DNA of 64,000 bases, from NCBI RefSeq assembly GCF_030286555.1, contig NZ_JASVWF010000003.1:806001-870000 (forward strand), written 5' to 3'. Below are positions 1 through 64,000 of the stretch, piece after piece. The notes under the pieces were generated by a model, which saw only the letters and a program-made list of their open reading frames with translations, was not told the origin of the DNA and ran no database searches. Both the position numbers and the translations under genes were made by a program. The first letter of the stretch is position 1. The number at the start of each line of letters is the position of its first letter. The DNA is from Actinomycetospora termitidis. Its GTDB lineage: Bacteria; Actinomycetota; Actinomycetes; Mycobacteriales; Pseudonocardiaceae.

Positions 1-642
1 ATCGCCCCCGGCTCCCTGGCCCCGCTGTGGATGGTGCTCGTCGGGCTCGGTCAGGGCGTGGGGATCTCGCTCGGCCTGACCCTGATCACGCTGCGCTCGC
101 CGGACGCCGCGCACACCTCCCAGCTCTCGGGCATGGCACAGGGTGTCGGCTACGTGATCGCCGCTGCCGGACCGCTCGGGCTCGGCGCGATCCACGACGC
201 CACCGGGTCCTGGACGTGGCCCGTCGTCGCGCTGCTCGTGATGCTCGTCCCGCTCACCGTCGCCGGTCTCGGGGCGGCCCGGGACCGGCACGTGGGAGCA
301 CCGCCGGCACCCGAACCGGAGCCGGAGGCCGTCGCTGCGGCCGCCCGTGCCGTCGACACCGTTCCCGCCGGCGACGGCGCCCCGCGGCTGCGCGGGCGGG
401 TGCACGCCCGGGGCGAGCCGGTCTCCGGCGCGTCGGTGACGCTGGTGGACGACGCCGGCCGCCAGCTCGGACGGACCGAGACGGCCGACGACGGGTCCTA
501 CGCGCTCGAGGTCCCGGGGACGTCGGCGTTGCTGGTGTGCGCGGCCGAGGGCCACGAACCGGTGGCCCGGCGCGCGACGGCCGGCCGGGCCGACGTGGAG
601 CTGGCGCCCCGCGCGACCGACGAGCCGATCGCCGGGCGCTGA
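1..642 (+). CDS. MFS transporter (CynX/NimT-like), C-terminal part, with fused Ig-like tail
   Basis: This gene enters from the left edge in frame 1, so its start lies outside the window. The first 95 or so visible residues form hydrophobic helices with glycine-rich loops (GLGQGVGISLGLTLI, GMAQGVGYVIAAAG), as in the last helices of CynX/NimT-type major facilitator transporters. A Pro/Glu linker (PAPEPEPEPEA) follows. The last roughly 85 residues are soluble and read as a carboxypeptidase-regulatory-like beta-sandwich (RLRGRVHARGEPVSGASVTL, then DDGSYALEVPG). The membrane class and the tail are seen directly; the substrate cannot be told. The tail is probably cytoplasmic or cell-wall facing depending on helix number, which is not visible here. 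Confidence 0.8.
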   Translation: MAPGSLAPLWMVLVGLGQGVGISLGLTLITLRSPDAAHTSQLSGMAQGVGYVIAAAGPLGLGAIHDATGSWTWPVVALLVMLVPLTVAGLGAARDRHVGAPPAPEPEPEAVAAAARAVDTVPAGDGAPRLRGRVHARGEPVSGASVTLVDDAGRQLGRTETADDGSYALEVPGTSALLVCAAEGHEPVARRATAGRADVELAPRATDEPIAGR

Positions 643-661
643 GCAGCGGCGTTCGCCGGCC

Positions 662-683
662 GTTCATCCGTTGTGTCCGGTTC
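662..683 (+). promoter_or_regulatory. PHO-box-like site upstream of phoX
   Basis: Two adjacent 11-nt units lie 66 bp before the phoX start. The first, GTTCATCCGTT, fits the actinobacterial PhoP repeat (GTTCAYY...). The second, GTGTCCGGTTC, fits poorly. A possible -10 hexamer (TACCGT, 700-705) follows at a suitable distance. Phosphate control is inferred from the motif and from the phosphatase downstream. Confidence 0.4.
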
Positions 684-748
684 GGTCGTTCTGACTGCCT
701 ACCGTCCGGTCGACCACCACACGATCGGACGCCCGGGAGCTCCCCCAC

Positions 749-2794
749 GTGAACCGCCGTCTGCTGCCGCTGCTCACCCGCACCACCCACCGCCGCTCCG
801 CCACGCACTGCCGCTACAAGTGCGGCGACGCCTGCGACGCGCCCGTGCGCAACCGCAGCGGGAACCCGACGTTCCGCGAGGTGGTCGCCGGCACGGTGAG
901 CCGGCGCAGCGTCCTGTCCGCCGGTCTGGTCCTGGGTGCCTCCGGGGCGCTCGCGGCGTGCGGGGGCACCGGTGGCGGGCCCGCGCCGGCGGCGGCCTCG
1001 TCGTCGGCTCCCGTCCCGCCGTCGCCCGGCCTCGGGTTCGCGGCCGTGGCACCGAACACCGCGGACGCGGTGACCGTGCCGGAGGGCTACACCCAGCAGG
1101 TGCTCATCCGCTGGGGGGACCCGGTGGTGACGGGGGCGCCCGCGTTCGACGTCACCCGGCAGACCCCCGAGGCGCAGGCGCAGCAGTTCGGGTTCAACAA
1201 CGACTTCCTCACCGTGATCCCGATCCCCGGCGACTCCGCGCGAGCGCTGCTGGTCGCGAACCACGAGTACACGACCGAGCCGTTCATGCACCTCGGCTAC
1301 GACCCGGAGGCGCCGACCCCCGAGCAGATCCGCATCGGCATGGCCGCCCACGGGATGAGCGTCGTCGCGGTCGCGCTCGACCCGTCGTCGGGACGGCCGA
1401 CCTCGGTGCTGCAGGACCCGCTGAACCGGCGGGTCACCGCCACCACGCCGTTCACCCTGACCGGCCCGGTGGCCGGCGACCCGCTGGTCCGCACGAGCGC
1501 CGACCCCGAGGGCCGGACCGTGCTGGGCACGCTGAACAACTGCGCGGGCGGCACCACGCCCTGGTCGACGGTGCTCTCCGGCGAGGAGAACATCGACCAG
1601 TACTTCGCGAACGGCGCGACGGTCGCCGACCCGGTGCTCAAGGCCCGGTACGAGCGGCTCGGGCTCGACGGCGAGGCGAGCGACCGGCTCTGGGAGACCG
1701 CGGACCCGCGCTTCGACCTGCTCCGCGAGCCGAACGAGGCGCACCGCTTCGGCTGGGTGGTGGAGCTCGACCCGTTCGACCCCGCCGCGGCGCCCCGCAA
1801 GCACACCGCGCTCGGCCGCTTCAAGCACGAGGGCGCGACGGTGCGGATGACGCCGGACGGCACCACGGTCGCGTACATGGGCGACGACGAGCGCTTCGAG
1901 TACGCCTACAAGTTCGTCTCCTCCGCGAAGGCACGCCCCGGCACCGCCCCCGCCGACCGGCAGTTCAACCAGACAGTGCTCGACCAGGGCACGCTCTTCG
2001 TCGCGACCTTCACCGGCGAGGCCCGGCCCGACGGCGGGTCCGGTGGCCGGGGCGAGTGGCGGCCGCTGGTGGAGTCGCTGCCCGACGGCACCGCCCGGTC
2101 GTTCGTCCCCGGGTTCTCCGGCACCGAGGTGCTGCTGTTCACCCGCCAGGCCGCGGACGTCGTCGGCGCCACGAAGATGGACCGCCCCGAGGACGTCGAG
2201 CCGCACCCGGTGACCGGCGCGGTCTACATGGCGCTGACCAACAACGACGAGCGCGGCGTCGAGCCGGGCGCACCCGGCCCGGACGCCGCCAACCCGCGTC
2301 CGGACAACGCCAACGGGCAGGTGCTGGAACTCGTCGAGGACGGCTCCGACCCCACGGCACGAGCGTTCGCCTGGTCGCTACTGCTGGTGTGCGGCGACCC
2401 GAAGGCGGCCGACACGTACTACGCGGGCTTCGCCAAGGACCAGGTCAGCCCGATCTCGTGCCCCGACAACGTGGCCTTCGACCCCACCCACGGGCACCTG
2501 TGGATCTCCACCGACGGCAACGCGCTCGACTCGAACGACGGGTTGTTCGCGGTGTCGCTCGCCGGCGCCGACCGGGGGCGGGTCAAGCAGTTCCTGACGG
2601 TGCCGAAGGGCGCGGAGACGTGTGGCCCGGTGCTGATGCGGAACTGCGCGATGGTGTCGGTGCAGCACCCCGGCGAGGCCGACGACGCCTCGCTCGACCG
2701 CCCGGTCTCGCACTGGCCCGACGGCGGGTCCAGCCCCGCCCGACCCGCCGTCGTCGTGGTGTGGCGGGCGGACGGGGGTGCGCTGGGGACGTGA
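749..2794 (+). CDS. phoX: PhoX-type alkaline phosphatase (DUF839), Tat-exported
   Basis: The 681-residue product matches the PhoX/DUF839 phosphatase family, which releases phosphate from organic phosphoesters outside the membrane. The N-terminal 72 residues carry a twin-arginine motif (SRRSVLS, residues 51-57) and a lipobox-like LAAC at 68-71. This suggests Tat export and possible lipid anchoring. Family landmarks include FNNDFLTVIPIP, NHEYTTEPF, the NNCAGGTTPWSTVLSGEEN block and PEDVEPHPVTGAVYMALTNN. The start is a GTG; the family commonly has this long pre-Tat N-terminus with HCRYKCGDAC. A PHO-box-like site lies upstream and a palindromic terminator lies downstream, shared with the convergent reductase gene. 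Confidence 0.93.
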   Translation: MNRRLLPLLTRTTHRRSATHCRYKCGDACDAPVRNRSGNPTFREVVAGTVSRRSVLSAGLVLGASGALAACGGTGGGPAPAAASSSAPVPPSPGLGFAAVAPNTADAVTVPEGYTQQVLIRWGDPVVTGAPAFDVTRQTPEAQAQQFGFNNDFLTVIPIPGDSARALLVANHEYTTEPFMHLGYDPEAPTPEQIRIGMAAHGMSVVAVALDPSSGRPTSVLQDPLNRRVTATTPFTLTGPVAGDPLVRTSADPEGRTVLGTLNNCAGGTTPWSTVLSGEENIDQYFANGATVADPVLKARYERLGLDGEASDRLWETADPRFDLLREPNEAHRFGWVVELDPFDPAAAPRKHTALGRFKHEGATVRMTPDGTTVAYMGDDERFEYAYKFVSSAKARPGTAPADRQFNQTVLDQGTLFVATFTGEARPDGGSGGRGEWRPLVESLPDGTARSFVPGFSGTEVLLFTRQAADVVGATKMDRPEDVEPHPVTGAVYMALTNNDERGVEPGAPGPDAANPRPDNANGQVLELVEDGSDPTARAFAWSLLLVCGDPKAADTYYAGFAKDQVSPISCPDNVAFDPTHGHLWISTDGNALDSNDGLFAVSLAGADRGRVKQFLTVPKGAETCGPVLMRNCAMVSVQHPGEADDASLDRPVSHWPDGGSSPARPAVVVVWRADGGALGT

Positions 2795-2807
2795 TGTGGC
2801 CTGCGGC

Positions 2808-2853
2808 CAGGTGAGCAGAAATTGTCGCTATGGCGACCATTTCTGCTCACCTG
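2808..2853. terminator. AGGTGAGCA-family palindrome, copy 1 (bidirectional terminator)
   Basis: The arms at 2808-2829 and 2832-2853 begin CAGGTGAGCAGAAAT and end ATTTCTGCTCACCTG, with about two mismatches in 22 bp and a tiny loop. It sits between the stop codons of convergent phoX and the reductase gene. Two related copies occur at 33361 and 45363. A terminator role is inferred from position and stem strength. Confidence 0.7.
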
Positions 2854-2865
2854 CGCGGAGCGCAC

Positions 2866-3882
2866 CTACACGGACACCAGCGCCTTCCCGGTGTTCTCGC
2901 CGCGCAGCAGGCCGAGGAACGCGTCGACGGCGTGGTCGACGCCCTCGGTGACCGTCTCCGCGAACTTCACCCGCCCATCGGCCACCCACGGGGTGACCTC
3001 CTCGAGGAACGCCGGGAAGCGATCCAGGGAGTCGGTGACGATGAACCCCTGGATCGCGAGCCGCTTCTTGACGATCTTGAAGAGGTTGCGCGGCCCGGGC
3101 GTGGGGTCGGAGTCGGTGTCGTTGTAGTGCGCGATCGCCCCGCACGCGGCAACGCGGGCGTGGTCGTTCGCGACGTCGATCGCGGCCTCGAGGTGCTCCG
3201 ACCCGACGTTGTCGAAGTACACGTCCAGACCGTCGGGCATCGCCTTGGCGAGCTGCTCGGCGACGGGGCCGTCCTTGTAGTTGAAGGCGGCGTCGTAGCC
3301 GAGCTCGTCGGTCAGCCAGGCGACCTTCTCGGCCGACCCCGCGCTGCCGACCACGAGCGAGGCGCCCTTCTGCTTCGCGATCTGCCCGACGAGGCTCCCG
3401 ACCGCGCCCGCGGCCCCGGAGACGAACACGGCATCGCCGGACCGGAATGCGGCGTGGTCCAGCAGGCCGACCCACGCCGTCAGGCCGGGCGCACCGAGGA
3501 CGCCGAGATAGGCCCTCGGGTCGACGCCGTCGACGTCGGGGACCTTCTGCAGGTGCTTCGCCTTGGCGATGCCGTGGTCACGCCAGGCGAGGTTGGCCAG
3601 GACCAGGTCGCCGACGCCGACCTCGGAGACGTCCGACCCCACGGCCGTGACCTCACCGACTGACCGGCCGTCCATCGCCTCGTCCAACCGGAACGGCGGG
3701 ACGTAGGAGGGCACGTCGTTCATCCGGCCCCGCATGTAGGGGTCGACGGAGAAGGAACGGTTGGCGATCTCGACCTCGCCGGCCCCCGGCGCCGGGAGCT
3801 CCCGCTCGACGAACCGGAAGTCGTCGGGCGAGGGGAAGCCCTGCGGGCGGCGGGCCAGGTGGACCTCGTGTGCGGTCGTCAT
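2866..3882 (-). CDS. NADP-dependent oxidoreductase, MDR superfamily (CurA/leukotriene B4 dehydrogenase-like)
   Basis: The 338-residue protein is a zinc-independent medium-chain reductase of the CurA/prostaglandin-reductase type. These enzymes reduce the double bond of alpha,beta-unsaturated ketones with NADPH. The N-terminal half has the family signature RSFSVDPYMRGRM. The nucleotide-binding fold is marked by VSGAAGAVGSLVGQIAK near residue 150, followed by GSAGSAEKVAWL and LDVYFDNVGSEHLEA. No catalytic zinc ligands are apparent. It begins with ATG, is monocistronic and converges on phoX. The physiological substrate is unknown; reactive aldehyde or enone detoxification is a guess. Confidence 0.9.
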   Translation of the reverse strand: MTTAHEVHLARRPQGFPSPDDFRFVERELPAPGAGEVEIANRSFSVDPYMRGRMNDVPSYVPPFRLDEAMDGRSVGEVTAVGSDVSEVGVGDLVLANLAWRDHGIAKAKHLQKVPDVDGVDPRAYLGVLGAPGLTAWVGLLDHAAFRSGDAVFVSGAAGAVGSLVGQIAKQKGASLVVGSAGSAEKVAWLTDELGYDAAFNYKDGPVAEQLAKAMPDGLDVYFDNVGSEHLEAAIDVANDHARVAACGAIAHYNDTDSDPTPGPRNLFKIVKKRLAIQGFIVTDSLDRFPAFLEEVTPWVADGRVKFAETVTEGVDHAVDAFLGLLRGENTGKALVSV

Positions 3883-3955
3883 GATCCGACGGCTACCCCC
3901 GATGTCGACCGTGTGTCATCCGGGCGCGACGGGGAACACCCCGGGGATCGACGAG

Positions 3956-3976
3956 GTTGAGCCGGATCGACTCACC
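3956..3976. promoter_or_regulatory. Degenerate HAIR (HspR operator)-like element
   Basis: GTTGAGC-N7-ACTCACC resembles the HspR inverted repeat CTTGAGT-N7-ACTCAAG with the correct 7-nt spacer. It lies 45 bp upstream of a better copy and upstream of the Clp ATPase gene. Confidence 0.45.
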
Positions 3977-4000
3977 GACGGTGGATCGGGCCGGACGAGA

Positions 4001-4021
4001 CCTGAGTCTCCCCGACTCAGG
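4001..4021. promoter_or_regulatory. HAIR-like HspR operator
   Basis: CCTGAGT-N7-ACTCAGG is a perfect inverted repeat that differs from the actinobacterial HspR consensus by one base per arm and keeps the 7-nt spacing. It lies 90 bp before the Clp ATPase start, so heat-shock repression by HspR is inferred. Confidence 0.65.
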
Positions 4022-4110
4022 AATGAATCCCGACCATCGGTTGCTGAGGCCTACGACAGCCGCCGCAGACCACCGGTCGCAGGCGGCAGGACCCTTCAGG
4101 AAAGGTACGC

Positions 4111-6648
<2,538 letters not shown>

Positions 6649-6660
6649 TCCATCGGCACG

Positions 6661-6697
6661 CGAAGGGCCCCCGACCGATCCGGTCGGGGGCCCTTCG
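6661..6697. terminator. Strong hairpin terminator after the Clp gene
   Basis: Perfect 16-bp arms (6661-6676 and 6682-6697, beginning CGAAGGGCCCCCGACC) flank a 5-nt loop, 13 bp after the stop codon. The CGAAGGGCCC start is shared with the two hairpins at 7121 and 7194. Confidence 0.9.
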
Positions 6698-6769
6698 TGC
6701 ATCTGGTGATCTTCTCCGACGAGCGGGTACTCCCGCCCCGACGCGTCCGTCCGCAGAAGGAGAGGCGAC

Positions 6770-7105
6770 ATGAGCGCCGACGTCGGTGACCGGATCACCC
6801 TGCACGCCAACTCCGTGGACGCCCCCGACCGCACGGGCACGATCGTCGGGATCCTCGGGAGCGACGGGCCGCCCTACCGGGTCCGCTTCGACAACGGCGA
6901 CGAGACCATCCTGACGCCGGGTCCCGACGCCACCATCGCGGCGCCCACGGTGTCCGAGCGGGTGGGCCAGGCCGCCGAGGCCGCGGGCGAGAAGGCGACG
7001 GCGCTCGCCGAGGAGGCCCGGGCGACCGCCGAGGACGTCACGGGGCGCGCCGCCCGCGCCGTCGCGGACACCGCCTCGAAGCTCGCGGAGCGCTTCCAGA
7101 AGTAG
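6770..7105 (+). CDS. DUF1918 small protein with helical tail
   Basis: The 111-residue protein starts with a compact SH3-like beta domain (VGDRITLHANSVDAPDRTGT ... YRVRFDNGDETILTPGPD) that matches DUF1918 of actinobacteria. The last 50 residues are almost entirely Ala/Glu/Lys/Arg, forming an amphipathic helix (AEAAGEKATALAEEARATAE). A good Shine-Dalgarno (GAAGGAGAGG) precedes the ATG. The gene is isolated between two terminators, so it is monocistronic. The function of DUF1918 is not established; the tail resembles stress-related helical proteins, but that is only a compositional observation. Confidence 0.85.
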   Translation: MSADVGDRITLHANSVDAPDRTGTIVGILGSDGPPYRVRFDNGDETILTPGPDATIAAPTVSERVGQAAEAAGEKATALAEEARATAEDVTGRAARAVADTASKLAERFQK

Positions 7106-7120
7106 CCCCGGCCGTCTCGA

Positions 7121-7167
7121 GCGAAGGGCCCCTTCCGTCGGATTGACGGGCCGTGGGCGCCCTTCGC
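7121..7167. terminator. Hairpin terminator of the DUF1918 gene
   Basis: GCGAAGGG (7121-7128) pairs with CCCTTCGC (7160-7167), and an inner CCGTC/GACGG stem lies at 7135-7149. It follows the stop codon by 15 bp. Confidence 0.7.
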
Positions 7168-7193
7168 CATTCGGTGCGCCGGCTCGCCGACCT

Positions 7194-7244
7194 GAGCGAA
7201 GGGCCCCTTCGGTCGAGTAGATCGACCGGAGGGGCCCTTCGCTC
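7194..7244. terminator. Hairpin terminator of the amidase gene
   Basis: 23-bp arms starting GAGCGAAGGGCCCCTTC are perfect apart from one position, which becomes a G-U pair in RNA. The hairpin lies 20 bp beyond the stop codon of the leftward amidase gene. Confidence 0.85.
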
Positions 7245-7263
7245 GATCCGGGGTGGGCGGCGC

Positions 7264-8907
7264 TCAGAGGCGGCGCGCGGTCGAGGTGCCGGTCGCGAGG
7301 AACAGCGAACCGCGCTCGAAGTCCTGCCGGACGCCCCCGCTGACCGCGTACTGGTCGGAGCGCGGGTAACCGTAGGTCGAGCGCTCGTAGCCGGCGGCGC
7401 CCCAGGCGGAGAGGATCGCCCCGCGGACCGGCCAGGCACCGGTCTGCGGCGTCCAGTAGACGGAGCCCGTGGCGAACTGGTTGTAGCGGCCCCGGCCGTC
7501 CGGAGCGGTCCGCTCGTCGGTCCTCGGCAACCCGATCGGGGAGGATGCCGCGCCCAGGGCGTCGTACCGCTTGTTGATCTCCCCGATCACCGACCACGCG
7601 CCCGTCGTCGACGACCAGTAGACCGACCCGTTCGAGCCGGAGAAGCGGGTGACCCGCGCGCTCTGCCCCGTCGCGCTCTCCACGACCGACGGCTCACCCA
7701 GCACACTGCGCATCGCGAGCCACTTGGTGCGGATCGGGTTGGTCGTGAGGTTCCCGACGAGGGCCGCGGTCCGGTCGCGGATCGCGGGCATCGACTTCAC
7801 CCCGGTGTTGCCGGGGCACTCGGTGGCGCCGACGTCGCGGTGGGCGAAGACCGTCGGCAGGGTCACCGTGCGACCGGCCGGGTACTTCGACGTGCCGCCG
7901 CCGGCGCTGGTCAGCGTGACGGTGGCCTTCGGGTCGCGGTAGAGGCCGCCGAGCTTGTACGCCGCCAGCTTCGCGGTCGCCTCCAGCTGCGCCGCGGGCG
8001 GGGCGACGGAGGTGAAGTCGCCCATCATCCCGATGCCGAACGTCTCGCGGTTGAAGCCGCCGGCGTGCGCCGCGATCACGGACCGCTCCAGCCCACCCTT
8101 GCGGCCCTCGAACACCGTGCCGAAGCGGTCGACCAGCACGTTGTAGCCGATGTCGCCCCAGCCCAGCGTCTTCGCGTGGTACGCGTAGATCCCGCGGACG
8201 ATCGCGGCGGAGTCGGCCGCGGTGTAGGCGTTCGTGCCCGCCGTGTGGTGGATCGTCACCGCGCGGACCGTCGGGGTGTACTCCGGCGGCCACGTCATGA
8301 GCTTCTCGTCCGCGCCCCACTGCGCGCGCGTCACGACCTTCGGCAGACCCGGGCTGTTCGTGGACGCGGCGGTCGCGCGGGCGTCGTTGGTCGTCGTCGC
8401 CGGGTCGATCGAGGTCAGGGCCACGCGCTGGGTGGCGGGCGCCCCGTCGTCGACGGCCCGCACCTGGACCTCGCGGCTGTCCGCGACCCACACCGGTTCG
8501 CTGCTCGCCACTGCGGCGCGCTTGCCGTCGCGCTCGGCGTCGACCGGGTCGACCCGGGTCCAGGCCCCGAAGGTGCCGTTCGCGAGGCGGCTGCGGAGCT
8601 CGATGACGTCGGGGGTCGGGCCGGTCCAGCTGACCGCGACCAGCTTGAGCGGGTCGGGGCTGGACGCCTGCCGGGCGTTCGCCGAGTCCGGGGACGGGGC
8701 CGGCGCGCCGAGCGCCTCGCGCTCGACCTTCGGGTCGACCGCCTTCGCGGCGGGCAGGGGTGCGGCCGGCGGCGGATCGCCCGCCGTCGCGACCGGGGCG
8801 GGTGCCGCGGCCGCCTGACCGCCCACCGGACCCGTCACCACCGCCACCGCGACCACGACCGGCACCGCGATCGCCCGGAACCGACGCCACCTGCTGTTCG
8901 ACTGCAT
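7264..8907 (-). CDS. Secreted N-acetylmuramoyl-L-alanine amidase (PGRP/Ami_2) with LGFP repeats
   Basis: The 547-residue precursor begins with a basic stretch and a hydrophobic segment ending in AAAAP, a typical Sec signal. A linker/beta region (to ~190) precedes a peptidoglycan-recognition-type amidase domain: TRAQWGAD at its start, zinc ligand IHHTAGT, GWGDIGYNVLVDRFGTVFEG, and the second zinc region FAHRDVGATECPG. About 170 C-terminal residues hold LGFP repeats (ALGAASSPIGLPRTDE, WGAAGYERSTYGYPRSDQ), which bind the cell envelope of actinobacteria. It would cleave the lactyl-alanine bond of peptidoglycan in wall remodelling. It is monocistronic and ends at a strong terminator. Confidence 0.95.
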   Translation of the reverse strand: MQSNSRWRRFRAIAVPVVVAVAVVTGPVGGQAAAAPAPVATAGDPPPAAPLPAAKAVDPKVEREALGAPAPSPDSANARQASSPDPLKLVAVSWTGPTPDVIELRSRLANGTFGAWTRVDPVDAERDGKRAAVASSEPVWVADSREVQVRAVDDGAPATQRVALTSIDPATTTNDARATAASTNSPGLPKVVTRAQWGADEKLMTWPPEYTPTVRAVTIHHTAGTNAYTAADSAAIVRGIYAYHAKTLGWGDIGYNVLVDRFGTVFEGRKGGLERSVIAAHAGGFNRETFGIGMMGDFTSVAPPAAQLEATAKLAAYKLGGLYRDPKATVTLTSAGGGTSKYPAGRTVTLPTVFAHRDVGATECPGNTGVKSMPAIRDRTAALVGNLTTNPIRTKWLAMRSVLGEPSVVESATGQSARVTRFSGSNGSVYWSSTTGAWSVIGEINKRYDALGAASSPIGLPRTDERTAPDGRGRYNQFATGSVYWTPQTGAWPVRGAILSAWGAAGYERSTYGYPRSDQYAVSGGVRQDFERGSLFLATGTSTARRL

Positions 8908-9051
8908 GATCCTCCCCCGACGGAACTGACCGCTTCAGCGATCACGAGCCGACCGTCGTTACAGGACCCGCTCGAACGAGCGACCCGCCGTCCGGAACGA
9001 TCACCTCGACGGCCTAGATGTCCGATTCGCCAGTGACCTAGGGTGATCGTC

Positions 9052-9465
9052 GTGAGCGACGACTCCTGGCTCCCGCCGCCGCCGTTCGGCGTGGACGACC
9101 ATCACCACGACGACCACCACCACGACGACCGCCACCGGCACGAGCGCCGGTACGACCACCGGGAGCGCGGGATGGAACTGCGGGACCGCGTCCGGAGCCA
9201 GTACGGCACCGCGGTGTCGGTCGGCGACATCCTGTCGTTCCTGGACTACCGGGTGAACGAGCTGTACGCCGCCGTCCTCGAACCCGAACGGCACGGCTCC
9301 CGGGTGCCGGGCTCGCCGGTGCGGCTGTCCGGGCTGGACGCGATGCTCAACGCCGACGCCGCCGCGTTCCGCGGGCTGACCGAGCTCGGCGAGCGCCTCG
9401 ACCGCGTCGAGTCGAAACTCGACCAGCTCCTGGAGCGCCTGCCGAAGCCCACGGCGACGTCCTAA
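9052..9465 (+). CDS. Hypothetical protein with His/Asp-rich N-terminus
   Basis: I do not recognise the family. After SDDSWLPPPPFGVDD comes a run built only of His, Asp and a few Arg/Glu residues (DDHHHDDHHHDDRHRHER), followed by a helical domain (VSVGDILSFLDYRVNELYAA) and a C-terminal coiled coil (LTELGERLDRVESKLDQLLE). The His/Asp tract could bind Ni2+, Zn2+ or Co2+, but nothing else shows this. I chose the GTG at 9052 because AGGGTGATC sits at a usable distance; a GTG at 9043 is also possible. Its stop codon overlaps that of the convergent kinase gene by sharing the bases CTAA. Confidence 0.65.
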   Translation: MSDDSWLPPPPFGVDDHHHDDHHHDDRHRHERRYDHRERGMELRDRVRSQYGTAVSVGDILSFLDYRVNELYAAVLEPERHGSRVPGSPVRLSGLDAMLNADAAAFRGLTELGERLDRVESKLDQLLERLPKPTATS

Positions 9466-10967
9466 CGCAGGGCGAGCTCCGCCCGGACCGGCGCGGCCGG
9501 CAGCGTCACCGTCGTCCGGGTATCGCCCGGCACGCTGGTCACCTCGACGGTCCCCCCGTGCTCGGTGACCACGGCGGACACGATCGAGAGGCCGAGCCCG
9601 GTCGAGCCGGTGGTGCGGGCCCGCCCGGCGTCGCCCCGCGCGAACCGCTCCAGCACGTGCGGCAGCAGGTCGGGAGCGATCCCGGGCCCGTCGTCGCGGA
9701 CCACCAACCGGACCCGGTCGTCGGTCCGGGCGAGCTCCACGACGACGTCGGTCCCCTCCGGGGTGTGGGTGCGCGCGTTGGCGAGCAGGTTCGCGACGAC
9801 CTGGTGCAGCCGCTCCGGGTCACCGACCACCATCACGTCCGTCTCGCCGTCCGGCAGATCCAGCGACCAGCGGTGCCCGGGCGCGGCGGCATGGGCGTCG
9901 GACACGGCGTCGACGACCAGCCGCACCAGATCGACGGGCTCGCGGGCGAGCGGGCGGCCCGCGTCGAGCCGTGCGAGCAGGAGCAGGTCCTCGACCAGCA
10001 GCGTCATGCGTTCGGTCTGGGAGCCGACCCGCTCCAGCATCGCCCCGACCTCGTCCGGCGTCCCGGCCGCGCCCGAGCCCATCCGCCGTCGGGCCAGCTC
10101 GGAGTAGCCGCGGATGGCCGCGAGCGGGGTGCGCAGCTCGTGGGAGGCGTCCGCGACGAACTGCCGGACCCGGGTCTCGGACTCCTGGCGGGCCGCGAGG
10201 GAGCGGGCGACGTGGTCGAGCATGCGATTGAAGGCGACGCCGACCTGGCCGATCTCGGTCCGCGGGTCGGCGTCGGCCTCGGGGACGCGATCGCGCAGCT
10301 GCACCTCGCCGCGCTCGAGGGGGAGCTCCGAGACGCGCCGGGCGGTGGCCGACACCCGGTGCAGCGGCCGGAGCGTCGTGCGGGTCGCGAAGGCCGCGAC
10401 CACCCCGGCCACGAGCACACCCCCGGCGAAGATGATCGTCTCGTTCAGGGCGAGCCGGGCCAGGGTCGCGTCCATGCGGTCGGTGGACACCCCGACCGCG
10501 ACCACCGATCCGTCCGCGGCGGTCCGTGCGGCGGCCCGGTAGGTCTTGCCGAGGGCCGGCACCTCGACCGTCTCCGCCTGCGGCGGACCCTGCCCCGGCT
10601 CGTCGTCGGGCGACACCGCGAGCAGCGGCTCCACGTCCGCCGGGGACAGGGGCACGTCGGCGTTGCGGAAGGTCAGGGCCACCGCGGACACGATGCGGCC
10701 GTCGACCACCCGGACCTGGATGCGGTCCGTGGGCGAGGACGCGCCGAACCCGCCGCCGGCGTCGGGCGGCGGCGGGGGGCCGCCGCCGGCGCCCTGCGGA
10801 CCGGAGGCGGCGAAGCCCAGGGTGCGCGTGACGTCGCCGTCGAGCTGCTGGGTGAGGTAGTGCCGCAGCGACAGCGCCGCGCCGACCCCGACGACCGCAC
10901 ACACGACGAGCAGCAGCACGACCGTCGTCAGGACGATCCGCGCCTGGAGCGAGCGCATGAACCGCAC
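9462..10967 (-). CDS. Membrane sensor histidine kinase (HAMP-HisKA-HATPase)
   Basis: This 501-residue sensor has two transmembrane helices (residues ~9-32 and ~170-190) flanking an extracytoplasmic domain that contains a Gly/Pro-rich stretch (GGGPPPPPDAGGGFG). A HAMP linker and a dimerisation domain follow, with the phospho-accepting H-box DASHELRTPLAAIRGY. The ATPase has an N-box (VVANLLANARTHTP), G1 (VRDDGPGIAP) and G2 (GSTGLGLSIV). It resembles the MprB/TcrY group of actinobacteria. The response-regulator gene ends 4 bp upstream on the same strand, so the two form an operon. The signal sensed is unknown. Confidence 0.93.
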   Translation of the reverse strand: MRFMRSLQARIVLTTVVLLLVVCAVVGVGAALSLRHYLTQQLDGDVTRTLGFAASGPQGAGGGPPPPPDAGGGFGASSPTDRIQVRVVDGRIVSAVALTFRNADVPLSPADVEPLLAVSPDDEPGQGPPQAETVEVPALGKTYRAAARTAADGSVVAVGVSTDRMDATLARLALNETIIFAGGVLVAGVVAAFATRTTLRPLHRVSATARRVSELPLERGEVQLRDRVPEADADPRTEIGQVGVAFNRMLDHVARSLAARQESETRVRQFVADASHELRTPLAAIRGYSELARRRMGSGAAGTPDEVGAMLERVGSQTERMTLLVEDLLLLARLDAGRPLAREPVDLVRLVVDAVSDAHAAAPGHRWSLDLPDGETDVMVVGDPERLHQVVANLLANARTHTPEGTDVVVELARTDDRVRLVVRDDGPGIAPDLLPHVLERFARGDAGRARTTGSTGLGLSIVSAVVTEHGGTVEVTSVPGDTRTTVTLPAAPVRAELALR

Positions 10968-10971
10968 GGTG

Positions 10972-11712
10972 TCACCCGGCGGGCTTGAGGACGTACCCCG
11001 CCCCGCGCACCGTGTGGATCATCGGCGCACGGCCGGCGTCGATCTTCTTGCGCAGGTAGGAGATGTAGAGCTCGACGATGTTCGACTGACCGCCGAAGTC
11101 GTAGTTCCACACCCGGTCGAGGATCTGCGCCTTGGACAGCACGCGGCGCGGGTTGCGCATGAGGAAGCGCAGCAGCTCGAACTCGGTCGCGGTGAGGTCG
11201 ACCTGGTCGCCTCCCCGGAACACCTCGTGCGAGTCCTCGTCGAGCGTGAGGTCCCCGACGACGAGGCCCGCATCGCCACGCACGACGGTCGCCGCCGCGG
11301 CGCGGCGCAGGAGCCCCCGCAGCCGCGCGACGACCTCCTCGAGGCTGAACGGCTTCGTCACGTAGTCGTCCCCGCCCGCGGTGATCCCGGCGACGCGGTC
11401 CTCCACGGCGTCCCGCGCGGTGAGGAACAGGACCGGGACGTCCGGGTGGTCGGCGCGCAGCCGACGCAGCACCTCGAAGCCGTCGATGTCGGGGAGCATC
11501 ACGTCGAGTACGACCACGTCGGGACGGAACTCGCGGCCCTGGCTGACCGCGGTGACGCCGTCGACGGCGCTGCGCACGTCCCAGCCCTCGTAGCGCAGGG
11601 CCATCGACAGGAGATCCGCCAGCGTCGGCTCGTCGTCGACGACCAGGGCGCGGACCGGGCTGCCGTCGGGCCGCCGGAGCTCGGCGCGGACTGCTGCGTT
11701 CATGGTGCTCAC
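10972..11712 (-). CDS. OmpR-family response regulator
   Basis: The 246-residue protein has an N-terminal receiver: acidic pair VDDE, phospho-acceptor in VVLDVMLPDIDGFEVL, conserved Thr in LFLTARD, and Lys in DDYVTKPFSLEE. A winged-helix DNA-binding domain follows (EVFRGGDQVDLTATEFELL, RRVLSKAQILDRVWNY, SNIVELYISYLRKKID). It is of the MprA/TcrA subgroup and is the cognate partner of the kinase 4 bp downstream. Its N-terminal extension before ALVVDDE is unusually Arg/Pro-rich, so the true start may be the second Met (residue 4). The P450 gene ends 43 bp upstream on the same strand, but a functional link is not implied. Confidence 0.93.
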   Translation of the reverse strand: MSTMNAAVRAELRRPDGSPVRALVVDDEPTLADLLSMALRYEGWDVRSAVDGVTAVSQGREFRPDVVVLDVMLPDIDGFEVLRRLRADHPDVPVLFLTARDAVEDRVAGITAGGDDYVTKPFSLEEVVARLRGLLRRAAAATVVRGDAGLVVGDLTLDEDSHEVFRGGDQVDLTATEFELLRFLMRNPRRVLSKAQILDRVWNYDFGGQSNIVELYISYLRKKIDAGRAPMIHTVRGAGYVLKPAG

Positions 11713-11755
11713 GATGGCACCGCCCGATCCGTCCCGGCTGGGTGAACCCTGTGCG

Positions 11756-13096
11756 TCAGCTGTGGACGGGCAGGCTCTTCCAGCCGCGCAGGATGATCGT
11801 GGGACGGCGGGTCGGCGTGCCCGTCAGCCCCAGACCCGGGAACCGGGCGAACAGCTCCCGCAGGGCGACCTCGCCCTCCATGCGCGCCAGCGCCGCGCCC
11901 AGGCAGTAGTGGATCCCGCTGGAGAAGGCGACGTGCTCGCGGGCGTTCGACCGCGTGACGTCGAAACGGTCCGGGTCGGTGAAGACCGCCGGGTCGCGGT
12001 TGGCCGCGCCGAGCACCGTCACGACGATCTCGCCCTCGCGGACGGACACGCCCTCGACCTCGGTGTCGCGGCGGGCGAGCCGGGCGGTGCGCTGGACCGG
12101 CGAGTCGTGGCGCAGGACCTCGTCGACCGCGTTCGGCCACAGGTCGGGCTGCTCGGCGAGCACCGCGCGCTGGTCGGGGTGGGTGGCCAGGCGCTGGGCG
12201 CCGTTGGAGATGAGGTTGACCGTCGTCTCGAAGCCCGCGGCCAGGATGAGCATCGAGGTGGCGACGAGCTCCTGCTCGGTCAGCCCGGACCCGTCGTCGT
12301 CGGAGACGCTCACGAGCTTCGACAACAGGTCGTCGCCGGGGTTCCGGCGGAGCCCGCGCAGGTGGTCGCGCAGCCAGCCGTCGAAGGCCGCGAGGGAGCG
12401 CTCGGCGGGCGCGTAGAGCGACCACGGCAGACCGAAGTCCAGGCTCGCGGCGGCACCGTCGCCCCAGCTCAGGAGCTGGCCGCGCATCTCGGGCGGGACC
12501 CCGAGCATCTCGGCGATCACCGTGACCGGGACCTGGGCGGCGTAGCGCTGCACGAGGTCGACCGGGCCGCGGCGCAGGTCGGGCCCGAGGTCGTCGAGCA
12601 GCTCGCCGACGATCTCCTCGGTGCGGGTGCGCAGCGCGGCGACCGCCTTGGCCGTGAACGCGCGGCTCACCAGACGGCGGTACCGGGCGTGGTCGGGCGG
12701 GTCGACGGCGAGCATCGAGGGGGCGTCGTCGACGCTGGCGTACCGGCGCGGGCCGATCAGGCGCATGCCGACCCGGACCGGCGCCGGGAAGACGGACTCC
12801 CGCTCGGCCACGCCGAAGTCGTCGCTGCGCAGGACGGCCGTGCAGAGATCGTGGTGCGCGGTCACGCGCCCCATCGGGCCCTCGGCGAACGGACGGTGCC
12901 GGCGCAGCTCGCGGTAGTGCTCCCACGGCTCGGCCTGGACCGCCGGGTCGCGCAGCAGCCGCGCGTCGCGGTTGCCCGCCCGTTCGCGGGACGCGATCGC
13001 CGTGCGGAGCAGGCCGTGGGTGAGCCCCCAACGCACCGCGAGTGCGGGAGTGGACGGCACGCCGGAACGGGCACCGTCGACCAGGAACGCGACCAT
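11756..13096 (-). CDS. Cytochrome P450 (CYP107-like)
   Basis: The 446-residue haem monooxygenase shows the I-helix oxygen-binding motif ILAAGFETTVN, the K-helix ExxR (EVLRHDSPVQR) and the haem loop AFSSGIHYCLGAALAR with its cysteine ligand. Class I bacterial P450s of this type hydroxylate small molecules with electrons from a ferredoxin; no ferredoxin gene is adjacent. I start it at the ATG preceded by GAGAGG; the open frame extends upstream but overlaps the divergent regulator and has no further homology. The substrate is unknown. The TetR gene diverges 63 bp away across a perfect palindrome, so substrate- or product-induced derepression is likely. Confidence 0.93.
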   Translation of the reverse strand: MVAFLVDGARSGVPSTPALAVRWGLTHGLLRTAIASRERAGNRDARLLRDPAVQAEPWEHYRELRRHRPFAEGPMGRVTAHHDLCTAVLRSDDFGVAERESVFPAPVRVGMRLIGPRRYASVDDAPSMLAVDPPDHARYRRLVSRAFTAKAVAALRTRTEEIVGELLDDLGPDLRRGPVDLVQRYAAQVPVTVIAEMLGVPPEMRGQLLSWGDGAAASLDFGLPWSLYAPAERSLAAFDGWLRDHLRGLRRNPGDDLLSKLVSVSDDDGSGLTEQELVATSMLILAAGFETTVNLISNGAQRLATHPDQRAVLAEQPDLWPNAVDEVLRHDSPVQRTARLARRDTEVEGVSVREGEIVVTVLGAANRDPAVFTDPDRFDVTRSNAREHVAFSSGIHYCLGAALARMEGEVALRELFARFPGLGLTGTPTRRPTIILRGWKSLPVHS

Positions 13097-13128
13097 ACCG
13101 ATCACCTCTCGCCAACCCGTCGTCAGGA

Positions 13129-13145
13129 ACATACTCAAGGTATGT
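13129..13145. promoter_or_regulatory. Probable TetR operator between P450 and tetR
   Basis: ACATAC-TCAAG-GTATGT is a perfect 6-bp inverted repeat centred between the two divergent start codons and only 14 bp from the regulator start. Such palindromes are typical TetR-family operators. Confidence 0.6.
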
Positions 13146-13159
13146 GACTGACCCCGACT

Positions 13160-13789
13160 ATGCTCGGCACCGTGGCGGAGGTCAAGACACGACGGGGCGA
13201 GTACACCGAGTCGACCCGTCGCGCCCTGCTCGACGCCGCGTCCCGGCTGTTCACCGAACGCGGCTTCGCGAAGACCTCCCTGGACGACGTGGCCGCCGAC
13301 GCCCGTGTGACCAAGGGCGCGATCTACCACCACTTCTCCAGCAAGACCGGCCTGTTCGAGGTCCTCTTCGACGAGCTCGAGCTGACCGAGAACACGGCGG
13401 CGCGCGCGGCGTTCGAGGCGCAGTCCGACCCCGGCCTCGGCGCGCTCGCCGCGCTCGACCAGTTCCTGCTGGCCTGCTGCGAGCCGGTGTACGGGGCGAT
13501 CGTCTTCCGGGAGGCGCCGGTGGCGCTGGGCTGGGACGGCTGGCGCCGGTGCGAGGAGAAGTACTCCTACGCGCTGCTCGACGACCTGATCGCCGGCATG
13601 GTCGACGGCGGGATGATCCCGGCGTCGATGCGCACCGAGGCCACCGTGACGGTCGCCTTCGGGATGTTGGGCGCGGCGGGCCAGCTCCTCGCGCGCACCC
13701 CGCCCGAGGACCGGGAGCGGGTGCGCGGCGAGTGCCGGGTGCCGTTCGTAGCGCTGCTGGCCGGGATGAGTAGCTCCACGCATTCGTGA
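13160..13789 (+). CDS. TetR-family transcriptional regulator
   Basis: The 209-residue protein has the canonical TetR helix-turn-helix (LLDAASRLFTERGFAKTSLD, then VTKGAIYHHFSSKTGLFEVL) at residues ~20-65 and a helical ligand-binding domain behind it. The conserved segment GAIVFREAPVALGWDGWRR matches a common subgroup of actinobacterial TetR regulators. It diverges from the P450 gene and probably represses both itself and that gene. A GTG 12 bp downstream is an alternative start; no clear Shine-Dalgarno precedes the ATG. Confidence 0.93.
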   Translation: MLGTVAEVKTRRGEYTESTRRALLDAASRLFTERGFAKTSLDDVAADARVTKGAIYHHFSSKTGLFEVLFDELELTENTAARAAFEAQSDPGLGALAALDQFLLACCEPVYGAIVFREAPVALGWDGWRRCEEKYSYALLDDLIAGMVDGGMIPASMRTEATVTVAFGMLGAAGQLLARTPPEDRERVRGECRVPFVALLAGMSSSTHS

Positions 13790-14106
13790 CGCCGGGTCGC
13801 ACGGCACGGTTCCGGGGCATGGCCTCCACTCCCGCCCGCCCCGTCACCGCCGCCTTCTCCGCGCAGGCCGCGCTGTCGTTCGCCGCCTCGCTGCTCGCCC
13901 TCGGCGTCGGCCTCGTCTACCTGCCCGTCGACGGCTGGATCCGCGGCTTCCTCGCCGTCGGCCTGCTCTGGTGCGTGACCTCGGCGTTCACGCTCGCGAA
14001 GGTCGTCCGGGACCGACAGGACGAGGGCACGATCGTCAGCCGCGTCGACCAGGCCCGGCTCGACAAGCTGCTCGCCGAGCACGACCCGTTCACGTCGTCG
14101 GGCTGA
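13786..14106 (+). CDS. YiaA/YiaB-type small membrane protein
   Basis: The 106-residue product has two hydrophobic helices (FSAQAALSFAASLLALGVGL and IRGFLAVGLLWCVTSAFTL) joined by a short YLPVDGW turn, then a charged C-terminus (VVRDRQDEGTIVSRVDQARL). This is the YiaA/YiaB domain layout, of unknown role in the inner membrane. A GTG start would overlap the tetR stop as GTGA; an ATG at 13819 giving MASTPARP is an equally plausible start. It is probably co-transcribed with tetR. Confidence 0.8.
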   Translation: MTPGRTARFRGMASTPARPVTAAFSAQAALSFAASLLALGVGLVYLPVDGWIRGFLAVGLLWCVTSAFTLAKVVRDRQDEGTIVSRVDQARLDKLLAEHDPFTSSG

Positions 14107-14183
14107 CGTCCCCCAACGTGGCAGCACAGCGCGTTGCTGTCATCCAGTGGCAGTGACGCCGCATCGTCGACAGCTCGGGCCGA

Positions 14184-14414
14184 CTACGGCCGCGGACGCC
14201 CCGCCGCGCGACGGCACCAGCCGCCCCGGGTCGTCGACATGCGCCGCTTCGTCGACGGCATCAGCTCGCCGTGCAGCACGTACTCGCCGCCCTCCCACGC
14301 CCAGTGGAGGAACCGTTCCTCCCACGGCCGGTCCAGCAGGTTGACCCGCTCGGACATCTCCTTCTGCTCCGCCCAGAACCGCGTCAGGGCGTCCCACGTG
14401 AGCTTCACCCCCAC
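14184..14414 (-). CDS. Conserved-looking small hypothetical protein (76 aa)
   Basis: A GTG start (VGVKLTWDALTRFWAEQKEM) begins a 76-residue frame rich in Trp and charged residues (RPWEERFLHWAWEGGEYVLH) and ending in a basic tail. The aromatic density and the clean divergent position relative to the LysR gene argue that it is real. I believe similar short proteins occur in other actinomycetes, but I cannot name a family or role. No membrane segment or signal is visible. Confidence 0.55.
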   Translation of the reverse strand: MGVKLTWDALTRFWAEQKEMSERVNLLDRPWEERFLHWAWEGGEYVLHGELMPSTKRRMSTTRGGWCRRAAGRPRP

Positions 14415-14480
14415 GATGCTCCGACGACACCGTCCTCGTGACCAGCGAATACTCCGCGACCCGGGCTTAAGCTGTACTGC

Positions 14481-15383
14481 ATGCTCGACCCGCGACGCCT
14501 CCTCACGCTGCGCGCTGTCGTCCGCGCCGGCTCGATGACCGCGGCCGCCGCCGAGCTCGGCTACACGCCCTCGGCGGTGTCGCAGCAGGTCGCGGCGCTC
14601 GAGCGGGAGACGGCGACACCACTGCTGGTGCGCCACGCCCGCGGGGTGCTGCCGACCGAGGCGGGAGCGCTGCTGGTGGAGCACGCCGACGTCGTCGCGA
14701 ACCGCCTGGCCCGGGCCGCCGAGGAGGTGGCCGACCTCACCGCGCTGCGCGCCGGCCGCCTGCGGCTCGCGTCGTTCGCCAGCGCCGGCGCGCGGCTGCT
14801 GCCCTCCGCGATCGGCGCCTTCCGCCGCCGGCATCCCGCGGTCCGGCTGTCGCTGGAGCTGCGCGAGCCCGACGAGTGCCCGGACCTGCTGCGTGACGGC
14901 GACCTCGACCTGGCCATCACCTTCGGCTACGTGCCCGGGCCCGGACTCGACACCGAGGGCCTCACGGCCACGTTCTTGTCCGACGACGTCGTCAACGTCG
15001 CCCTCCCGGCCGGGGACCCCGCCCTCGAGGGGACGTTCACCCCGACCGACGAGATCGACGTGTCGACCCTCCGCGACGCCGCCTGGATCCGTGACGCGGG
15101 CAGCCTGTGCCGCGAACAGCTCGTCGACATGTGCGCGACGGCGGGCTTCACCCCCAACATCGCATTCGACTCCGACGACTTCCCGATGGTGTCCGGCCTC
15201 GTCGAGTCCGGAGTGGGCGTGGCGCTGGTGCCCGACCTCGCCGTGCACCAGATGGGCCGCAGGGTCGTCCTGCGCCGCCTGCGCCCGCGGGTGGTGCGGC
15301 GCATCGAGGCGCTCACGCTGCCGCACCCCACACCGGCCACCGCGGCGATGCTCGACGTGCTCAGGTCACGTCGGGCGACATGA
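14481..15383 (+). CDS. LysR-family transcriptional regulator
   Basis: The 300-residue protein has a typical LysR winged HTH (RRLLTLRAVVRAGSMTAAAA, YTPSAVSQQVAALERE) followed by a periplasmic-binding-protein-like effector domain. The effector domain is recognisable from LRLASFASAGARLLPSAIGA and LDLAITFGYVPGPGLDTEGL. It diverges from the 76-aa gene, with 66 bp between them, and its stop lies next to that of the convergent meaB. Its target is not evident from the context; the divergent small gene is the first candidate. Confidence 0.93.
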   Translation: MLDPRRLLTLRAVVRAGSMTAAAAELGYTPSAVSQQVAALERETATPLLVRHARGVLPTEAGALLVEHADVVANRLARAAEEVADLTALRAGRLRLASFASAGARLLPSAIGAFRRRHPAVRLSLELREPDECPDLLRDGDLDLAITFGYVPGPGLDTEGLTATFLSDDVVNVALPAGDPALEGTFTPTDEIDVSTLRDAAWIRDAGSLCREQLVDMCATAGFTPNIAFDSDDFPMVSGLVESGVGVALVPDLAVHQMGRRVVLRRLRPRVVRRIEALTLPHPTPATAAMLDVLRSRRAT

Positions 15384-15384
15384 T

Positions 15385-16356
15385 TCAGGAGCCGAACGCC
15401 TCGAGGATGCGATCCGCCGCGAGGGCCGGCGTGAGCTCGCCGTCCAGGACCTCGCGTTCCAGGTCGGAGCGCATCTCCTTCACCTGAGGGTGGTCCTTGA
15501 GCCGGCCGAGCAGGCGCTCGCGGACCATCTGCCAGGTCCAGTCGACCTGCTGGCGGGCGCGCTTGGCCGCGAACTCGTCACGCTCGGACAGGAACTCCTG
15601 GTGGCCGACCAGCGCCGACCAGACGTCGTCGAGACCCGTCCGCTCCTGTGCGGAGCAGGTCAGGACCGGGACGGTCCACGGGTCGCGCTCGCCGCGCAGC
15701 ATCTTCAGCGCCGACTCGAGCTCGCGGGCGGCCCGCTTCGCGTCCCGGGCGTGCGGCCCGTCGGCCTTGTTCACCGCGATGACGTCGGCGATCTCGAGGA
15801 TCCCGCGCTTGATGCCCTGCAGCGAGTCACCGGTGCGGGCCAGGGTGAGGAAGAGGAACGAGTCGACCATCTCGGCGACCGCGGTCTCGGACTGCCCGAC
15901 GCCGACGGTCTCGACGATGACGACGTCGTAGCCCGCCGCCTCCATCACCACCATCGTCTCCCGCGTCGCTTTCGCGACCCCGCCGAGCGTGCCCGCCGTC
16001 GGGGACGGCCGGATGAAGGCGTGGTCGTCGGTCGCGAGCGCGTCCATGCGGGTCTTGTCGCCGAGGATCGACCCGCCGGAGCGGGTCGAGCTGGGGTCGA
16101 CGGCGAGGACGGCGACCTTGCTGCCGGCGGCCGTGAGCTGCGACCCGAGGGCTCCGATGAAGGTCGACTTCCCGACGCCGGGTACGCCCGAGATCCCTAT
16201 CCGCCTCGCCCCTCCCGCCTGCGGCAGGAGCTCGACGAGGAGTTCCTGCGCGGCGTCGCGGTGGTCGGCGCGCGTCGACTCGACGAGCGTGATCGCCCGT
16301 CCGATCCACAGGCGCGAGCCCGAGCGGACGCCCTCGACGTACTTCTCCAGGTCCAC
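15385..16356 (-). CDS. meaB: MeaB, methylmalonyl-CoA mutase-associated GTPase
   Basis: The 323-residue P-loop GTPase (MeaB/ArgK family) protects and reloads B12-dependent methylmalonyl-CoA mutase. Visible motifs are the P-loop GVPGVGKSTF, VDPSSTRSGGSILGDKTRM, VVIVETVGVGQSE (G3) and AVNKADG (G4, NKxD). The C-terminal dimerisation helix region (RQQVDWTWQMVRERLLGRLK) is intact. I chose the GTG at 16356 with AGGAAGGG upstream. Its partner genes mutBA lie 4 kb away on the same strand, separated by a toxin-antitoxin pair and a helicase gene, whereas meaB is often directly next to mutB. Confidence 0.94.
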   Translation of the reverse strand: MDLEKYVEGVRSGSRLWIGRAITLVESTRADHRDAAQELLVELLPQAGGARRIGISGVPGVGKSTFIGALGSQLTAAGSKVAVLAVDPSSTRSGGSILGDKTRMDALATDDHAFIRPSPTAGTLGGVAKATRETMVVMEAAGYDVVIVETVGVGQSETAVAEMVDSFLFLTLARTGDSLQGIKRGILEIADVIAVNKADGPHARDAKRAARELESALKMLRGERDPWTVPVLTCSAQERTGLDDVWSALVGHQEFLSERDEFAAKRARQQVDWTWQMVRERLLGRLKDHPQVKEMRSDLEREVLDGELTPALAADRILEAFGS

Positions 16357-16367
16357 GGGGTCCCTTC

Positions 16368-16769
16368 CTAGACCTTCACGACGACGAGCCCGCGTACGCC
16401 GTCGAGGGCGTCGAAGTCGTCGTCCTGAGTCACGATCGGCAGGCGGTACGCGACGGCGCTGGCGGCGATCCAGAGATCGTTCACGTTCACCCGACGCCGG
16501 CGTTCGGCCAGGTGCACCCGCAGGCGCGCCCACTCGGAGGCGACGTACTCCGTCACGTCGAGGACCTCGGTCAGCGCGTACCTGTCCAAAGTGGTCAGGC
16601 GCCTTGCTCGGGACTCCGAGTCCGGAGCCGCCAGCACTCCGGCATGCAGTTCGGCGAGAGTCACCACCGACAACACCGGATCGTCCGGAAGACCCGACTC
16701 GTCGATCGGCCGCCCCGTCTCGGAGGCGATGAGGACACTGGTGTCGAGGACGGCCCGTCCGGTGGTCAC
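16368..16769 (-). CDS. vapC: VapC-type PIN-domain toxin
   Basis: The 133-residue PIN-domain RNase has the expected acidic residues: Asp in VLDTSVLIA at the N-terminus, Glu in VVTLAELHAGV, and Asp residues in NDLWIAASAV and VTQDDDFD. VapC toxins cleave tRNA or rRNA when freed from their antitoxin. The antitoxin gene immediately upstream overlaps by the four bases ATGA, so the two are translationally coupled. The toxin stop is 11 bp before the meaB start, so meaB may be read from this operon. Confidence 0.9.
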   Translation of the reverse strand: MTTGRAVLDTSVLIASETGRPIDESGLPDDPVLSVVTLAELHAGVLAAPDSESRARRLTTLDRYALTEVLDVTEYVASEWARLRVHLAERRRRVNVNDLWIAASAVAYRLPIVTQDDDFDALDGVRGLVVVKV

Positions 16770-17026
16770 CGAATGGGACCCAGGTCGTCGGTCGTCTCCC
16801 CTGCGAGTTCCCGGAGGTCGTCGCGGAGGCCCGGGTCCGCCTGGGCGTGGCGCACTGCGTCGATCAGTTCGGCGCGGGACATGCCCGTACGGCGGCGCCG
16901 CGGGACCGGCACCAGCTGCGCCACCGGCCGACCGTTCGACGTGATGGTCAGCGACTCCCCCGCCTCGACCCGACGGAGTACGCCTGCTGTGTCGTTGCGG
17001 AGCTCCCGCGACGCGATCTCGGTCAT
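16766..17026 (-). CDS. vapB: Phd/YefM-type antitoxin of the VapBC pair
   Basis: The 86-residue protein begins with the classical Phd/YefM DNA-binding fold (IASRELRNDTAGVLRRVEAG, ESLTITSNGRPVAQLVPVP), which autoregulates such operons. Its C-terminal helical tail (MSRAELIDAVRHAQADPGLR) would wrap the toxin. Upstream (17050-17064) are two TGTAG words 10 bp apart next to a possible -10 (TACACT on the minus strand). They may be part of the autoregulatory promoter, but this is weak. Confidence 0.9.
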   Translation of the reverse strand: MTEIASRELRNDTAGVLRRVEAGESLTITSNGRPVAQLVPVPRRRRTGMSRAELIDAVRHAQADPGLRDDLRELAGETTDDLGPIR

Positions 17027-17149
17027 GGCGGCCTCCCAGTGTCGCAGCCTGTAGCGAAGTGTAGCCCTCTCCCTCGTGAGACGGTGCGCGGACGAGACTG
17101 TCGGACCCCCGCTCTACCGTCGTCGCAAGAGATCGAGAGGGGGCCTCAC

Positions 17150-20100
17150 ATGGTGGAACGTGTGACGGTCGAGGGGCTCGACGCCGGGGCCGTCGCCGAG
17201 GTGGTCGGCCCCGTGGTGTCGGAGCGGGGACGGCGGTACGCGCGGGACGGCGCGGTGCTGTACGCGGAGTGGCACGCCGGCACGCTGCAGTTGCGGGGCG
17301 TGGTCCGCGGCGGTGAGGGGCAGGTCTACTCGACGATCGTGCGCTTCGACGGCGGCCTGCGGCTCGTCGACGGCGAGTGCTCCTGTCCGGTCGGGACGAT
17401 GTGCAAGCACGTCGCCGCGATGGCCTTCCACGCGGTGCCGGAGACGCCGGCCGCGCCGAGCACGCCCGGGTGGGAACTCGCGCTCGACGCCCTGCTCGGG
17501 GTCGAACCGGTCCCGCGGCGCACGCCGACCGGCACGCTGGCGGTCGAGGTGACGCCGGACGGCGCGGGCGGGCTGATGGCCCGGCTGATGCGTCCCGGCG
17601 CGAAGGGCTGGGTGTACGGCGGTCTGCTGTGGAACCGCATGCTGCAGGGCGCGGCCGAGGTCGAGCACCGGCCGGAGCAGCTGGCGGTCGTGCGCGAGCT
17701 CTACCTCCTGCACCACGCCGCGCAGGCCGGGTCCGGGTTCTCGCCGTACCGCTACTACGGCTACGGCGCCGACGAGAAGGTCATCGACCTCGCGGAGATC
17801 GCCAGCCCCCGCCTGTGGACCCTGCTGGACGCGGCGGCCGAGGCCGGGGTGGCGATGTTGCCGGCACGCCACAAGCTGGGGCCCGTCGAGCGGCGCGGGC
17901 CGGCGTCCCTGCAGCTCGACGTCGTCGCCGGTCCGGACGACGGGGCGCTGGCCATCCGGCCCGTGCTGCGATTCGACGGCGAGCCGGATGACGATGCGCG
18001 ACCCGTCGCGTTCCTCGGCGGCGACTCCGCGCACGGCGTCGTCACGGTCTCCGCGGCGGAGAACCTGGCGCCGGCCTCCTGCCGGCTGAGCCTGGCCCGT
18101 CTCGAGCCGACCGTGAGCCGGTCCGTGTGGCAGGCGGCGCTCGACGACGCCGAGGTCACCGTCCCGGCCGACGCCGTCGACCGCTTCCGCGCCCGCTACG
18201 CCCCCAGGCTCGCCGAGATGCGTGGGGTGACCTCCTCCGACGGGGCGTTCGCCCCGCCCCGGATCGGGCCGCCCGTACTCGTGCTGCGCGCCGCCTTCAC
18301 CGGCGAGCACGCGCTGTCGCTGAGCTGGGAATGGTCCTACGACGTCGGCGGGTCGGACGCGCGCGCGGCGCTCGGCCGCCCGGCCGCGGGCGAGGGGTTC
18401 CGCGACACCGTGCTCGAGCAGGAGACGCTCGACGCGCTCGACGACCTCCCGGTCGACTGGGTCCGGTTCCGCATCCACCCCGCGCAGGGTCGCGGGACGC
18501 ACCGCTTCATCGGTCTGCAGACCGCGGCGTTCGCCGCCGAGGCGCTCCCGGTGCTCGAGGACACCGACGGGGTGCGGGTCGAGCGGTCCGGGGAGCCCGC
18601 GCAGTACCGCGAGGTCGGCGACGAGCTGGCCATCGAGGTGTCGACCACCGAGTCCGACGCGGGGAACGACTGGTTCGACCTCGGGGTCACCATCACCGCC
18701 GAGGGCCGCGAGATCCCCTTCACCGACGTCTTCAAGGCGCTCGCCCAGGGCCTCTCCCACCTCCTCCTGTCCGACGGCGCGTACTTCTCGCTGGAGAAGC
18801 CCGAGCTGGTCGCACTGCGCACCCTCATCGAGGAGGCCCGGGCGATGCAGGAGCGCCCGGGCGGGCCGATCCGGCTGAGCCGCTACCAGGCCGGCTGGTG
18901 GGAGGAACTGGCCGCGCTGGGCATCGTCTCCCGCGAGGCCGAGGCGTGGCGCGAGCAGGTCGGCGGACTGCTCGCGGCGGGCGCGCTCGATCCCGCGCCG
19001 GTCCCGGCCACGCTCCGGGCGGAGCTGCGCCCCTACCAGCGCGCCGGCTTCGAGTGGCTCGCCTTCCTGTGGCGGCACCGCCTCGGCGGGGTGCTGGCCG
19101 ACGACATGGGGCTCGGCAAGACCGTGCAGGCGCTCGCCGCGATCGCGCACGCCCGCGACACCGCGCCGGACGCGGGCCCGGTCCTCATCGTCGCGCCCAC
19201 GAGCGTCGTCGGGAACTGGACCGCCGAGGCCGCGCGGTTCACGCCCGCGCTGCGGGTCGTCGCCCTCACCGACACGCTGCGCCGCCGCGGGCAGGACCTC
19301 GACGCCGTGGTCGCGGGCGCCGACGTCGTGGTCACCTCGTACACGCTGTTCCGGCTCGACGTCGACGCGCACGAACGGATCGGCTGGTCGGCCGTGCTGT
19401 TCGACGAGGCGCAGTTCCTCAAGAACCGCCGGTCGAAGGTGTACCTGTGCGCGCGCCGGGTCGCCGCGCCGGTGAAGGTGGCGATCACCGGGACGCCGAT
19501 GGAGAACGACCTGATGGAGCTCTGGTCGCTCCTCTCGATCACCGCCCCGGGCCTCTTCCCGAACTCCGAGCAGTTCCGGGAGACCTACGCCCGCCCGATC
19601 GAGAAGGGCGGGAACACGGGGGCCGACCTGCTCGCGCGCCTGCGGCGCCGGGTCCGCCCGCTGATGCTGCGGCGCACCAAGGAACAGGTCGCCCCCGACC
19701 TCCCGCCGAAGCAGGAACAGGTCCTGCCGGTCGAGCTCGCTCCCGCCCACCAGCGCCTCTACCAGCGGGTCCTGCAGCGGGAACGGCAGAAGATCCTGCA
19801 GCTGCTCGGCGACGTGGAGGAGAACCGGATCGCGATCCTCGCCTCGATCACCCGGCTGCGGCAGCTGAGCCTGCACCCGGCGCTGATCGGCGAGGACGAG
19901 CCCGGCGGGTCCGCGAAGATCGACCTCCTCGTCGACCAGCTCCGCGACGTCCTCGGCGGCGGGCACCGGGCTCTCGTGTTCAGCCAGTTCACCGGCTTCC
20001 TCGCCCACGTCCGGGACGCGCTCGAGGAGGCGGGCATCGCGTACGCCTACCTCGACGGGAGCACCCGCGACCGGTCCGCCGCCATCGCGGGGTTCAAGGA

Positions 20101-20413
20101 CGGCGATGCGCCGGTGTTCCTGATCAGCCTCAAGGCGGGCGGGTTCGGGCTGAACCTCACCGAGGCCGACTACTGCTTCCTGCTCGACCCGTGGTGGAAC
20201 CCCGCCACCGAGGCGCAGGCGATCGACCGGACCCACCGCATCGGCCAGGACCGCACGGTCATGGTCTACCGACTCATCAGCCAGGACACCATCGAGGAGA
20301 AGGTCCGGGCCCTCGCGCAGCGCAAGCAGGCCCTGACCTCGGGCGTCCTCGACGACGGCGCGGCGTTCGCCGGCACGCTCGACGCCGACGACATCCGCGC
20401 GCTGATCTCCTGA
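17150..20413 (+). CDS. SNF2/Swi2-type helicase with SWIM zinc finger
   Basis: The 1087-residue protein starts with a SWIM zinc-binding motif near residues 78-95 (ECSCPVGTMCKHVAAM, i.e. CxC...CxH). A long middle region of unknown fold follows, with an SNF2 ATPase in the last 450 residues. ATPase motifs are DDMGLGKTVQ (I), VLFDEAQFLKN (DEAQ, II), ITGTPMEND (III), VFSQFTGFLAH and LKAGGFGLNLTEADYC (V), and ATEAQAIDRTHRIGQ (VI). Such enzymes translocate on double-stranded DNA or nucleoprotein; the exact role in bacteria is unclear. I chose the ATG at 17150, after GAGAGGGGG, over an upstream frame extension that runs into the antitoxin promoter. It stands alone between vapBC and mutB. Confidence 0.94.
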   Translation: MVERVTVEGLDAGAVAEVVGPVVSERGRRYARDGAVLYAEWHAGTLQLRGVVRGGEGQVYSTIVRFDGGLRLVDGECSCPVGTMCKHVAAMAFHAVPETPAAPSTPGWELALDALLGVEPVPRRTPTGTLAVEVTPDGAGGLMARLMRPGAKGWVYGGLLWNRMLQGAAEVEHRPEQLAVVRELYLLHHAAQAGSGFSPYRYYGYGADEKVIDLAEIASPRLWTLLDAAAEAGVAMLPARHKLGPVERRGPASLQLDVVAGPDDGALAIRPVLRFDGEPDDDARPVAFLGGDSAHGVVTVSAAENLAPASCRLSLARLEPTVSRSVWQAALDDAEVTVPADAVDRFRARYAPRLAEMRGVTSSDGAFAPPRIGPPVLVLRAAFTGEHALSLSWEWSYDVGGSDARAALGRPAAGEGFRDTVLEQETLDALDDLPVDWVRFRIHPAQGRGTHRFIGLQTAAFAAEALPVLEDTDGVRVERSGEPAQYREVGDELAIEVSTTESDAGNDWFDLGVTITAEGREIPFTDVFKALAQGLSHLLLSDGAYFSLEKPELVALRTLIEEARAMQERPGGPIRLSRYQAGWWEELAALGIVSREAEAWREQVGGLLAAGALDPAPVPATLRAELRPYQRAGFEWLAFLWRHRLGGVLADDMGLGKTVQALAAIAHARDTAPDAGPVLIVAPTSVVGNWTAEAARFTPALRVVALTDTLRRRGQDLDAVVAGADVVVTSYTLFRLDVDAHERIGWSAVLFDEAQFLKNRRSKVYLCARRVAAPVKVAITGTPMENDLMELWSLLSITAPGLFPNSEQFRETYARPIEKGGNTGADLLARLRRRVRPLMLRRTKEQVAPDLPPKQEQVLPVELAPAHQRLYQRVLQRERQKILQLLGDVEENRIAILASITRLRQLSLHPALIGEDEPGGSAKIDLLVDQLRDVLGGGHRALVFSQFTGFLAHVRDALEEAGIAYAYLDGSTRDRSAAIAGFKDGDAPVFLISLKAGGFGLNLTEADYCFLLDPWWNPATEAQAIDRTHRIGQDRTVMVYRLISQDTIEEKVRALAQRKQALTSGVLDDGAAFAGTLDADDIRALIS

Positions 20414-20416
20414 CGG

Positions 20417-22624
20417 TCAGGAGGAGGCGTGTCCCAGCTTCTCGGTCAGCTGGCCCAGCAGCTCCGTCGCCGCGTCCGCGATCACCGTGCCCGGGCCGAA
20501 GATCGCCGCCGCACCGCCGGAGTAGAGCTCGTCGTAGTCGCCGGGCGGGATGACCCCGCCGGCCACGATGAGGATCTCCTCCGCGCCGAGCTCGGCCAGG
20601 GCGTCGCGCAGCGCGGGCACCAGAGTGAGGTGACCGGCGGCCAGCGACGACACCCCGACGACGTGCACGTCGGCCTCGACGGCCTGGCGCGCGACCTCCT
20701 CGGGGGTCTGGAAGAGCGGGCCCACGTCGACGTCGAAGCCGAGGTCGGCGAACGCGGTGGCGATGACCTTCTGTCCGCGGTCGTGGCCGTCCTGGCCCAT
20801 CTTCGCGACGAGGATGCGGGGCCGGCGGCCCTCGGCCTCCTCGAACGCCTCGGCGGCCGAGCGCGCCTTCTCCACCGCCGAGTTCTCACCCACCTCGTCA
20901 CGGTAGACCCCGGAGATCGTCCGGACGTCCGAGCGGTGCCGGCCGTAGACCTTCTCCAGCGCGTCGGAGATCTCGCCGACCGAGGCGTGCGCCCGCGCGG
21001 CGTCGATCGCGAGCTTGAGCAGGTTCCCGTCGAGACCGGACCCGCGCTTCCCCTCGGCGGCGTCGGAGGCCGCGTTGGTCAGCGCCGTCAGCGCCGACTC
21101 CACCGCCGCGGCGTCCCGGTCGTCGCGGAGCTCGGCGAGCCGTGCGACCTGCTGGCGCAGCACGTCGGCGTTGTCGACCTTGAGCACGTCGACGTCCTCG
21201 CCGCCGAGCAACGGGTACTTGTTGACCCCGATCACCGGCTGGCGGCCCGAGTCGATCCGCGCCTGGGTGCGGGCGGCCGCCTCCTCGATGCGCATCTTCG
21301 GCAGACCCTCGTCGATCGCCTTCGCCATGCCGCCGGTCGACTCGACCTCCTCGATGTGCGCCCAGGCGCGCCCGGCGAGCTCGCGGGTCAGCCGCTCGAC
21401 GTAGGCGGAGCCACCCCACGGGTCGACGGTGCGCGTCGTGCCCGACTCCTGCTGGAGCAGCAGCTGCGTGTTGCGCGCGATCCGGGCGGAGAAGTCGGTC
21501 GGCAGCGCGAGTGCCTCGTCGAGGGCGTTGGTGTGCAGCGACTGCGTGTGGCCCTGGGTCGCGGCCATCGCCTCGACGCAGGTGCGGACCACGTTGTTGT
21601 AGACGTCCTGGGCGGTCAGCGACCAGCCGGAGGTCTGCGAGTGGGTGCGCAGCGACAGCGACTTGTCGTTCTGCGCCCCGAAGCCCTTCACGAGCTTGGC
21701 CCACAGCAGTCGTGCGGCCCGGAGCTTGGCGATCTCCATGAAGTAGTTCATGCCGATGCCCCAGAAGAACGAGAGGCGCGGCGCGAACCGGTCGATGTCC
21801 AGCCCGGCGTCCCGCCCGGCCCGCAGGTACTCCACGCCGTCGGCGAGGGTGTACGCGAGCTCCAGGTCGGCCGAGGCCCCGGCCTCCTGGATGTGGTAGC
21901 CCGAGATGGAGATCGAGTTGAACTTCGGCATCTTCTCCGAGGTGTAGCTGAAGATGTCCGAGATGATCTGCATCGAGGGCGCGGGCGGGTAGATGTAGGT
22001 GTTGCGGACCATGAACTCCTTGAGGATGTCGTTCTGGATGGTCCCGGCGAGCTTCTCGGGCTCGACGCCCTGCTCGGACGCCGCGGCCACGTAGAGCGCC
22101 ATCACGGGGAGCACGGCCCCGTTCATGGTCATGGACACCGACATCCGGTCCAGCGGGATGCCGTCGAAGAGCTGGCGCATGTCGAGGATCGAGTCGATCG
22201 ACACCCCGGCCATGCCGACGTCGCCGGCCACGCGCGGGTTGTCCGAGTCGTAGCCGCGGTGGGTCGGCAGGTCGAAGGCGACCGACAGGCCCTTCTGCCC
22301 GGCCGCGAGGTTGCGCCGGTAGAAGGCGTTCGACTCCTTGGCCGTGGAGAACCCGGCGTACTGGCGCACCGTCCAGGGCTGGGTGCGGTACATCGTCGGG
22401 TAGGGCCCGCGCAGGAACGGCGGGAGCCCGGGGAGGGTCTCGAGGAAGTCGAGGTCCTCGGTGTCGGCGCCGGTGTAGAGCGGCTTCACCCCGATGCCCT
22501 CGGGGGTCTCCCAGAGCAGGTCGTCGGCGTCCTTGCCGGTCGCCTCCTGGAGTGCCTCGGTCCAGTCCCGGTCGGCCGGCCCGGGCGTCCCGAGCTCGAC
22601 GTCGGCGAACGATCCGATGCCCAT
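20417..22624 (-). CDS. mutB: Methylmalonyl-CoA mutase, large (catalytic) subunit
   Basis: The 735-residue alpha subunit interconverts (R)-methylmalonyl-CoA and succinyl-CoA with adenosylcobalamin. The TIM barrel carries the signature region [20 protein letters not shown] and the [16 protein letters not shown] block. The C-terminal flavodoxin-like domain has the base-off B12 motif [10 protein letters not shown], whose His is the cobalt ligand, near residue 610. It follows mutA by 3 bp, with a Shine-Dalgarno (GGGAG) inside the mutA end, so the two are translationally linked. With meaB nearby this completes the core of propionate carbon entry into the TCA cycle. Confidence 0.97.
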
Positions 22625-22627
22625 GGT

Positions 22628-24529
22628 TCAGACTCCCAGCTCGTCGAGCAGGTCGGTCAGCAGCGCGGCCGCGTCGCACCCGGTGTACAGGTACCCGGTC
22701 AGCGCCGTCGAGTCCTCGGAGGTGAGGCCCTCGGTGCGCGGCGAGCCGGCGAGGATCACGCGGGTGGCGCCGGCCTCGGCCAGCGCCGACGCGAGCGGCG
22801 CCGCGTGCTCCGCGTAGACCTTGTCCGACGACGCGACCACCGCGATCGGCGTGCCCGCCTCCCGGAACGCCGTGACGATCTCGTCGATCTCCGTGCCGCC
22901 CGGGCCCTCGACGACGTCGACCCCGCCGGCGTGCAGCAGGTTCGTCGCGAACGACGCCCGCGCCGTGTACTGCGCGAGCGCGCCCACGGTGGCGAGGAAG
23001 GCGGTCGGACGCTGCGGGGCCGCGTCGCTGCGGTCGCGGAGGTCCTCGAAGACCTGGGCGTAGCGGCGGCGCGGCAGGCCGCCCTGCTGGTCGCCCGTTC
23101 CCGACGGCGGGGCGGCGCGCTCGGGCAGCGTCTCGTGCAGGTTCGGGAACTCGCTGACGCCGGTGATCGGGTCCTTCCGGTGCGCGATCCGGTCGGCCCG
23201 CGCGGTCCAGGTGTCCTCGAGCGCCGACGCCAGGGAACCCCTATCGGCGTGCTCGTCTGGATCCAGCACGGCCTCGATCCCGCCGTCGCGCTCGATCCCG
23301 GTGAACACGTCCCAGGCGGCGTGCGCGAGGGCGTCGGTGAGCGACTCGACGTACCAGGAGCCGCCCGCCGGATCGATGACGTGCGCGAGGTGCGACTCCT
23401 CGAGCAGCAGCGCCTGGGTGTTGCGGGCGATGCGGCGGGAGAAGTCGTCGGGCAGGCCGAGCACGGAGTCGAAGGGCAGCACGGTGACCGCGTCGGCGCC
23501 GCCGAGGCCGGCCCCCGCCGCGGCGACCGTGGTGCGCAGGATGTTCACCCACGGGTCGCGGCCGGTGAGCATCGCCGGCGAGGTCACGGCGTGGGTGCGC
23601 ATCGCGCGGGCCGGCTCCGACGCCCCCGCGACCGACCCGATGCGGTCCCAGCAGCGGCGCGCGGCGCGCAGCTTCGCGAGGGTGGCGAACTGGTCGGCGG
23701 TGGCGGCGAACCGGAACTCGACGCGGGCGAAGGCGTCGTCCACCGACAGCCCCGCGTCGTCGAGCAGGCGCACCGCGTGGAGTCCGGCGGCGAGCGCGGC
23801 GCCCAGCTCCTGCCCGTCGGAGCCGCCCGCCTCGTGGAAGGGGAGCCCGTCGGCGACGACCGTGGCGAGGTGCGGGTGGCTCTCCGCGGCGGTCCGTGCG
23901 TGGTCGACGAGGGCCGAGCGGTAGGCGTCGGTCAGCGGCCCGCCGCCGCGGGTGCGCGCGAGGAGCGGGTCGTAGCCCAGCGAGCCGCCCAGGGCCGTCG
24001 TCACGCCACCGGCGCGGGCCAGGTCGAGCAGGGCCGCGGCGGCCTCCGGGGTGTCGCGGCCGGCCTCGAGCGCGACCGGGGCGAGGTCGAGGAACACGCC
24101 GTCGAGCAGCCGCGGCAGGGCGTCGACGGGCGGCCCGCCGGCCTCGCCGAGCACGAGCCACAGCGACGAGACGCCGTTCTCCAGCTCGGCCATGACCACG
24201 TCGTGCGCACCCTCCAGGTCGGTCAGGGCGTGGCGCTGGCGGCGGTACCAGCCGTCCGCGACGTGGCCCTCCGGCCGCGACGCGCGGGTGAACGGCGGGA
24301 GCCCCGGCGCGCCGGTCGGCACGCCGGGCGCGTCCTCGGCGGTGTAGAGCGCCGCGATGGAGAACCCGTCGTCGGTGGCGGTGGCGATCGCCGCCTCGGC
24401 GTCGGCCGGGTCGACCTCCCGGCCCGACTTCGCGAGCACCCCCGCGACGAGCTCGCGCCACGCGTCGCGCGTCGGCGTCGCGAACTCGCCCGCGAGCACG
24501 AGCTCCTCGGGCGCCTCCGGTGCAGTCAT
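22628..24529 (-). CDS. mutA: Methylmalonyl-CoA mutase, small subunit
   Basis: The 633-residue beta subunit is homologous to MutB but lacks the DxHxxG cobalamin motif, as is normal for the non-catalytic partner. Recognisable parts are GLPPFTRASRPEGHVADGW, RIARNTQALLLEESHLAHVI and PAGGSWYVESLTDALA. It is the first gene of the mutA-mutB pair. The 84-bp space before it (to aroG) has a direct repeat (CCGGACCGGTTCA at 24554 and CCGGATCGGTTCA at 24591) of unknown meaning. No cobalamin riboswitch fits in this space. Confidence 0.96.
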   Translation of the reverse strand: MTAPEAPEELVLAGEFATPTRDAWRELVAGVLAKSGREVDPADAEAAIATATDDGFSIAALYTAEDAPGVPTGAPGLPPFTRASRPEGHVADGWYRRQRHALTDLEGAHDVVMAELENGVSSLWLVLGEAGGPPVDALPRLLDGVFLDLAPVALEAGRDTPEAAAALLDLARAGGVTTALGGSLGYDPLLARTRGGGPLTDAYRSALVDHARTAAESHPHLATVVADGLPFHEAGGSDGQELGAALAAGLHAVRLLDDAGLSVDDAFARVEFRFAATADQFATLAKLRAARRCWDRIGSVAGASEPARAMRTHAVTSPAMLTGRDPWVNILRTTVAAAGAGLGGADAVTVLPFDSVLGLPDDFSRRIARNTQALLLEESHLAHVIDPAGGSWYVESLTDALAHAAWDVFTGIERDGGIEAVLDPDEHADRGSLASALEDTWTARADRIAHRKDPITGVSEFPNLHETLPERAAPPSGTGDQQGGLPRRRYAQVFEDLRDRSDAAPQRPTAFLATVGALAQYTARASFATNLLHAGGVDVVEGPGGTEIDEIVTAFREAGTPIAVVASSDKVYAEHAAPLASALAEAGATRVILAGSPRTEGLTSEDSTALTGYLYTGCDAAALLTDLLDELGV

Positions 24530-24613
24530 GGCCGGGATCGTAGAACGGTCAGGCCGGACCGGTTCACGCGCGATCGGTCACACGGCAGGGCCGGATCGGT
24601 TCAGCCGTCCCCG

Positions 24614-25663
24614 TCACCGGACGGCCGCGGCGAGCTCGTCGAGCAGCGACACCGTCGTCTCCCAGCCCACGCAGGCGTCGGTCACGCTGCGGCCGCGCAC
24701 CATGTCCGGTCCCATCTCCTGCCGCCCCTCGACGAGGAAGCTCTCCACCATCACCCCGGCGACCGGCCCGCCCCGGGCCCGTTGGCCGGCGAGGTCGGCC
24801 ACGACCGCGGGCTGGTTGCGGTGGTCCTTGCCCGAGTTGCCGTGGCTCGCGTCGACGACCACGCGGCCCGCACGGCCCTTCGCCCGCAGCGCCGAGCACG
24901 CCGCGGCGACGGAGGTCTCGTCGTAGTTGGGTCCGCCGGAGCCGCCGCGCAGGATGAGGTGCGCGTCGGCGTTGCCCGTCGTCGTGATGAGTCCGGCGAG
25001 CCCCTCGGTGGTCACGCCCATGAAGGCGTGCGGCGCCGCCGCGGCCCCCACCGCGTCGATCGCGACCCCGACGTCGCCGTCGGTCCCGTTCTTGATCCCG
25101 ATCGGCATCGACAGGCCGCTGGCGAGCTGGCGGTGCACCTGGCTCGCGGCGGTCCGAGCCCCGATCGAGCCCCAGGAGACGAGGTCGGCGAGGTACTGGG
25201 GGGTGATCGGGTCGAGGAACTCACAGCCCAGCGGCAGGCCGAGCGCCGCCAGGTCGAGCATCAGCGCGCGGGCGGTGCGCAGGCCCCGGGCGACGTCGAA
25301 GGAGCCGTCCATCCCCGGGTCGTTGATCAGGCCCTTCCAGCCCACGGTCGACCGCGGCTTCTCGAAGTAGGTGCGCATCACCACGTGCAGTCGGTCGGCG
25401 TGGCGCTCCGCCTGCGCGGCCAGGCGCGCGCCGTACTCGCGGGCGGCGTCCGGGTCGTGGATCGAGCACGGACCGACCACGACCAGCAGACGGTCGTCCT
25501 CGCCGCGCAGGATCGCCTCGGCGCCGTCGCGCCCGCGGTGCACGGACTCGGCGACGTCGGCGGAGGCGGGCAGTTCGTGGCGCAGCAGCGCGGGGGACGG
25601 CAGCGGGGTGACGGCGGCCGTGCGCGCGCCGTCGAGCGGCCGACTGTCCAGAAGGGCGGTCAT
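24614..25663 (-). CDS. aroG: 3-deoxy-7-phosphoheptulonate (DAHP) synthase, class I
   Basis: The 349-residue enzyme condenses phosphoenolpyruvate and erythrose-4-phosphate at the entry of the shikimate pathway. It is of the AroF/G/H (class I) type, shown by VVGPCSIHDPDAAREYGARL, VVMRTYFEKPRSTVGWKGL, EFLDPITPQYLADLVSWGSI, the KNGTDGD segment, and VVDASHGNSGKDH. Many actinomycetes rely mainly on a class II enzyme; this class I copy may be an additional isoform. The gene is preceded by a 21-codon leader with Trp-Tyr-Arg-Phe and by competing hairpins, so ribosome-mediated attenuation by aromatic amino acids is likely. Confidence 0.95.
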   Translation of the reverse strand: MTALLDSRPLDGARTAAVTPLPSPALLRHELPASADVAESVHRGRDGAEAILRGEDDRLLVVVGPCSIHDPDAAREYGARLAAQAERHADRLHVVMRTYFEKPRSTVGWKGLINDPGMDGSFDVARGLRTARALMLDLAALGLPLGCEFLDPITPQYLADLVSWGSIGARTAASQVHRQLASGLSMPIGIKNGTDGDVGVAIDAVGAAAAPHAFMGVTTEGLAGLITTTGNADAHLILRGGSGGPNYDETSVAAACSALRAKGRAGRVVVDASHGNSGKDHRNQPAVVADLAGQRARGGPVAGVMVESFLVEGRQEMGPDMVRGRSVTDACVGWETTVSLLDELAAAVR

Positions 25664-25708
25664 CGAAGGCTCCAGGGTCCTGCCGGACCCGAGCCCGCCA
25701 CCGTGCCG

Positions 25709-25731
25709 CGCGAGCCGGGGTCCGGCTCGCG
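25709..25731 (-). terminator. Attenuator hairpin in the aroG leader
   Basis: On the minus strand, 10-bp perfect GC-rich arms (CGCGAGCCGG and CCGGCTCGCG) with a 3-nt loop begin 10 bp after the leader stop codon. The segment GCCGGACCC of this hairpin can instead pair with GGGTCCGGC at 25682-25690, giving two exclusive structures. The downstream GGGTCC-TGCC-GGACCC hairpin (25675-25690) lies beside the aroG Shine-Dalgarno. Confidence 0.55.
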
Positions 25732-25741
25732 GGGATGGGGT

Positions 25742-25807
25742 CTAGCGCAGCGGTCTACCCGCCGACCCCTCCCGGGCCGGGCACGTAAACCGGTACCAGC
25801 GCTGCAC
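25742..25807 (-). CDS. Aromatic leader peptide (WYxF) upstream of DAHP synthase
   Basis: A 21-codon frame reads VQRWYRFTCPAREGSAGRPL plus Arg and a TAG stop. It starts at GTG with AGGGTG eight bases upstream. Codons 4, 5 and 7 are Trp, Tyr and Phe, the three end products of the pathway served by the gene 78 bp downstream. This is the classic arrangement of a ribosome-stalling leader peptide. It begins 24 bp after the barstar stop, so the promoter lies in or before that gene. The coding evidence is the residue content, the Shine-Dalgarno and the hairpins; it is too short for homology to be conclusive. Confidence 0.65.
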   Translation of the reverse strand: MQRWYRFTCPAREGSAGRPLR

Positions 25808-25831
25808 GACGATCACCCTACTCGATGTCCG

Positions 25832-26158
25832 CTACGACACGCGGGTGACCCGGAACGGCCGCTCGCCCTCCGTGCCGCTGGCCCCGTGGAGGATCTCCTG
25901 GATCAGGCGGTGGGTCCGCGGGTCGGCGTCGCGCAGGGGCCCGTCCGCCCAGATCAGCTCCACGGGCCCCACCGGCAGCCACGAGAGGTCGCGCACGCTC
26001 TCGGCGAGCGCGTCGATGCTGGTGGCGTGGTAGTCGGGGAAGCGCAGCGCACGGCCGATCGCGGCGAGGGTCGTCTGCTCGTCCGCGGCCTCGGCCACGA
26101 TCCCGACGGTGCGCGCTCGCTCCCGGGCCCGCGTCCGGGCGAGGGACAGGTCGGTCAT
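25832..26158 (-). CDS. Barstar-family protein (orphan RNase inhibitor)
   Basis: The 108-residue protein shows the barstar fold signature in its centre: LAAIGRALRFPDYHATSIDA, then LAESVRDLSWLPVGPVELIW, with an acidic surface. Barstars inhibit barnase-type RNases. No barnase or other ribonuclease gene is adjacent, so the partner is elsewhere or the protein has another role. The ATG has GGGAGCGG upstream. It precedes the aroG leader on the same strand with only 24 bp between them. Confidence 0.85.
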   Translation of the reverse strand: MTDLSLARTRARERARTVGIVAEAADEQTTLAAIGRALRFPDYHATSIDALAESVRDLSWLPVGPVELIWADGPLRDADPRTHRLIQEILHGASGTEGERPFRVTRVS

Positions 26159-26329
26159 CGGTCGCCGCTCCCGTGGTCGGACATCGCCCAGTGATACCCC
26201 GGGCGCGGGCGCCGGTGCGACCTCCGGATGGCCGTGTGAGCAGGCCCACCGTCCGTTCACGCACAGACGGCCCGGTTGCTCCGTGTGCGCCCCGCGCCGT
26301 TCGCCCGCGGCCACTAACCTGGCCACTCG

Positions 26330-27235
26330 ATGACGACGATCCATGTCCATCGCCGCCCGCTCGCCCCGCACGTGATGACCTACCTCGTCGTCATCGTGCC
26401 GTTCGTCGCCCTGCTCGCGGCCGTGCCGCTGGCCTGGGGCTGGGGCCTGACCTGGCTCGACGTCGGCCTCGCCGTCGTGCTGTACGTGATCTCCATGCTC
26501 GGCGTCACCGTCGGCTTCCACCGGTACTTCACCCACGGGGCCTTCCGGTGCGGGCGCGGCCTGCGCATCGCCCTCGCCGTCGCGGGCTCGCTCTCGGTGC
26601 AGGGCCCGGTGCTGCACTGGGTCGCCGACCACCGCCGGCACCACGCGTTCGCGGACAAGGAGGGCGACCCGCACTCGCCGTGGCGCTACGGCACCTCCCC
26701 GGCCGCGCTGGCCAAGGGGTTCTGGCACGCGCACATGGGCTGGATCCTGGAGCGCAATCTCTCCAGCCAGGAGCGCTACTGCCCGGACCTGCTCGCCGAC
26801 CCCGACGTCGTGCGGGTCAGTCGGGCGTTCGGCTGGATCACCGCCGCGTCGTTCGTCGTCCCGGCGGCGATCGGCGGGCTCGCCACGTGGTCGGTGTGGG
26901 GCGCCTTCACCGCGTTCTTCTGGTCGGGGCTGGTGCGGGTGTGCCTGTCGCACCACGTGGCCTGGTCGACCAACTCGATCTGCCACATGGTCGGCGAGCG
27001 TCCCTACAAGGCGCGCGACCGCTCGACCAACGTGTGGCCGCTGGCCCTGCTGTCCATGGGCGAGTCCTGGCACAACCTCCACCACGCCGACCCGACGTCC
27101 GCGCGCCACGGGGTCGGGCGCTGGGAGATCGACCTCTCGGCCGGGACCATCGCGGTGTTCGAGAAGCTCGGGTGGGCGTGGAACGTCCGGTGGCCCCGCG
27201 AGGAGCGGCTCGCGAAGCTGCGCGCGACCGGTTAG
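26330..27235 (+). CDS. Acyl-CoA/fatty acid desaturase (delta-9 type)
   Basis: The 301-residue integral membrane di-iron enzyme has three histidine boxes: HRYFTH near residue 65, HRRHH near 103, and HNLHH near 245. Four predicted membrane helices are grouped in two pairs (for example YLVVIVPFVALLAAVPLAWG). Such desaturases insert a cis double bond into saturated acyl-CoA or acyl lipids using electrons from a reductase that is not encoded here. The order and spacing match stearoyl-CoA-type desaturases (DesA3-like) of actinobacteria. Its stop codon overlaps that of the convergent small gene. Confidence 0.95.
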   Translation: MTTIHVHRRPLAPHVMTYLVVIVPFVALLAAVPLAWGWGLTWLDVGLAVVLYVISMLGVTVGFHRYFTHGAFRCGRGLRIALAVAGSLSVQGPVLHWVADHRRHHAFADKEGDPHSPWRYGTSPAALAKGFWHAHMGWILERNLSSQERYCPDLLADPDVVRVSRAFGWITAASFVVPAAIGGLATWSVWGAFTAFFWSGLVRVCLSHHVAWSTNSICHMVGERPYKARDRSTNVWPLALLSMGESWHNLHHADPTSARHGVGRWEIDLSAGTIAVFEKLGWAWNVRWPREERLAKLRATG

Positions 27236-27462
27236 GGCGCGTCGCGCAACGTCAGCACGACGCGCATCACCCGCTCCACGGCCGCCGCCGCGAACAGCGG
27301 GCCACGCAGCTCACCGCGGTCGGCGAGGTTCTGCGAGGCCATGTCCAGCATGCGGTCCGGTCCGAGCCGGCGGACCAGCAGGGCCGCGATCTCCTCGAGG
27401 TCCAGGTCCGGGTGGTCCAGGCGCGTCAGGGCGAACGCGACGATCAGCTCCTCGTCCGACAC
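27232..27462 (-). CDS. Small hypothetical helical protein (76 aa)
   Basis: I do not recognise this family. The protein is entirely helical in appearance (EELIVAFALTRLDHPDLDLE, EIAALLVRRLGPDRMLDMAS) with no membrane segment or cysteine. It has an ATG start. It shares overlapping stop codons with the convergent desaturase gene and lies 48 bp downstream of the acyl-CoA synthetase gene start-to-end direction, so it does not belong to that operon clearly. The codon use matches its neighbours. Confidence 0.55.
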   Translation of the reverse strand: MSDEELIVAFALTRLDHPDLDLEEIAALLVRRLGPDRMLDMASQNLADRGELRGPLFAAAAVERVMRVVLTLRDAP

Positions 27463-27510
27463 GTCCCACCTCCTCCGCGTCCGAGCGTAGTCGGCGCACG
27501 CCGCGGGAGG

Positions 27511-28995
27511 TCAGTTCCGACGCAACCGGGCCTTCTGCACCTTGCCCATGGCGTTGCGCGGGAGCTCGTCGGTGACGACGACCTCCCGGGGCCGCTTGTG
27601 CTTCGACAGGCGCTCCCCGACGAAGTCCATGACGGCCTGGGTGTCCACCGGGCCGTCGGGACAGACGACGTGCGCGACGATGCGCTGCCCGAGGTCCTCG
27701 TCGGGCTCGCCGACGACCGCCGCCTCGCTGATCCCCTCGAAGGCCAGCAGTGCGGTCTCCACCTCGCCGGCACCGACGCGGTACCCGCCGGACTTGATCA
27801 GGTCGACCGAGCGCCGGCCGACGATGCGGTGGTAGCCGCCGGCGTCGACCACGGCGGCGTCGCCGGTCCGGAACCAGCCGTCGTCGGTCCACGTCCCGGC
27901 GGTCGCCTCCGGGCGGTTCAGGTAGCCGTCGAACAGGCACGCGCCGCGGACCTGCAGCTCGCCGATCGACTCGCCGTCGGCCGGCACGTCCTCGTCGGTC
28001 GGCACGGCCTCGCCGGAGTCGTCCTCGGTCACCGCGCGCAGCCGCGCCTCGACGCCGTCTACGGGCACCCCGACCCAGCCGGCGCGCCGCTCGCCGTCGG
28101 CCCGGACGGCCAGGGTGATCATGGTCTCGCTCATGCCGTAGCGCTCCACCGGAGCCTGCCCGGTCAGCTCGCGGATGCGCTCGAACACCGGGACCGGCAG
28201 CGGCGCGGAGCCGCTGACCAGGAGCCGGGCGTCGGACAGCGCGGCCGCCGACGACGGGTCGTTCCCGATCCGGGACCACACCGTCGGCACCCCGAACAGC
28301 AGCGAACCGCCGTGCTCGGAGACCGCCCTCGCGTAGTTCTCCGGCGTCGGACGACCGGTGTGCACCAGCCGGGAGCCGGCGCGCAGTGCGCCGAACACCC
28401 CGAGCACCAGGCCGTGCACGTGGAACAGCGGCAACCCGTGGGCGAGGGTGTCGGCGTCGGTCCACGCCCACGCGTCGGCGAGCCCGTCGAGGCCCGCGGC
28501 CATCGCGTCGGCGGAGAGCAGCACTCCCTTGGGCGACCCGGTGGTGCCCGAGGTGTAGAGGATCAGGGCCGGCCCGTCGCCCGACGCCTCCCGGACCTCG
28601 TGGCCCGCCCGGCGGGAGAGGTCGACCCGGCGGGCCGGGAGCGTGACGTCGCGCGGCTTCTCGCCGAACCAGGTCGAGGCCCCGGAGTCGGTCAGGACGT
28701 GGGCCCGCTCGGCGGGGCCGGAGTCGGGCGGCACCGGCACGACGGGGGCGCCGGCGAGCAGGCAGCCCACGACGGCGACGACCGTCTCGGCGCTCGCGGT
28801 CGCCTGCACGGCCACCGGTGACGCGGCGTCGGGGCGCTCGGCGATCTCGTCGGCGACGACCGCGGCCGCGCCCAGCAGCTCGGGGCCGGAGAAGGCGGTG
28901 TCGGCGATCCGGACGGCGTCGGGATCGTCGAGGCCGCCCTCGAGCAGCGCGCGCAGCAGGGGCGTACGGGCGAGCGGAGCGACGGGAGCTGGCAA
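27511..28995 (-). CDS. Acyl-CoA synthetase (malonyl-CoA synthetase MatB/FadD36-like)
   Basis: The 494-residue adenylate-forming enzyme activates a carboxylic acid with ATP and CoA. Motifs include ALILYTSGTTGSPKGVLLS (P-loop), VERYGMSETMITL (A5), GWFRTGDAAVVDAGGYHRIV and the C-terminal catalytic lysine in RNAMGKVQKARL. The YGMSET form and overall length suggest the MatB-like group that acts on malonate or methylmalonate, but the substrate is not certain. The start is TTG with a strong GGAGGT seven bases upstream. It diverges from the MarR gene across an inverted repeat. Confidence 0.87.
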   Translation of the reverse strand: MPAPVAPLARTPLLRALLEGGLDDPDAVRIADTAFSGPELLGAAAVVADEIAERPDAASPVAVQATASAETVVAVVGCLLAGAPVVPVPPDSGPAERAHVLTDSGASTWFGEKPRDVTLPARRVDLSRRAGHEVREASGDGPALILYTSGTTGSPKGVLLSADAMAAGLDGLADAWAWTDADTLAHGLPLFHVHGLVLGVFGALRAGSRLVHTGRPTPENYARAVSEHGGSLLFGVPTVWSRIGNDPSSAAALSDARLLVSGSAPLPVPVFERIRELTGQAPVERYGMSETMITLAVRADGERRAGWVGVPVDGVEARLRAVTEDDSGEAVPTDEDVPADGESIGELQVRGACLFDGYLNRPEATAGTWTDDGWFRTGDAAVVDAGGYHRIVGRRSVDLIKSGGYRVGAGEVETALLAFEGISEAAVVGEPDEDLGQRIVAHVVCPDGPVDTQAVMDFVGERLSKHKRPREVVVTDELPRNAMGKVQKARLRRN

Positions 28996-29022
28996 CGTCG
29001 GACCTCCAGGCGTTCACGGGGA

Positions 29023-29056
29023 GCGCCGCACATTCTCACCCGCCGGGGTGCGGCGC
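29023..29056. promoter_or_regulatory. Inverted repeat between acyl-CoA synthetase and marR
   Basis: GCGCCGCAC (29023-29031) and GTGCGGCGC (29048-29056) are perfect 9-bp arms with a 16-bp spacer in the 104-bp divergent region. It could be an operator for the MarR protein or an RNA structure. Confidence 0.35.
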
Positions 29057-29099
29057 GCGCGGGACCTCCCGAGGACCGGAACGTGCGAGGATCCTCCGG

Positions 29100-29546
29100 G
29101 TGAGTCAGGGGTCCCGCACCGCCGCCCGGCCGCGGCCGTCGTTGCTCTACGCGGTCAAGCAGGTCGAGCTGATCGTGCGCGCACGGCTCGACGAGCTGCT
29201 GCGCGACTCCGGGGTCACGGCCCTGCAGTACACCGCGCTGACCGTCCTCGCCGCGCGCGACGGGCTCACCTCCGCCGAGCTCGCGCGGAACTCCTTCGTC
29301 ACCCCGCAGGCGATGGCCGACCTGGTCACCGCCCTCGAGCGCGGCGACCTCATCACGCGCCGCCGCAACCCCGACAACCGCCGCCAACTGCTGATCTCCC
29401 TCACCCCGTCCGGGCAGGATCTGCTGGCGCGCTACGCCGAGCCGGTCGCGGCGATCGAGGAGCGGATGCTCACCGGGCTCGGCGACGACGAGCGCGAGCG
29501 CTTCCGCTCCTACCTGAACGCGGCACGCGCCTCACTGGCCCAGTGA
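29100..29546 (+). CDS. MarR-family transcriptional regulator
   Basis: The 148-residue protein has the MarR winged helix: VTALQYTALTVLAARDGLTS, AELARNSFVTPQAMADLVTA and the wing ITRRRNPDNRRQLLISLTPS. The N-terminal and C-terminal helices form the dimer. MarR proteins next to fcs/ech genes typically sense hydroxycinnamoyl-CoA. Here the gene converges on fcs with a 15-bp overlap and diverges from another acyl-CoA ligase, so either operon may be its target. I chose the GTG start at 29100; the open frame extends upstream without homology. Confidence 0.9.
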   Translation: MSQGSRTAARPRPSLLYAVKQVELIVRARLDELLRDSGVTALQYTALTVLAARDGLTSAELARNSFVTPQAMADLVTALERGDLITRRRNPDNRRQLLISLTPSGQDLLARYAEPVAAIEERMLTGLGDDERERFRSYLNAARASLAQ

Positions 29547-31004
29547 CCGGCGCAGCGCGGGCTTGTCGAGCTTGCCGGTCGGGTTGCGGGGCAGGGTGTC
29601 GACGACGTCGACGGTGCGCGGCGTCTTGAAGCGCGCGAGCCGGCCGTCGAGCCAGGCCACGAGGTCGTCCGGTGTGGTCGCGGCGCCGGGTACGAGGACG
29701 ACCCACGCGTGCCCGACCTCGCCCCACCGGTCGTCGGGAACCCCCACCACGGCGGCGTCGAGGACGTCGGGATGGCTCGTGAGCACGCCCTCGACCTCGG
29801 CGGGCGAGACGTTCTCGCCGCCGGAGATGTAGAGGTCCTTGACCCGGTCGACGATGCGGTGGAAGCCCTCGTCGTCGATCTCCGCCACGTCGCCGGAGCG
29901 GAACCAACCGTCGGTGAAGGCCGCGGCGGTCTCCTCGGGACGCCGCCAGTAGCCGGGCACGACGTGCGGGCCGCGGACCAGGATCTCGCCGGAGGGCGAC
30001 AGGGCGACGTCGGTGAAGAAGTGCGGGCGCCCCGCCGTGCCGGCCTTGGAGCGGGCGTGCGCCGGGTCGAGCAGCAGGACGCCGGGCGCTGCTTCGGTCA
30101 TCCCGTAGCCCTGCAGGAAGGCGGGTCCGCGGTCGGCGTAGGTGTCGAGCAGGCTCGGCGGGACCGGCGCGCCGCCGCAGAGCAGGTAGCGGACCCCGGA
30201 GAGGTCGGCGTCGGCGAAGCGGGGAGTGCGGGCGAGGGCCGCGAACATGGTCGGGACGCCGAACATGATCGTCACGCCCTCCCGCTCGACGAGGTCGAGG
30301 GTGCGCTCCGGGTCGAAGGCCTGCTCGAGCACGAGGGTGCCGCCCTTGAGCAGTACCGGCAGGCAGGTCATCCCGAGCGCCGCGGCGTGGAAGAGCGGGG
30401 CCGAGAGCAGGCAGACCTCGTCGCTCGCGAGGTCGACGTCCACGACGACGTCCAGCGCGTTCCACGTCAGGTTGGCGTGGGTCAGGCACGCCGCCTTGGG
30501 CCGCCCGGTCGTGCCGGAGGTGAACATCAGGACCGCGAGGTCGTCGGGATCGGTGACGACGGGGTCGGCGCGGTCGCTCGTGGCGATCACCTCGTCGTGG
30601 GTGCCGCCGACCTCGAGTGTCGTGACTGCGGCCATGCTGCCACTGGACGTCAGCATGGCCGCACTGCTGACGTCGGGGGCGGTCACCAGCACTCGCGGCT
30701 CCGTGTCGGCCACGGCGAACGCGACCTCGTCGGCGGCCAGGCGCGTGTTGAGCGGGACGAACACCGCGCCCAGGGCCGTCGTCGCGAACATCGTCTCGAC
30801 GAAGGCCGGGTGGTTCGGCCCGAGGTACGCGACCCGATCCCCCGGCTCGACACCGAGGCCGCGCAGCCCGGCGGCCAGGCGGCGGACGCGGTCGTCGAGC
30901 TGGGCGTAGGTCGTGCGCGAGTCGCCGTGGACCAGTGCGACGTGCTCGGGGGTGCTGCGGGCGCGGCGGGCGGTCCAGCTCCCCAGACCCGGCGGCGGTG
31001 TCAT
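29532..31004 (-). CDS. fcs: Hydroxycinnamate (feruloyl/p-coumaroyl)-CoA ligase
   Basis: The 490-residue adenylate-forming ligase shows LAVLMFTSGTTGRPKAACLT, LQGYGMTEAAPGVL, DGWFRSGDVAEIDDEGFHRI, VDRVKDLYISGGENVSPAEV and a terminal NPTGKLDKPAL with the catalytic lysine. Sequence alone fits a broad FadD group. The assignment to ferulate/p-coumarate rests on its four-base ATGA overlap with a clear hydroxycinnamoyl-CoA hydratase-lyase gene, the arrangement known for fcs-ech in Amycolatopsis and Streptomyces. It would form feruloyl-, caffeoyl- or p-coumaroyl-CoA for side-chain cleavage. Confidence 0.85.
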   Translation of the reverse strand: MTPPPGLGSWTARRARSTPEHVALVHGDSRTTYAQLDDRVRRLAAGLRGLGVEPGDRVAYLGPNHPAFVETMFATTALGAVFVPLNTRLAADEVAFAVADTEPRVLVTAPDVSSAAMLTSSGSMAAVTTLEVGGTHDEVIATSDRADPVVTDPDDLAVLMFTSGTTGRPKAACLTHANLTWNALDVVVDVDLASDEVCLLSAPLFHAAALGMTCLPVLLKGGTLVLEQAFDPERTLDLVEREGVTIMFGVPTMFAALARTPRFADADLSGVRYLLCGGAPVPPSLLDTYADRGPAFLQGYGMTEAAPGVLLLDPAHARSKAGTAGRPHFFTDVALSPSGEILVRGPHVVPGYWRRPEETAAAFTDGWFRSGDVAEIDDEGFHRIVDRVKDLYISGGENVSPAEVEGVLTSHPDVLDAAVVGVPDDRWGEVGHAWVVLVPGAATTPDDLVAWLDGRLARFKTPRTVDVVDTLPRNPTGKLDKPALRRSLGQ

Positions 31005-31846
31005 GGCCTCTCGTACGCCCCCAGGCCGGGGCGGTAGGTCTTGTCGTCGAGGAACTGGGTGAGGCCCTGCTGCTTGCCCTGCTCCGGGTCGTGCCCGGTG
31101 GCCGCGTCGAGCTTGGCGTAGAGGTAGTCCTCGGCGACGTCCCAGGACATCTGCCGGACCTTCTTCACGCCCACCTTCGCCGCGCGCAGCACGTGGGTGT
31201 TCATGCCCGCCAGCCTGCCCGCGACCTCCACGGTCCGCGCGCGCAGCCGGTCACCCGGGACGGCCTCGTTGACCAGCCGCATCGCGCTGGCCCGCCGGCC
31301 GTCGAAGCGCTCCCCGGTCATGACGTACCACTGTGCGTCGCGGGCGGGGATCGTCTCGGCGAGCGCGCGGGAGACCAGCCCGCCGGGCGGGATGCCCCAG
31401 TTGACCTCGGAGAGCCCGAAGGACGCGTCCTCCGCGGCGATCGCGAGGTCGCAGCACACCAGCGGCGTGAACGCCCCGCCGAAGCACCAGCCGTTGACCA
31501 TCGCGATCGTCGGCTTCGCGAAGTGGATGAGCCGGCGCCACTGCCATTCCGCGGAGTCGCGCCGGGCGCGCAGCTCGACGTGCGGCGGGGCGGCGTCGAC
31601 CTCGCGGAAGTACTCCTGGAGGTCCATCCCCGCCGACCACGCCTCGCCGCGGCCGGTGAGCACCACGACCCGGACCTCGTCGGCCGCCTCGAGCCACTCC
31701 AGCGCCGCGATCATCTCGCGGTTCAACGTCGGGTTCATGGCGTTGCGCTTGTCCGGCCGGTCGAAGAACAGCCAGCCGATGCCGACCTCGTCCGGACCCT
31801 CCCCGAGCTCGATCGCGACGGTGCCGAACTCCGGAGGCGTGCTCAT
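31001..31846 (-). CDS. ech: p-Hydroxycinnamoyl-CoA hydratase/lyase
   Basis: The 281-residue crotonase-fold enzyme hydrates hydroxycinnamoyl-CoA and cleaves it to acetyl-CoA and an aromatic aldehyde such as vanillin or 4-hydroxybenzaldehyde. It carries family-specific features: WSAGMDLQEYFREVD, MVNGWCFGGAFTPLVCCDLA (oxyanion-hole region), the catalytic Glu region FGLSEVNWGIPPGG and the C-terminal block QMSWDVAEDYLYAKLDAATG. These are characteristic of HCHL and not of general enoyl-CoA hydratases. It lies 11 bp after the EamA gene and overlaps fcs. No vanillin dehydrogenase is adjacent; an aldehyde dehydrogenase at 62387 is a remote candidate. Confidence 0.93.
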   Translation of the reverse strand: MSTPPEFGTVAIELGEGPDEVGIGWLFFDRPDKRNAMNPTLNREMIAALEWLEAADEVRVVVLTGRGEAWSAGMDLQEYFREVDAAPPHVELRARRDSAEWQWRRLIHFAKPTIAMVNGWCFGGAFTPLVCCDLAIAAEDASFGLSEVNWGIPPGGLVSRALAETIPARDAQWYVMTGERFDGRRASAMRLVNEAVPGDRLRARTVEVAGRLAGMNTHVLRAAKVGVKKVRQMSWDVAEDYLYAKLDAATGHDPEQGKQQGLTQFLDDKTYRPGLGAYERP

Positions 31847-31857
31847 GGTGGAGGAGA

Positions 31858-32790
31858 TTAACAGGAAACCTGATAATCAGGCACGCGCTCGCGCACCGAG
31901 GCTGCACGGCGTGCCTCCCGCCGGGACCGCCGCGCGTCCACGAGGACGGCGAGCACGACACCACCGACGAGGGTGATCTCCCCGGCCAGCTGCAGCGGTC
32001 CCGGGACGCCGCCCTCCGCGAACGCCGCGAACACGAAGCCCCACGCCGTCTCCAGCGCCATCAGCTGGCTGACCAGCACCGGCGAGAGGTACCCGGACGC
32101 CGCGTGCCAGAGCCGGACCGCGAGCCAGGAGCTGACCAGGCCGAGGAAGAGCACGACGACGAGGGCGCGCACGGGCTGGGCCGGGACGCCGTCGATCAGC
32201 AGCAGGGCGACCGCGGCCGGCAGGGCGAGCACGCCGGCGGCGAGCCCCTGGGCGGCCGCGAGCACGGGGGCGAGCTCCGGGCGGTCGTGCAGCAGCCGGT
32301 GGGAGTCCAGCCCGTACCAGGACCAGGAGATCAGGGCGAGCACCGCGAGGCCGAGCCCGACGAGCGCCTCGAGCGACCAGTCCTGCCCCGGGCCCACGTG
32401 CAGCAGCACCTGGCCCAGCGCGACCAGCCCGAGGGCGGGGACCAGGCCCGCGACCCGACCCGTCCCGCGTGCCGAGATCAGGGCCATGACGACGGGGACC
32501 AGCCCGATCGTCGCGACCGCGACGGTGGGCCCGGCGAGCCGGACGGCCACGGCGACGAGGGCGTAGTAGAGCACCGAGCCGGTCAGCGCGTGGGCGATGA
32601 CGCGTCCCCACGGGACGTCGGCCCGCAGGACCCGGCGCACCTGGGGCAGCGAGACCGCCCCGAACGCCACGAACCGTCCCGTCGCGAGCAGCAGCGCCGG
32701 AGCCAGGGGCGCCAGGCCGGGCGCCACGAACACCGCTCCCCACGCCGCGCCGGCGACGACCATCGCCACCAGGGCCACGTTCCTCGTCAT
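31858..32790 (-). CDS. EamA/DMT-family membrane transporter
   Basis: The 310-residue protein has ten hydrophobic helices and two EamA repeats, for example VALVAMVVAGAAWGAVFVAP at the N-terminus and LEALVGLGLAVLALISWSWY in the second half. Members export amino acids or small metabolites or act as permeases of unknown direction. It is the first gene of a leftward run with ech and fcs, 11 bp apart, so uptake or efflux of a hydroxycinnamate-related compound is plausible. Divergence from an Lrp-type regulator suggests amino-acid-type control instead. Both readings remain open. Confidence 0.9.
   Translation of the reverse strand: MTRNVALVAMVVAGAAWGAVFVAPGLAPLAPALLLATGRFVAFGAVSLPQVRRVLRADVPWGRVIAHALTGSVLYYALVAVAVRLAGPTVAVATIGLVPVVMALISARGTGRVAGLVPALGLVALGQVLLHVGPGQDWSLEALVGLGLAVLALISWSWYGLDSHRLLHDRPELAPVLAAAQGLAAGVLALPAAVALLLIDGVPAQPVRALVVVLFLGLVSSWLAVRLWHAASGYLSPVLVSQLMALETAWGFVFAAFAEGGVPGPLQLAGEITLVGGVVLAVLVDARRSRREARRAASVRERVPDYQVSC
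31869..31881. promoter_or_regulatory. Palindrome CCTGATAATCAGG at the eamA/ech junction
   Basis: This perfect palindrome with a 1-bp centre lies in an unusually AT-rich stretch covering the last EamA codons, 23-35 bp before the ech start. TGTTAAT on the minus strand could be a -10 element giving a very short leader. An internal promoter/operator for ech-fcs is inferred; no Shine-Dalgarno for ech is visible. Confidence 0.35.
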
Positions 32791-32870
32791 GATCCCAGGA
32801 TGCGCCGATCATGGTGGGCGATGCCGGGCGGATTCCCGACACTCATGGCCGAGGAGTGCATGATTCTCCC

Positions 32871-33353
32871 GTGACGGTGCCGAACACGGGACGATCCACC
32901 CAGCTCGACCGCGTCGACCGGTTGATCCTGGCTCACCTCGTCGATCACGGGCGCTCCAGCCTGTCCGACCTGGCGGAGGCCGTGAACGCCTCACCGTCCT
33001 CGGCGCAGCGTCGCCTGCGCCGGCTGGAGGCCGACGGCGTGATCCGGGGCTACCGGGCGGTGCTCGACCCGGCGGCGATCGACCGGGCGCTCGTCGTGCA
33101 CCTGTCGGTGGTGCTCGTCGACCACACCGCGGAGACCGTCGACCGCTTCGAGCGCTGGATCGTCGACCTCGACGGCGTGGTCAGCTGCCACCACGTCACC
33201 GGCGACGTCGACTACCTGCTCCGGATCGACGTCGCCGACGTGCACGCCCTCGACGTGCTGCTGCGCCGCACGCTCGCGCAGATCCCCGGCGTCGCCCGCT
33301 TCACGACGATGGTCGCGACGTCGGGTCTGGTGGACCGGTACACCGCCATGTGA
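32871..33353 (+). CDS. Lrp/AsnC-family transcriptional regulator
   Basis: The 160-residue protein has the AsnC-type HTH (LDRVDRLILAHLVDHGRSSL, VNASPSSAQRRLRRLEADGV) and a RAM effector domain (VSCHHVTGDVDYLLRIDVAD). Such regulators respond to amino acids or related acids. It starts with GTG and diverges from the EamA gene with 80 bp between them, the common arrangement for an Lrp-type regulator controlling a neighbouring exporter. Its stop is directly followed by palindrome copy 2. Confidence 0.92.
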   Translation: MTVPNTGRSTQLDRVDRLILAHLVDHGRSSLSDLAEAVNASPSSAQRRLRRLEADGVIRGYRAVLDPAAIDRALVVHLSVVLVDHTAETVDRFERWIVDLDGVVSCHHVTGDVDYLLRIDVADVHALDVLLRRTLAQIPGVARFTTMVATSGLVDRYTAM

Positions 33354-33360
33354 GCAAGCT

Positions 33361-33406
33361 CAGGTGAGCACTATTCCGTGTCTGGACACGGATTAGTGCT
33401 CACCTG
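33361..33406. terminator. AGGTGAGCA-family palindrome, copy 2
   Basis: 22-bp arms (33361-33382 and 33385-33406, outer sequence CAGGTGAGCACTA) have one mismatch and a 2-nt loop. The right arm contains the stop codon and last codons of pobA, and the left arm begins 7 bp after the lrp stop. It probably terminates both convergent genes. Confidence 0.75.
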
Positions 33407-34607
33407 CCAGCGGCACACCCCGGTAGTTCTCCGCGATCGAGGTCCGGTACGCCGTCGACTCCGCGATCAGCCGCAGGTGCGACAGCGCGAGCTGCTCGTC
33501 GAACGGGTCCGCGTCCGGGGCGCGGTGCAGCATCGTCGTCATCGTCCAGCTGAAGTGCTCGCCCCGCCAGACGCGCCGCAGCGCCACCTCGGAGTACGCG
33601 TCCAGCCCGGACTCGTCCCCGCTCTCCCGCCAGGCGCCGATCGCCGACGCGAGCACGCGCACGTCCGCGACGGCCAGGTTGAGCCCCTTCGCGCCGGTCG
33701 GCGGCACGATGTGCGCGGCGTCGCCGGCCAGGAAGAGCCGGCCGTGGCGCATCGGCTCCGCGACGAAGGAGCGCATCGGCGTGACGCTCTTGTCGGTGAT
33801 CGGGCCGCGGTTCAGGGTGAACGACCCGTCGCCCAGCGCGGTCCGCGTCGCGAGCTCGTCCCAGATCTCCTCGTCCGACCACGACGACGGGTCGGTGCCG
33901 TTGGGAACCTGCAGGTAGGCGCGGGTGACGCTCGGCGAGCGCATCGACAGCAGCGCGAAGCCGTTCTCGTGGCGCGCGTAGACCAGCTCGTCCGACGACG
34001 GCGGGGCGTCCGCGAGGATCCCGAGCCAGGAGTACGGGTAGACGCGCTCGTAGGTGCGTACCGCGTCGTCCGGGACCGCCCGGCGGGCGACCCCGTGGAA
34101 CCCGTCGGCGCCGACGACGACGTCCGCGCGCAGCTCGTGCTCCGCCCCGTCGTCGCTCCGGTAGCGCACCAGCGCCTCGCCGTCGCGCGACAGCGGCCCG
34201 TCGACCTTCTCCACGGCCAGGACCTCGGTGTCGAACAGCAACCGCTCGCCCTGCTCGAGGCGCAGCGCGATGAGGTCCTTCACGACCTCCGTCTGCGCCC
34301 AGATCATCACCGCGCGACCGGTCAGCTCGGCCATGTCCACGTGGACGCGCTCGCCGTGCACGTGGAACGCGAACCCGTCGTGCGGGAGCCCCTTCTCGTC
34401 CATCCGCGCATCGGCGCCGACCTCGCGCAGCGCGTCGACCGTGCCGTGCTCCAGGATCCCGGCGCGCTGCCGGGACTCCACGCGCTCGCGCGGGCGGGAC
34501 TCCAGCACCACGGAGTCGATGCCTCGCCGGTGCAGCAGGTGCGCGAGCAGCAGACCGGCCGGCCCTCCCCCGACGATCGCGACCGTCGTCCGGTCCGGCG
34601 TGGTCAC
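33393..34607 (-). CDS. pobA: 4-Hydroxybenzoate 3-monooxygenase
   Basis: The 404-residue FAD enzyme converts 4-hydroxybenzoate to protocatechuate with NAD(P)H and oxygen. Landmarks are the N-terminal dinucleotide fold VAIVGGGPAGLLLAHLLHRR, substrate-site region ESRQRAGILEHG, the conserved VVGADGFHGVARRAVP and the FAD motif RLFLAGDAAHIVPPTGAKGL. It overlaps pcaG by GTGA and is the third gene of pcaH-pcaG-pobA. Its last codons (AGEH) are supplied by the terminator palindrome, so the C-terminus is set by that repeat. Confidence 0.96.
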   Translation of the reverse strand: MTTPDRTTVAIVGGGPAGLLLAHLLHRRGIDSVVLESRPRERVESRQRAGILEHGTVDALREVGADARMDEKGLPHDGFAFHVHGERVHVDMAELTGRAVMIWAQTEVVKDLIALRLEQGERLLFDTEVLAVEKVDGPLSRDGEALVRYRSDDGAEHELRADVVVGADGFHGVARRAVPDDAVRTYERVYPYSWLGILADAPPSSDELVYARHENGFALLSMRSPSVTRAYLQVPNGTDPSSWSDEEIWDELATRTALGDGSFTLNRGPITDKSVTPMRSFVAEPMRHGRLFLAGDAAHIVPPTGAKGLNLAVADVRVLASAIGAWRESGDESGLDAYSEVALRRVWRGEHFSWTMTTMLHRAPDADPFDEQLALSHLRLIAESTAYRTSIAENYRGVPLAGEH

Positions 34608-35188
34608 CGCACCGCCCCTGCCTCGGAGATCAGGTCCAGGAACACCGTCTCCCCGGGGCCCTGCAGTCGGACGTCGAACCGGTAGCCCGGCCCGCCGAAC
34701 CAGCCGTCGGGGATCGCCATCAGCGTCGCCGCGCGCTCCTCGGGCAGCGCGGACAGCAGCGGGTCGGCCGCGTTCGCCTCGGTGTGGTTCGGGAAGTACA
34801 CGCGGGTGAACAGGTGGTGCAGCAGCCCCCGGGCGAAGACGGTGACGGCGAGGTGCGGCGCCTCGGCGCTCCCGGCCACCGGGCCCGGGCGCAGCGTGCG
34901 GATCACGTAGTCGCCGCTGCGGTCGGTCGGCACGCGGGCGAACCCCGTGAACGAGCGTCCGTCGCGCACGAGGGAGCCGGCGCGCGCCGCGATGCGCCCG
35001 TCCGGGCCGGCCTGCCAGAACTCCAGCAGCGCGTCGGGCACGGGAGCACCGGCCCCGTCGCGCACGGTGCCGTGCAGCGAGATCGCGCCCGCGGTGCCGG
35101 GCGGCACGACGTCGCCGCCGCCGTCGAACGGGAGGCCGAAGGCGAAGAACGGGCCGACGGTCTGCGAGGGGGAGGGGTCCAGCGTCAT
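34604..35188 (-). CDS. pcaG: Protocatechuate 3,4-dioxygenase, alpha subunit
   Basis: The 194-residue alpha chain of this non-haem Fe(III) intradiol dioxygenase shows PSPSQTVGPFFAFGLPFDGG and ALLEFWQAGPDGRIAA, with the beta-sandwich end HHLFTRVYFPNHTEANAADP. The alpha chain lacks the iron ligands, which sit in the beta chain. It follows pcaH with overlapping ends. I chose the ATG with GAGGTG five bases upstream; a GTG two codons earlier overlapping the pcaH stop is also possible. Together with pcaH it opens the ring of protocatechuate to beta-carboxymuconate. Confidence 0.94.
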   Translation of the reverse strand: MTLDPSPSQTVGPFFAFGLPFDGGGDVVPPGTAGAISLHGTVRDGAGAPVPDALLEFWQAGPDGRIAARAGSLVRDGRSFTGFARVPTDRSGDYVIRTLRPGPVAGSAEAPHLAVTVFARGLLHHLFTRVYFPNHTEANAADPLLSALPEERAATLMAIPDGWFGGPGYRFDVRLQGPGETVFLDLISEAGAVR

Positions 35189-35190
35189 CG

Positions 35191-35958
35191 TCACACCTCG
35201 TCCGGGTCGGGCGGGGTGGCGCCGGGACCGTCCAGGACGATGTCCCACTGGTAGCCCAGCGCCCACTCGGCGACGGTCGTGTCGTGGTCGTAGCGGGCGA
35301 TCAGCCGCTGCTGGGCCTTCTCGTCGGTGACCGAGGAGAAGATCGGATCCAGCGCGAACAGCTGGTCGCCCGGGAAGTACATCTGCGTGACGAGGCGCTG
35401 GGTGAACGCCGTGCCGAACAGCGAGAAGTGGATGTGCGCCGGTCGCCACGCGTTGTGGTGGTTGCGCCACGGGTAGGCGCCCGGCTTGATCGTCACGAAC
35501 CGGTAGCGCCCGTCGTCGTCGGTCAGGCAGCGGCCGCCCCCGGTGAAGTGCGGGTCGAGCGGGGCGGGATGCCGGTCGCCGTCGTGGGCGTAGCGGCCGG
35601 AGGCGTTCGCCTGCCAGACCTCGACGAGCTGGTTGCGCACCGGGCGGCCGTCCCGGTCGAGCACGCGCCCGGTGACCACGATGCGCTCGCCGAGCGGCTC
35701 GCCGGTGGAGTGCACCGTCAGGTCGGCGTCCGTGGCGGCGACGTCCTTCGCCCCGAACACCGGGGCGGTCTGCTCGAGCAGGCTCGCGGGCGCGACGACG
35801 AGCGGCTGGGACGGCGACCGCAGCGCCGTCGACCGGTAGGGCGCGTAGGCGCGGTCGGGATGCCCGCCGCGCTGCGGGGCGACGAGCGCGGCCTCGCGGA
35901 TCGCGTCGGTGACCTCGTCCTGCTCGCTGCGTCCGCGCTCGGGTGGTGCTGGGCTCAC
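35191..35958 (-). CDS. pcaH: Protocatechuate 3,4-dioxygenase, beta (iron-binding) subunit
   Basis: The 255-residue beta chain carries the iron ligands expected for the family: Tyr in ASGRYAHDGD, Tyr in GAYPWRNHHNAWRPAHIHFS, and the two His of that same stretch. VVTGRVLDRDGRPVRNQLVE marks the core. It is the first gene of the pca-pob operon, starting at a GTG across a 73-bp gap from the divergent IclR gene. The remaining ring-fission genes (pcaB, C, D, I, J, F) are not in the window. Confidence 0.95.
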   Translation of the reverse strand: MSPAPPERGRSEQDEVTDAIREAALVAPQRGGHPDRAYAPYRSTALRSPSQPLVVAPASLLEQTAPVFGAKDVAATDADLTVHSTGEPLGERIVVTGRVLDRDGRPVRNQLVEVWQANASGRYAHDGDRHPAPLDPHFTGGGRCLTDDDGRYRFVTIKPGAYPWRNHHNAWRPAHIHFSLFGTAFTQRLVTQMYFPGDQLFALDPIFSSVTDEKAQQRLIARYDHDTTVAEWALGYQWDIVLDGPGATPPDPDEV

Positions 35959-35999
35959 GCCGCCCAGGGTGGCGGGGATCCCCGGCCTGCGAGAGGCTG

Positions 36000-36018
36000 G
36001 CTTCCGTCCACCGGAAGC
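36000..36018. promoter_or_regulatory. Probable IclR-type operator of the pca operon
   Basis: GCTTCCG-TCCAC-CGGAAGC is a perfect 7-bp inverted repeat in the 73-bp gap between pcaH and the divergent iclR start. IclR-family sites have similar TTCC/GGAA palindromes. Binding by the adjacent regulator is inferred. Confidence 0.6.
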
Positions 36019-36031
36019 AGAGGAGCTACGG

Positions 36032-36925
36032 GTGACCGATGCGGTGGAGGCGGGTCCGTCACGTCCCGTCGGACGCCCACCACGTCCCGGCCTGCCCGGG
36101 GGCAGTGGCCTGACCTCGTCGAAGGCGCGCCGCGCGGCGCCGGGCGGGGGTGAGACGGTCACCGGGCGGGTGTTCACGATCCTCGAGGCGTTCGACCACG
36201 ACCACACCGCGCTGACCCTCACCGAGATCGCCCGCGCCGCGTCGCTGCCGGTCTCCACCGCCCACCGGCTCGTCGGGGAGCTCGCCGGCTGGGGTGCCCT
36301 CGAGCGCGGGACCGACGGTGCCTACCGGATCGGGCTGCGGCTGTGGGAGGTCGGCTCGCTCGCGCCCCGCAGCGTCGGCTTGCGCGAACGCGCGATGCCC
36401 TACCTCGAGGACCTCTACGAAGCGACCCGCCAGAACGTGCAGCTCGCCGTGCGGGACGGCCACGAGGGGGTCTACGTCGAGCGGCTCGCCCACCCCGAGG
36501 CCGTGCGGCTGCTCTCGCGCATCGGGGGACGGTGGCCACTGCACGGCACGGGGGTGGGGCAGGTGCTGCTGGCGTTCGCGCCGCCCGCGGTCCAGGAGGC
36601 GGTGCTCGCCGCGCCGCTCACGTCGTTCACGGCCCGCACCGTCACCGACCCGACGGTGCTGCGCCGGACGCTCGCCGGCATCCGCCGCGACGGCGTCGCC
36701 GTGTGCGACGGGATGATCGACCTCGCCTCGCTGTCGGTGGCCGCGCCGGTGCGCGGGGAGAGCGACGGGGTCGTCGCCGCGATCTCGGTGGTCGTGCCCT
36801 CCCCGTCGTCGCCGGGCGGGATCGAGCCGCGCACCCTCGTCCCGGCCGTCCGGGCGGCCGCCCGCGGCATCTCCCGCGCCCTCGGCGCCCCGACCGCGCA
36901 CCGGACGCAGCGCCCGGTGCGCTGA
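36032..36925 (+). CDS. IclR-family regulator (PcaR/PobR-like)
   Basis: The 297-residue protein has an unstructured Pro-rich start, an IclR winged HTH (LTLTEIARAASLPVSTAHRL) and the IclR effector domain (GHEGVYVERLAHPEAVRLLS, WPLHGTGVGQVLLAF, AISVVVPSPSSPGG). In this position such proteins control protocatechuate or 4-hydroxybenzoate catabolism. I start at the GTG with AGGAG six bases before it; the frame is open further upstream into pcaH. A perfect palindrome lies just before the start. Confidence 0.92.
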   Translation: MTDAVEAGPSRPVGRPPRPGLPGGSGLTSSKARRAAPGGGETVTGRVFTILEAFDHDHTALTLTEIARAASLPVSTAHRLVGELAGWGALERGTDGAYRIGLRLWEVGSLAPRSVGLRERAMPYLEDLYEATRQNVQLAVRDGHEGVYVERLAHPEAVRLLSRIGGRWPLHGTGVGQVLLAFAPPAVQEAVLAAPLTSFTARTVTDPTVLRRTLAGIRRDGVAVCDGMIDLASLSVAAPVRGESDGVVAAISVVVPSPSSPGGIEPRTLVPAVRAAARGISRALGAPTAHRTQRPVR

Positions 36926-36935
36926 GGGCGGGCGT

Positions 36936-37868
36936 TCACTCCAGGTCGGCGCGTTCGGCCTCCGCCTGGTCGAGGGCGCGGCGGGCCTCGTCGGCGGCGG
37001 TGTCGGCCTCCTCCGCGGCCTGCCGGGCGCCGTCGCGGGTCTCCCGGGCGCTCGTCTCCTCGGCCTCGGCACGCTCCAGCCGCTCGCGCAGCGACCGCGC
37101 CGACTCCGCGGCCTCGGTGAGGTCGCCCTCCGCCTGCTCCGCCCGGTGCCGGGCCCGCTCGGCGGCCCGCGCCGCGTCGTCGCGGGCCTCGCGCGCCCGC
37201 TCGACCGCCCGCTCGGCCTCCTCGCGGGCGCGCGCCCGCTCCTCCTCGGCCGGGTCCGGACCCTCGTCCTCCGGTTCCTCCGGCTCTTCCCGACGGCGGG
37301 TCGGTGCCGGTCGGGTGCCCCGCGGCGGTGGAGGGCGCCGGGTCCCCGTGCCCCCGGCACTCCGGGCCGACGAACCCCCCTCGAACCCCACGCCGGGTTC
37401 CAGGGCCGTCGTGAGCCGGCCGGCGGCGAAGGCGCGCGCGGCGTCGGGGTCGGCCAGCGCGGCCGCGATGGTCTGCTCCAGGTCGCGCGCCACCGAGTCG
37501 CCGACCTTCTCCCCGTCCTCCCGCGCGAGCTTGCGGGCGCGCGCGACGAGGGCGCCGACGAGGTCGCGTCGCTGCTTCGTCAGGGTCCGCAGCGCGTCGC
37601 CGGACAACGACTCCTGGGCCTCGCGCAGGTGGCCCCCGAGGTCCTCCAGCGCGCCGACCTCGTCCGGCGACTCCCGGGCCAGGACGTTCGCCAGCCACGC
37701 TCCGAGCGACGGCTTGCGCAGCGCCCCGATCGCGGTGGCGGTCTCCTTGTCCTTCGCGGCCTTGGCGGCCTTCACCAGCTCCGTGCGCCGCGGCACGAAC
37801 CGGTCCGGGTGCAGCCCGTAGAGCTCGTCCGCCGCGTCCTCGAACTCCGGGGCGTCCGGTGCGGTCAC
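36936..37868 (-). CDS. Hypothetical protein with long charged coiled coil
   Basis: I do not recognise a characterised family. The first 160 residues are a helical domain (FEDAADELYGLHPDRFVPRR, KETATAIGALRKPSLGAWLA). A Pro/Arg-rich linker (RRPPPPRGTRPAPTRRREEP) follows, then about 115 residues of almost pure Glu/Ala/Arg heptads (AEEERARAREEAERAVERAR) that must form a long coiled coil. No membrane segment or signal is present. The GTG start is uncertain because the frame runs open upstream into a repeat-rich stretch. A structural or scaffolding role is possible but unproven. Confidence 0.75.
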   Translation of the reverse strand: MTAPDAPEFEDAADELYGLHPDRFVPRRTELVKAAKAAKDKETATAIGALRKPSLGAWLANVLARESPDEVGALEDLGGHLREAQESLSGDALRTLTKQRRDLVGALVARARKLAREDGEKVGDSVARDLEQTIAAALADPDAARAFAAGRLTTALEPGVGFEGGSSARSAGGTGTRRPPPPRGTRPAPTRRREEPEEPEDEGPDPAEEERARAREEAERAVERAREARDDAARAAERARHRAEQAEGDLTEAAESARSLRERLERAEAEETSARETRDGARQAAEEADTAADEARRALDQAEAERADLE

Positions 37869-38318
37869 GAGGACGCATCCTGCCCGGTCGGAGCACCTGC
37901 CGTCATGATCATCGAGCACTCGCGGCGGATCGGGGCGATCGGAACCGCCGACGGTGCTCGCTCGTCGCGGTCCCGTGTGCGGACGGGGTCGCCGTGGGTG
38001 TGCGGGGCGCGCCACCCGAGCGGACCTCGCCCCGAACTCGAGAGGTCCGCGTCGCGAGGACCCGGTCAGCCGTCCGGCCCCGGTCGCGCGCCTTATGCGC
38101 CACGCACCACCACCGCCTGCCACGACAGCCGGCCTCGGGATCCGCGTCCCGAGGACCCGGTCAGCCGTCCGATCGAGCCGCACCCCTGTGCGCCGCGCAA
38201 CGCCGACCGCGGGTCGAACGACCCGGACCAGCCGTATGCGGCCCGCAACGTCGATCGCCGGAAGACCGACCCGCCCGAGGCGTGTGCGTCGCGCAACGCC
38301 CACGGGCGGGGCTGCGGC
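37869..38318. repeat. 450-bp intergenic region with degenerate repeats
   Basis: This stretch holds no convincing gene. A 32-bp segment at 38045-38076 recurs at 38140-38171 with two mismatches; its core is GAGGACCCGGTCAGCCGTCC. Further degenerate units starting GACCCG follow at about 38218 and 38266, each with a CCCGCAACG/CGCGCAACG tail. The spacing shrinks from 95 to about 48 bp. It lies upstream of the coiled-coil gene and downstream of the FUSC gene, both on the minus strand. Confidence 0.6.
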
Positions 38319-39377
38319 TCAGGGTGACGCGCCCGCCGAGGACGGGGTGCTCGTGAGCGCGGTGACGTCCTCGGCGAGCAGGTGCAGCTGGGTGGCGAGC
38401 CGGGCGGCGCCGGGGCGGTGGGCGTCCGGGTCGGTCCGGGCGATCTCCCCGGCCACGGTGTGGACGTCGCGGGTGCTCGCCGGAGGATCGGTCTGCCGCG
38501 GGTGGTCGGCCATCGACCGCACCGCGCCCGCGAGGGCCTCGACGCCGTCGGTGAGATCGTCCGGGATCGGATCGCCGCGGTCGGTCACCTCGGCCGCCGT
38601 CCGGGCCAGCAGCACGGACCCGGCGTGGACGTACTCCAGGCCGACGAACCGGTCCAGCATCGCCTCCAGCGAGGCCCGCTCGCGGCGTCCGCGCAGCGTC
38701 GTCCGGGCGAGCCGGTTCGACGTGGTGCGGGCGTCGAGCAGGCTCGCGACGTCGCCGTGCCCGCCGCGCAGACCCTCGGCCGCGCGCCGTGCACGGTCGG
38801 CCGCGTCGGACCCCGACGACCGCAGGGCGCCGACGACGTCGTCGAGACCGTCCGCGATCCCGCGCAGGGCGGTCGACACCGCATCCCCGAACTGCCGCGT
38901 CGGGCTCGGCGAGACCAGCACCTGGCTGACGAGCAGCGCCAGCGCACCCCCGATCAGCGCGCTCGCCAGGCGCGTCCACCCGGCCTGCGACGACCCGATC
39001 CCGACGACGAGCAGCGCGGCGATCCCCGACTGCAGCAGGGTGAGCGGGTTGATGCTCCCCAGCGTCACGACGAGCATCCCGACCACCACCGCTGCCCCGA
39101 CCTGCAGCCAGCCGCTCCCGATCACCAGCTTCGCCAGCTCACCGACCACCACGCCCGCGACCACCCCGAGGAGCAGCCGCAGGGCGCGCGGCCCCCGGTC
39201 GGCCGGGGAGTCGGTCAGGCAGACGACGGCCGCGATCGGAGCGAAGATCGGCGCGGGTTGGCGCAGGATCAGCTGGGCGAGCAGGAACGCGACGATGGCG
39301 ACGGCGCCGTCGAGGACGATCCGCCCCGAGGCCTGCCGGACGCGGTCCCACGCCCGAGCGGGGAGTCCGTGGAGCAC
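38319..39377 (-). CDS. FUSC-family (aromatic acid exporter-like) membrane protein
   Basis: The 352-residue protein has about six N-terminal membrane helices (IVLDGAVAIVAFLLAQLILR, LRLLLGVVAGVVVGELAKLV, LLQSGIAALLVVGIGSSQAG). The arginine/aspartate loop CLTDSPADRGPRALR sits between helices, as in the fusaric-acid-resistance/ArAE group. The C-terminal half is a cytoplasmic helical domain. ArAE-type proteins export aromatic carboxylates; with phenolic-acid catabolism genes nearby that is attractive but not shown. It lies 49 bp downstream of the sigma factor gene on the same strand. Confidence 0.85.
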   Translation of the reverse strand: MLHGLPARAWDRVRQASGRIVLDGAVAIVAFLLAQLILRQPAPIFAPIAAVVCLTDSPADRGPRALRLLLGVVAGVVVGELAKLVIGSGWLQVGAAVVVGMLVVTLGSINPLTLLQSGIAALLVVGIGSSQAGWTRLASALIGGALALLVSQVLVSPSPTRQFGDAVSTALRGIADGLDDVVGALRSSGSDAADRARRAAEGLRGGHGDVASLLDARTTSNRLARTTLRGRRERASLEAMLDRFVGLEYVHAGSVLLARTAAEVTDRGDPIPDDLTDGVEALAGAVRSMADHPRQTDPPASTRDVHTVAGEIARTDPDAHRPGAARLATQLHLLAEDVTALTSTPSSAGASP

Positions 39378-39426
39378 GGGACGGTGTACCCGCCCGGCGT
39401 CACGTCATCCGCCCGGACGGGGATCG

Positions 39427-40251
39427 CTACACGGCGATGAGTGGGCCCTCGTCGTCGTCGGCGCGGCGTTGTGCCTCCACCTGGGCGCGGAGCTGCGCGA
39501 GGGTCCGTGCGAGCAAGCGGGAGACGTGCATCTGCGAGATGCACAGCACGGCGGCGATCTCGGCCTGGGTCTGCTCGTGGACGAAGCGCAGCGCGAGCAT
39601 GGTGCGCTCCCGCTGCGGCAGGGACTCCACGAGCCCGTGCACCAGGGCCCGCACCTCGACCCGGTCGAACTCCGGGTCGACCGTGCCGAGCACGTTGACC
39701 AGCGAGGAGTCGTCGCCCTCGCCGAGGGTCTCGTCGAGCGACGCCGGGTGGTAGGAGCCGTGCGCCGAGACCGCCTCGGTGACCTCCTCGCGGGAGATGC
39801 CGAGATGCTCCGCGATCTCCGCGGCCGTCGGCGCCCGGCCGAGGCGCTGGGAGAGCGCCGCGGTGGCCCCGCCGACGGCGAGGTAGCGGTCCTTGACGCT
39901 GCGCGGGGTGCGCACCGACCACGCCGAGTCGCGGAAGTAGCGCCGGACCTCACCCATGATCGTCGGCACCGCGTAGGACAGGAAGTCCCGCTCCCGGCCG
40001 GGGTCGAAGCGGTCGACCGCGTGCATCAGGCCCACGGTCGCGACCTGCTCGAGGTCCTCGGTCGGCTCCCCGCGGCGCGCGAACCGGCGGGCGATGTTGT
40101 GCGCGACCGGCAGGTAGGCGACGACGAGGCGCGAGCGCAGGTCGGCCCGGCGCGGATCGTCGGCCGCGCAGCCGGCGTGCTCGGCGAGGAGTGGAGCGAG
40201 GGTCCGGTAATCCGTCTCCTCGGTGCTGTGGACCATGGACGTGGGCGCCAT
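39427..40251 (-). CDS. SigB/SigF-type RNA polymerase sigma factor
   Basis: The 274-residue protein is a group 3 sigma factor with regions 2, 3 and 4: DLEQVATVGLMHAVDRFDPG and FLSYAVPTIMGEVRRYFRD (region 2), PTAAEIAEHLGISREEVTEA (region 3) and QTQAEIAAVLCISQMHVSRL (region 4 HTH). These factors direct stress, envelope or developmental genes and are usually held by an RsbW-type anti-sigma factor. No anti-sigma or anti-anti-sigma gene is adjacent here. GGGAGG precedes the ATG. No autogenous GTTT-N-GGGTA promoter was found upstream. Confidence 0.93.
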   Translation of the reverse strand: MAPTSMVHSTEETDYRTLAPLLAEHAGCAADDPRRADLRSRLVVAYLPVAHNIARRFARRGEPTEDLEQVATVGLMHAVDRFDPGRERDFLSYAVPTIMGEVRRYFRDSAWSVRTPRSVKDRYLAVGGATAALSQRLGRAPTAAEIAEHLGISREEVTEAVSAHGSYHPASLDETLGEGDDSSLVNVLGTVDPEFDRVEVRALVHGLVESLPQRERTMLALRFVHEQTQAEIAAVLCISQMHVSRLLARTLAQLRAQVEAQRRADDDEGPLIAV

Positions 40252-40584
40252 GTCCCGCCTCCCGCCACCGCGTCCGGGCGCGGCGGGGCCGCAGCACGGG
40301 ACACGGGTGTTCGAGCCTCGTCATCGCGGCTGCGGGCTGAACCGGAGGACATCGAGTCCGATCAGCGTTTCAGCCCGGGTCCACGCGACGCAAGGACCCG
40401 ATCACGCACGTCGCGGTGTGAGACAGAAGTCCGGGGAGCGGACCGGCCAGGGGGGCGGCCGGCCCGCTCGACACCGCGGACTCCCGGGGGGAGGGCGTCC
40501 GCCGCGCCCCGCCGGACGCGCCGGCGGCGCCGGGATACTAGCGGTGCACGCGGCGCATCCCCGCCACGGCCGTCCCGAGCCGGA
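40252..40584. other. 333-bp intergenic region between CocE and sigma factor genes
   Basis: No gene is supportable here. It must contain the sigma factor promoter, but I could not recognise one. Near the CocE side it contains a hairpin described separately (40438-40467). Confidence 0.5.
40438..40467. terminator. Hairpin terminator of the CocE gene
   Basis: GCGGACCGGCC and GGCCGGCCCGC form 11-bp arms with one mismatch and an 8-nt G-rich loop. It lies about 118 bp beyond the stop of the leftward hydrolase gene. Confidence 0.5.
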
Positions 40585-42240
40585 TCAGTGCCCCGGCTCG
40601 ACCGGCAGCACGACGTGCGAGGGGTGCGCGGCGTCGTGGAGGACCTCCCGCTCCCGCGCGACGAGCACCCGCCCGTCCCCGAGCGGGGCCCCGGTGCCCG
40701 TGTGCCGCGCGAAGCGGGGATGGGCGCCCCCGGAGATCTGGACCCGCACGCGGTGCCCGGCCGCGAACCGGTGCCCGACCGGCCAGAGCTCGACCTCCAC
40801 CGGGACGGTGCCGTCGTCGGCTGCCGCGGGGACCCCGGGCCGGAGGCGCCGGATGCCGTCGGTGACGTTGACCGAGCGACCGGCGGGGTCGACGTCGCAG
40901 ACCCGCACGAACACGTCGAGGTGCTCGACCTCGGCCCGCACGTGGATCGTCGCGCGGGCGGGCCCGAGGGCGACCAGGTCCGCGTCGAGCACGGGACCGG
41001 TGAAGACGACGACGTCGTCGCGCGCCTCGAGGGCGGTCTGGTCGCGGGGACCCGAGCGGCCCGAGAGGATCGGGCCCCCGACGGCGGGTGTGGGGTCGTT
41101 CGGGTCGTAGACGATGCGGGTGCCGGCCCAGTACGCGTCGTCGCGGGTGGGGAACGACGGGGCCTCGGTGCCGAGGCCGTGGTCGGTGCGCAGGTAGAAG
41201 GCCTGCTCGACGGTGTGCTCCGGCGGCCAGTCGGCCAGCCGTCGCTCACCCCCGCCACCGGAGAGCTCGAGCAGGACCCGGGCCCCGTCGTCGGGAACGG
41301 AGTGCCCGAAGGTCTCGTCGAAGGTGCGCAGCGCGTCGCGGATGCCGGCCGCCATCCCGGCCGGCGTGGTGTGCACCCACGGGCCGATGCGCAGCAGCGG
41401 GCGGGCGCCGGCGGCGCGGAGTGCGGCGTGGTCGGCCAGCTGCCAGGGCAGGAAGATGTCCTGCCACCCGCCGGTCATGCTGATCGCGACGCCGCGGCGG
41501 CCGACCTCGCCGACGCCCGCGGCGTAGGAGCGCTTGGCCCAGTAGGCGGAGTCCGGGTCGTCCTCGCGCAGCCAGTCCTGGAAGAAGTCGATCGGCGTCC
41601 CGGCCGCGACCAGGTCGGCCTGCGAGAGCGGCACCGTCCCGAACCCGGCCTGCACCCGGTGGCGCACCGCCTCGACCAGCCGCTCCCCGAGACCCGGGTG
41701 CGTCATCATCGCGCCCCACGACAGGGCGTTGTCGAGCGAGAACGCGCCGCCCGGATAGGTCTGGTCGCGGAACTGCGACGCGGTGACGAGGGTGCCCATC
41801 GCGCGCAACGCCTCGCCCGCCTCGGGTGCGAGCGCCCACTGCGTGATCCCGAGGTAGCTGGGCCCGAGGGTGGCGATCCGCCCGTCGCACCAGGGCTGGG
41901 CGACCAGCCAGCGCACCGTCGCGACCCCGTCGTCGGCCTCGTCGAACGGGGACAGCTCACCCTCCGAGCCCGCGGTCCCGCGCACCGACTGCACCACCAC
42001 CTGGTAGCCGCGCTCGGCCACCAGCCGGCCGAACACCAGGCCCGCCCAGCCCGCCCGGCCGTACGGGCTGCGCACCAGGACGACAGGGCCGCGCCCGACC
42101 CCGGCGGGCCGGTGGTGGTCGTGCCGCAGCACCGCGCCGTCGGGCATCGGGACGGCGACGTCGCGGACCACGCGCACCCGGGGCGTACGCGGCGCCGGGA
42201 GGCCGATCCCGCGGCGCAGGAGACGGGTGACGGGGCTCAT
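40585..42240 (-). CDS. CocE/NonD-family serine hydrolase (X-Pro dipeptidyl-peptidase S15-like)
   Basis: The 551-residue alpha/beta hydrolase has the family's opening DVAVPMPDGAVLRHDHHRPA, the ERGYQVVVQSVRGTAGSEGE oxyanion region, the nucleophile in ATLGPSYLGITQW (GxSYxG) and the C-terminal jelly-roll (VDPAGRSVNVTDGIRRLRPG, GHRVRVQISGGAHPRF). These enzymes cleave esters or amides such as acylated aromatics, cocaine-like esters or X-Pro peptides; the natural substrate is unknown. It lacks a signal peptide and is monocistronic. Confidence 0.92.
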   Translation of the reverse strand: MSPVTRLLRRGIGLPAPRTPRVRVVRDVAVPMPDGAVLRHDHHRPAGVGRGPVVLVRSPYGRAGWAGLVFGRLVAERGYQVVVQSVRGTAGSEGELSPFDEADDGVATVRWLVAQPWCDGRIATLGPSYLGITQWALAPEAGEALRAMGTLVTASQFRDQTYPGGAFSLDNALSWGAMMTHPGLGERLVEAVRHRVQAGFGTVPLSQADLVAAGTPIDFFQDWLREDDPDSAYWAKRSYAAGVGEVGRRGVAISMTGGWQDIFLPWQLADHAALRAAGARPLLRIGPWVHTTPAGMAAGIRDALRTFDETFGHSVPDDGARVLLELSGGGGERRLADWPPEHTVEQAFYLRTDHGLGTEAPSFPTRDDAYWAGTRIVYDPNDPTPAVGGPILSGRSGPRDQTALEARDDVVVFTGPVLDADLVALGPARATIHVRAEVEHLDVFVRVCDVDPAGRSVNVTDGIRRLRPGVPAAADDGTVPVEVELWPVGHRFAAGHRVRVQISGGAHPRFARHTGTGAPLGDGRVLVAREREVLHDAAHPSHVVLPVEPGH

Positions 42241-42308
42241 CGGTCCATTCTGACGGGTCCCGGTGTGACCTCCCGGTCACCGCCCGTTTCGTCCTCTTCA
42301 CGACCCGT

Positions 42309-42330
42309 GTTCACCTCGTGTTCGCCCGGT
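42309..42330 (+). promoter_or_regulatory. PHO box upstream of the metallophosphoesterase
   Basis: Two directly adjacent 11-nt repeats, GTTCACCTCGT and GTTCGCCCGGT, match the actinobacterial PhoP direct-repeat consensus (GTTCACC...). The site ends 40 bp before the chosen start. Phosphate-starvation control by PhoP is inferred. Confidence 0.6.
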
Positions 42331-42370
42331 TTCGGATGCGCACGATCGGTTGCCGGGTGACGCTCCCGTC

Positions 42371-44080
42371 GTGACGCGCACCCCCCGTGGTCAGGCCCCC
42401 GACGTCGGCGTCCCCGCGCACCTCGCGGAGCACATGACGGTTGCCGAGCAGCACGACTGGATCTCGGGCTTCCTGGGCCGCCACCCGGTGTCGCGGCGCA
42501 GCGCGCTCAAGCGGGGTTCCGGCGTCGTCGCGGCGCTCGGTCTCGCCTCCGCCCCCTGGACCCTCGCGGCGTGCGCCTCGGCCGCGCAAGCCCCGGTGTC
42601 GGTCGTCGGGCGCCACCTGGCGTTCGGGAACGACCCGATGAAGGCGATGGCGATGTCCGGCGAGCTGACCGCGCCGCCGCAGGGCACGATCGTCGTCGAC
42701 CTCGGCCAGAACGGGACCTTCGGCGCGACGATCCCGGTGGAGGTCCGGCACCTCGTCTCGCAGGTCCCGCAGGCCGACGGCTCGATCCGCGCGAGCGACC
42801 AGTACTTCGTGCACGCGCTCGCGAACGGCCTCGAGCCCGGCCAGGCCTACGACTACCGCTTCCGGCTCGCCGACGGGACCACCACTCCGACGGCGACCTT
42901 CCGCACCGCGCCCCGCACGCCCACCGCCCCGTGGAGCTTCACCGCGTTCGCCGACCAGGGCGTGGACATGGTCCCGCCGAGCGGCTTGGGCGGCATGACC
43001 AACGCCTACTACAAGCCGGACGACACGCGGCGCACCATGACGCCGTCGACCTCGATGGTCGACCGGATCGCCGGGACCCGCCCGGCGTTCCACCTGCTCG
43101 CGGGCGACATCTGCTACGCCGACCCGTCCGGCGAGGGGCAGGTCGTGCGCTCCACCGGCACCTCGAAGTCGCCCACCGGGTTCGACAGCTTCGACCCGAC
43201 GGTCTGGACGACGTACTTCGGGCTGATCGAGCGCAGCGCCGCCACCACGCCGTGGATGTTCGCGACCGGCAACCACGACATGGAGGCGCTCTACGACGAC
43301 AACGTGAAGCGGGGGGCGACCCACGGCTACGGCGGGCACGCCGCACGCCTCGACCTGCCGCGGAACGGCCCGAGCGCCTGCCCCAGCGTGTACTCGATGC
43401 GCTATGGCAACGTCGGGGTGATCAGCGTCGACGCGAACGACCTGTCGATGGAGATCCCGACGAACGCGGGCTACTCGAACGGCTCGCAACTGGCGTGGCT
43501 GCGCCGGACCCTCACCGACATGCGCGCGGCCGGCAGCGGCATCGACTTCGTCGTCGCGTTCTTCCACCACTGCGCCTTCGCGACCTCCGGCAGCCACGCC
43601 TCCGACGCCGGGGTGCGCGCGGCGGTGGCACCGCTGTTCGACGAGTTCTCCGTCGACCTCGCGCTGCAGGGTCACAACCACCAGTACGAGCGGAGCAACC
43701 CGATCCGGGCGGCCCGCTCCACCGTGCAGGCCCCGGACGGCGCGACGGTGCGCCCGCAGACCGACGGCACCACCTACGTCTGCGTCGGCTCCGGCGGGCG
43801 GCCCCGCTACACCTGGCAGCCGAACGAGACCGACCGCTACCGCGGCAACACCGGCCCGGACAGCGGGGTGAACGTCGTCAGCTACCAGGCCGTCGGCGAG
43901 GACGCGAAGGTCCCGGACGCGGTGGACTGGTCCCAGGCGCGCTACCTCGACTACGCCTACGTGACGGTGGACGTCGTCCCGCCGCCCGGGCCCGGCCAGG
44001 TCACGACGATGACCCTGCGGACGATCACCGACACCGGCACCGAGATCGACCGGGTCACCCTGGAGCGGCGGGCGGTGTGA
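42371..44080 (+). CDS. Tat-exported metallophosphoesterase (purple acid phosphatase-like)
   Basis: The ~569-residue protein has a twin-arginine signal (VSRRSALKRGSG near residue 42) and a following hydrophobic stretch ending LAACAS, which may be a lipobox. An N-terminal beta domain (~80-190) precedes the calcineurin-like phosphoesterase core. Metal ligands are seen in FTAFADQG, LAGDICYAD, ATGNHDME, FFHHCAF and LQGHNHQYER. It would release phosphate from extracellular phosphoesters. The start is uncertain: GTG at 42371 or TTG at 42350. A PHO-box-like repeat lies upstream and a strong terminator downstream. Confidence 0.9.
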   Translation: MTRTPRGQAPDVGVPAHLAEHMTVAEQHDWISGFLGRHPVSRRSALKRGSGVVAALGLASAPWTLAACASAAQAPVSVVGRHLAFGNDPMKAMAMSGELTAPPQGTIVVDLGQNGTFGATIPVEVRHLVSQVPQADGSIRASDQYFVHALANGLEPGQAYDYRFRLADGTTTPTATFRTAPRTPTAPWSFTAFADQGVDMVPPSGLGGMTNAYYKPDDTRRTMTPSTSMVDRIAGTRPAFHLLAGDICYADPSGEGQVVRSTGTSKSPTGFDSFDPTVWTTYFGLIERSAATTPWMFATGNHDMEALYDDNVKRGATHGYGGHAARLDLPRNGPSACPSVYSMRYGNVGVISVDANDLSMEIPTNAGYSNGSQLAWLRRTLTDMRAAGSGIDFVVAFFHHCAFATSGSHASDAGVRAAVAPLFDEFSVDLALQGHNHQYERSNPIRAARSTVQAPDGATVRPQTDGTTYVCVGSGGRPRYTWQPNETDRYRGNTGPDSGVNVVSYQAVGEDAKVPDAVDWSQARYLDYAYVTVDVVPPPGPGQVTTMTLRTITDTGTEIDRVTLERRAV

Positions 44081-44088
44081 GCGGCTCC

Positions 44089-44134
44089 GGTACCGCCGGG
44101 GCCCGGGCTCAGTGGCCCGGGCCCCGTCGGTGCC
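44089..44134. terminator. Hairpin terminator after the metallophosphoesterase
   Basis: 20-bp arms around CGGGGCCCGGGC / GCCCGGGCCCCG with two mismatches and a 6-nt loop start 8 bp after the stop codon. Confidence 0.85.
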
Positions 44135-44398
44135 GGGGACGACGTCCGCGGGAATCCTCCGACGCATTCCCGCCGAACTCCCGGAAACGGTCGACACACG
44201 TCCCCGGAATCGCCGTCGGTACCTCCCCGACACCGTGGACACGGCTGTCGGACCGCGACGTGACGCCATTCCGGCGGGAATACGCGCGGGATCGTCGGAG
44301 AATGGCGTCACACACCCGTCACCATTCTTCCGGTCACCCGTTTCCCGGTCGCGTGGGCCCGCCTCGCCGACGGGCCGCTCACCCGGAAGGATGTCGCC
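44135..44398. repeat. Intergenic region with long inverted repeats before the patatin gene
   Basis: GTGACGCCATTC (44260-44271) and GAATGGCGTCAC (44300-44311) are perfect 12-bp arms with a 28-bp spacer. In addition a CTCCGACGCATTCCCGCCG segment near 44155 recurs in inverted, degenerate form across the spacer. ATTCC/GGAAT words are frequent. Function is unknown; operator or cruciform are options. Confidence 0.55.
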
Positions 44399-45391
44399 GT
44401 GCCGTCCCGCCACCGTGTCCTGGACCTGCTCGCGTCCCGGCGCGCCGAGGGTTCCGGGCCGGGTGACCGCTCCGACCCCTACCGCCTCGCGCTGGCGATC
44501 GAGGGCGGCGGCAGTCGGGCGACCTACTCGTCGGGCATGGTGCTGGGCCTCGAGCGGCTCGGGCTCGCCCGCTGCTTCGACGCGGTCTACGGCGCGTCCG
44601 CCGGGGCGCTCGCCGGCAGCTGGCTCGTCGGCGGACAGGCCGAGGCGTGCTGTGCCGGGTGGTGGGAGCCCGGGCTGATGGAACGGGTGACGCGGCCGCG
44701 GCGCGGGCTGCGGGGGCGGCCCGTCGTCGACGTCGAGTACCTGGTCGAGACCGTCGGCCGCGACGTCGTGCCGGTCGACTGGCAGGCGATCCTGTCCGCC
44801 GAGGTGCCGCTGCACCCGGTCGCGACCGACGTCGACACCGGCGAGGCGTTCGACCTGCACGGCACGATGACCGACGTCGACTCGCTGCGCCTGGCGCTGC
44901 GGGCGTCGGCCAACGTGCCGCTCCTGGCGGGCCTGCCGATCGAGATCCACGGACGACGGCTGGTCGACGCGGCGGTGGCCGAGCCGCTCCCTTTCCACAC
45001 CGCCCTCGACCAGGGCGCCACGCACGTGCTCATGCTGCGGACGCGCCGTGCCGACCAGGAGGCGATCGACGCGACCCGGCTGGAGAAGGCGCTCGTCGGC
45101 CGGCTCGGGCAGGCCAAGGTGCCCGGCCTGGTGCACGTGCTCGGCAACCGGCTGGAGAACCGGCGGGCCGACGACGAGTGGCTCGCGCGGGCCAGCGCGC
45201 TCGACGCCGACGACCCCGGCGACGGCCCCTTCCTGCTCGAGGTCCGCCCGCCCGAGGGCGCGGACACCATCAACCCGCTGGAGACCGACCCGGACCGCCT
45301 GCGCCGCGGCGTCGAGACCGGCTGCGACACCCTGCGCGCGCTCGTCGAGCCGTATGTGCCTTCGCCAGGTGAGCAGAAGTTGTCGTCATAG
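44399..45391 (+). CDS. Patatin-like phospholipase
   Basis: The 330-residue protein has the patatin catalytic dyad: the oxyanion glycine stretch AIEGGGSRATYSSGM, the nucleophile elbow YGASAGAL (GxSxG) and the Asp in LVDAAVAEPLPF. Patatins hydrolyse acyl esters of phospholipids. GGAAGG precedes the GTG start. Its last ten codons (PSPGEQKLSS and stop) lie inside the left arm and loop of palindrome copy 3, so its C-terminus is defined by that repeat. It converges on the ddrB-like gene. Confidence 0.9.
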   Translation: MPSRHRVLDLLASRRAEGSGPGDRSDPYRLALAIEGGGSRATYSSGMVLGLERLGLARCFDAVYGASAGALAGSWLVGGQAEACCAGWWEPGLMERVTRPRRGLRGRPVVDVEYLVETVGRDVVPVDWQAILSAEVPLHPVATDVDTGEAFDLHGTMTDVDSLRLALRASANVPLLAGLPIEIHGRRLVDAAVAEPLPFHTALDQGATHVLMLRTRRADQEAIDATRLEKALVGRLGQAKVPGLVHVLGNRLENRRADDEWLARASALDADDPGDGPFLLEVRPPEGADTINPLETDPDRLRRGVETGCDTLRALVEPYVPSPGEQKLSS

Positions 45392-45414
45392 CGACAATTT
45401 CTGCTCACCTGGCG
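45363..45414. terminator. AGGTGAGCA-family palindrome, copy 3
   Basis: 23-bp arms (45363-45385, 45392-45414; outer part CGCCAGGTGAGCAGAA) differ at one position, which is a G-U pair in RNA, and enclose a 6-nt loop. Both flanking stop codons are inside it: TAG of the patatin gene in the loop, and TGA of the ddrB-like gene in the right arm. Confidence 0.75.
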
Positions 45415-45761
45415 GCGCCACACCTCAGCGGCAGGCCGGCGACGATCCGCGCCGCGTCGCCCCCGGCCTGCCGCCGGTCCGCGGCCCGCGCGCCGGGGGG
45501 CAGCACGAGGACCGGGTCCGCGACGAGGGCGTGCCGGACGACGACCGCGCCGTCCGGGCCCACACCCACGCCGACCTCCAGGCGGGACTCCCGCGCGGCG
45601 TGCCGCGCGCCCGCGTCCGGGTCGTCCCCGCCGCCGACACCCGCCGTCGGGACCCCCTGCTCCTCCACCCCGGCGAGCACCTCCCGGACGACGGCGGGTG
45701 GGGCGTCGGTGTGCGACGCGACGAGCACCGTCGGCGGGCCCTCGTCGTCGGAGGAACTCAC
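45405..45761 (-). CDS. ddrB: Diol/glycerol dehydratase reactivase, small subunit (DdrB/PduH-like)
   Basis: The 118-residue protein matches the small chaperone subunit that helps exchange damaged cobalamin on diol dehydratase: TVLVASHTDAPPAVVREVLA, VEEQGVPTAGVGG, ARHAARESRLEVGVGVGPDG, and HALVADPVLVLPPG. It overlaps the large reactivase gene by GTGA and is last in the operon. Its stop codon TGA is part of a shared terminator palindrome. The fold mimics the beta subunit of the dehydratase, consistent with subunit swapping in the known mechanism. Confidence 0.88.
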   Translation of the reverse strand: MSSSDDEGPPTVLVASHTDAPPAVVREVLAGVEEQGVPTAGVGGGDDPDAGARHAARESRLEVGVGVGPDGAVVVRHALVADPVLVLPPGARAADRRQAGGDAARIVAGLPLRCGAAR

Positions 45762-47608
45762 GGTGCGCCGACCGGCTCGGCCAGGCCCGCGTGGACGTCC
45801 ACCAGACCGGCGGCGACGGCGTTGCGGGGCCCCTCGGTCCCGTGGACGTTGCCGATCCCGCACACGACCCCGTGCGGGGCGAGCGCGTCGGCGACCATCG
45901 CCGGGATCTCGAAGTCCAGTGCCGACCCGCCGAGCAGCACCACCGAGCCGAGCAGCCGCAACGACCCCTGCGGCGCCACCTGGGCGAGCGCCCGCAGCGT
46001 GTTCACGACGAACACCCGGCGCTTGGCCTCGCGCCGCACCGTCCGGACCGCCTCCAGGGTCGTCCGGACCGGCACCGGCACGAGCCCCTCCGGGGTCACG
46101 GTCACGACGCGGGCGAAGACGTGCGGAGGCAGCGGCGCGTCGAAGAACTGCACCGTGCCGTCCTCGTGGCGCACGTGGAAGAAGCTCTCCACCTTCGCCA
46201 GCGGGTGCCGCTTCACCGACTCCGCGGCGTCCCGGTCCTCCAGGCCCAGCTCGGAATCGACCAGCTTCGTCACCAGCTCCCCCGCGCCGGCGACGTGCAC
46301 GGCCGAGACCCGCCCGTCCCGGTCGAGCAGCGCCGCGTCGGTGGAGCCGCCGCCCATGTCCACGATCGCGATCGGCACCGCCGTGCCGGGGGTGGTCAGC
46401 GCGCCGCGGACCGCGACCTCGCCCTCCACGCCGCCGATGAGCACCTCGCAGCCCAGCTGCGCGGCGATCTCGTCGGCCACGGCCTGCATCCGGCTGCGCG
46501 ACGTGCGCACCATCGCCGCGAGGGCGACCGCGTTCTCCCGCGCCACCTCGCCCGCGAGACCGCCCTGCACCGTCGTCGGGACCAGGGTGTCGACGGCGAG
46601 GACGTCGCGGATCGCGATCTCCGAGCTCGGCTGCCCGGTCACGTCGGTCATGGTGTCGCGGACCGCGGCCAGCATCCCGCCGACGTGGGTGCCGGCCTCG
46701 CCGTGCACGTCGGTCAGCGGCGCCACCCGTCGGATCGCCTCCATGATGGCCTCGGCGCCCTCGTCGACCCCGACGTCCAGCGAGCGCCCCGACCCGGTCA
46801 CCGTCAGCGTCCCGACCGGGATGCGCCGGTCGGTCACGTCGCCGGCGGGGGTCCGGACGACGACCGCGGACCGGTTCCCGGCGAGCGCACGGGCCACCGG
46901 GGACACCTGGCGGGTCTGGTCGGAGTCCAGGTCGAAGGTCGACGCCAGGCCGTAGGAGTCGGACAGCGTCCGGATCGTCCGGCCGGGCGCGGCCACCTCG
47001 ACCGCGGCCAGCATGCCCAGCGGCACACGATCGACCGCGGAGACCTCGTCGACGACCGGGATCCGGCGCGTGAGCCGGTTGACGACGAGGACCGCGTCGT
47101 CGCCGTGCAGCACCGCGGCGGTGACGTCGACGCCGTCCGCGACGGCGCGGTTGACCCGCTCCGCGACGTCGTCGAAGTCCGCCCCCGCCCCGACCACCAC
47201 GACGACGGGCCCGTCCTGACCTCCCAGCTCGGCCAGGGCCACCGTCGTGCCGACGCCGATGCCCTCGCCGCCGGGGGTGTCCGGGTTGTGCCCGATCATC
47301 GTGGACTCGGTGATGATCGTCTCGGAGATCGTCTCCATCGCGAGCCCGCTGATCACCGGGGTGGCCTCGTTGAGCAGCACCGTGTCGGGCACCGCAGAGG
47401 GCCGCCCGGCGGCCTCGAGGGCACGCCGGACGGCCGTGACGGCCCCGGCCGTGTTGGCCGGGGTGCCCTTCACACCCGTCGTCGGGGTGAGCGAGGAGGC
47501 GAGGCGGTCCACCCGGTCCGCCCGATCACCCGCGACCTCGGCGAGACACGCCTCGGTCGTGGAGTTCCCCACGTCCACCCCGACGACGACCCGGACGGGT
47601 TCGCCCAC
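45758..47608 (-). CDS. ddrA: Diol/glycerol dehydratase reactivase, large subunit (DdrA/PduG)
   Basis: The 616-residue ASKHA-type ATPase releases inactivated cobalamin from the dehydratase. Evidence: N-terminal phosphate-binding loop VVGVDVGNSTTEACLAEV, LNEATPVISGLAMETISETI, HNPDTPGGEGIGVG, second phosphate loop IAIVDMGGGSTDAALLDRDG and the C-terminal GSVVLLGGSALDFEIP. It starts at GTG one base after the medium-subunit gene. Presence of this reactivase shows that the enzyme undergoes mechanism-based inactivation, as with glycerol as substrate. Confidence 0.96.
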   Translation of the reverse strand: MGEPVRVVVGVDVGNSTTEACLAEVAGDRADRVDRLASSLTPTTGVKGTPANTAGAVTAVRRALEAAGRPSAVPDTVLLNEATPVISGLAMETISETIITESTMIGHNPDTPGGEGIGVGTTVALAELGGQDGPVVVVVGAGADFDDVAERVNRAVADGVDVTAAVLHGDDAVLVVNRLTRRIPVVDEVSAVDRVPLGMLAAVEVAAPGRTIRTLSDSYGLASTFDLDSDQTRQVSPVARALAGNRSAVVVRTPAGDVTDRRIPVGTLTVTGSGRSLDVGVDEGAEAIMEAIRRVAPLTDVHGEAGTHVGGMLAAVRDTMTDVTGQPSSEIAIRDVLAVDTLVPTTVQGGLAGEVARENAVALAAMVRTSRSRMQAVADEIAAQLGCEVLIGGVEGEVAVRGALTTPGTAVPIAIVDMGGGSTDAALLDRDGRVSAVHVAGAGELVTKLVDSELGLEDRDAAESVKRHPLAKVESFFHVRHEDGTVQFFDAPLPPHVFARVVTVTPEGLVPVPVRTTLEAVRTVRREAKRRVFVVNTLRALAQVAPQGSLRLLGSVVLLGGSALDFEIPAMVADALAPHGVVCGIGNVHGTEGPRNAVAAGLVDVHAGLAEPVGAP

Positions 47609-47609
47609 G

Positions 47610-48191
47610 TCAGTCGACCCGCGTGATGACCGGCTCGACCTCGACCGCCGCCCGCGCATGGTCGATGCACTCGAACTCCTTGAGGTGCAGCAGCGCGGCC
47701 TTGGCCTGCCAGCGCGGGCGGGCCATCTGGTCGTTGCGCGTCGGCACCGGGCGCGGCGAGCGGCCCTGCGCGTACTGCGCGGCATTCGACCCGATCATGC
47801 GGAACACCTCGGCGTCGAGCAGCGGCGCCTGGGGGAACAGCTCGAGGTTCGACAGCCGCGCGAGGTCGCGCTGGTGGAGCACCGTGGTGCCGCGGGCCAG
47901 GATGCCGACGGCGATCCCGGAGCCGGAGAGCTTGGCCCCGTAGTGCGCGATCGCCGCCAGGTCGGCCGTCCGGTAGACCTTGATCGTCCGCGCGACCCCG
48001 CCCTGCTCCTCGATGCCCGCCAGGAGCTGGCGGATCACCTCGGCGTGCGGGACGTCGACGATCGTCTTCGTGAACGGGTCCCCGAACGCCGGGGAGAGCG
48101 CGATGACGACCTCCTCCGGCCGGGTGCCGCGCTCGGCGGGCCCGATCTCGCGGAGGGAGAGCGTGCGGACGGAGTCGACTGCGGCGGTCAT
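47610..48191 (-). CDS. pduD: Propanediol/glycerol dehydratase, medium subunit
   Basis: The 193-residue beta subunit binds the lower face of adenosylcobalamin with PduC. Signature stretches are GTTVLHQRDLARLSNLELFP, QAPLLDAEVFRMIGSNAAQY and PRPVPTRNDQMARPRWQAKA. The usual N-terminal targeting extension that directs PduD into microcompartments is short here (MTAAVDSVRTLSLREIGPAE), in line with the absence of shell genes. The ATG overlaps the pduC stop as ATGA and has GAGGAGGT upstream. Confidence 0.95.
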   Translation of the reverse strand: MTAAVDSVRTLSLREIGPAERGTRPEEVVIALSPAFGDPFTKTIVDVPHAEVIRQLLAGIEEQGGVARTIKVYRTADLAAIAHYGAKLSGSGIAVGILARGTTVLHQRDLARLSNLELFPQAPLLDAEVFRMIGSNAAQYAQGRSPRPVPTRNDQMARPRWQAKAALLHLKEFECIDHARAAVEVEPVITRVD

Positions 48192-49900
48192 ACGACCTCC
48201 TCCTCGGGGTTCTCGGCGGAGGTCACGTGACGGAGCTTCTTGAGCTCCTCCCACCGCTCGCCGGACAGGCGGTATCCGGTGCCGGGGCCGGCGTAGTCGT
48301 TGGCGTCGTTGATCGCCGCCAGCGGGACGAAGTCGCCGGTGAAGATGGCCGCGGTCTGGAGCAGGTCGCCCGAGACGCGCTGGCGCAGCACCTGCAGGTA
48401 GTTCTCGGCCACGTCGCCGAACCCGGTCCGCTCGAGCACCTTGACCAGGTCCAGGCCGGTGACGCCGCGCTCCATGACGCTGCGGGCGCCCTCGAGGTCG
48501 GCGAGCACGTCGCGGTCGGGGTAGTCGTCGCTGGAGTCGGCGTAGGTCGCCGCCTCCACCTCCTCGTCGGTGATCGCGGGGAGGTCCAGCTCGGCGAACA
48601 CCGCCTGCAGCGCGCGGGCGGCCTTGTTGCGCACCTGCAGGATCACGTCCTCACGGACGTGGCGCAGCCCGCCGTCGACCTGCATGTCGCGCTGGATGGT
48701 GTTCCAGTCGTCGTAGTCCTCGGTGTCGAGGTTCGACCCCGCGAACATGTTGTCCTTGTTCGGCACCGCCGAGTAGCCGGAGCACACGAAGTCGGTGCCG
48801 GGCAGCATCTGCGGGAGCAGGCGGCTGGTGCGCCGCATCGCCGAGTGCGAGAAGGACTGGTCGTTCCCGGAGGCGCACTCCAGGTCCATCCAGCTCGCGA
48901 CGAGGTTCTCCGCGGCCACCGCGCGGATGCCGCCGGGCACCGCGCCGGGGACGCCGATGCAGGAGATCGAGCCGTTCTGCAGGCCCTGCACCCCGGCGCC
49001 CTTCGCCATGAGGATGCAGCGGATCTCCAGGTACAGCATGGACCGCCCCTCGGCGTTGCCCATCTGCACCTCGGAGCCGGTGCCGGAGGTGAAGCGCATC
49101 TTGATGCCGCGGCTGGCGTAGGCCGAGGCCAGGAACGCCTTCGACCACGGGGTGTCGTCGCCGTCGACGAACACCGACTCGGTGCCGTAGATCGAGATCG
49201 TCTCGGCGTACGCGGTGATGCCGCGCATGCCGAGGTCGAGCTCGGTCGCCTCCTCGAGGGCGCACTGGGTGAGCACGCCGCCGCGGCCGACCTGGCCACC
49301 GACCTGCAGCCCGATCGCCACCAGCGGCGCGTAGCGCACGACGCCGAGCGTGGTCTCCAGCTCGGCGAAGCCGCGGACCGCACCCTCGGCCGCGTCGGCC
49401 GCGACCTGGATCGGGTTGTCCTTGGCGCTCGTGGAGTGGGCCTGGTTCGCCGGCGTGCGGCGCGACCGGGTCTTCTGGATGCCCATCATGATCTCGACGA
49501 CGTTCATCAGCTTGACGACGTCGAGGATCTTCGCCGGCGTCAGGCCGCGGCCGAGGGCGACGATCTCCGCCCGCGGGGTGCGCGGGTCGACGAGCATCCG
49601 CGCGATCTCGACCGACTCCGTCGCCATCGCGGCCTCGGTCGTGTCGACGTCGATCGCGTGGTCGGCGATGAACGTGTCCATGAAGTCGAACTGCTCGCGC
49701 GTCCGGCCGTCGAGCTCGACGATGCGGCCGTCCTCGACGCGCACGCTCGGCTGCGGGTCGAAGTCCGACTCCATCGCGACGAGGCCCTTCTCGGGCCACT
49801 CCTCGACGAAGCCGTCGAGGTTGACGGGGCGGTTCTCGAGGACCTCGGTGCGCTTGGACGCGCGTACCGACGCCTCGGACCGGGGCTCCACCGCGGTCAT
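48188..49900 (-). CDS. pduC: Propanediol/glycerol dehydratase, large (catalytic) subunit
   Basis: The 570-residue alpha subunit has the TIM barrel that binds substrate and B12. Conserved parts: RPVNLDGFVEEWPEKGLVAM, VVKLMNVVEIMMGIQKTRSR, RTPANQAHSTSAKDNPIQVA, TSGTGSEVQMGNAEGRSMLY and DLECASGNDQSFSHSAMRRT. The length and motifs match coenzyme-B12-dependent diol dehydratase. It lies between the small-subunit and medium-subunit genes, which differs from the usual C-D-E order. The ATG has GAGGAGG. Confidence 0.97.
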   Translation of the reverse strand: MTAVEPRSEASVRASKRTEVLENRPVNLDGFVEEWPEKGLVAMESDFDPQPSVRVEDGRIVELDGRTREQFDFMDTFIADHAIDVDTTEAAMATESVEIARMLVDPRTPRAEIVALGRGLTPAKILDVVKLMNVVEIMMGIQKTRSRRTPANQAHSTSAKDNPIQVAADAAEGAVRGFAELETTLGVVRYAPLVAIGLQVGGQVGRGGVLTQCALEEATELDLGMRGITAYAETISIYGTESVFVDGDDTPWSKAFLASAYASRGIKMRFTSGTGSEVQMGNAEGRSMLYLEIRCILMAKGAGVQGLQNGSISCIGVPGAVPGGIRAVAAENLVASWMDLECASGNDQSFSHSAMRRTSRLLPQMLPGTDFVCSGYSAVPNKDNMFAGSNLDTEDYDDWNTIQRDMQVDGGLRHVREDVILQVRNKAARALQAVFAELDLPAITDEEVEAATYADSSDDYPDRDVLADLEGARSVMERGVTGLDLVKVLERTGFGDVAENYLQVLRQRVSGDLLQTAAIFTGDFVPLAAINDANDYAGPGTGYRLSGERWEELKKLRHVTSAENPEEEVV

Positions 49901-49901
49901 G

Positions 49902-50333
49902 TCAGTCCTCCTCGGCGAGCAGGTTGCGGGCCGCGTAGACCTGGGCGGCCTCACGGACGAGGGCGGCGCAGGTGGTGGCGGAGTAGGTGCCCTCCAGCCG
50001 TGCGGCGATCTCCTCGAGCTTCTCGGCGCTGGAGGCGTTGGGCCGCAGCGCGTTGTACATCGCCAGGACCTCCTCGTCCGGGATCGCGGTCATCTCCGCG
50101 GCCCGGCGGCAGTTCTCGCCGAGCTGGCGGCGACCCATCGACTCGGCGATGCGGCCCTGCATGACCAGCGTGTCCGGCGTGACGCGCAGGTCCTCGTTCG
50201 TCACCTCGCCGGAGACGACCGCGGCCATCGTGATGTCGGCGAGCGCCTTGCCCGTGGGCGTGTGGAGCAGCTCCGGACGGTTGATCGAGAGCGGGTAGTC
50301 GGCAGGGGTGAGTTCGGTGACGTCGCTGGTCAT
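49902..50333 (-). CDS. pduE: Propanediol/glycerol dehydratase, small subunit
   Basis: The 143-residue gamma subunit is recognised by YPLSINRPELLHTPTGKALA, RVTPDTLVMQGRIAESMGRR, QLGENCRRAAEMTAIPDEEV and LAMYNALRPNASSAEKLEEI. It precedes pduC by one base and overlaps the facilitator gene by ATGA, with AGGAGG upstream. Its placement ahead of the large subunit is the main departure from the canonical pdu order. Confidence 0.96.
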   Translation of the reverse strand: MTSDVTELTPADYPLSINRPELLHTPTGKALADITMAAVVSGEVTNEDLRVTPDTLVMQGRIAESMGRRQLGENCRRAAEMTAIPDEEVLAMYNALRPNASSAEKLEEIAARLEGTYSATTCAALVREAAQVYAARNLLAEED

Positions 50334-51220
50334 CGGGAGGCCTCCTTCTCAGAGGGCGACGAGGACGGGACGGTGACGTCCGCGGCGGTGACGGGGTGGC
50401 GCGGGTCGGCGTTGGCCCCCGCCTCGGCGGACTCGGGAGTCGGAGCGGGAACGGGTGCGTCCTGGTCGGCCGGCACCTCGAAGCGCTCGATGACGAGCAC
50501 GTAGAGACCGCCGCCGATCAGCGCGCCGATGCACGGGGCGACGATCGGCAGCCACCAGTACTGCACGCCCTCGGGCGTCACCCAGGCCGACTGGTAGCCG
50601 GTCAACCACTCGGCCAGGCGCGGGCCGAAGTCACGGGCGGGGTTGATGGCGTAGCCGGCGTTGGTGCCCCACGCGAACCCGATGCCGAGCAGCAGCAGGC
50701 CCACCATGAACGGCAGCAGCATCGACGCGGCGCCCTGCAGCGTCGCGAGCAGCGCGAACAGGATGAACACCAGCAGCGCGGTGCCGACGACCTGGTCGAA
50801 GAACGCCGTCGTGACGCCGTGGTTGGGCAGCGTCGAGAAGATCGTCTGGGACTTCGAGGTCAGCCCGGGGTCCACCGCGACGATGCCGGAGTGGTACACG
50901 GCGCGGGTGATCAGCGCGGCCACGAAGGCGCCCGCGGTCTGGGCCAGCGTGTAGGGCAGCACGTTGCGCCACGGCAGCTTGCGGTAGACCGCCATGGCCA
51001 GCGTGACGGCGGGGTTGAGGTGCCCGGCGCCGAGGCGGCCGGCCACGTAGATGCCCATGATCAGGCCGGCGACCCACCCCCAGGTCAGGGTGGCCCAGTC
51101 CCCGGCGTCGCCGCCGGAGACGACCATCTGCGCGACGGCGGCGGTACCGAAGATGATCAGGATGAACGTGCCGGCGAACTCGCCGATCAGTTCCCTGGTG
51201 AGGGGGGCGGTACGGGACAC
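50330..51220 (-). CDS. glpF: Glycerol/diol facilitator (aquaglyceroporin, MIP family)
   Basis: The 296-residue channel has six membrane helices and two NPA loops: AGHLNPAVTLAM and GYAINPARDFGPRL. Asp after NPAR is the mark of glycerol facilitators as opposed to water-only aquaporins. The 45-residue C-terminal tail is Pro/Ala/Glu-rich and longer than usual. It starts at GTG with AGGAG and overlaps pduE, so uptake of glycerol or propanediol is directly coupled with the dehydratase. Confidence 0.95.
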   Translation of the reverse strand: MSRTAPLTRELIGEFAGTFILIIFGTAAVAQMVVSGGDAGDWATLTWGWVAGLIMGIYVAGRLGAGHLNPAVTLAMAVYRKLPWRNVLPYTLAQTAGAFVAALITRAVYHSGIVAVDPGLTSKSQTIFSTLPNHGVTTAFFDQVVGTALLVFILFALLATLQGAASMLLPFMVGLLLLGIGFAWGTNAGYAINPARDFGPRLAEWLTGYQSAWVTPEGVQYWWLPIVAPCIGALIGGGLYVLVIERFEVPADQDAPVPAPTPESAEAGANADPRHPVTAADVTVPSSSPSEKEASR

Positions 51221-51255
51221 GGTGGGCTCCTCGGGCGACGGTGCCGTGGGGTGGG

Positions 51256-51672
51256 TCAGGCCGGGACGGGGGTGCTGATCGCGGCGACGGCGGCCGTGGC
51301 CACCTGGACGTCCTGCTCGGCGGAGCCGGCGCTGACCCCCACGGCGCCGACGAGGACGCCGTCGCGGTACACGGGGATGCCGCCGCCGAACACGACGAGG
51401 CCGCCGGCGGTCTGCTCCAGGCCGTAGAGCTCCGCGCCCGGCTGGACCAGCGGCATGAGGGCGCCGGTCGGGGCCTCCATGAGGACCGAGGTCCGGGCCT
51501 TGCGCTGCGAGATGTCGATGCTCGCCCGGATGGCGCCGGGCTGGCGGGCGAAGGCGAGCAGGTGCCCGCCGTCGTCGACCACCGCGACGTTCATCGGCTG
51601 GCCGATCGCGTCGGCCTCGGCGAGTCCGGCGTCGAGCGCGGTGCGCGCCTCGGCCAGGGTCAGGCCCGGCAT
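51256..51672 (-). CDS. HbpS/GlcG (DUF336) family protein, first gene of the diol operon
   Basis: The 138-residue protein has the GlcG/HbpS/PduO-C fold: LTLAEARTALDAGLAEADAI, NVAVVDDGGHLLAFARQPGA, and the closing FGGGIPVYRDGVLVGAVGVS. Members bind haem or corrinoids; the homologous C-terminal domain of PduO is linked to diol metabolism, which fits this position. It lacks a signal peptide. A strong GGAGGT precedes the ATG. The operon promoter should lie in the 200 bp upstream, before the repeat mosaic. Confidence 0.9.
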   Translation of the reverse strand: MPGLTLAEARTALDAGLAEADAIGQPMNVAVVDDGGHLLAFARQPGAIRASIDISQRKARTSVLMEAPTGALMPLVQPGAELYGLEQTAGGLVVFGGGIPVYRDGVLVGAVGVSAGSAEQDVQVATAAVAAISTPVPA

Positions 51673-51879
51673 GGATACCTCCAGGGGTCACGGAGCGCCA
51701 CGGAGGCTGGGCCGATCACGTGGCGGGAGGGGCGGTGTGCCCGACGACACGACGGTAGGAGTGCGGACCGTCACGAACCACGGGGAGTGTCCCCACCTCC
51801 GGCCGTGGGGGATCTCCCGTAGCCCGGCCGGGCCAGCGGGGTGCGCCTGCCGTGGGGGACCCGCCGACCGGGTGGCCAC
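51673..51879. promoter_or_regulatory. Probable promoter region of the diol dehydratase operon
   Basis: About 200 bp upstream of the HbpS-like gene hold short palindromes: GGGGA-GTG-TCCCC at about 51781, and GGCCGTGGGGGATCTCCC near 51802 with a second CCGTGGGGGA copy near 51850. These could be regulator sites. No cobalamin-riboswitch box or clear -10/-35 pair was found. Confidence 0.4.
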
Positions 51880-51906
51880 CTTGTCGCGGGGAATCAGCAC
51901 GACAAG
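51880..51906. repeat. Truncated A element of the palindromic mosaic
   Basis: CTTGTCG (51880-51886) and CGACAAG (51900-51906) frame CGGGGAATCAGCA. It matches the left end of the 91-bp A elements at 52079 and 52348 joined directly to a right-end half, so it appears internally deleted. Confidence 0.7.
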
Positions 51907-51967
51907 TGCGCACTGTGCGTCGGAGAGCCGCTGTGAGCTGTGGGCCGTGGGGACGCGTGGAGATCAA

Positions 51968-52016
51968 CGAGCACCCTCGGCGACCGGCCGGCCATCCGCA
52001 CCACCGCAGGTGCTCG
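51968..52016. repeat. B element, copy 1
   Basis: CGAGCACC (51968-51975) pairs with GGTGCTCG (52009-52016). The unit, including CGAGCACCCTCGGCG and ACCGCAGGTGCTCGCTCG, is repeated at 52199-52246. Confidence 0.7.
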
Positions 52017-52078
52017 CTCGACGCCCTGTCGGGTCACCGCAGACCCCGGTGGGTCACCTCGGCACCCCCCGCCGCCAC

Positions 52079-52169
52079 CTTGTCGCGGGGAATTGACCGC
52101 CACCGCTCACCTTGTCACTGGGAATCCCCACGACAAGCCACGCACCCGCCGTCAGGAACCCGCGACAAG
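52079..52169. repeat. A element, copy 2 (91-bp nested palindrome)
   Basis: Perfect 11-bp terminal inverted repeats CTTGTCGCGGG and CCCGCGACAAG enclose an inner imperfect palindrome (CTTGTCACTGGG ... CCCCACGACAAG). It is nearly identical to the copy at 52348-52438. Confidence 0.8.
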
Positions 52170-52198
52170 ACGCGTCGGCGGGGACCCGGGAAGACCAA

Positions 52199-52246
52199 CG
52201 AGCACCCTCGGCGGTCCCCGGACGTCTGGACCACCGCAGGTGCTCG
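52199..52246. repeat. B element, copy 2
   Basis: CGAGCACC (52199-52206) and GGTGCTCG (52239-52246) are the arms; the loop differs from copy 1 while the outer flanks are conserved. Confidence 0.7.
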
Positions 52247-52257
52247 CTCGACGCCCT

Positions 52258-52337
52258 GGCGGCCACCCCGGACCCCTGGCGGCCACCCCGGACCCCCGGC
52301 GGCCACCCCGGACCCCTGGCGGCCACCCCGGACCCCC
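52258..52337. repeat. Four tandem 20-bp repeats
   Basis: Four head-to-tail units of GGCGGCCACCCCGGACCCCY differ only in the last base, which alternates T, C, T, C. This implies duplication of a 40-bp dimer. The unit contains the GCCACC word that also precedes each A element. Confidence 0.9.
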
Positions 52338-52347
52338 GGGCCGCCAC

Positions 52348-52438
52348 CTTGTCGCGGGGAATCGACCGCCACCGCTCACCTTGTCACTGGGAATCCCCAC
52401 GACAAGCCGCGCACCCGCCGTCGGGAACCCGCGACAAG
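52348..52438. repeat. A element, copy 3 (91-bp nested palindrome)
   Basis: It has the same 91-bp length and the same 11-bp terminal inverted repeats as copy 2, with only a few substitutions. It lies 54 bp downstream of the gntR stop codon. Confidence 0.8.
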
Positions 52439-52456
52439 CCGCGGCCGACCGACACG

Positions 52457-52479
52457 TGTCGCGGCGAACCACCGCGACA
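52457..52479. terminator. TGTCGCGG palindrome after gntR
   Basis: TGTCGCGG and CCGCGACA are perfect 8-bp arms with a 7-nt loop, 13 bp beyond the gntR stop. It may be the gntR terminator; it repeats the core word of the A elements. Confidence 0.5.
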
Positions 52480-52491
52480 GGTCCCGGCCCC

Positions 52492-53145
52492 CTACCGCCC
52501 CAGCACCGCCGTGCGGGTCGCGTCGAGGTGTTCGGAGAGCCGGCCGTGCGCCTCGCGGGACCGGTCGGGGCCGAGGGCCGCGAGGATCGCCTCGTGCTGA
52601 CCGAGGATCTCCTGGGCCCGCGCGGGACCGTGGCCGAGCATCGACCCGAGGTTCATGCGCAGCTGGCGGTCACGGAGCGAGTGGTACAGCTCGGAGAGGA
52701 TCGGATTGCCGGCGCTCTCGACGAGCACCGTGTGGAACCGGCGGTCGCCCTCGGCGAAGGCACGCTCGTCCCCGGCGACGAAGGCCGCGCGCTGCTCGGT
52801 GAGCACGTCGCGCAGCCGGTCGACCACCGCCGCGCGCTCCGCCTCCGGGGCCGCGCAGAGCTTGGTCACCGCGTGGCCCTCGACGAGCTCGCGGGCCTCG
52901 AGCACCGCCTCGACCTCGGCCGGTGACACCGCGACCACGAGCGCGCCACGTTTCGGGAACAGCCGCAGCAGGCCCTCGGCCTCGAGACGGAGGAAGGCCT
53001 CGCGGACCGGCGTGCGGCTCATCGCGAGTGCCTCGGCGACCTGCCCCTCGCTGATCAGGTCCCCACCGGGCAGCGTCCCGTCCAGGATGCCGGCCTTCGT
53101 GTGCTGGTAAGCACGTTCCTTCGCCGAGAGCCCTGCTCGCGTCAC
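52492..53145 (-). CDS. GntR-family (FCD-type) transcriptional regulator
   Basis: The 217-residue protein has the GntR winged HTH (GQVAEALAMSRTPVREAFLR, LEAEGLLRLFPKRGALVVAV) and an all-helical FCD effector domain (LEARELVEGHAVTKLCAAPE, FHTVLVESAGNPILSELYHS). FCD regulators sense organic acids. I start at the GTG at 53145; an ATG at 53223 inside the upstream palindrome is in frame but less likely. It diverges from the HATPase-LuxR gene and lies next to the diol operon, so either is a possible target. Confidence 0.9.
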   Translation of the reverse strand: MTRAGLSAKERAYQHTKAGILDGTLPGGDLISEGQVAEALAMSRTPVREAFLRLEAEGLLRLFPKRGALVVAVSPAEVEAVLEARELVEGHAVTKLCAAPEAERAAVVDRLRDVLTEQRAAFVAGDERAFAEGDRRFHTVLVESAGNPILSELYHSLRDRQLRMNLGSMLGHGPARAQEILGQHEAILAALGPDRSREAHGRLSEHLDATRTAVLGR

Positions 53146-53216
53146 GTCACCACCCGCGGACCCGGTCCCGCGGGCACCTTGCCCGTCGGCCGCTGTGACC
53201 CTACTCTCGCCGCATT

Positions 53217-53235
53217 GATGCATCTTGTATGCATC
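53217..53235. promoter_or_regulatory. Probable GntR operator
   Basis: GATGCAT-CTTGT-ATGCATC is a perfect 7-bp inverted repeat in the divergent region of gntR and the LuxR-type gene, in an AT-rich stretch that probably holds the promoters. Confidence 0.55.
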
Positions 53236-53266
53236 CGTTCGGGGGTCAGGTCCGAGGAGGACGCGC

Positions 53267-54739
53267 ATGACGACGATGTCGGTGCCGCACGGGATCGACA
53301 CCCCGTCGACGATCGAGCCCGGCGCGATCGCAGCGGACGGCACCGGCACGGGGTCCCTGCTCGGCCGGGTGGTGGCGCAGCTGCGGGCCGTCACCCGCGC
53401 GCGCTCGGCGTGGGTCGTCCGGGTCGACGAGGCCGCCGGCACCTGGACCGTCGACGTCGGCGAGGGCCGCGGGACCCCGCCGGAGACCCTGCTCGCCGCC
53501 GTCGTCCGCGACCGCGCGCCGGCCGTCGTCGCGACCGACGACCTGGTCGTGCTGGCGGTCCCGGTGCGCCGCGGGCCGCGGCTGGTCGGGGTGTGCGCGG
53601 TGGCCACCGACGACGGCGACCTGTCCCCCGCCGACCGCGGGCTCGCCGAGCTGTTCGCCGACTACGCCGCGCTGGCGCTGGCCGACCACGGCCCGCTGGC
53701 CGGGCGCAGCCTGCCCGAGGCGATCCGCCAGGAACTCGCGTGGGCCGAGCTCGCCGGGGTGCCGCGCACCGACCTCGTCACCGTCGGCTCCGGCACCCTG
53801 GACGGTGCGCGCGCCGAGGAGATCTTCCGGGTCGTGCAGGAGGCCCTGGTCAACGTCGTCGCCCACGCGGGTGCGGGCCGCGTCCAGGTCGGCATCATGC
53901 ACGGGCCCGGGACGGTGACGGTCCTGGTCGAGGACGACGGCCGCGGCTTCGATGCGACCCGGCACGGCGGGCTGCACGAGGCGGCGTCCACCGCACAGCT
54001 CGGCCTCGCGGCGATGGCGGCCCGGGCGCGGCGCCTCGACGGCGAGCTCGAGATCGACAGCGGCGCGGGCCGCGGCACCCTGCTCCGGCTGACGGTGCCG
54101 TGCGGCCCCGAGCCCGCCGCACCCGGCCGGCCACGACCCTCGGTGCTCGTGGCGGCGGAGCGCCCGGTGGTGCGCGCCGGTGTCGTGCGCCAGCTGCAGC
54201 TCGGCGCCCCGGAGCTCGGGATGGTCTCCGAGGTCGACCTCGGCACCACCCACGACCTCGCCGCCGCCTGTCGCCTGCTCGGCCCCGACGTGCTCGTCGT
54301 CGAGCCCGAGGTGCTGCCCGCGGACCTCGCGGGCGCCCTGGAGCGCCTCGCCGAGCTCCCCCACGCCCCCGCCGTCGTGCTGCTCGACGACGGCCGGGCC
54401 GACCACGCGCTGCGCACCGCGGTCGCGGCGGGCGCGAAGGGCTGCGTCGGGCCGGACGACGCCGAGCGCCTGGTCGAGGTCGTCGCCACGGCCGGGCGCG
54501 GCGAGTCGTCGTTCGGCCCCGAGCAGCTCGGGCGGCTGGCCGCGGCGCCCCGCACGACCGGCATCACCGCGCGGGAGCGCGAGGTCTGCGAGCTCGTCGC
54601 CCGCGGCATGACCGACCGCCAGATCGCGTCCGCCCTGCACATCTCGGCGAAGACGGTCGAGAAGCACGTCGGCTCGCTGCTGCGCAAGACCGGGGCGCGC
54701 AACCGGACGATGCTGGTCGGGGCCGTGACCCGGTCCTGA
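53267..54739 (+). CDS. GAF-HATPase-pseudoreceiver-LuxR fusion regulator
   Basis: The 490-residue protein joins a GAF-like domain (~25-145), a histidine-kinase-type ATPase, a receiver-like domain and a LuxR HTH. The ATPase has N-box EEIFRVVQEALVNVVAHAGA, G1 VEDDGRGFD and LGLAAMAARA. The dimerisation helix with the phospho-accepting His is absent between GAF and ATPase. The receiver has lost its acidic pair (VLVAAERPVV), has Glu where the phospho-Asp should be (LVVEPEVL), and lacks the switch Thr. The HTH is intact (ITAREREVCELVARGMTDRQ, HISAKTVEKHVGSLLRKTGA). GAGGAGG precedes the ATG. It probably senses a small molecule without phosphotransfer and may control the nearby diol operon. Confidence 0.85.
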   Translation: MTTMSVPHGIDTPSTIEPGAIAADGTGTGSLLGRVVAQLRAVTRARSAWVVRVDEAAGTWTVDVGEGRGTPPETLLAAVVRDRAPAVVATDDLVVLAVPVRRGPRLVGVCAVATDDGDLSPADRGLAELFADYAALALADHGPLAGRSLPEAIRQELAWAELAGVPRTDLVTVGSGTLDGARAEEIFRVVQEALVNVVAHAGAGRVQVGIMHGPGTVTVLVEDDGRGFDATRHGGLHEAASTAQLGLAAMAARARRLDGELEIDSGAGRGTLLRLTVPCGPEPAAPGRPRPSVLVAAERPVVRAGVVRQLQLGAPELGMVSEVDLGTTHDLAAACRLLGPDVLVVEPEVLPADLAGALERLAELPHAPAVVLLDDGRADHALRTAVAAGAKGCVGPDDAERLVEVVATAGRGESSFGPEQLGRLAAAPRTTGITAREREVCELVARGMTDRQIASALHISAKTVEKHVGSLLRKTGARNRTMLVGAVTRS

Positions 54740-54744
54740 CGCCG

Positions 54745-55731
54745 CTACAGACCCACCGCGCCGCGGGCGATCCCGACGGCGGCCGACACGCCGCGCACCG
54801 GGCTGAAGCGGTCGGACGCCTCGGTCAGCGCGGTCCACTCGTCGGGGGTCAGCACGATCTCCGCCGCGGCGCAGTTGCTCTCCAGCTGCTCGACGCTCGA
54901 GGCGCCAGGGATCGCCACGACCTCCGGACGGTGGATCGTCCAGGCCAGCGCGACCTGCGAGGGCGTCGCGTCGTGGGCGTCGGCGACCTCGCGCAGCACG
55001 TCGAGCAGCGGCTGGGCGCGCCGCAGCGACTCGGGCAGGAACAGCGGGTTGATCTGCCGGACACGGTTGGCCGGCCGGTGGTCCACGTCGAACTTGCCCG
55101 AGAGCAGGCCCTGTGCGAGCGGGCTGTAGGCGATGATCGCCCGCCCCGCCTCGGCGGCGTAGGGCAGCAGCTCGCGCTCGGGGTCGCGCGAGACCAGGCT
55201 GTAGGACACCTGGTTGGAGATCACCCGCGAGCCGAGCGCGGTCTCCGCGTCCTGCCAGCGGTCCAGCGAGTAGTTCGACACCCCGACCTCGTCGACGACG
55301 CCGGCCGCCTGCAGCGTCCGCATCCCCGGCATCGTCCGGCGATCGCCGATCAGCGGGTTCGGCTGGTGGACCTGGTAGAGGTCGAGCGGGCGGCGCACCC
55401 GGCCCGAGCTGGCGACACCGCGCTGCTCGACCACCGGCCCGATCGGCAGGACCGGGAACACCTTGGACGCGACGACGGTCGTGGCCGGGTCGGCGTCCGC
55501 GCGGTCCAGGGCGTCGCCGAGGATGCGCTCGCTGCGGCCGAAGCCGTACACCTCCGCGGTGTCGAAGACGGTGATCCCCAGCTCGAGGGCGCGCTTCACG
55601 ATCCGCGCGGCCTCGGAGTCGGGGCCCGAGGTGTAGTCGCCGCCGTAGCCCCACTCGGCCGACCCGAACTGCCAGGTGCCCAGCCCGATGGCCGACCAGC
55701 GCTTCGCCGTCGGCAGATCCAGATGACGCAT
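54745..55731 (-). CDS. Aldo/keto reductase
   Basis: The 328-residue TIM-barrel NADPH oxidoreductase shows the AKR catalytic residues: Asp and Tyr in VFDTAEVYGFGRSERILG, Lys in TTVVASKVFP, and the His in DLYQVHQPNP. The cofactor site is VVAIPGASSVEQLESN. It belongs to the AKR11/13-like bacterial group. Converging on the regulator gene and near the diol operon, it could reduce 3-hydroxypropionaldehyde or propionaldehyde, but no direct evidence exists. It has its own ATG and no clear operon partner. Confidence 0.92.
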   Translation of the reverse strand: MRHLDLPTAKRWSAIGLGTWQFGSAEWGYGGDYTSGPDSEAARIVKRALELGITVFDTAEVYGFGRSERILGDALDRADADPATTVVASKVFPVLPIGPVVEQRGVASSGRVRRPLDLYQVHQPNPLIGDRRTMPGMRTLQAAGVVDEVGVSNYSLDRWQDAETALGSRVISNQVSYSLVSRDPERELLPYAAEAGRAIIAYSPLAQGLLSGKFDVDHRPANRVRQINPLFLPESLRRAQPLLDVLREVADAHDATPSQVALAWTIHRPEVVAIPGASSVEQLESNCAAAEIVLTPDEWTALTEASDRFSPVRGVSAAVGIARGAVGL

Positions 55732-55740
55732 GCCTCCTGA

Positions 55741-56655
55741 TTACCCGATGGCTGCGACGACGTCCGCCGACGGGAGGGACTCCAGACAGGCGGGACCCGT
55801 CGTCGACAACGGGCAGTGCCCGTCCCACCAGCAGACCTGCTCGGTGATCGCGGTCGGCAGGCGGTGCGGGCAGTCCGGACCTCCCTGGAGGTTGCGGCCC
55901 TCCTCGAGCCCGTACCGCAGCGCGAGCGTCGGCCCGAACAGCCCCACCGTCGGCGCTCCCACGGCCGCCGCCATCCGCACCGGTCCGGTGTCCCCACCGA
56001 CCACGACGCCCCCCGCGCGGCCCACGGCCGCGAACCGCGCGGCGAGCGTGCGCAGGTCAGTGGGCTCCCAGGTCGGCACTCCCTCGACCGGGGTCACGGA
56101 CACCACCGGCCGGCCGGCCAGACGCTCCACCAGCTCATGCCACCACGGCCACCGTTTGACTGCCATGCCGGCGTCCGGAACCAGCACGACGGTGCCGGAC
56201 TCGGCGTCGGGCAGGCGCTCGTCGTCGCCGAGCACGATCCGCGGCGGTCGCGGCGGCCCCGGGATCACGCCCTCGGTCACGAGGATGCGCTGGTAGCGCT
56301 CCCCCACCAGCTCGTCGGCCGGCGGCGAGCGCCACAGGTTGGTCACCGCCCGCGTCCCGCGCGCGGCGGCGTCGTCGTCGACGAGGTCGCCGATGCCGTC
56401 GAAGCGGGTGGTGCAGACGACGAGGTCGGGTGTCAGCTCCTCCAGGGCCTTCCCGACGGCGGGTCGCTCCGCGTGCTTCTCGGCGGTCCGCGCCGCCGTG
56501 ACCGCCGGGTCGCGCTCCAGCAGGACGGCACCGGGCGCGTGGGTGAGCACGACCAGCTCGCCGCCCGGGTCGGCGTCCGCAAGGGCGTGGATCGTCGGGA
56601 GGACCATGATCAGGTCGCCCAGCCCACCGAGGAGGTCGACGACGAGGGTCCTCAC
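55741..56655 (-). CDS. Glycosyltransferase family 9 (heptosyltransferase-like)
   Basis: The 304-residue protein has the GT9 N-terminal signature LVVDLLGGLGDLIMVLPTIH and C-terminal nucleotide-sugar site VVVGGDTGPVRMAAAVGAPT followed by VGLFGPT. In Gram-negative bacteria GT9 enzymes add heptose to LPS; in actinobacteria their acceptors are unknown surface glycans. The cysteine-rich end (GGPDCPHRLPTAITEQVCWW) resembles the usual metal-like cluster of this subgroup. It overlaps the GT4 gene by GTGA. A second GT9 gene lies 3 kb to the right on the other strand. Confidence 0.88.
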   Translation of the reverse strand: MRTLVVDLLGGLGDLIMVLPTIHALADADPGGELVVLTHAPGAVLLERDPAVTAARTAEKHAERPAVGKALEELTPDLVVCTTRFDGIGDLVDDDAAARGTRAVTNLWRSPPADELVGERYQRILVTEGVIPGPPRPPRIVLGDDERLPDAESGTVVLVPDAGMAVKRWPWWHELVERLAGRPVVSVTPVEGVPTWEPTDLRTLAARFAAVGRAGGVVVGGDTGPVRMAAAVGAPTVGLFGPTLALRYGLEEGRNLQGGPDCPHRLPTAITEQVCWWDGHCPLSTTGPACLESLPSADVVAAIG

Positions 56656-57749
56656 GCGAGCCCCGCGTACAGCTCGTGGTGGCACGCGGCCAGCGTCTGC
56701 CAGTCCCGCCCGTCGAGCAGGGACCGCCCGCCGGCGGCCACCCGCGCGGCGAGCGCGGGATCGTCCAGGAGCCGGCGCAGGGCCGTGACGAGGACGTCGA
56801 CGTCGCGCACGGCGGGGGCGACCACGACGGTCTCGCCGTCGACCAGCTCGGTGTCGGACGCGAGCTGCGTGACGATCGTCGGGAGCCCGTGGTCGAACGC
56901 CGCGAGCAGCGCCCCGCTCTTCGTCGTGGCGCCCGCGGTGAACGGGAACGCGGCGAGGTCGGCGGCGGCCAGGGCGGACGAGACCTCGTCGGCGGGCAGG
57001 TGCCCGGTGATCGTGACCCGGTCGGTCGCACCGGCGTCGGCGACGTGCTTCGTGAGCTCCGCGCGGAACGCGGCCGCCTCGTCGTCGGGAAGGGCCAGGG
57101 AGGTGAACCCCCCGACGATCAGCAGGTGCAGCCGCGGGTGCTCGCCCGCGAGCCGCGCCACCGCGTCGATCAGGTACCGCAGCCCCTTCACGGGGTGCAC
57201 GAAGCCGAAGAAGACGACGACCTGCGCGTTCTCCGCGATCCTCAGCCGGCGTCGGGTGGTGGCGCGGTCCGCGTCCGGCGCGACCACCACGTTCGGCGGG
57301 ATCGGGAGGCGCAGCACCTGCGCGCGGGGGTGGCGGCGGCGCAGGGCCTCCTCGTGGGCGCCGTTCGTGGTGATCACGGTGGCGCTGCGCGGGACGAGGC
57401 GCCCACTCTCGGCGTCGGCGAGCCCCAGACGCGCGGGCAGGCGCCACGGGCGGGGGGACCACCAGCCGTACTCGTGCACCGTCGTCACGAGCGGGGCCCG
57501 GACGAGGTCGCCGAGCAGCCCGGGCCAGCTGGAGAACCGGTAGGCCGACGGCGCGAACTGCAGGTGCACGACGTCGGCGCCGCGCGCGGCCCGGGCGGCG
57601 GCCAGGGCCCCACGCGGGCCGGGATCCACGGGGACGTCGCGCACGACGGTGCCGTGCTCGCGCAGCGCGGCGACGAGACGCGCGGTGTAGTCGGCGACGC
57701 CGTCGTGGGCGGGGTCGGCGCGGCCGTGGAGCATGGCGACTTCGGGCAC
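56652..57749 (-). CDS. Glycosyltransferase family 4
   Basis: The 365-residue GT-B enzyme shows the N-terminal DGVADYTARLVAALREHG, central VVVFFGFVHPVKGLRYLIDA and the C-terminal acidic EX7E-like region FPFTAGATTKSGALLAAFDH. The sugar donor and acceptor are unknown. It is first in a two-gene operon with GT9. The GTG start has only a weak ribosome site; an ATG five codons later (MLHGRADP) is the alternative. Its context next to secreted cell-surface proteins suggests an envelope polysaccharide or glycoprotein. Confidence 0.88.
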   Translation of the reverse strand: MPEVAMLHGRADPAHDGVADYTARLVAALREHGTVVRDVPVDPGPRGALAAARAARGADVVHLQFAPSAYRFSSWPGLLGDLVRAPLVTTVHEYGWWSPRPWRLPARLGLADAESGRLVPRSATVITTNGAHEEALRRRHPRAQVLRLPIPPNVVVAPDADRATTRRRLRIAENAQVVVFFGFVHPVKGLRYLIDAVARLAGEHPRLHLLIVGGFTSLALPDDEAAAFRAELTKHVADAGATDRVTITGHLPADEVSSALAAADLAAFPFTAGATTKSGALLAAFDHGLPTIVTQLASDTELVDGETVVVAPAVRDVDVLVTALRRLLDDPALAARVAAGGRSLLDGRDWQTLAACHHELYAGLA

Positions 57750-57776
57750 GCGGAGTAGTACCCCCGTCGACGCCGG

Positions 57777-57806
57777 ACGGCACCCCCCGAGAGCGGGAGG
57801 TGCCGT
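57777..57806. terminator. Hairpin terminator of the glycine-rich protein gene
   Basis: ACGGCACCCCCC (57777-57788) and GGGAGGTGCCGT (57795-57806) pair with one mismatch around a 6-nt loop, 21 bp beyond the leftward stop. A related GGCACC stem occurs at 61639. Confidence 0.75.
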
Positions 57807-57826
57807 TCGGCCGAAGCGGGTCGTCG

Positions 57827-59050
57827 TCAGCGCACGACGATGTCGCCCCGGGTGACGGTGCCGGTGGTGGTCTGGCCGGCCGCGGTGAAGGTCACCCGGT
57901 CGCCCCCGGTGCCCCCGGGGACGGAGCCGTCGACGATCGTGGCGGTGAACGGCACGACCGCCCCGGTCTGCACCAGCGCGGTGCCGGTGATCCGGGCCGT
58001 CCCCTGGCCGTCGGTGGTCACCGAGGTGATGGTGCGGCACGTGGCGCGCAGCGCGCCGTCGCGCACCGCGCACGAGCCGGACCCGGTGGTCGCGGTGCCG
58101 CGCACGTCGAGCGTGAGCCGTCCGTCCGCGCCGTAGCGGACGTCGCCGCGCGCGGAGCCACCCGCGGCGACCGGTGCCGCGGTGTACTGGACGACGACGG
58201 AGCCGGCGGCGTCGTTGGACCCGGTCGCGGTGGCGCCGGCGGGGACGAGGTTGCTGCCGCCCCCGCCGCCGCCCGCTCCGGTGTTGCCCGCGCTCGTGCC
58301 CGCGGCGCCGCCCTTCACGCCACCGCCACCACCGCCGGGGCCGCCGGCACGCGCCGCGGTGGCGTCCGTACCGTTCGCGCCCGCGTTGGTCGGGGCGGTC
58401 CCGGTGGCGCCACCGGACGTCGTGCCGAGGCCGACCCCGGCGGTGCCCGCGGCCGCTCCGGCGCCGCCGGCTCCCCCGACGCGGTTCACGTTGTTCCCGC
58501 CCGCGGCCCCGCCGCCGCCCCCGCCACCCGCGGCGACGACGACCGGGACGTCGTTCCGGGCGACGCCGGACGCACCACCACCGGCCCCGCCGCCGCCCCC
58601 GGACCCGGCGGCGCCGGGCGCCGTCGCGCCGTCGCCGCCGGCGCCGCCCGACCCGGCGGCGGCCGCACCGGCTCCTCCGGCGGCCGCGCCGTCGGCACCG
58701 TCCGCGCCGAGGACCCCGGGCACGATGCGCAGGGTGGAGCCGGCGGCGTTCGCCAGCGTGGCGGTGACGACCGCTCCGGACCCGCCGCCACCGCCCTCGG
58801 TACCGCCCGCCCCGGCACCGCCGTCCCCGCCGGCACCGCCCTTGACGGTGACGCGGACGTTCGTCGCGCCGGTCGGCACGGCGAGCGTCTGGCTGCCGCC
58901 CGCGGCGAGGTAGGTGCAGGTCACGGTCGTACCGGCCTGCGTGCACTGCGTGGGCAGCGCGGGCGCGGCCGTCGCGACGCCGGGCAGGAAGAAGAGGGCC
59001 GCCGCGGCGGTGATGGACGTCAGGGCGGAGAGACGGGTCGTCGTGGACAT
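57827..59050 (-). CDS. Secreted glycine-rich surface protein
   Basis: The 407-residue precursor has a Sec signal (LTSITAAAALFFLPGVATAA), a short beta segment (VTCTYLAAGGSQTLAVPTGA) and a ~230-residue core of about half glycine (GGAGGDGGAGAGGTEGGGGG), reminiscent in composition of PE_PGRS-type proteins. The last ~100 residues form a beta domain (GSGSCAVRDGALRATCRTIT ... TATIVDGSVPGGTGGDRVTF) with two cysteines. That domain is paralogous to the whole mature part of the next protein. AGGAG precedes the ATG. A surface or matrix role is likely; the function is unknown. Confidence 0.8.
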   Translation of the reverse strand: MSTTTRLSALTSITAAAALFFLPGVATAAPALPTQCTQAGTTVTCTYLAAGGSQTLAVPTGATNVRVTVKGGAGGDGGAGAGGTEGGGGGSGAVVTATLANAAGSTLRIVPGVLGADGADGAAAGGAGAAAAGSGGAGGDGATAPGAAGSGGGGGAGGGASGVARNDVPVVVAAGGGGGGGAAGGNNVNRVGGAGGAGAAAGTAGVGLGTTSGGATGTAPTNAGANGTDATAARAGGPGGGGGGVKGGAAGTSAGNTGAGGGGGGSNLVPAGATATGSNDAAGSVVVQYTAAPVAAGGSARGDVRYGADGRLTLDVRGTATTGSGSCAVRDGALRATCRTITSVTTDGQGTARITGTALVQTGAVVPFTATIVDGSVPGGTGGDRVTFTAAGQTTTGTVTRGDIVVR

Positions 59051-59103
59051 ACGGGACTCCTGGCGTGAGTGGGTGGGGACGTGCGGGCGGTGCGACGGCG
59101 CGC

Positions 59104-59544
59104 TCAGCGCAGGACGAAGCCGCCGGTGTCGAGCGGGCCGGAGACGTTGGCGCCGGTCGCGTCGACGGCGATCTGGTCCGCGCCGTTCGGGTTGTCCGTG
59201 ACGACGGCGGTGAAGGTCCGGGTCTGGCCGTTCGCGAGGACGCCGGAGCCCTTGACGGTGACCTGCGGGCCGGCGACCGCGATCGACGTGATGCTCTGGC
59301 AGGAGAAGGCGAGGCGGGGACCGGCGAGACCACAGCTGCCCGAGAGCTTCCCGGAGGCGGACTGCCGGACGTTCATGCTGACCGTGTAGCGGGCGTCCCC
59401 GACGAGGACGGTGCCGCCGCCGGTCAGCGAGACCGGGGTGGCCGCGGCCGCGGAGACGGCCCCGAGCGGGACGAGGGCGACCGCGGCGGTCGCGGCGGCG
59501 GCCAGGATCCGGCGGCGGACGGGAGATCGGGACGAGCGGCGCAT
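59104..59544 (-). CDS. Secreted protein, paralogous to the C-terminal domain of its neighbour
   Basis: The 146-residue precursor has a basic signal sequence (RRRILAAAATAAVALVPLGA) and a mature beta domain of ~100 residues (GSCGLAGPRLAFSCQSITSI, TRTFTAVVTDNPNGADQIAV). The two cysteines, the SITSI/TITSV strand and the F-TA-VVTD/F-TA-TIVD strand align with the end of the glycine-rich protein. GAGGAG precedes the ATG. It lies 53 bp upstream of that gene on the same strand, so they form a likely operon of tandem paralogues. I cannot assign a function. Confidence 0.75.
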   Translation of the reverse strand: MRRSSRSPVRRRILAAAATAAVALVPLGAVSAAAATPVSLTGGGTVLVGDARYTVSMNVRQSASGKLSGSCGLAGPRLAFSCQSITSIAVAGPQVTVKGSGVLANGQTRTFTAVVTDNPNGADQIAVDATGANVSGPLDTGGFVLR

Positions 59545-59714
59545 GGGCACTCCTCGTGACTGGTCGGTGACGGTGTGGCACCGGGTGTGTCGTCCGGAGA
59601 GACCAATGTGCTAGCCGAAACGCGAGAAGTTACGGCCTCGATCGGGGGATGTCCGCAAAGGATGTGGTCAAGGGTGTGTCGCGTGACGACGCGCCGTGCG
59701 GGTATCTGCTAGCC

Positions 59715-60800
59715 GTGACATCCCTCGTGCCCCTGCCCGTCCACCCCGCCGCCCACCGGGCCGGCGTCGACGACCCGGACTGGACGGCGATGGCACGCGT
59801 CCTCGTGGTGCGGCCGGACAACGTCGGTGACGTGATCATGACGGTGCCCGCGCTGCGGGCCCTGCGGGCGGCCGCCCCGCAGGCACGGATCGACCTGCTC
59901 GCGTCGCCGGCGGGGGCTGCCGCGGCACCGCTGGTCCCCGAGGTCGACGACGTCGTCGTCGCCTCGGTCTCGTGGCAGCGCCTGCCCGGCCCGGTGGCGG
60001 ACGAGGACGCCGACCCGGACGCCGAGCTCGTGGCCACGCTCGCGGGCCGGCGATACGACGCAGCGGTGATCCTGACGTCGTTCTCGCAGTCGCCGTGGCC
60101 GGCGGCCCTGCTGTGCCGGCGGGCGGGCATCGGGATCCGCATCGGGACCAGCAAGGAGTTCGGCGGCGACGCCCTGACCCACTGGGTGCCCGCCCCACCC
60201 GACGGCGGCCACCAGGTCGACCGCGGCCTCGAGGTCCTGGCCGCGGTCGGGGTGCCGTCCCGGGGCGTCGACCTGGCCGTCACCGTGCCCATCACCGACC
60301 ACCCGGCCCCGGCCGGGCGCTACGTCGTCGTCGCACCCGGCGCGAGCTGCCCGTCCCGGCGGTGGTCCCCCGAGCGGTTCGCGACGGCGGGTCGCGGGAT
60401 CGCCGGACGGGGCTGGACGGTGGTGGTCACCGGGACCGCGAAGGAGGCCGACCTCGTCGCGCGGGCCGCGGCCGGGGTGCCGGGGGCGGTGACGCTCGTG
60501 GGCGAGCTCGACCTGGCGGGCCTCGCGGACCTCGTCGCGGGCGCGGACGCGGCGGTGGTGAACAACTCCGGTGGCGCCCACCTCGCGGACGCCGTCGGCA
60601 CCCCGGTGGTCGAGCTGTTCGCGGGCACCGAGGAAGTGGGGCAGTACGCGCCGCGGACCGTGCGCGCCGAGGTGCTCACCCGGCCGGTCGCCTGCTCCCC
60701 GTGCCGGCAGCTGGTCTGCCCGTTCGACCAGGAGTGCCTCGACATCGCCCCGGAGCGGGTGGTCGACGCCGTCGTCCGGGTGGCCCGCGCGAGAACCTGA
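59715..60800 (+). CDS. Glycosyltransferase family 9 (heptosyltransferase-like), second copy
   Basis: The 361-residue enzyme has the GT9 motif ARVLVVRPDNVGDVIMTVPA and the C-terminal donor site VVNNSGGAHLADAVGTPVVE with LFAGTEE. A cysteine cluster (ACSPCRQLVCPFDQECLDI) near the end is shared with many actinobacterial GT9 proteins. The start is uncertain: GTG at 59715 (VTSLVPLPVHPAAHRAG) seems more natural than the ATG at 59649, which has no separated Shine-Dalgarno. It is only about 40% similar by eye to the GT9 at 55741, so the two probably act on different acceptors. Confidence 0.88.
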   Translation: MTSLVPLPVHPAAHRAGVDDPDWTAMARVLVVRPDNVGDVIMTVPALRALRAAAPQARIDLLASPAGAAAAPLVPEVDDVVVASVSWQRLPGPVADEDADPDAELVATLAGRRYDAAVILTSFSQSPWPAALLCRRAGIGIRIGTSKEFGGDALTHWVPAPPDGGHQVDRGLEVLAAVGVPSRGVDLAVTVPITDHPAPAGRYVVVAPGASCPSRRWSPERFATAGRGIAGRGWTVVVTGTAKEADLVARAAAGVPGAVTLVGELDLAGLADLVAGADAAVVNNSGGAHLADAVGTPVVELFAGTEEVGQYAPRTVRAEVLTRPVACSPCRQLVCPFDQECLDIAPERVVDAVVRVARART

Positions 60801-60835
60801 CGTGTCCGCCGTGGATCACCCGGGCACCCGCCGCC

Positions 60836-61144
60836 ATGCCCCCGGAGAAGACGGCCGACGGTCACCACGTGGTGATCGACGGGCGTCGGTGGCGGGCGAC
60901 CGACCCTGCGATCCCCGAGGCCGACGCCTCCCGGTTGCGTCGCTGGCTGATGAAGGCCCGGCGCGACGTCGGGGCGGCCCTGAAGGCCGGCGACCCCGAC
61001 GCCGAGCGGGCCGCCCGGGACCGTGTCCACGCCGCGAAGACCGCGCTCGGTGAGCGTGGTCCGCAGTGGTGGGACCAGTCGGACGACGAGCGCCGCGCGC
61101 GCTGGTCGGCCGGGGTCGACCGCGCCGCCGACGAGGGCTTCTGA
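60836..61144 (+). CDS. Conserved hypothetical protein (102 aa)
   Basis: The protein starts MPPEKTADGHHVVIDGRRW and is charged and helical (LRRWLMKARRDVGAALKAGD, RDRVHAAKTALGERGPQWW). The opening VIDGRRWRATDP followed by an Ala/Arg helix is a pattern I associate with small actinobacterial proteins of unknown function, but I cannot name the family with certainty. No cysteines or membrane segments are present. It follows the GT9 gene by 35 bp and precedes a DUF2267 gene by 31 bp, suggesting co-transcription. Confidence 0.7.
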   Translation: MPPEKTADGHHVVIDGRRWRATDPAIPEADASRLRRWLMKARRDVGAALKAGDPDAERAARDRVHAAKTALGERGPQWWDQSDDERRARWSAGVDRAADEGF

Positions 61145-61175
61145 CGTGACCGACCGATCCCCGAGGAGTCCCACC

Positions 61176-61622
61176 GTGACGACCCCGCCCCTGCAGGACG
61201 ACCCGAACCCGAACGACCCGAACCCCGCCCGCTCCAGCGCGACCCTCGCCGCGTTCGCCGGCCAGGTGCAGCGCCGGCTCGGCCTCGAGACCGAGAGCGA
61301 GGCGGAGATCCTGACCCGCGCGACCCTGAACGAGTTCGGCAAGGTCGTCAGCTCCGGCCTGGCCCAGGACCTCACCGTCAGCCTGCCGCCCGAGCTCTCG
61401 GCCGAGCTGCGCGGTCAGCGGCAGTCCGACGACAAGGCCCGCTCCATCGGACGCGCGGAGTTCGTCGACGCCGTCAGCGGCGCCGTGCACTCCGTCGACG
61501 CCGACGAGGTGGAGCGTCAGGTGGAGCAGGTCCTGCACCTGCTGCGCGAGTGGCTGCCGGAGTCCGACGTCGACCGCACCCTGGAGCAGCTGCCCGGCGA
61601 CCTGGTGTCGCTGATGCGCTGA
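61176..61622 (+). CDS. DUF2267 family protein
   Basis: The 148-residue protein has a disordered Asn/Pro start (DDPNPNDPNPARSS) and a helical DUF2267 domain: LAAFAGQVQRRLGLETESEA, LARVL-like LTRATLNEFGKVVSSGLAQD, LTVSLPPELSAELRGQ, and the closing LPGDLVSLMR. The role of DUF2267 is unknown; these proteins occur in stress- or light-regulated clusters in some actinobacteria. I chose the GTG with AGGAG seven bases upstream; a GTG at 61146 is in frame. A strong terminator follows. Confidence 0.82.
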   Translation: MTTPPLQDDPNPNDPNPARSSATLAAFAGQVQRRLGLETESEAEILTRATLNEFGKVVSSGLAQDLTVSLPPELSAELRGQRQSDDKARSIGRAEFVDAVSGAVHSVDADEVERQVEQVLHLLREWLPESDVDRTLEQLPGDLVSLMR

Positions 61623-61638
61623 CGCCCGACGAAGGAAC

Positions 61639-61673
61639 GGCACCCTCGCGCACGTCGATGCTGCGAGGGTGCC
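61639..61673. terminator. Bidirectional hairpin terminator
   Basis: GGCACCCTCGC (61639-61649) and GCGAGGGTGCC (61663-61673) are perfect 11-bp arms, lying between the convergent DUF2267 and Pro-rich protein genes. Confidence 0.85.
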
Positions 61674-61697
61674 TGTCGTCGGCCGGGGCCGGGGCGG

Positions 61698-62312
61698 TCA
61701 GCCGCCGTTCTTCGGCTTCGTGGGCTTCGACTTCGTCGGCTCGGTCGGCTTCGGGTCCGTGGGCTCCGGGTCCTGCGTGGGATCCGGATCCGTCGGCGGC
61801 TCCTGCGTCTTCGTCGGCTCCGGGTCCTTCGGGGGCTCCGGGTCCTTCGGCGGGTCCTGGGGCGGCTTCACGACGGGCGGCGCGACGACGGGCGGGGCCG
61901 CCGGGACCACCGGCGCGCGGGTCGCGCTCGGGGTGGTCGACCGGGTCCGCGACGACGTCTCAGTCGTCGTCGAGGTCGCTTCAGGGTCGTCGCTCACCGT
62001 CTCCCCCGTGCTCGGCGCCGGACCGAGTGCGGGCAGCAGCGGGGGCGCGGGCACGCCCGCCACCCCGGAACCGGTGGACAGCGTCGCCACCCCGGCCATC
62101 GCGGCCAGGCTCGTCACCGGAGCCACGCCCGTGGCGACGACGATGCCGAGCGCGGCGATCGCCGCCACCACGACCCCGAGCAGGGAGTGGGCCGGATGGA
62201 CGCTCGGCAGGCCGCGCCCCGCGCCGGGCCGACGCCGACCGCGCGGGGCCGGCTCGACGAGCTCCGTCTCCGGCTCGGGCGCCGACGGATGCGGGGCGGG
62301 CGGGTGCTGCAT
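61698..62312 (-). CDS. Single-pass membrane protein with Pro/Asp/Glu-rich tail
   Basis: The 204-residue protein has a short basic cytoplasmic part (RGRRRPGAGRGLPS), one membrane helix (LLGVVVAAIAALGIVVATGV) near residue 47-66 and a ~130-residue extracellular tail. The tail is Ser/Thr-rich, then a DPEP-type low-complexity run (PPKDPEPTKTQEPPTDPDP), ending KSKPTKPKNGG. Such tails span the peptidoglycan. No catalytic domain is visible. Start is ATG at 62312, with a GTG immediately before it. The function is unknown. Confidence 0.75.
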   Translation of the reverse strand: MQHPPAPHPSAPEPETELVEPAPRGRRRPGAGRGLPSVHPAHSLLGVVVAAIAALGIVVATGVAPVTSLAAMAGVATLSTGSGVAGVPAPPLLPALGPAPSTGETVSDDPEATSTTTETSSRTRSTTPSATRAPVVPAAPPVVAPPVVKPPQDPPKDPEPPKDPEPTKTQEPPTDPDPTQDPEPTDPKPTEPTKSKPTKPKNGG

Positions 62313-62386
62313 CACGTCGGCGTAACGACATCACCCGTTCAGGGGTGACGCCACCGAGTCGATCTACCACGGACCGTCATCGGGAA

Positions 62387-63796
62387 CTACCGGTCGTGAC
62401 GGGGAGGGCACGGCTCGATGTGCACGGTCTTCGTCGCCGTCATCTCGTCGAGCAGTTCCGGGCCGTATCCGAACCCGCTGCCCGAGAGGCCTCGGGGCTC
62501 CGCCGCACCGCCCGGTGCACCGCCGAACGCCGCATTGATCTTCACCGTCCCGACCCGCAGCGCCCGCCACGCCTCCTGCGCGTGGGCCATGTCCGGGGTC
62601 AGGACGGTCGCCGCGAGCCCGTGCGGGTCGTCGGCCGCCTCGGCCAGCCCCTGCTCGAACGAGTCGACGACCCGGACCGGGGCCACCGGCCCGAACGTCT
62701 CCTCGCGCACGATGCGCATCCGCGGGGTGAGCCCGGAGAGCACGGTGGCCGGGTAGAAGGCGCCCGGGCCGTCCGGGACGGCCCCGCCGACGTGCGCGGT
62801 GGCGCCGGCCTGCAGCGCCTCGGCCACGTGGGCGTGCACGTGCTCGCGCTGCCGCCGGTCGACGAGCGGCCCCAGGGCCTTCTCGCCCTCGGCGGAGGGC
62901 CGGTGCACCCAGCGGGTCGCCTCCTCGGCGAGCGCCGCGAGGAACTCGTCGGCGACACCCGCGTGGCAGTAGATGCGCTCGACCGAGACGCACACCTGGC
63001 CGCCGTTGGCGTACGAGCCGAGGGCCGCCTGCCCCGCCGCCCAGACCGGGTCCACCCCGTCGTCGACGATCAGCGGGTCGTTGCCGCCGTTCTCCAGCAG
63101 CACCTTCGCCCCGGTGCCCGCGGCGGCCTCGGCGATCGCCCGGCCGGCTGCGATCGAGCCGACGTGCGCGACGACGTCCACGGCCGCGTGCGCCGACAGC
63201 AAGGCTCCGGTGGGTCCCGCGCCGTCGACCACGGTCAGCACGCCGTCGGGCAGGAACGACGCGACGAGGTCGGCGAACCGGCGACCGAGGTGCGGGCAGC
63301 GCTCGGAGGGCTTGTGCACCACGGTGTTGCCGGTGACCAGCGCCGCCCCGATCAGGCCCGCGGCCACGGCGACCGGGTCGTTCCACGGGGTGATCGCGGC
63401 GACCACGCCGCGCGGGCCGGGGACCATGAGGTCGGTCGCGGACCAGTCGCCCTGCAGGGACCGGCCGCGGTGTAGAGGGCCGAGCTCGGCGTACTGCTCG
63501 AGCGTGCCCGCGGCGGCGAGGACCCCGCCGAGCCCGTCGTCGTACGGGCGGCCGGTCTCGGTCTCGTTCAGCCGCGCGAGCTCCTCGGCGACGCCCCGCA
63601 CCGCGGCCGCGGCGTCCTTCACCAGACCCGCGCGGTCGCCCGGGGACGTCCGTGCCCACCCGGAGCTCGCCGCGACGGCCCGGCCGACGGCGTCGTCGAC
63701 CTGCCCCGCACCGGCGGGGCGCACGCGCCCCACCACCTCGTCGGTCGCGGGGTCGCGGATCTCGATGTCGGCCAGATCGGGTGCGGCGGTCGTCAT
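62387..63796 (-). CDS. Aldehyde dehydrogenase (NAD(P)-dependent)
   Basis: The 469-residue enzyme shows the ALDH fold: GVVAAITPWNDPVAVAAGLI, the cofactor Lys in NTVVHKPSERCP, Glu in KVLLENGGNDPLIV, the catalytic Cys in YANGGQVCVSVERIY and the closing ETFGPVAPVRVV. NGGND replaces the common LGGK in the glutamate loop, a feature of some aromatic or succinic-type aldehyde dehydrogenases. A strong GGAGGAG precedes the ATG. It could oxidise vanillin/4-hydroxybenzaldehyde from the ech reaction or propionaldehyde from the diol operon; both are guesses. Confidence 0.93.
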   Translation of the reverse strand: MTTAAPDLADIEIRDPATDEVVGRVRPAGAGQVDDAVGRAVAASSGWARTSPGDRAGLVKDAAAAVRGVAEELARLNETETGRPYDDGLGGVLAAAGTLEQYAELGPLHRGRSLQGDWSATDLMVPGPRGVVAAITPWNDPVAVAAGLIGAALVTGNTVVHKPSERCPHLGRRFADLVASFLPDGVLTVVDGAGPTGALLSAHAAVDVVAHVGSIAAGRAIAEAAAGTGAKVLLENGGNDPLIVDDGVDPVWAAGQAALGSYANGGQVCVSVERIYCHAGVADEFLAALAEEATRWVHRPSAEGEKALGPLVDRRQREHVHAHVAEALQAGATAHVGGAVPDGPGAFYPATVLSGLTPRMRIVREETFGPVAPVRVVDSFEQGLAEAADDPHGLAATVLTPDMAHAQEAWRALRVGTVKINAAFGGAPGGAAEPRGLSGSGFGYGPELLDEMTATKTVHIEPCPPRHDR

Positions 63797-63869
63797 ACCT
63801 CTCCTCCGGTGTGGGGCTGGGTGCCGCCGGGGTGCCCACTTCCCGGCGCGGGCAATGGCGACCCGCGAC

Positions 63870-64000
63870 TCAGAGCGCGACCAGCAGGAGCGTGAACGAG
63901 GTCAGGTTGAACGTCGCGTGCGTGACGAAGCACGGCCAGATCGAGCGGGTGCGCTCGTAGAGCACCGCGTTCAGCACGGCCAGCACGAGCACGGCCAGGA
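63870..64000 (-). CDS. CPBP-type intramembrane protease, C-terminal end (partial)
   Basis: The leftward frame at the right edge ends LAVLVLAVLNAVLYERTRSI, then WPCFVTHATFNLTSFTLLL. The YERTRSIWPCFVTHATFN block, with His and Asn in a membrane helix, matches the last motif of the CPBP/Abi (Rce1-like) membrane peptidases. Most of the gene, including the glutamate motif, lies outside the window. Confidence 0.7.
   Translation of the reverse strand, partial: LAVLVLAVLNAVLYERTRSIWPCFVTHATFNLTSFTLLLVAL

Follow-up and report, generated by a model that had tools for sequence, protein, structure and literature searches.

Leader Frames with Trp, Tyr and Phe Codons as Probable Attenuators of Class I DAHP Synthase Genes in Actinomycetes

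Upstream of the class I DAHP synthase gene of Actinomycetospora termitidis lies a short open reading frame that reads Trp, Tyr and Phe within four codons and that, together with the RNA following it, probably constitutes a leader-peptide attenuator, sensing the charging of the three aromatic tRNAs for the first step of the shikimate pathway and acting through a relay of RNA pairings that would close the Shine-Dalgarno sequence (SD) of the gene. Comparison of related sequences gives good support to ribosome-mediated attenuation by such a leaderless leader peptide with three aromatic amino acids; beyond this, we infer the direction of the switch, control at the level of translation and the response to each amino acid. 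Three end products depend on the first step of the pathway, for which Escherichia coli has three isoenzymes that are separately repressed and inhibited; here, one short frame seems to form an OR gate for three tRNAs. To judge from its distribution, the element represents a widespread variant of ribosome-mediated attenuation.

The leader frame, its gene and its start signal

The stretch of DNA that was analyzed, hereafter the window, comprises 64,000 nt, and all features described below lie on its minus strand. The putatively regulated gene (24614..25663) encodes a class I DAHP synthase of the aroFGH type (TIGR00034, 4e-140; PF00793), as an earlier reading of the sequence alone (the sequence-only reading) had assumed. 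The nearest named relative of the protein is from Actinomycetospora chiangmaiensis (Pseudonocardiaceae), with 90% protein identity. The gene in the window is the only class I DAHP synthase gene of its genome, which also encodes a type II DAHP synthase elsewhere and harbors a single leader element (model R1, E = 8e-11; next match 0.29). Within the genus, the occurrence of class I DAHP synthase is patchy, with 8 genomes encoding it and at least 10 without it (E <= 1e-60). As for the neighboring genes, a Barstar-family gene (25832-26158; PF01337, 1.2e-10) ends 11 nt before the -10 box of the leader, and the region after the DAHP synthase gene (20417-24529) contains two methylmalonyl-CoA mutase genes, one of which has a B12-binding domain.

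The leader frame, VQRWYRFTCPAREGSAGRPLR, occupies positions 25742..25807 and comprises 21 codons from a GTG start to a TAG stop (25744-25742), 78 nt before the start of the DAHP synthase gene. It reads GTG CAG CGC TGG TAC CGG TTT ... CTG CGC TAG, corresponding to a peptide that begins with VQRWYRF and ends with PLR, exactly as first read. The presumed regulatory codons (25787..25798) are TGG for Trp (25798-25796), TAC for Tyr (25795-25793) and TTT for Phe (25789-25787).

The sequence-only reading had, furthermore, assigned an SD to the leader. We rejected this assignment, since the purine stretch in question, TAGGGT (25815..25820), lies 7 nt before the leader GTG and fits a -10 box. In a scan for TANNNT boxes that permitted gaps of 4-10 nt to any start codon in the frame, the box ended 7 nt before the start codon in 47 and 6 nt before it in 18 of 67 leaders (65/67 together), and the remaining 2 leaders have a gap of 10, for which an extra GTG 3 nt earlier, noted by eye, gives back a spacing of 7. 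Locus L071, a false positive of the score, is left out of this set. As this is the -10 spacing of a leaderless transcript, we read the leader as probably leaderless, with a transcript whose 5' end would be the start codon of the leader. Leaderless leader peptides are known in other actinobacterial attenuators, according to passages in PMC8079986 and PMC5784534.

RNA pairings between the frame and the ribosome-binding site

The RNA of the leader region contains a series of segments with alternative partners. Segment A (CCGGCCCGGGAGGGG, 25766..25780) lies inside the leader frame and can either fold on itself (A:A') or pair with segment B (CGAGCCGGA, 25721..25729) after the stop. The other partner of B is segment B' (CCGGCTCGC, 25710..25718), and B:B' corresponds to the GC hairpin GCGAGCCGG-ACC-CCGGCTCGC of the sequence-only reading, which we found to start 11 nt past the leader stop. 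Segment Bx (GCCGGACCC, 25718..25726) is the alternative partner of segment C (GGGTCCGGC, 25682..25690), to which it is complementary and which is located just ahead of the gene's GGAG. The second partner of C is segment D (GGACCCTGGAGCC, 25668..25680), which includes this GGAG (25673-25670), the SD of the gene; in the minimum free energy fold, it is closed by GGCTCGGGTCC (25695-25685). Thus, the complementarity on which the sequence-only reading had based two exclusive structures is present (25726-25718 with 25690-25682), the two structures being B:B' and Bx:C, and the A:B helix, the SD-covering hairpin C:D and the leaderless start go beyond that reading.

In an alignment of 34 sequences, A:B forms a 12-pair helix between the in-frame segment right after the aromatic codons and the segment after the stop. 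Pairing is retained in 86.4% of cells compared to 74.2% in shuffles, with double changes in 53 cells compared to 19 +/- 3.5, and 0/500 shuffles reach both measures. A shift of the helix by a single column reduces the pairing by almost half. Variants of A and B include GGCTCCGGGTGG/CCACCCGGAGCC, GGCTCTGGAGG/CCTTCAGAGCC and, with one mismatch, GCCGGCCCTGGATGGG/CCCATCCAGAGCCGGC. Within the family of the window, the A..B region is too conserved for covariation to be informative.

For the pairings close to the gene, we used 39 representatives of the 104 sequences in which B and B' are close, out of 117 distinct sequences; like the statistics on Trp codons given below, the permutation tests carry no correction for shared ancestry. 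The own-species energy of Bx:C is -13.1 compared to -11.1 after permutation, with 0/10000 permutations as good, and that of C:D beats 9999/10000 permutations. Among the 37 representatives with CCG in place (99 of the 104 sequences), 17 have their own exact CGGNNN complement in Bx:C, compared to 3.7 expected and a maximum of 11 in 2000 permutations. These exact triplets are of eight different kinds and are confined to 47 of the 99 sequences. Moreover, relatives with approximately 78% leader identity show matching changes on both sides of Bx/C, for example AAG/CTT versus CAG/CTG, so that the second of the two exclusive structures is accompanied by compensatory change. By sequence comparison, A:B, Bx:C and C:D therefore appear as mutually exclusive pairings tied to the frame, and a chain of such pairings with compensatory changes can form from the leader frame to the ribosome-binding site of the gene.

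Based on these pairings, we propose that the transcript begins at the leader's own start codon and that a ribosome passing TGG, TAC/TAT and TTT undelayed would reach the stop, after which B would pair with B'. With B:B' formed, C would be left to pair with D, closing the SD of the gene (off). A ribosome waiting at any of the aromatic codons would instead leave segment A, just downstream, free for B; A:B would then release B', which would take C, D would open and the gene would be translated (on).

In folding, suggested as a check by the sequence-only reading, the leader RNA is more stable than expected (z = -3.4). The switch itself is not reproduced at equilibrium: a model of SD accessibility applied to 101 of the 117 distinct sequences gave no difference between ribosomes at the aromatic codons and at the stop (0.54 versus 0.53, p = 0.80, n = 101). 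In six examples, A:B is as stable as the rival fold (within 1 kcal/mol of the best) in L005, L016 and L119 and approximately 5, 8 and 11 kcal/mol worse than the best fold in L086, L010 and the window, respectively, the window being the worst. The flat equilibrium model and the cost of approximately 11 kcal/mol for forcing A:B in the window would require a kinetic switch.

No terminator-like site was detected in positions 25550-25950 of the window, so that the terminator with a U-run that characterizes trp-type attenuators is absent from this region. Therefore, control in the window is probably exerted at the translational level, and a translational output via the RNA relay seems likely for the family of the window as well. 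In lineages outside this family and in a few inside it, inspection by eye revealed that B and B' are separated by a terminator-like hairpin. Of the 117 distinct sequences, no more than 104 have B and B' too close for a terminator, and at least L152 among these 104 still shows a hairpin between them. In lineages with such a terminator hairpin, A:B presumably acts on transcription, as reported for aroR. Among the few sequences inspected by eye for a pairing that could disarm the terminator hairpin, none was convincing.

AroR, the leader of the aroF operon of Corynebacterium glutamicum, was reportedly described by Neshat et al. in 2014 and is treated in PMC11802643, PMC7356990 and PMC4046766. In a review (PMC11802643), stalling in this Phe-Tyr-Phe leader under Phe limitation is stated to enhance transcription of the aroF operon, and the relevant passage of PMC7356990 terms the control translational, by Phe and Tyr. 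The review's transcriptional account and the terminator-like hairpins of related lineages are what could be expected if the leader peptide acted by premature (e.g., Rho-dependent) termination, with the SD hairpin as a by-product of high GC content. Against such an output speak the lack of a terminator-like site in the stretch of the window just named and the compensatory changes in C:D and Bx:C beside the SD, and we regard it as possible, if rather unlikely.

Codon content and the element ahead of chorismate mutase genes

For the comparison of codon content, leaders were counted as distinct if they differed in nucleotide sequence, with near-duplicates retained and the leaders of genus g53 left out. 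Of 165 distinct DAHP-synthase leaders, 145 contain Trp, Tyr and Phe codons, 14 Tyr and Phe, 3 Trp and Phe, and 3 Trp and Tyr. Hence, Trp occurs in 151/165 and Tyr in 162/165, despite altered order and neighbors. The clusters include RWYRF, YYWF, QYWF, YFWF, WYAYF, YWRF, LYPWF and RWQFY, and the order differs by genus, with QYWF and YYWF in Pseudonocardia, YFWF in Amycolatopsis, WYAYF in Arthrobacter, AYWRF in Williamsia, FYWF in Actinoplanes and RWYRF in the window. A composition that is kept while the order shifts is expected of tRNA sensing rather than of a fixed peptide or RNA motif. In the genera g89 and g111, DAHP-synthase leaders lack Trp in the cluster (type RRYPYF), as do those of a few other loci. 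These Trp-less g89/g111 leaders are L191, L194, L196-L200, L202, L203, L207-L209, L218 and L266; L202, L208 and L209 have a Trp further down the leader peptide, outside the cluster.

Of the DAHP-synthase leaders with a Phe codon in the cluster (159 from a set of 161 distinct leaders), 153 have TTT as the last such codon, as do 18/18 chorismate mutase leaders; Phe codons that come before it in the cluster are mostly TTC. In the CDS-like open reading frames of the window, which were selected for a GC3 above 0.88 and are thereby biased against T-ending codons, TTT accounts for 0/374 Phe codons and TAT for 6/254 Tyr codons, compared to 99/156 and 65/113, respectively, in the leaders of the window's family. 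Rare synonymous codons may raise the sensitivity to tRNA charging; alternatively, TTT may reflect an RNA constraint at a fixed position.

When 394 genomes of the class were searched with model R1, 68 had matches at E <= 0.01, with the best place ahead of a class I DAHP synthase gene in 46, ahead of a gene encoding a chorismate mutase domain in 18 and ahead of neither in 4 (L245, L246, L247, and L259). Judged by these placements, the predicted RNA element is specific to DAHP synthase and chorismate mutase genes. In searches of more than 40 genomes, strict filters lose weak matches, and counts such as these are lower bounds. Of four chorismate mutase proteins that were scanned, two are stand-alone CM_2 proteins and two carry CM_2 behind a shortened DAHP-synthase-like domain, which is perhaps a dead regulatory domain. 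The DAHP-synthase-like Pfam match of the fused proteins spans residues 83-168 of 270 in L229 and 93-201 in L253, and frames resembling these two were seen by eye in L231-L235, L237-L241 and L243.

In family f19, which is rich in such chorismate mutase loci (61 genomes sampled), 32 genomes have model matches, and among the 30 loci listed, 7 are located before DAHP synthase and 23 before chorismate mutase genes. The element is not universal before the former, being present at 7/28 class I DAHP synthase loci of this family. Two of 29 loci, L323 and L324, have no leader under the strict rule and were not counted; by eye, L324 reads RWYWRF.

DAHP synthase supplies Trp, Tyr and Phe, whereas chorismate mutase supplies Phe and Tyr only. 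Of the 33 distinct chorismate mutase leaders, 19 contain Tyr and Phe, 13 Phe only and a single one (L329) Trp, so that Trp is missing in 32/33, in contrast to the DAHP-synthase leaders (Fisher 9e-25, kinship ignored). In the f19 genomes G502 and G528, no strict-rule leader precedes the class I DAHP synthase, and the chorismate mutase leader contains Tyr and Phe. By this comparison, the codon content of the leader appears to follow the regulated enzyme, and the chorismate mutase leaders, with their missing Trp codon, can be regarded as a natural experiment on the role of the codons.

These counts bear on whether sensing by the leader is in effect limited to one or two amino acids, for instance Phe via the rare TTT, with the other codons as bystanders. 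The great constancy of TTT as the last Phe codon would agree with this, as would C. glutamicum, where Tyr availability is stated to have no effect on the aroF operon though the leader contains Tyr (PMC11802643); the presence of a codon is therefore no proof of sensing. Yet bystander codons would hardly be expected to include Trp and Tyr in almost all DAHP-synthase leaders, nor to lose Trp in nearly all leaders before chorismate mutase. We therefore consider a sensor of only one or two amino acids doubtful and favor a leader that reads all three.

Conservation across the class and comparison with known leaders

In a first collection, a clustered W/Y/F leader was detected by score at 66 of 80 loci with related DAHP synthases, compared to 0/10 non-actinobacterial loci (Rokubacteriota, Deltaproteobacteria, and myxobacterial records). 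L061, which fell below the score cut yet has a leader with Trp and Tyr, was added by hand to later sets. In the family of the window, a class I-type DAHP synthase is encoded in 170/297 genomes (E <= 1e-60), and 99 of 109 upstream regions, consisting of 80 picked among the matches listed and 29 further loci of the same search, harbor a W/Y/F-rich leader at the same position. The ten misses are four loci of genus g26 and six divergent genes with less than 60% identity (L185-L190). At the g26 loci (L122, L171, L173, and L179), no leader frame is left, and inspection by eye shows that the post-stop hairpin and the SD-side segments persist in part; these loci look like natural losses of the sensor.

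Conservation of the frame, the aromatic trio, the in-frame RNA segment and the downstream hairpins extends far outside this family, and the comparison with relatives, set beforehand as the check on a conserved short frame and hairpin, did not refute the sequence-only reading, whose interpretation is supported. The presumably translated frame is enriched in codons for the end products, as in known attenuators. A search across the phylum yielded matches in 24/296 genomes at E <= 0.05; none of the 15 from other classes reached 1e-3, and 0/15 of their loci matched the DAHP synthase or chorismate mutase query. Whether a class-wide leaderless family exists in the full sense, reading three aromatic tRNAs, relaying to the ribosome-binding site free of a terminator and lacking the Trp codon before chorismate mutase, we hold to be an evenly balanced proposition.

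It is very improbable that the conservation reflects an RNA that binds a protein or a metabolite, with the short frame being incidental: segments A and B are indeed strongly conserved and the leader RNA has no match among Rfam families, including T-box, which leaves room for a riboswitch of a new type, but the -10 spacing, the open frame and the aromatic composition survive changes in codon order, and the Trp content tracks the regulated enzyme. The leader itself is real and far from chance. Trp, Tyr and Phe codons within 8 codons together with a -10-type box occur in 98/110 upstream regions (the 109 and the window), compared to 2/4400 dinucleotide shuffles, 0/110 reverse strands and 0/2000 shuffles of the window region. 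Dropping the box leaves 98/110 observed and raises the controls to 47/4400, 2/110 and 8/2000, respectively, so that trio frames do arise in shuffled GC-rich DNA, but with conservation and the box refuting it, the probability of a chance frame is negligible.

Classical trp and phe attenuators use one amino acid per leader and an intrinsic terminator with a U-run. The window resembles TrpL and PheL in its short frame rich in end-product codons, its exclusive pairings and the synthesis gene downstream, and differs from them in combining three amino acids and in probably blocking the SD. Multi-amino-acid leaders exist for branched-chain genes, such as Streptomyces ilvL with Ile, Val and Leu (a passage in PMC8079986). 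The leuA leader or LEU element of Actinobacteria (PMC1262725; LeuL1 in PMC8079986), described as leaderless in S. lividans and devoid of a typical terminator, is likewise a leader peptide whose downstream gene is the first of an amino-acid pathway; compared by description, it is unlike the window in sensing leucine only and in having a conserved pseudoknot.

Searchable portions of the open-access literature yielded no description of a W-Y-F leader, and a text search of PMC4833913 and PMC2965389 for gene and amino-acid names gave no match. The leader table of the S. lividans reannotation, as excerpted from PMC8079986, contains no DAHP synthase leader. Furthermore, the accessible sections of Seliverstov et al. 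2005 state that no conserved RNA structures were found before Phe and Tyr operons in Actinobacteria (PMC1262725), a gap in that survey which the element described here fills.

The closest counterpart appears to be AroR. In genus g53, which belongs to the same order, a class I gene is present in 9/41 genomes, and 8 of these 9 loci have a leaderless aromatic leader, with FYF in 7 (WRFYF in 3 of these) and QYY in 1. Inspected by eye, the g53 leaders contain an A/B-like segment pair, GGCTCCGG and a segment resembling CCGGAGCC, followed by a T-rich terminator-like hairpin. At L271, the two segments have changed in concert (GGCTTCGG/CCGAAGCC), and the first 14 bases of the gene are those of the C. 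glutamicum aroF primer quoted in a passage of PMC7356990. Based on this gene start and the Phe-Tyr-Phe leader, g53 was taken for Corynebacterium, and Corynebacterium AroR appears to be one member of the leader family of the window. The two share a leaderless aromatic leader, the A/B pair (in g53 by eye) and a class I DAHP synthase downstream; they differ in that g53 has mostly Phe-Tyr-Phe and a terminator-like hairpin, whereas the window has Trp, Tyr and Phe without a terminator. The leader may be relevant to the production of aromatics by actinomycetes as well, and removal of aroR is one step in building an engineered C. glutamicum strain, as stated in an excerpt of PMC7356990.
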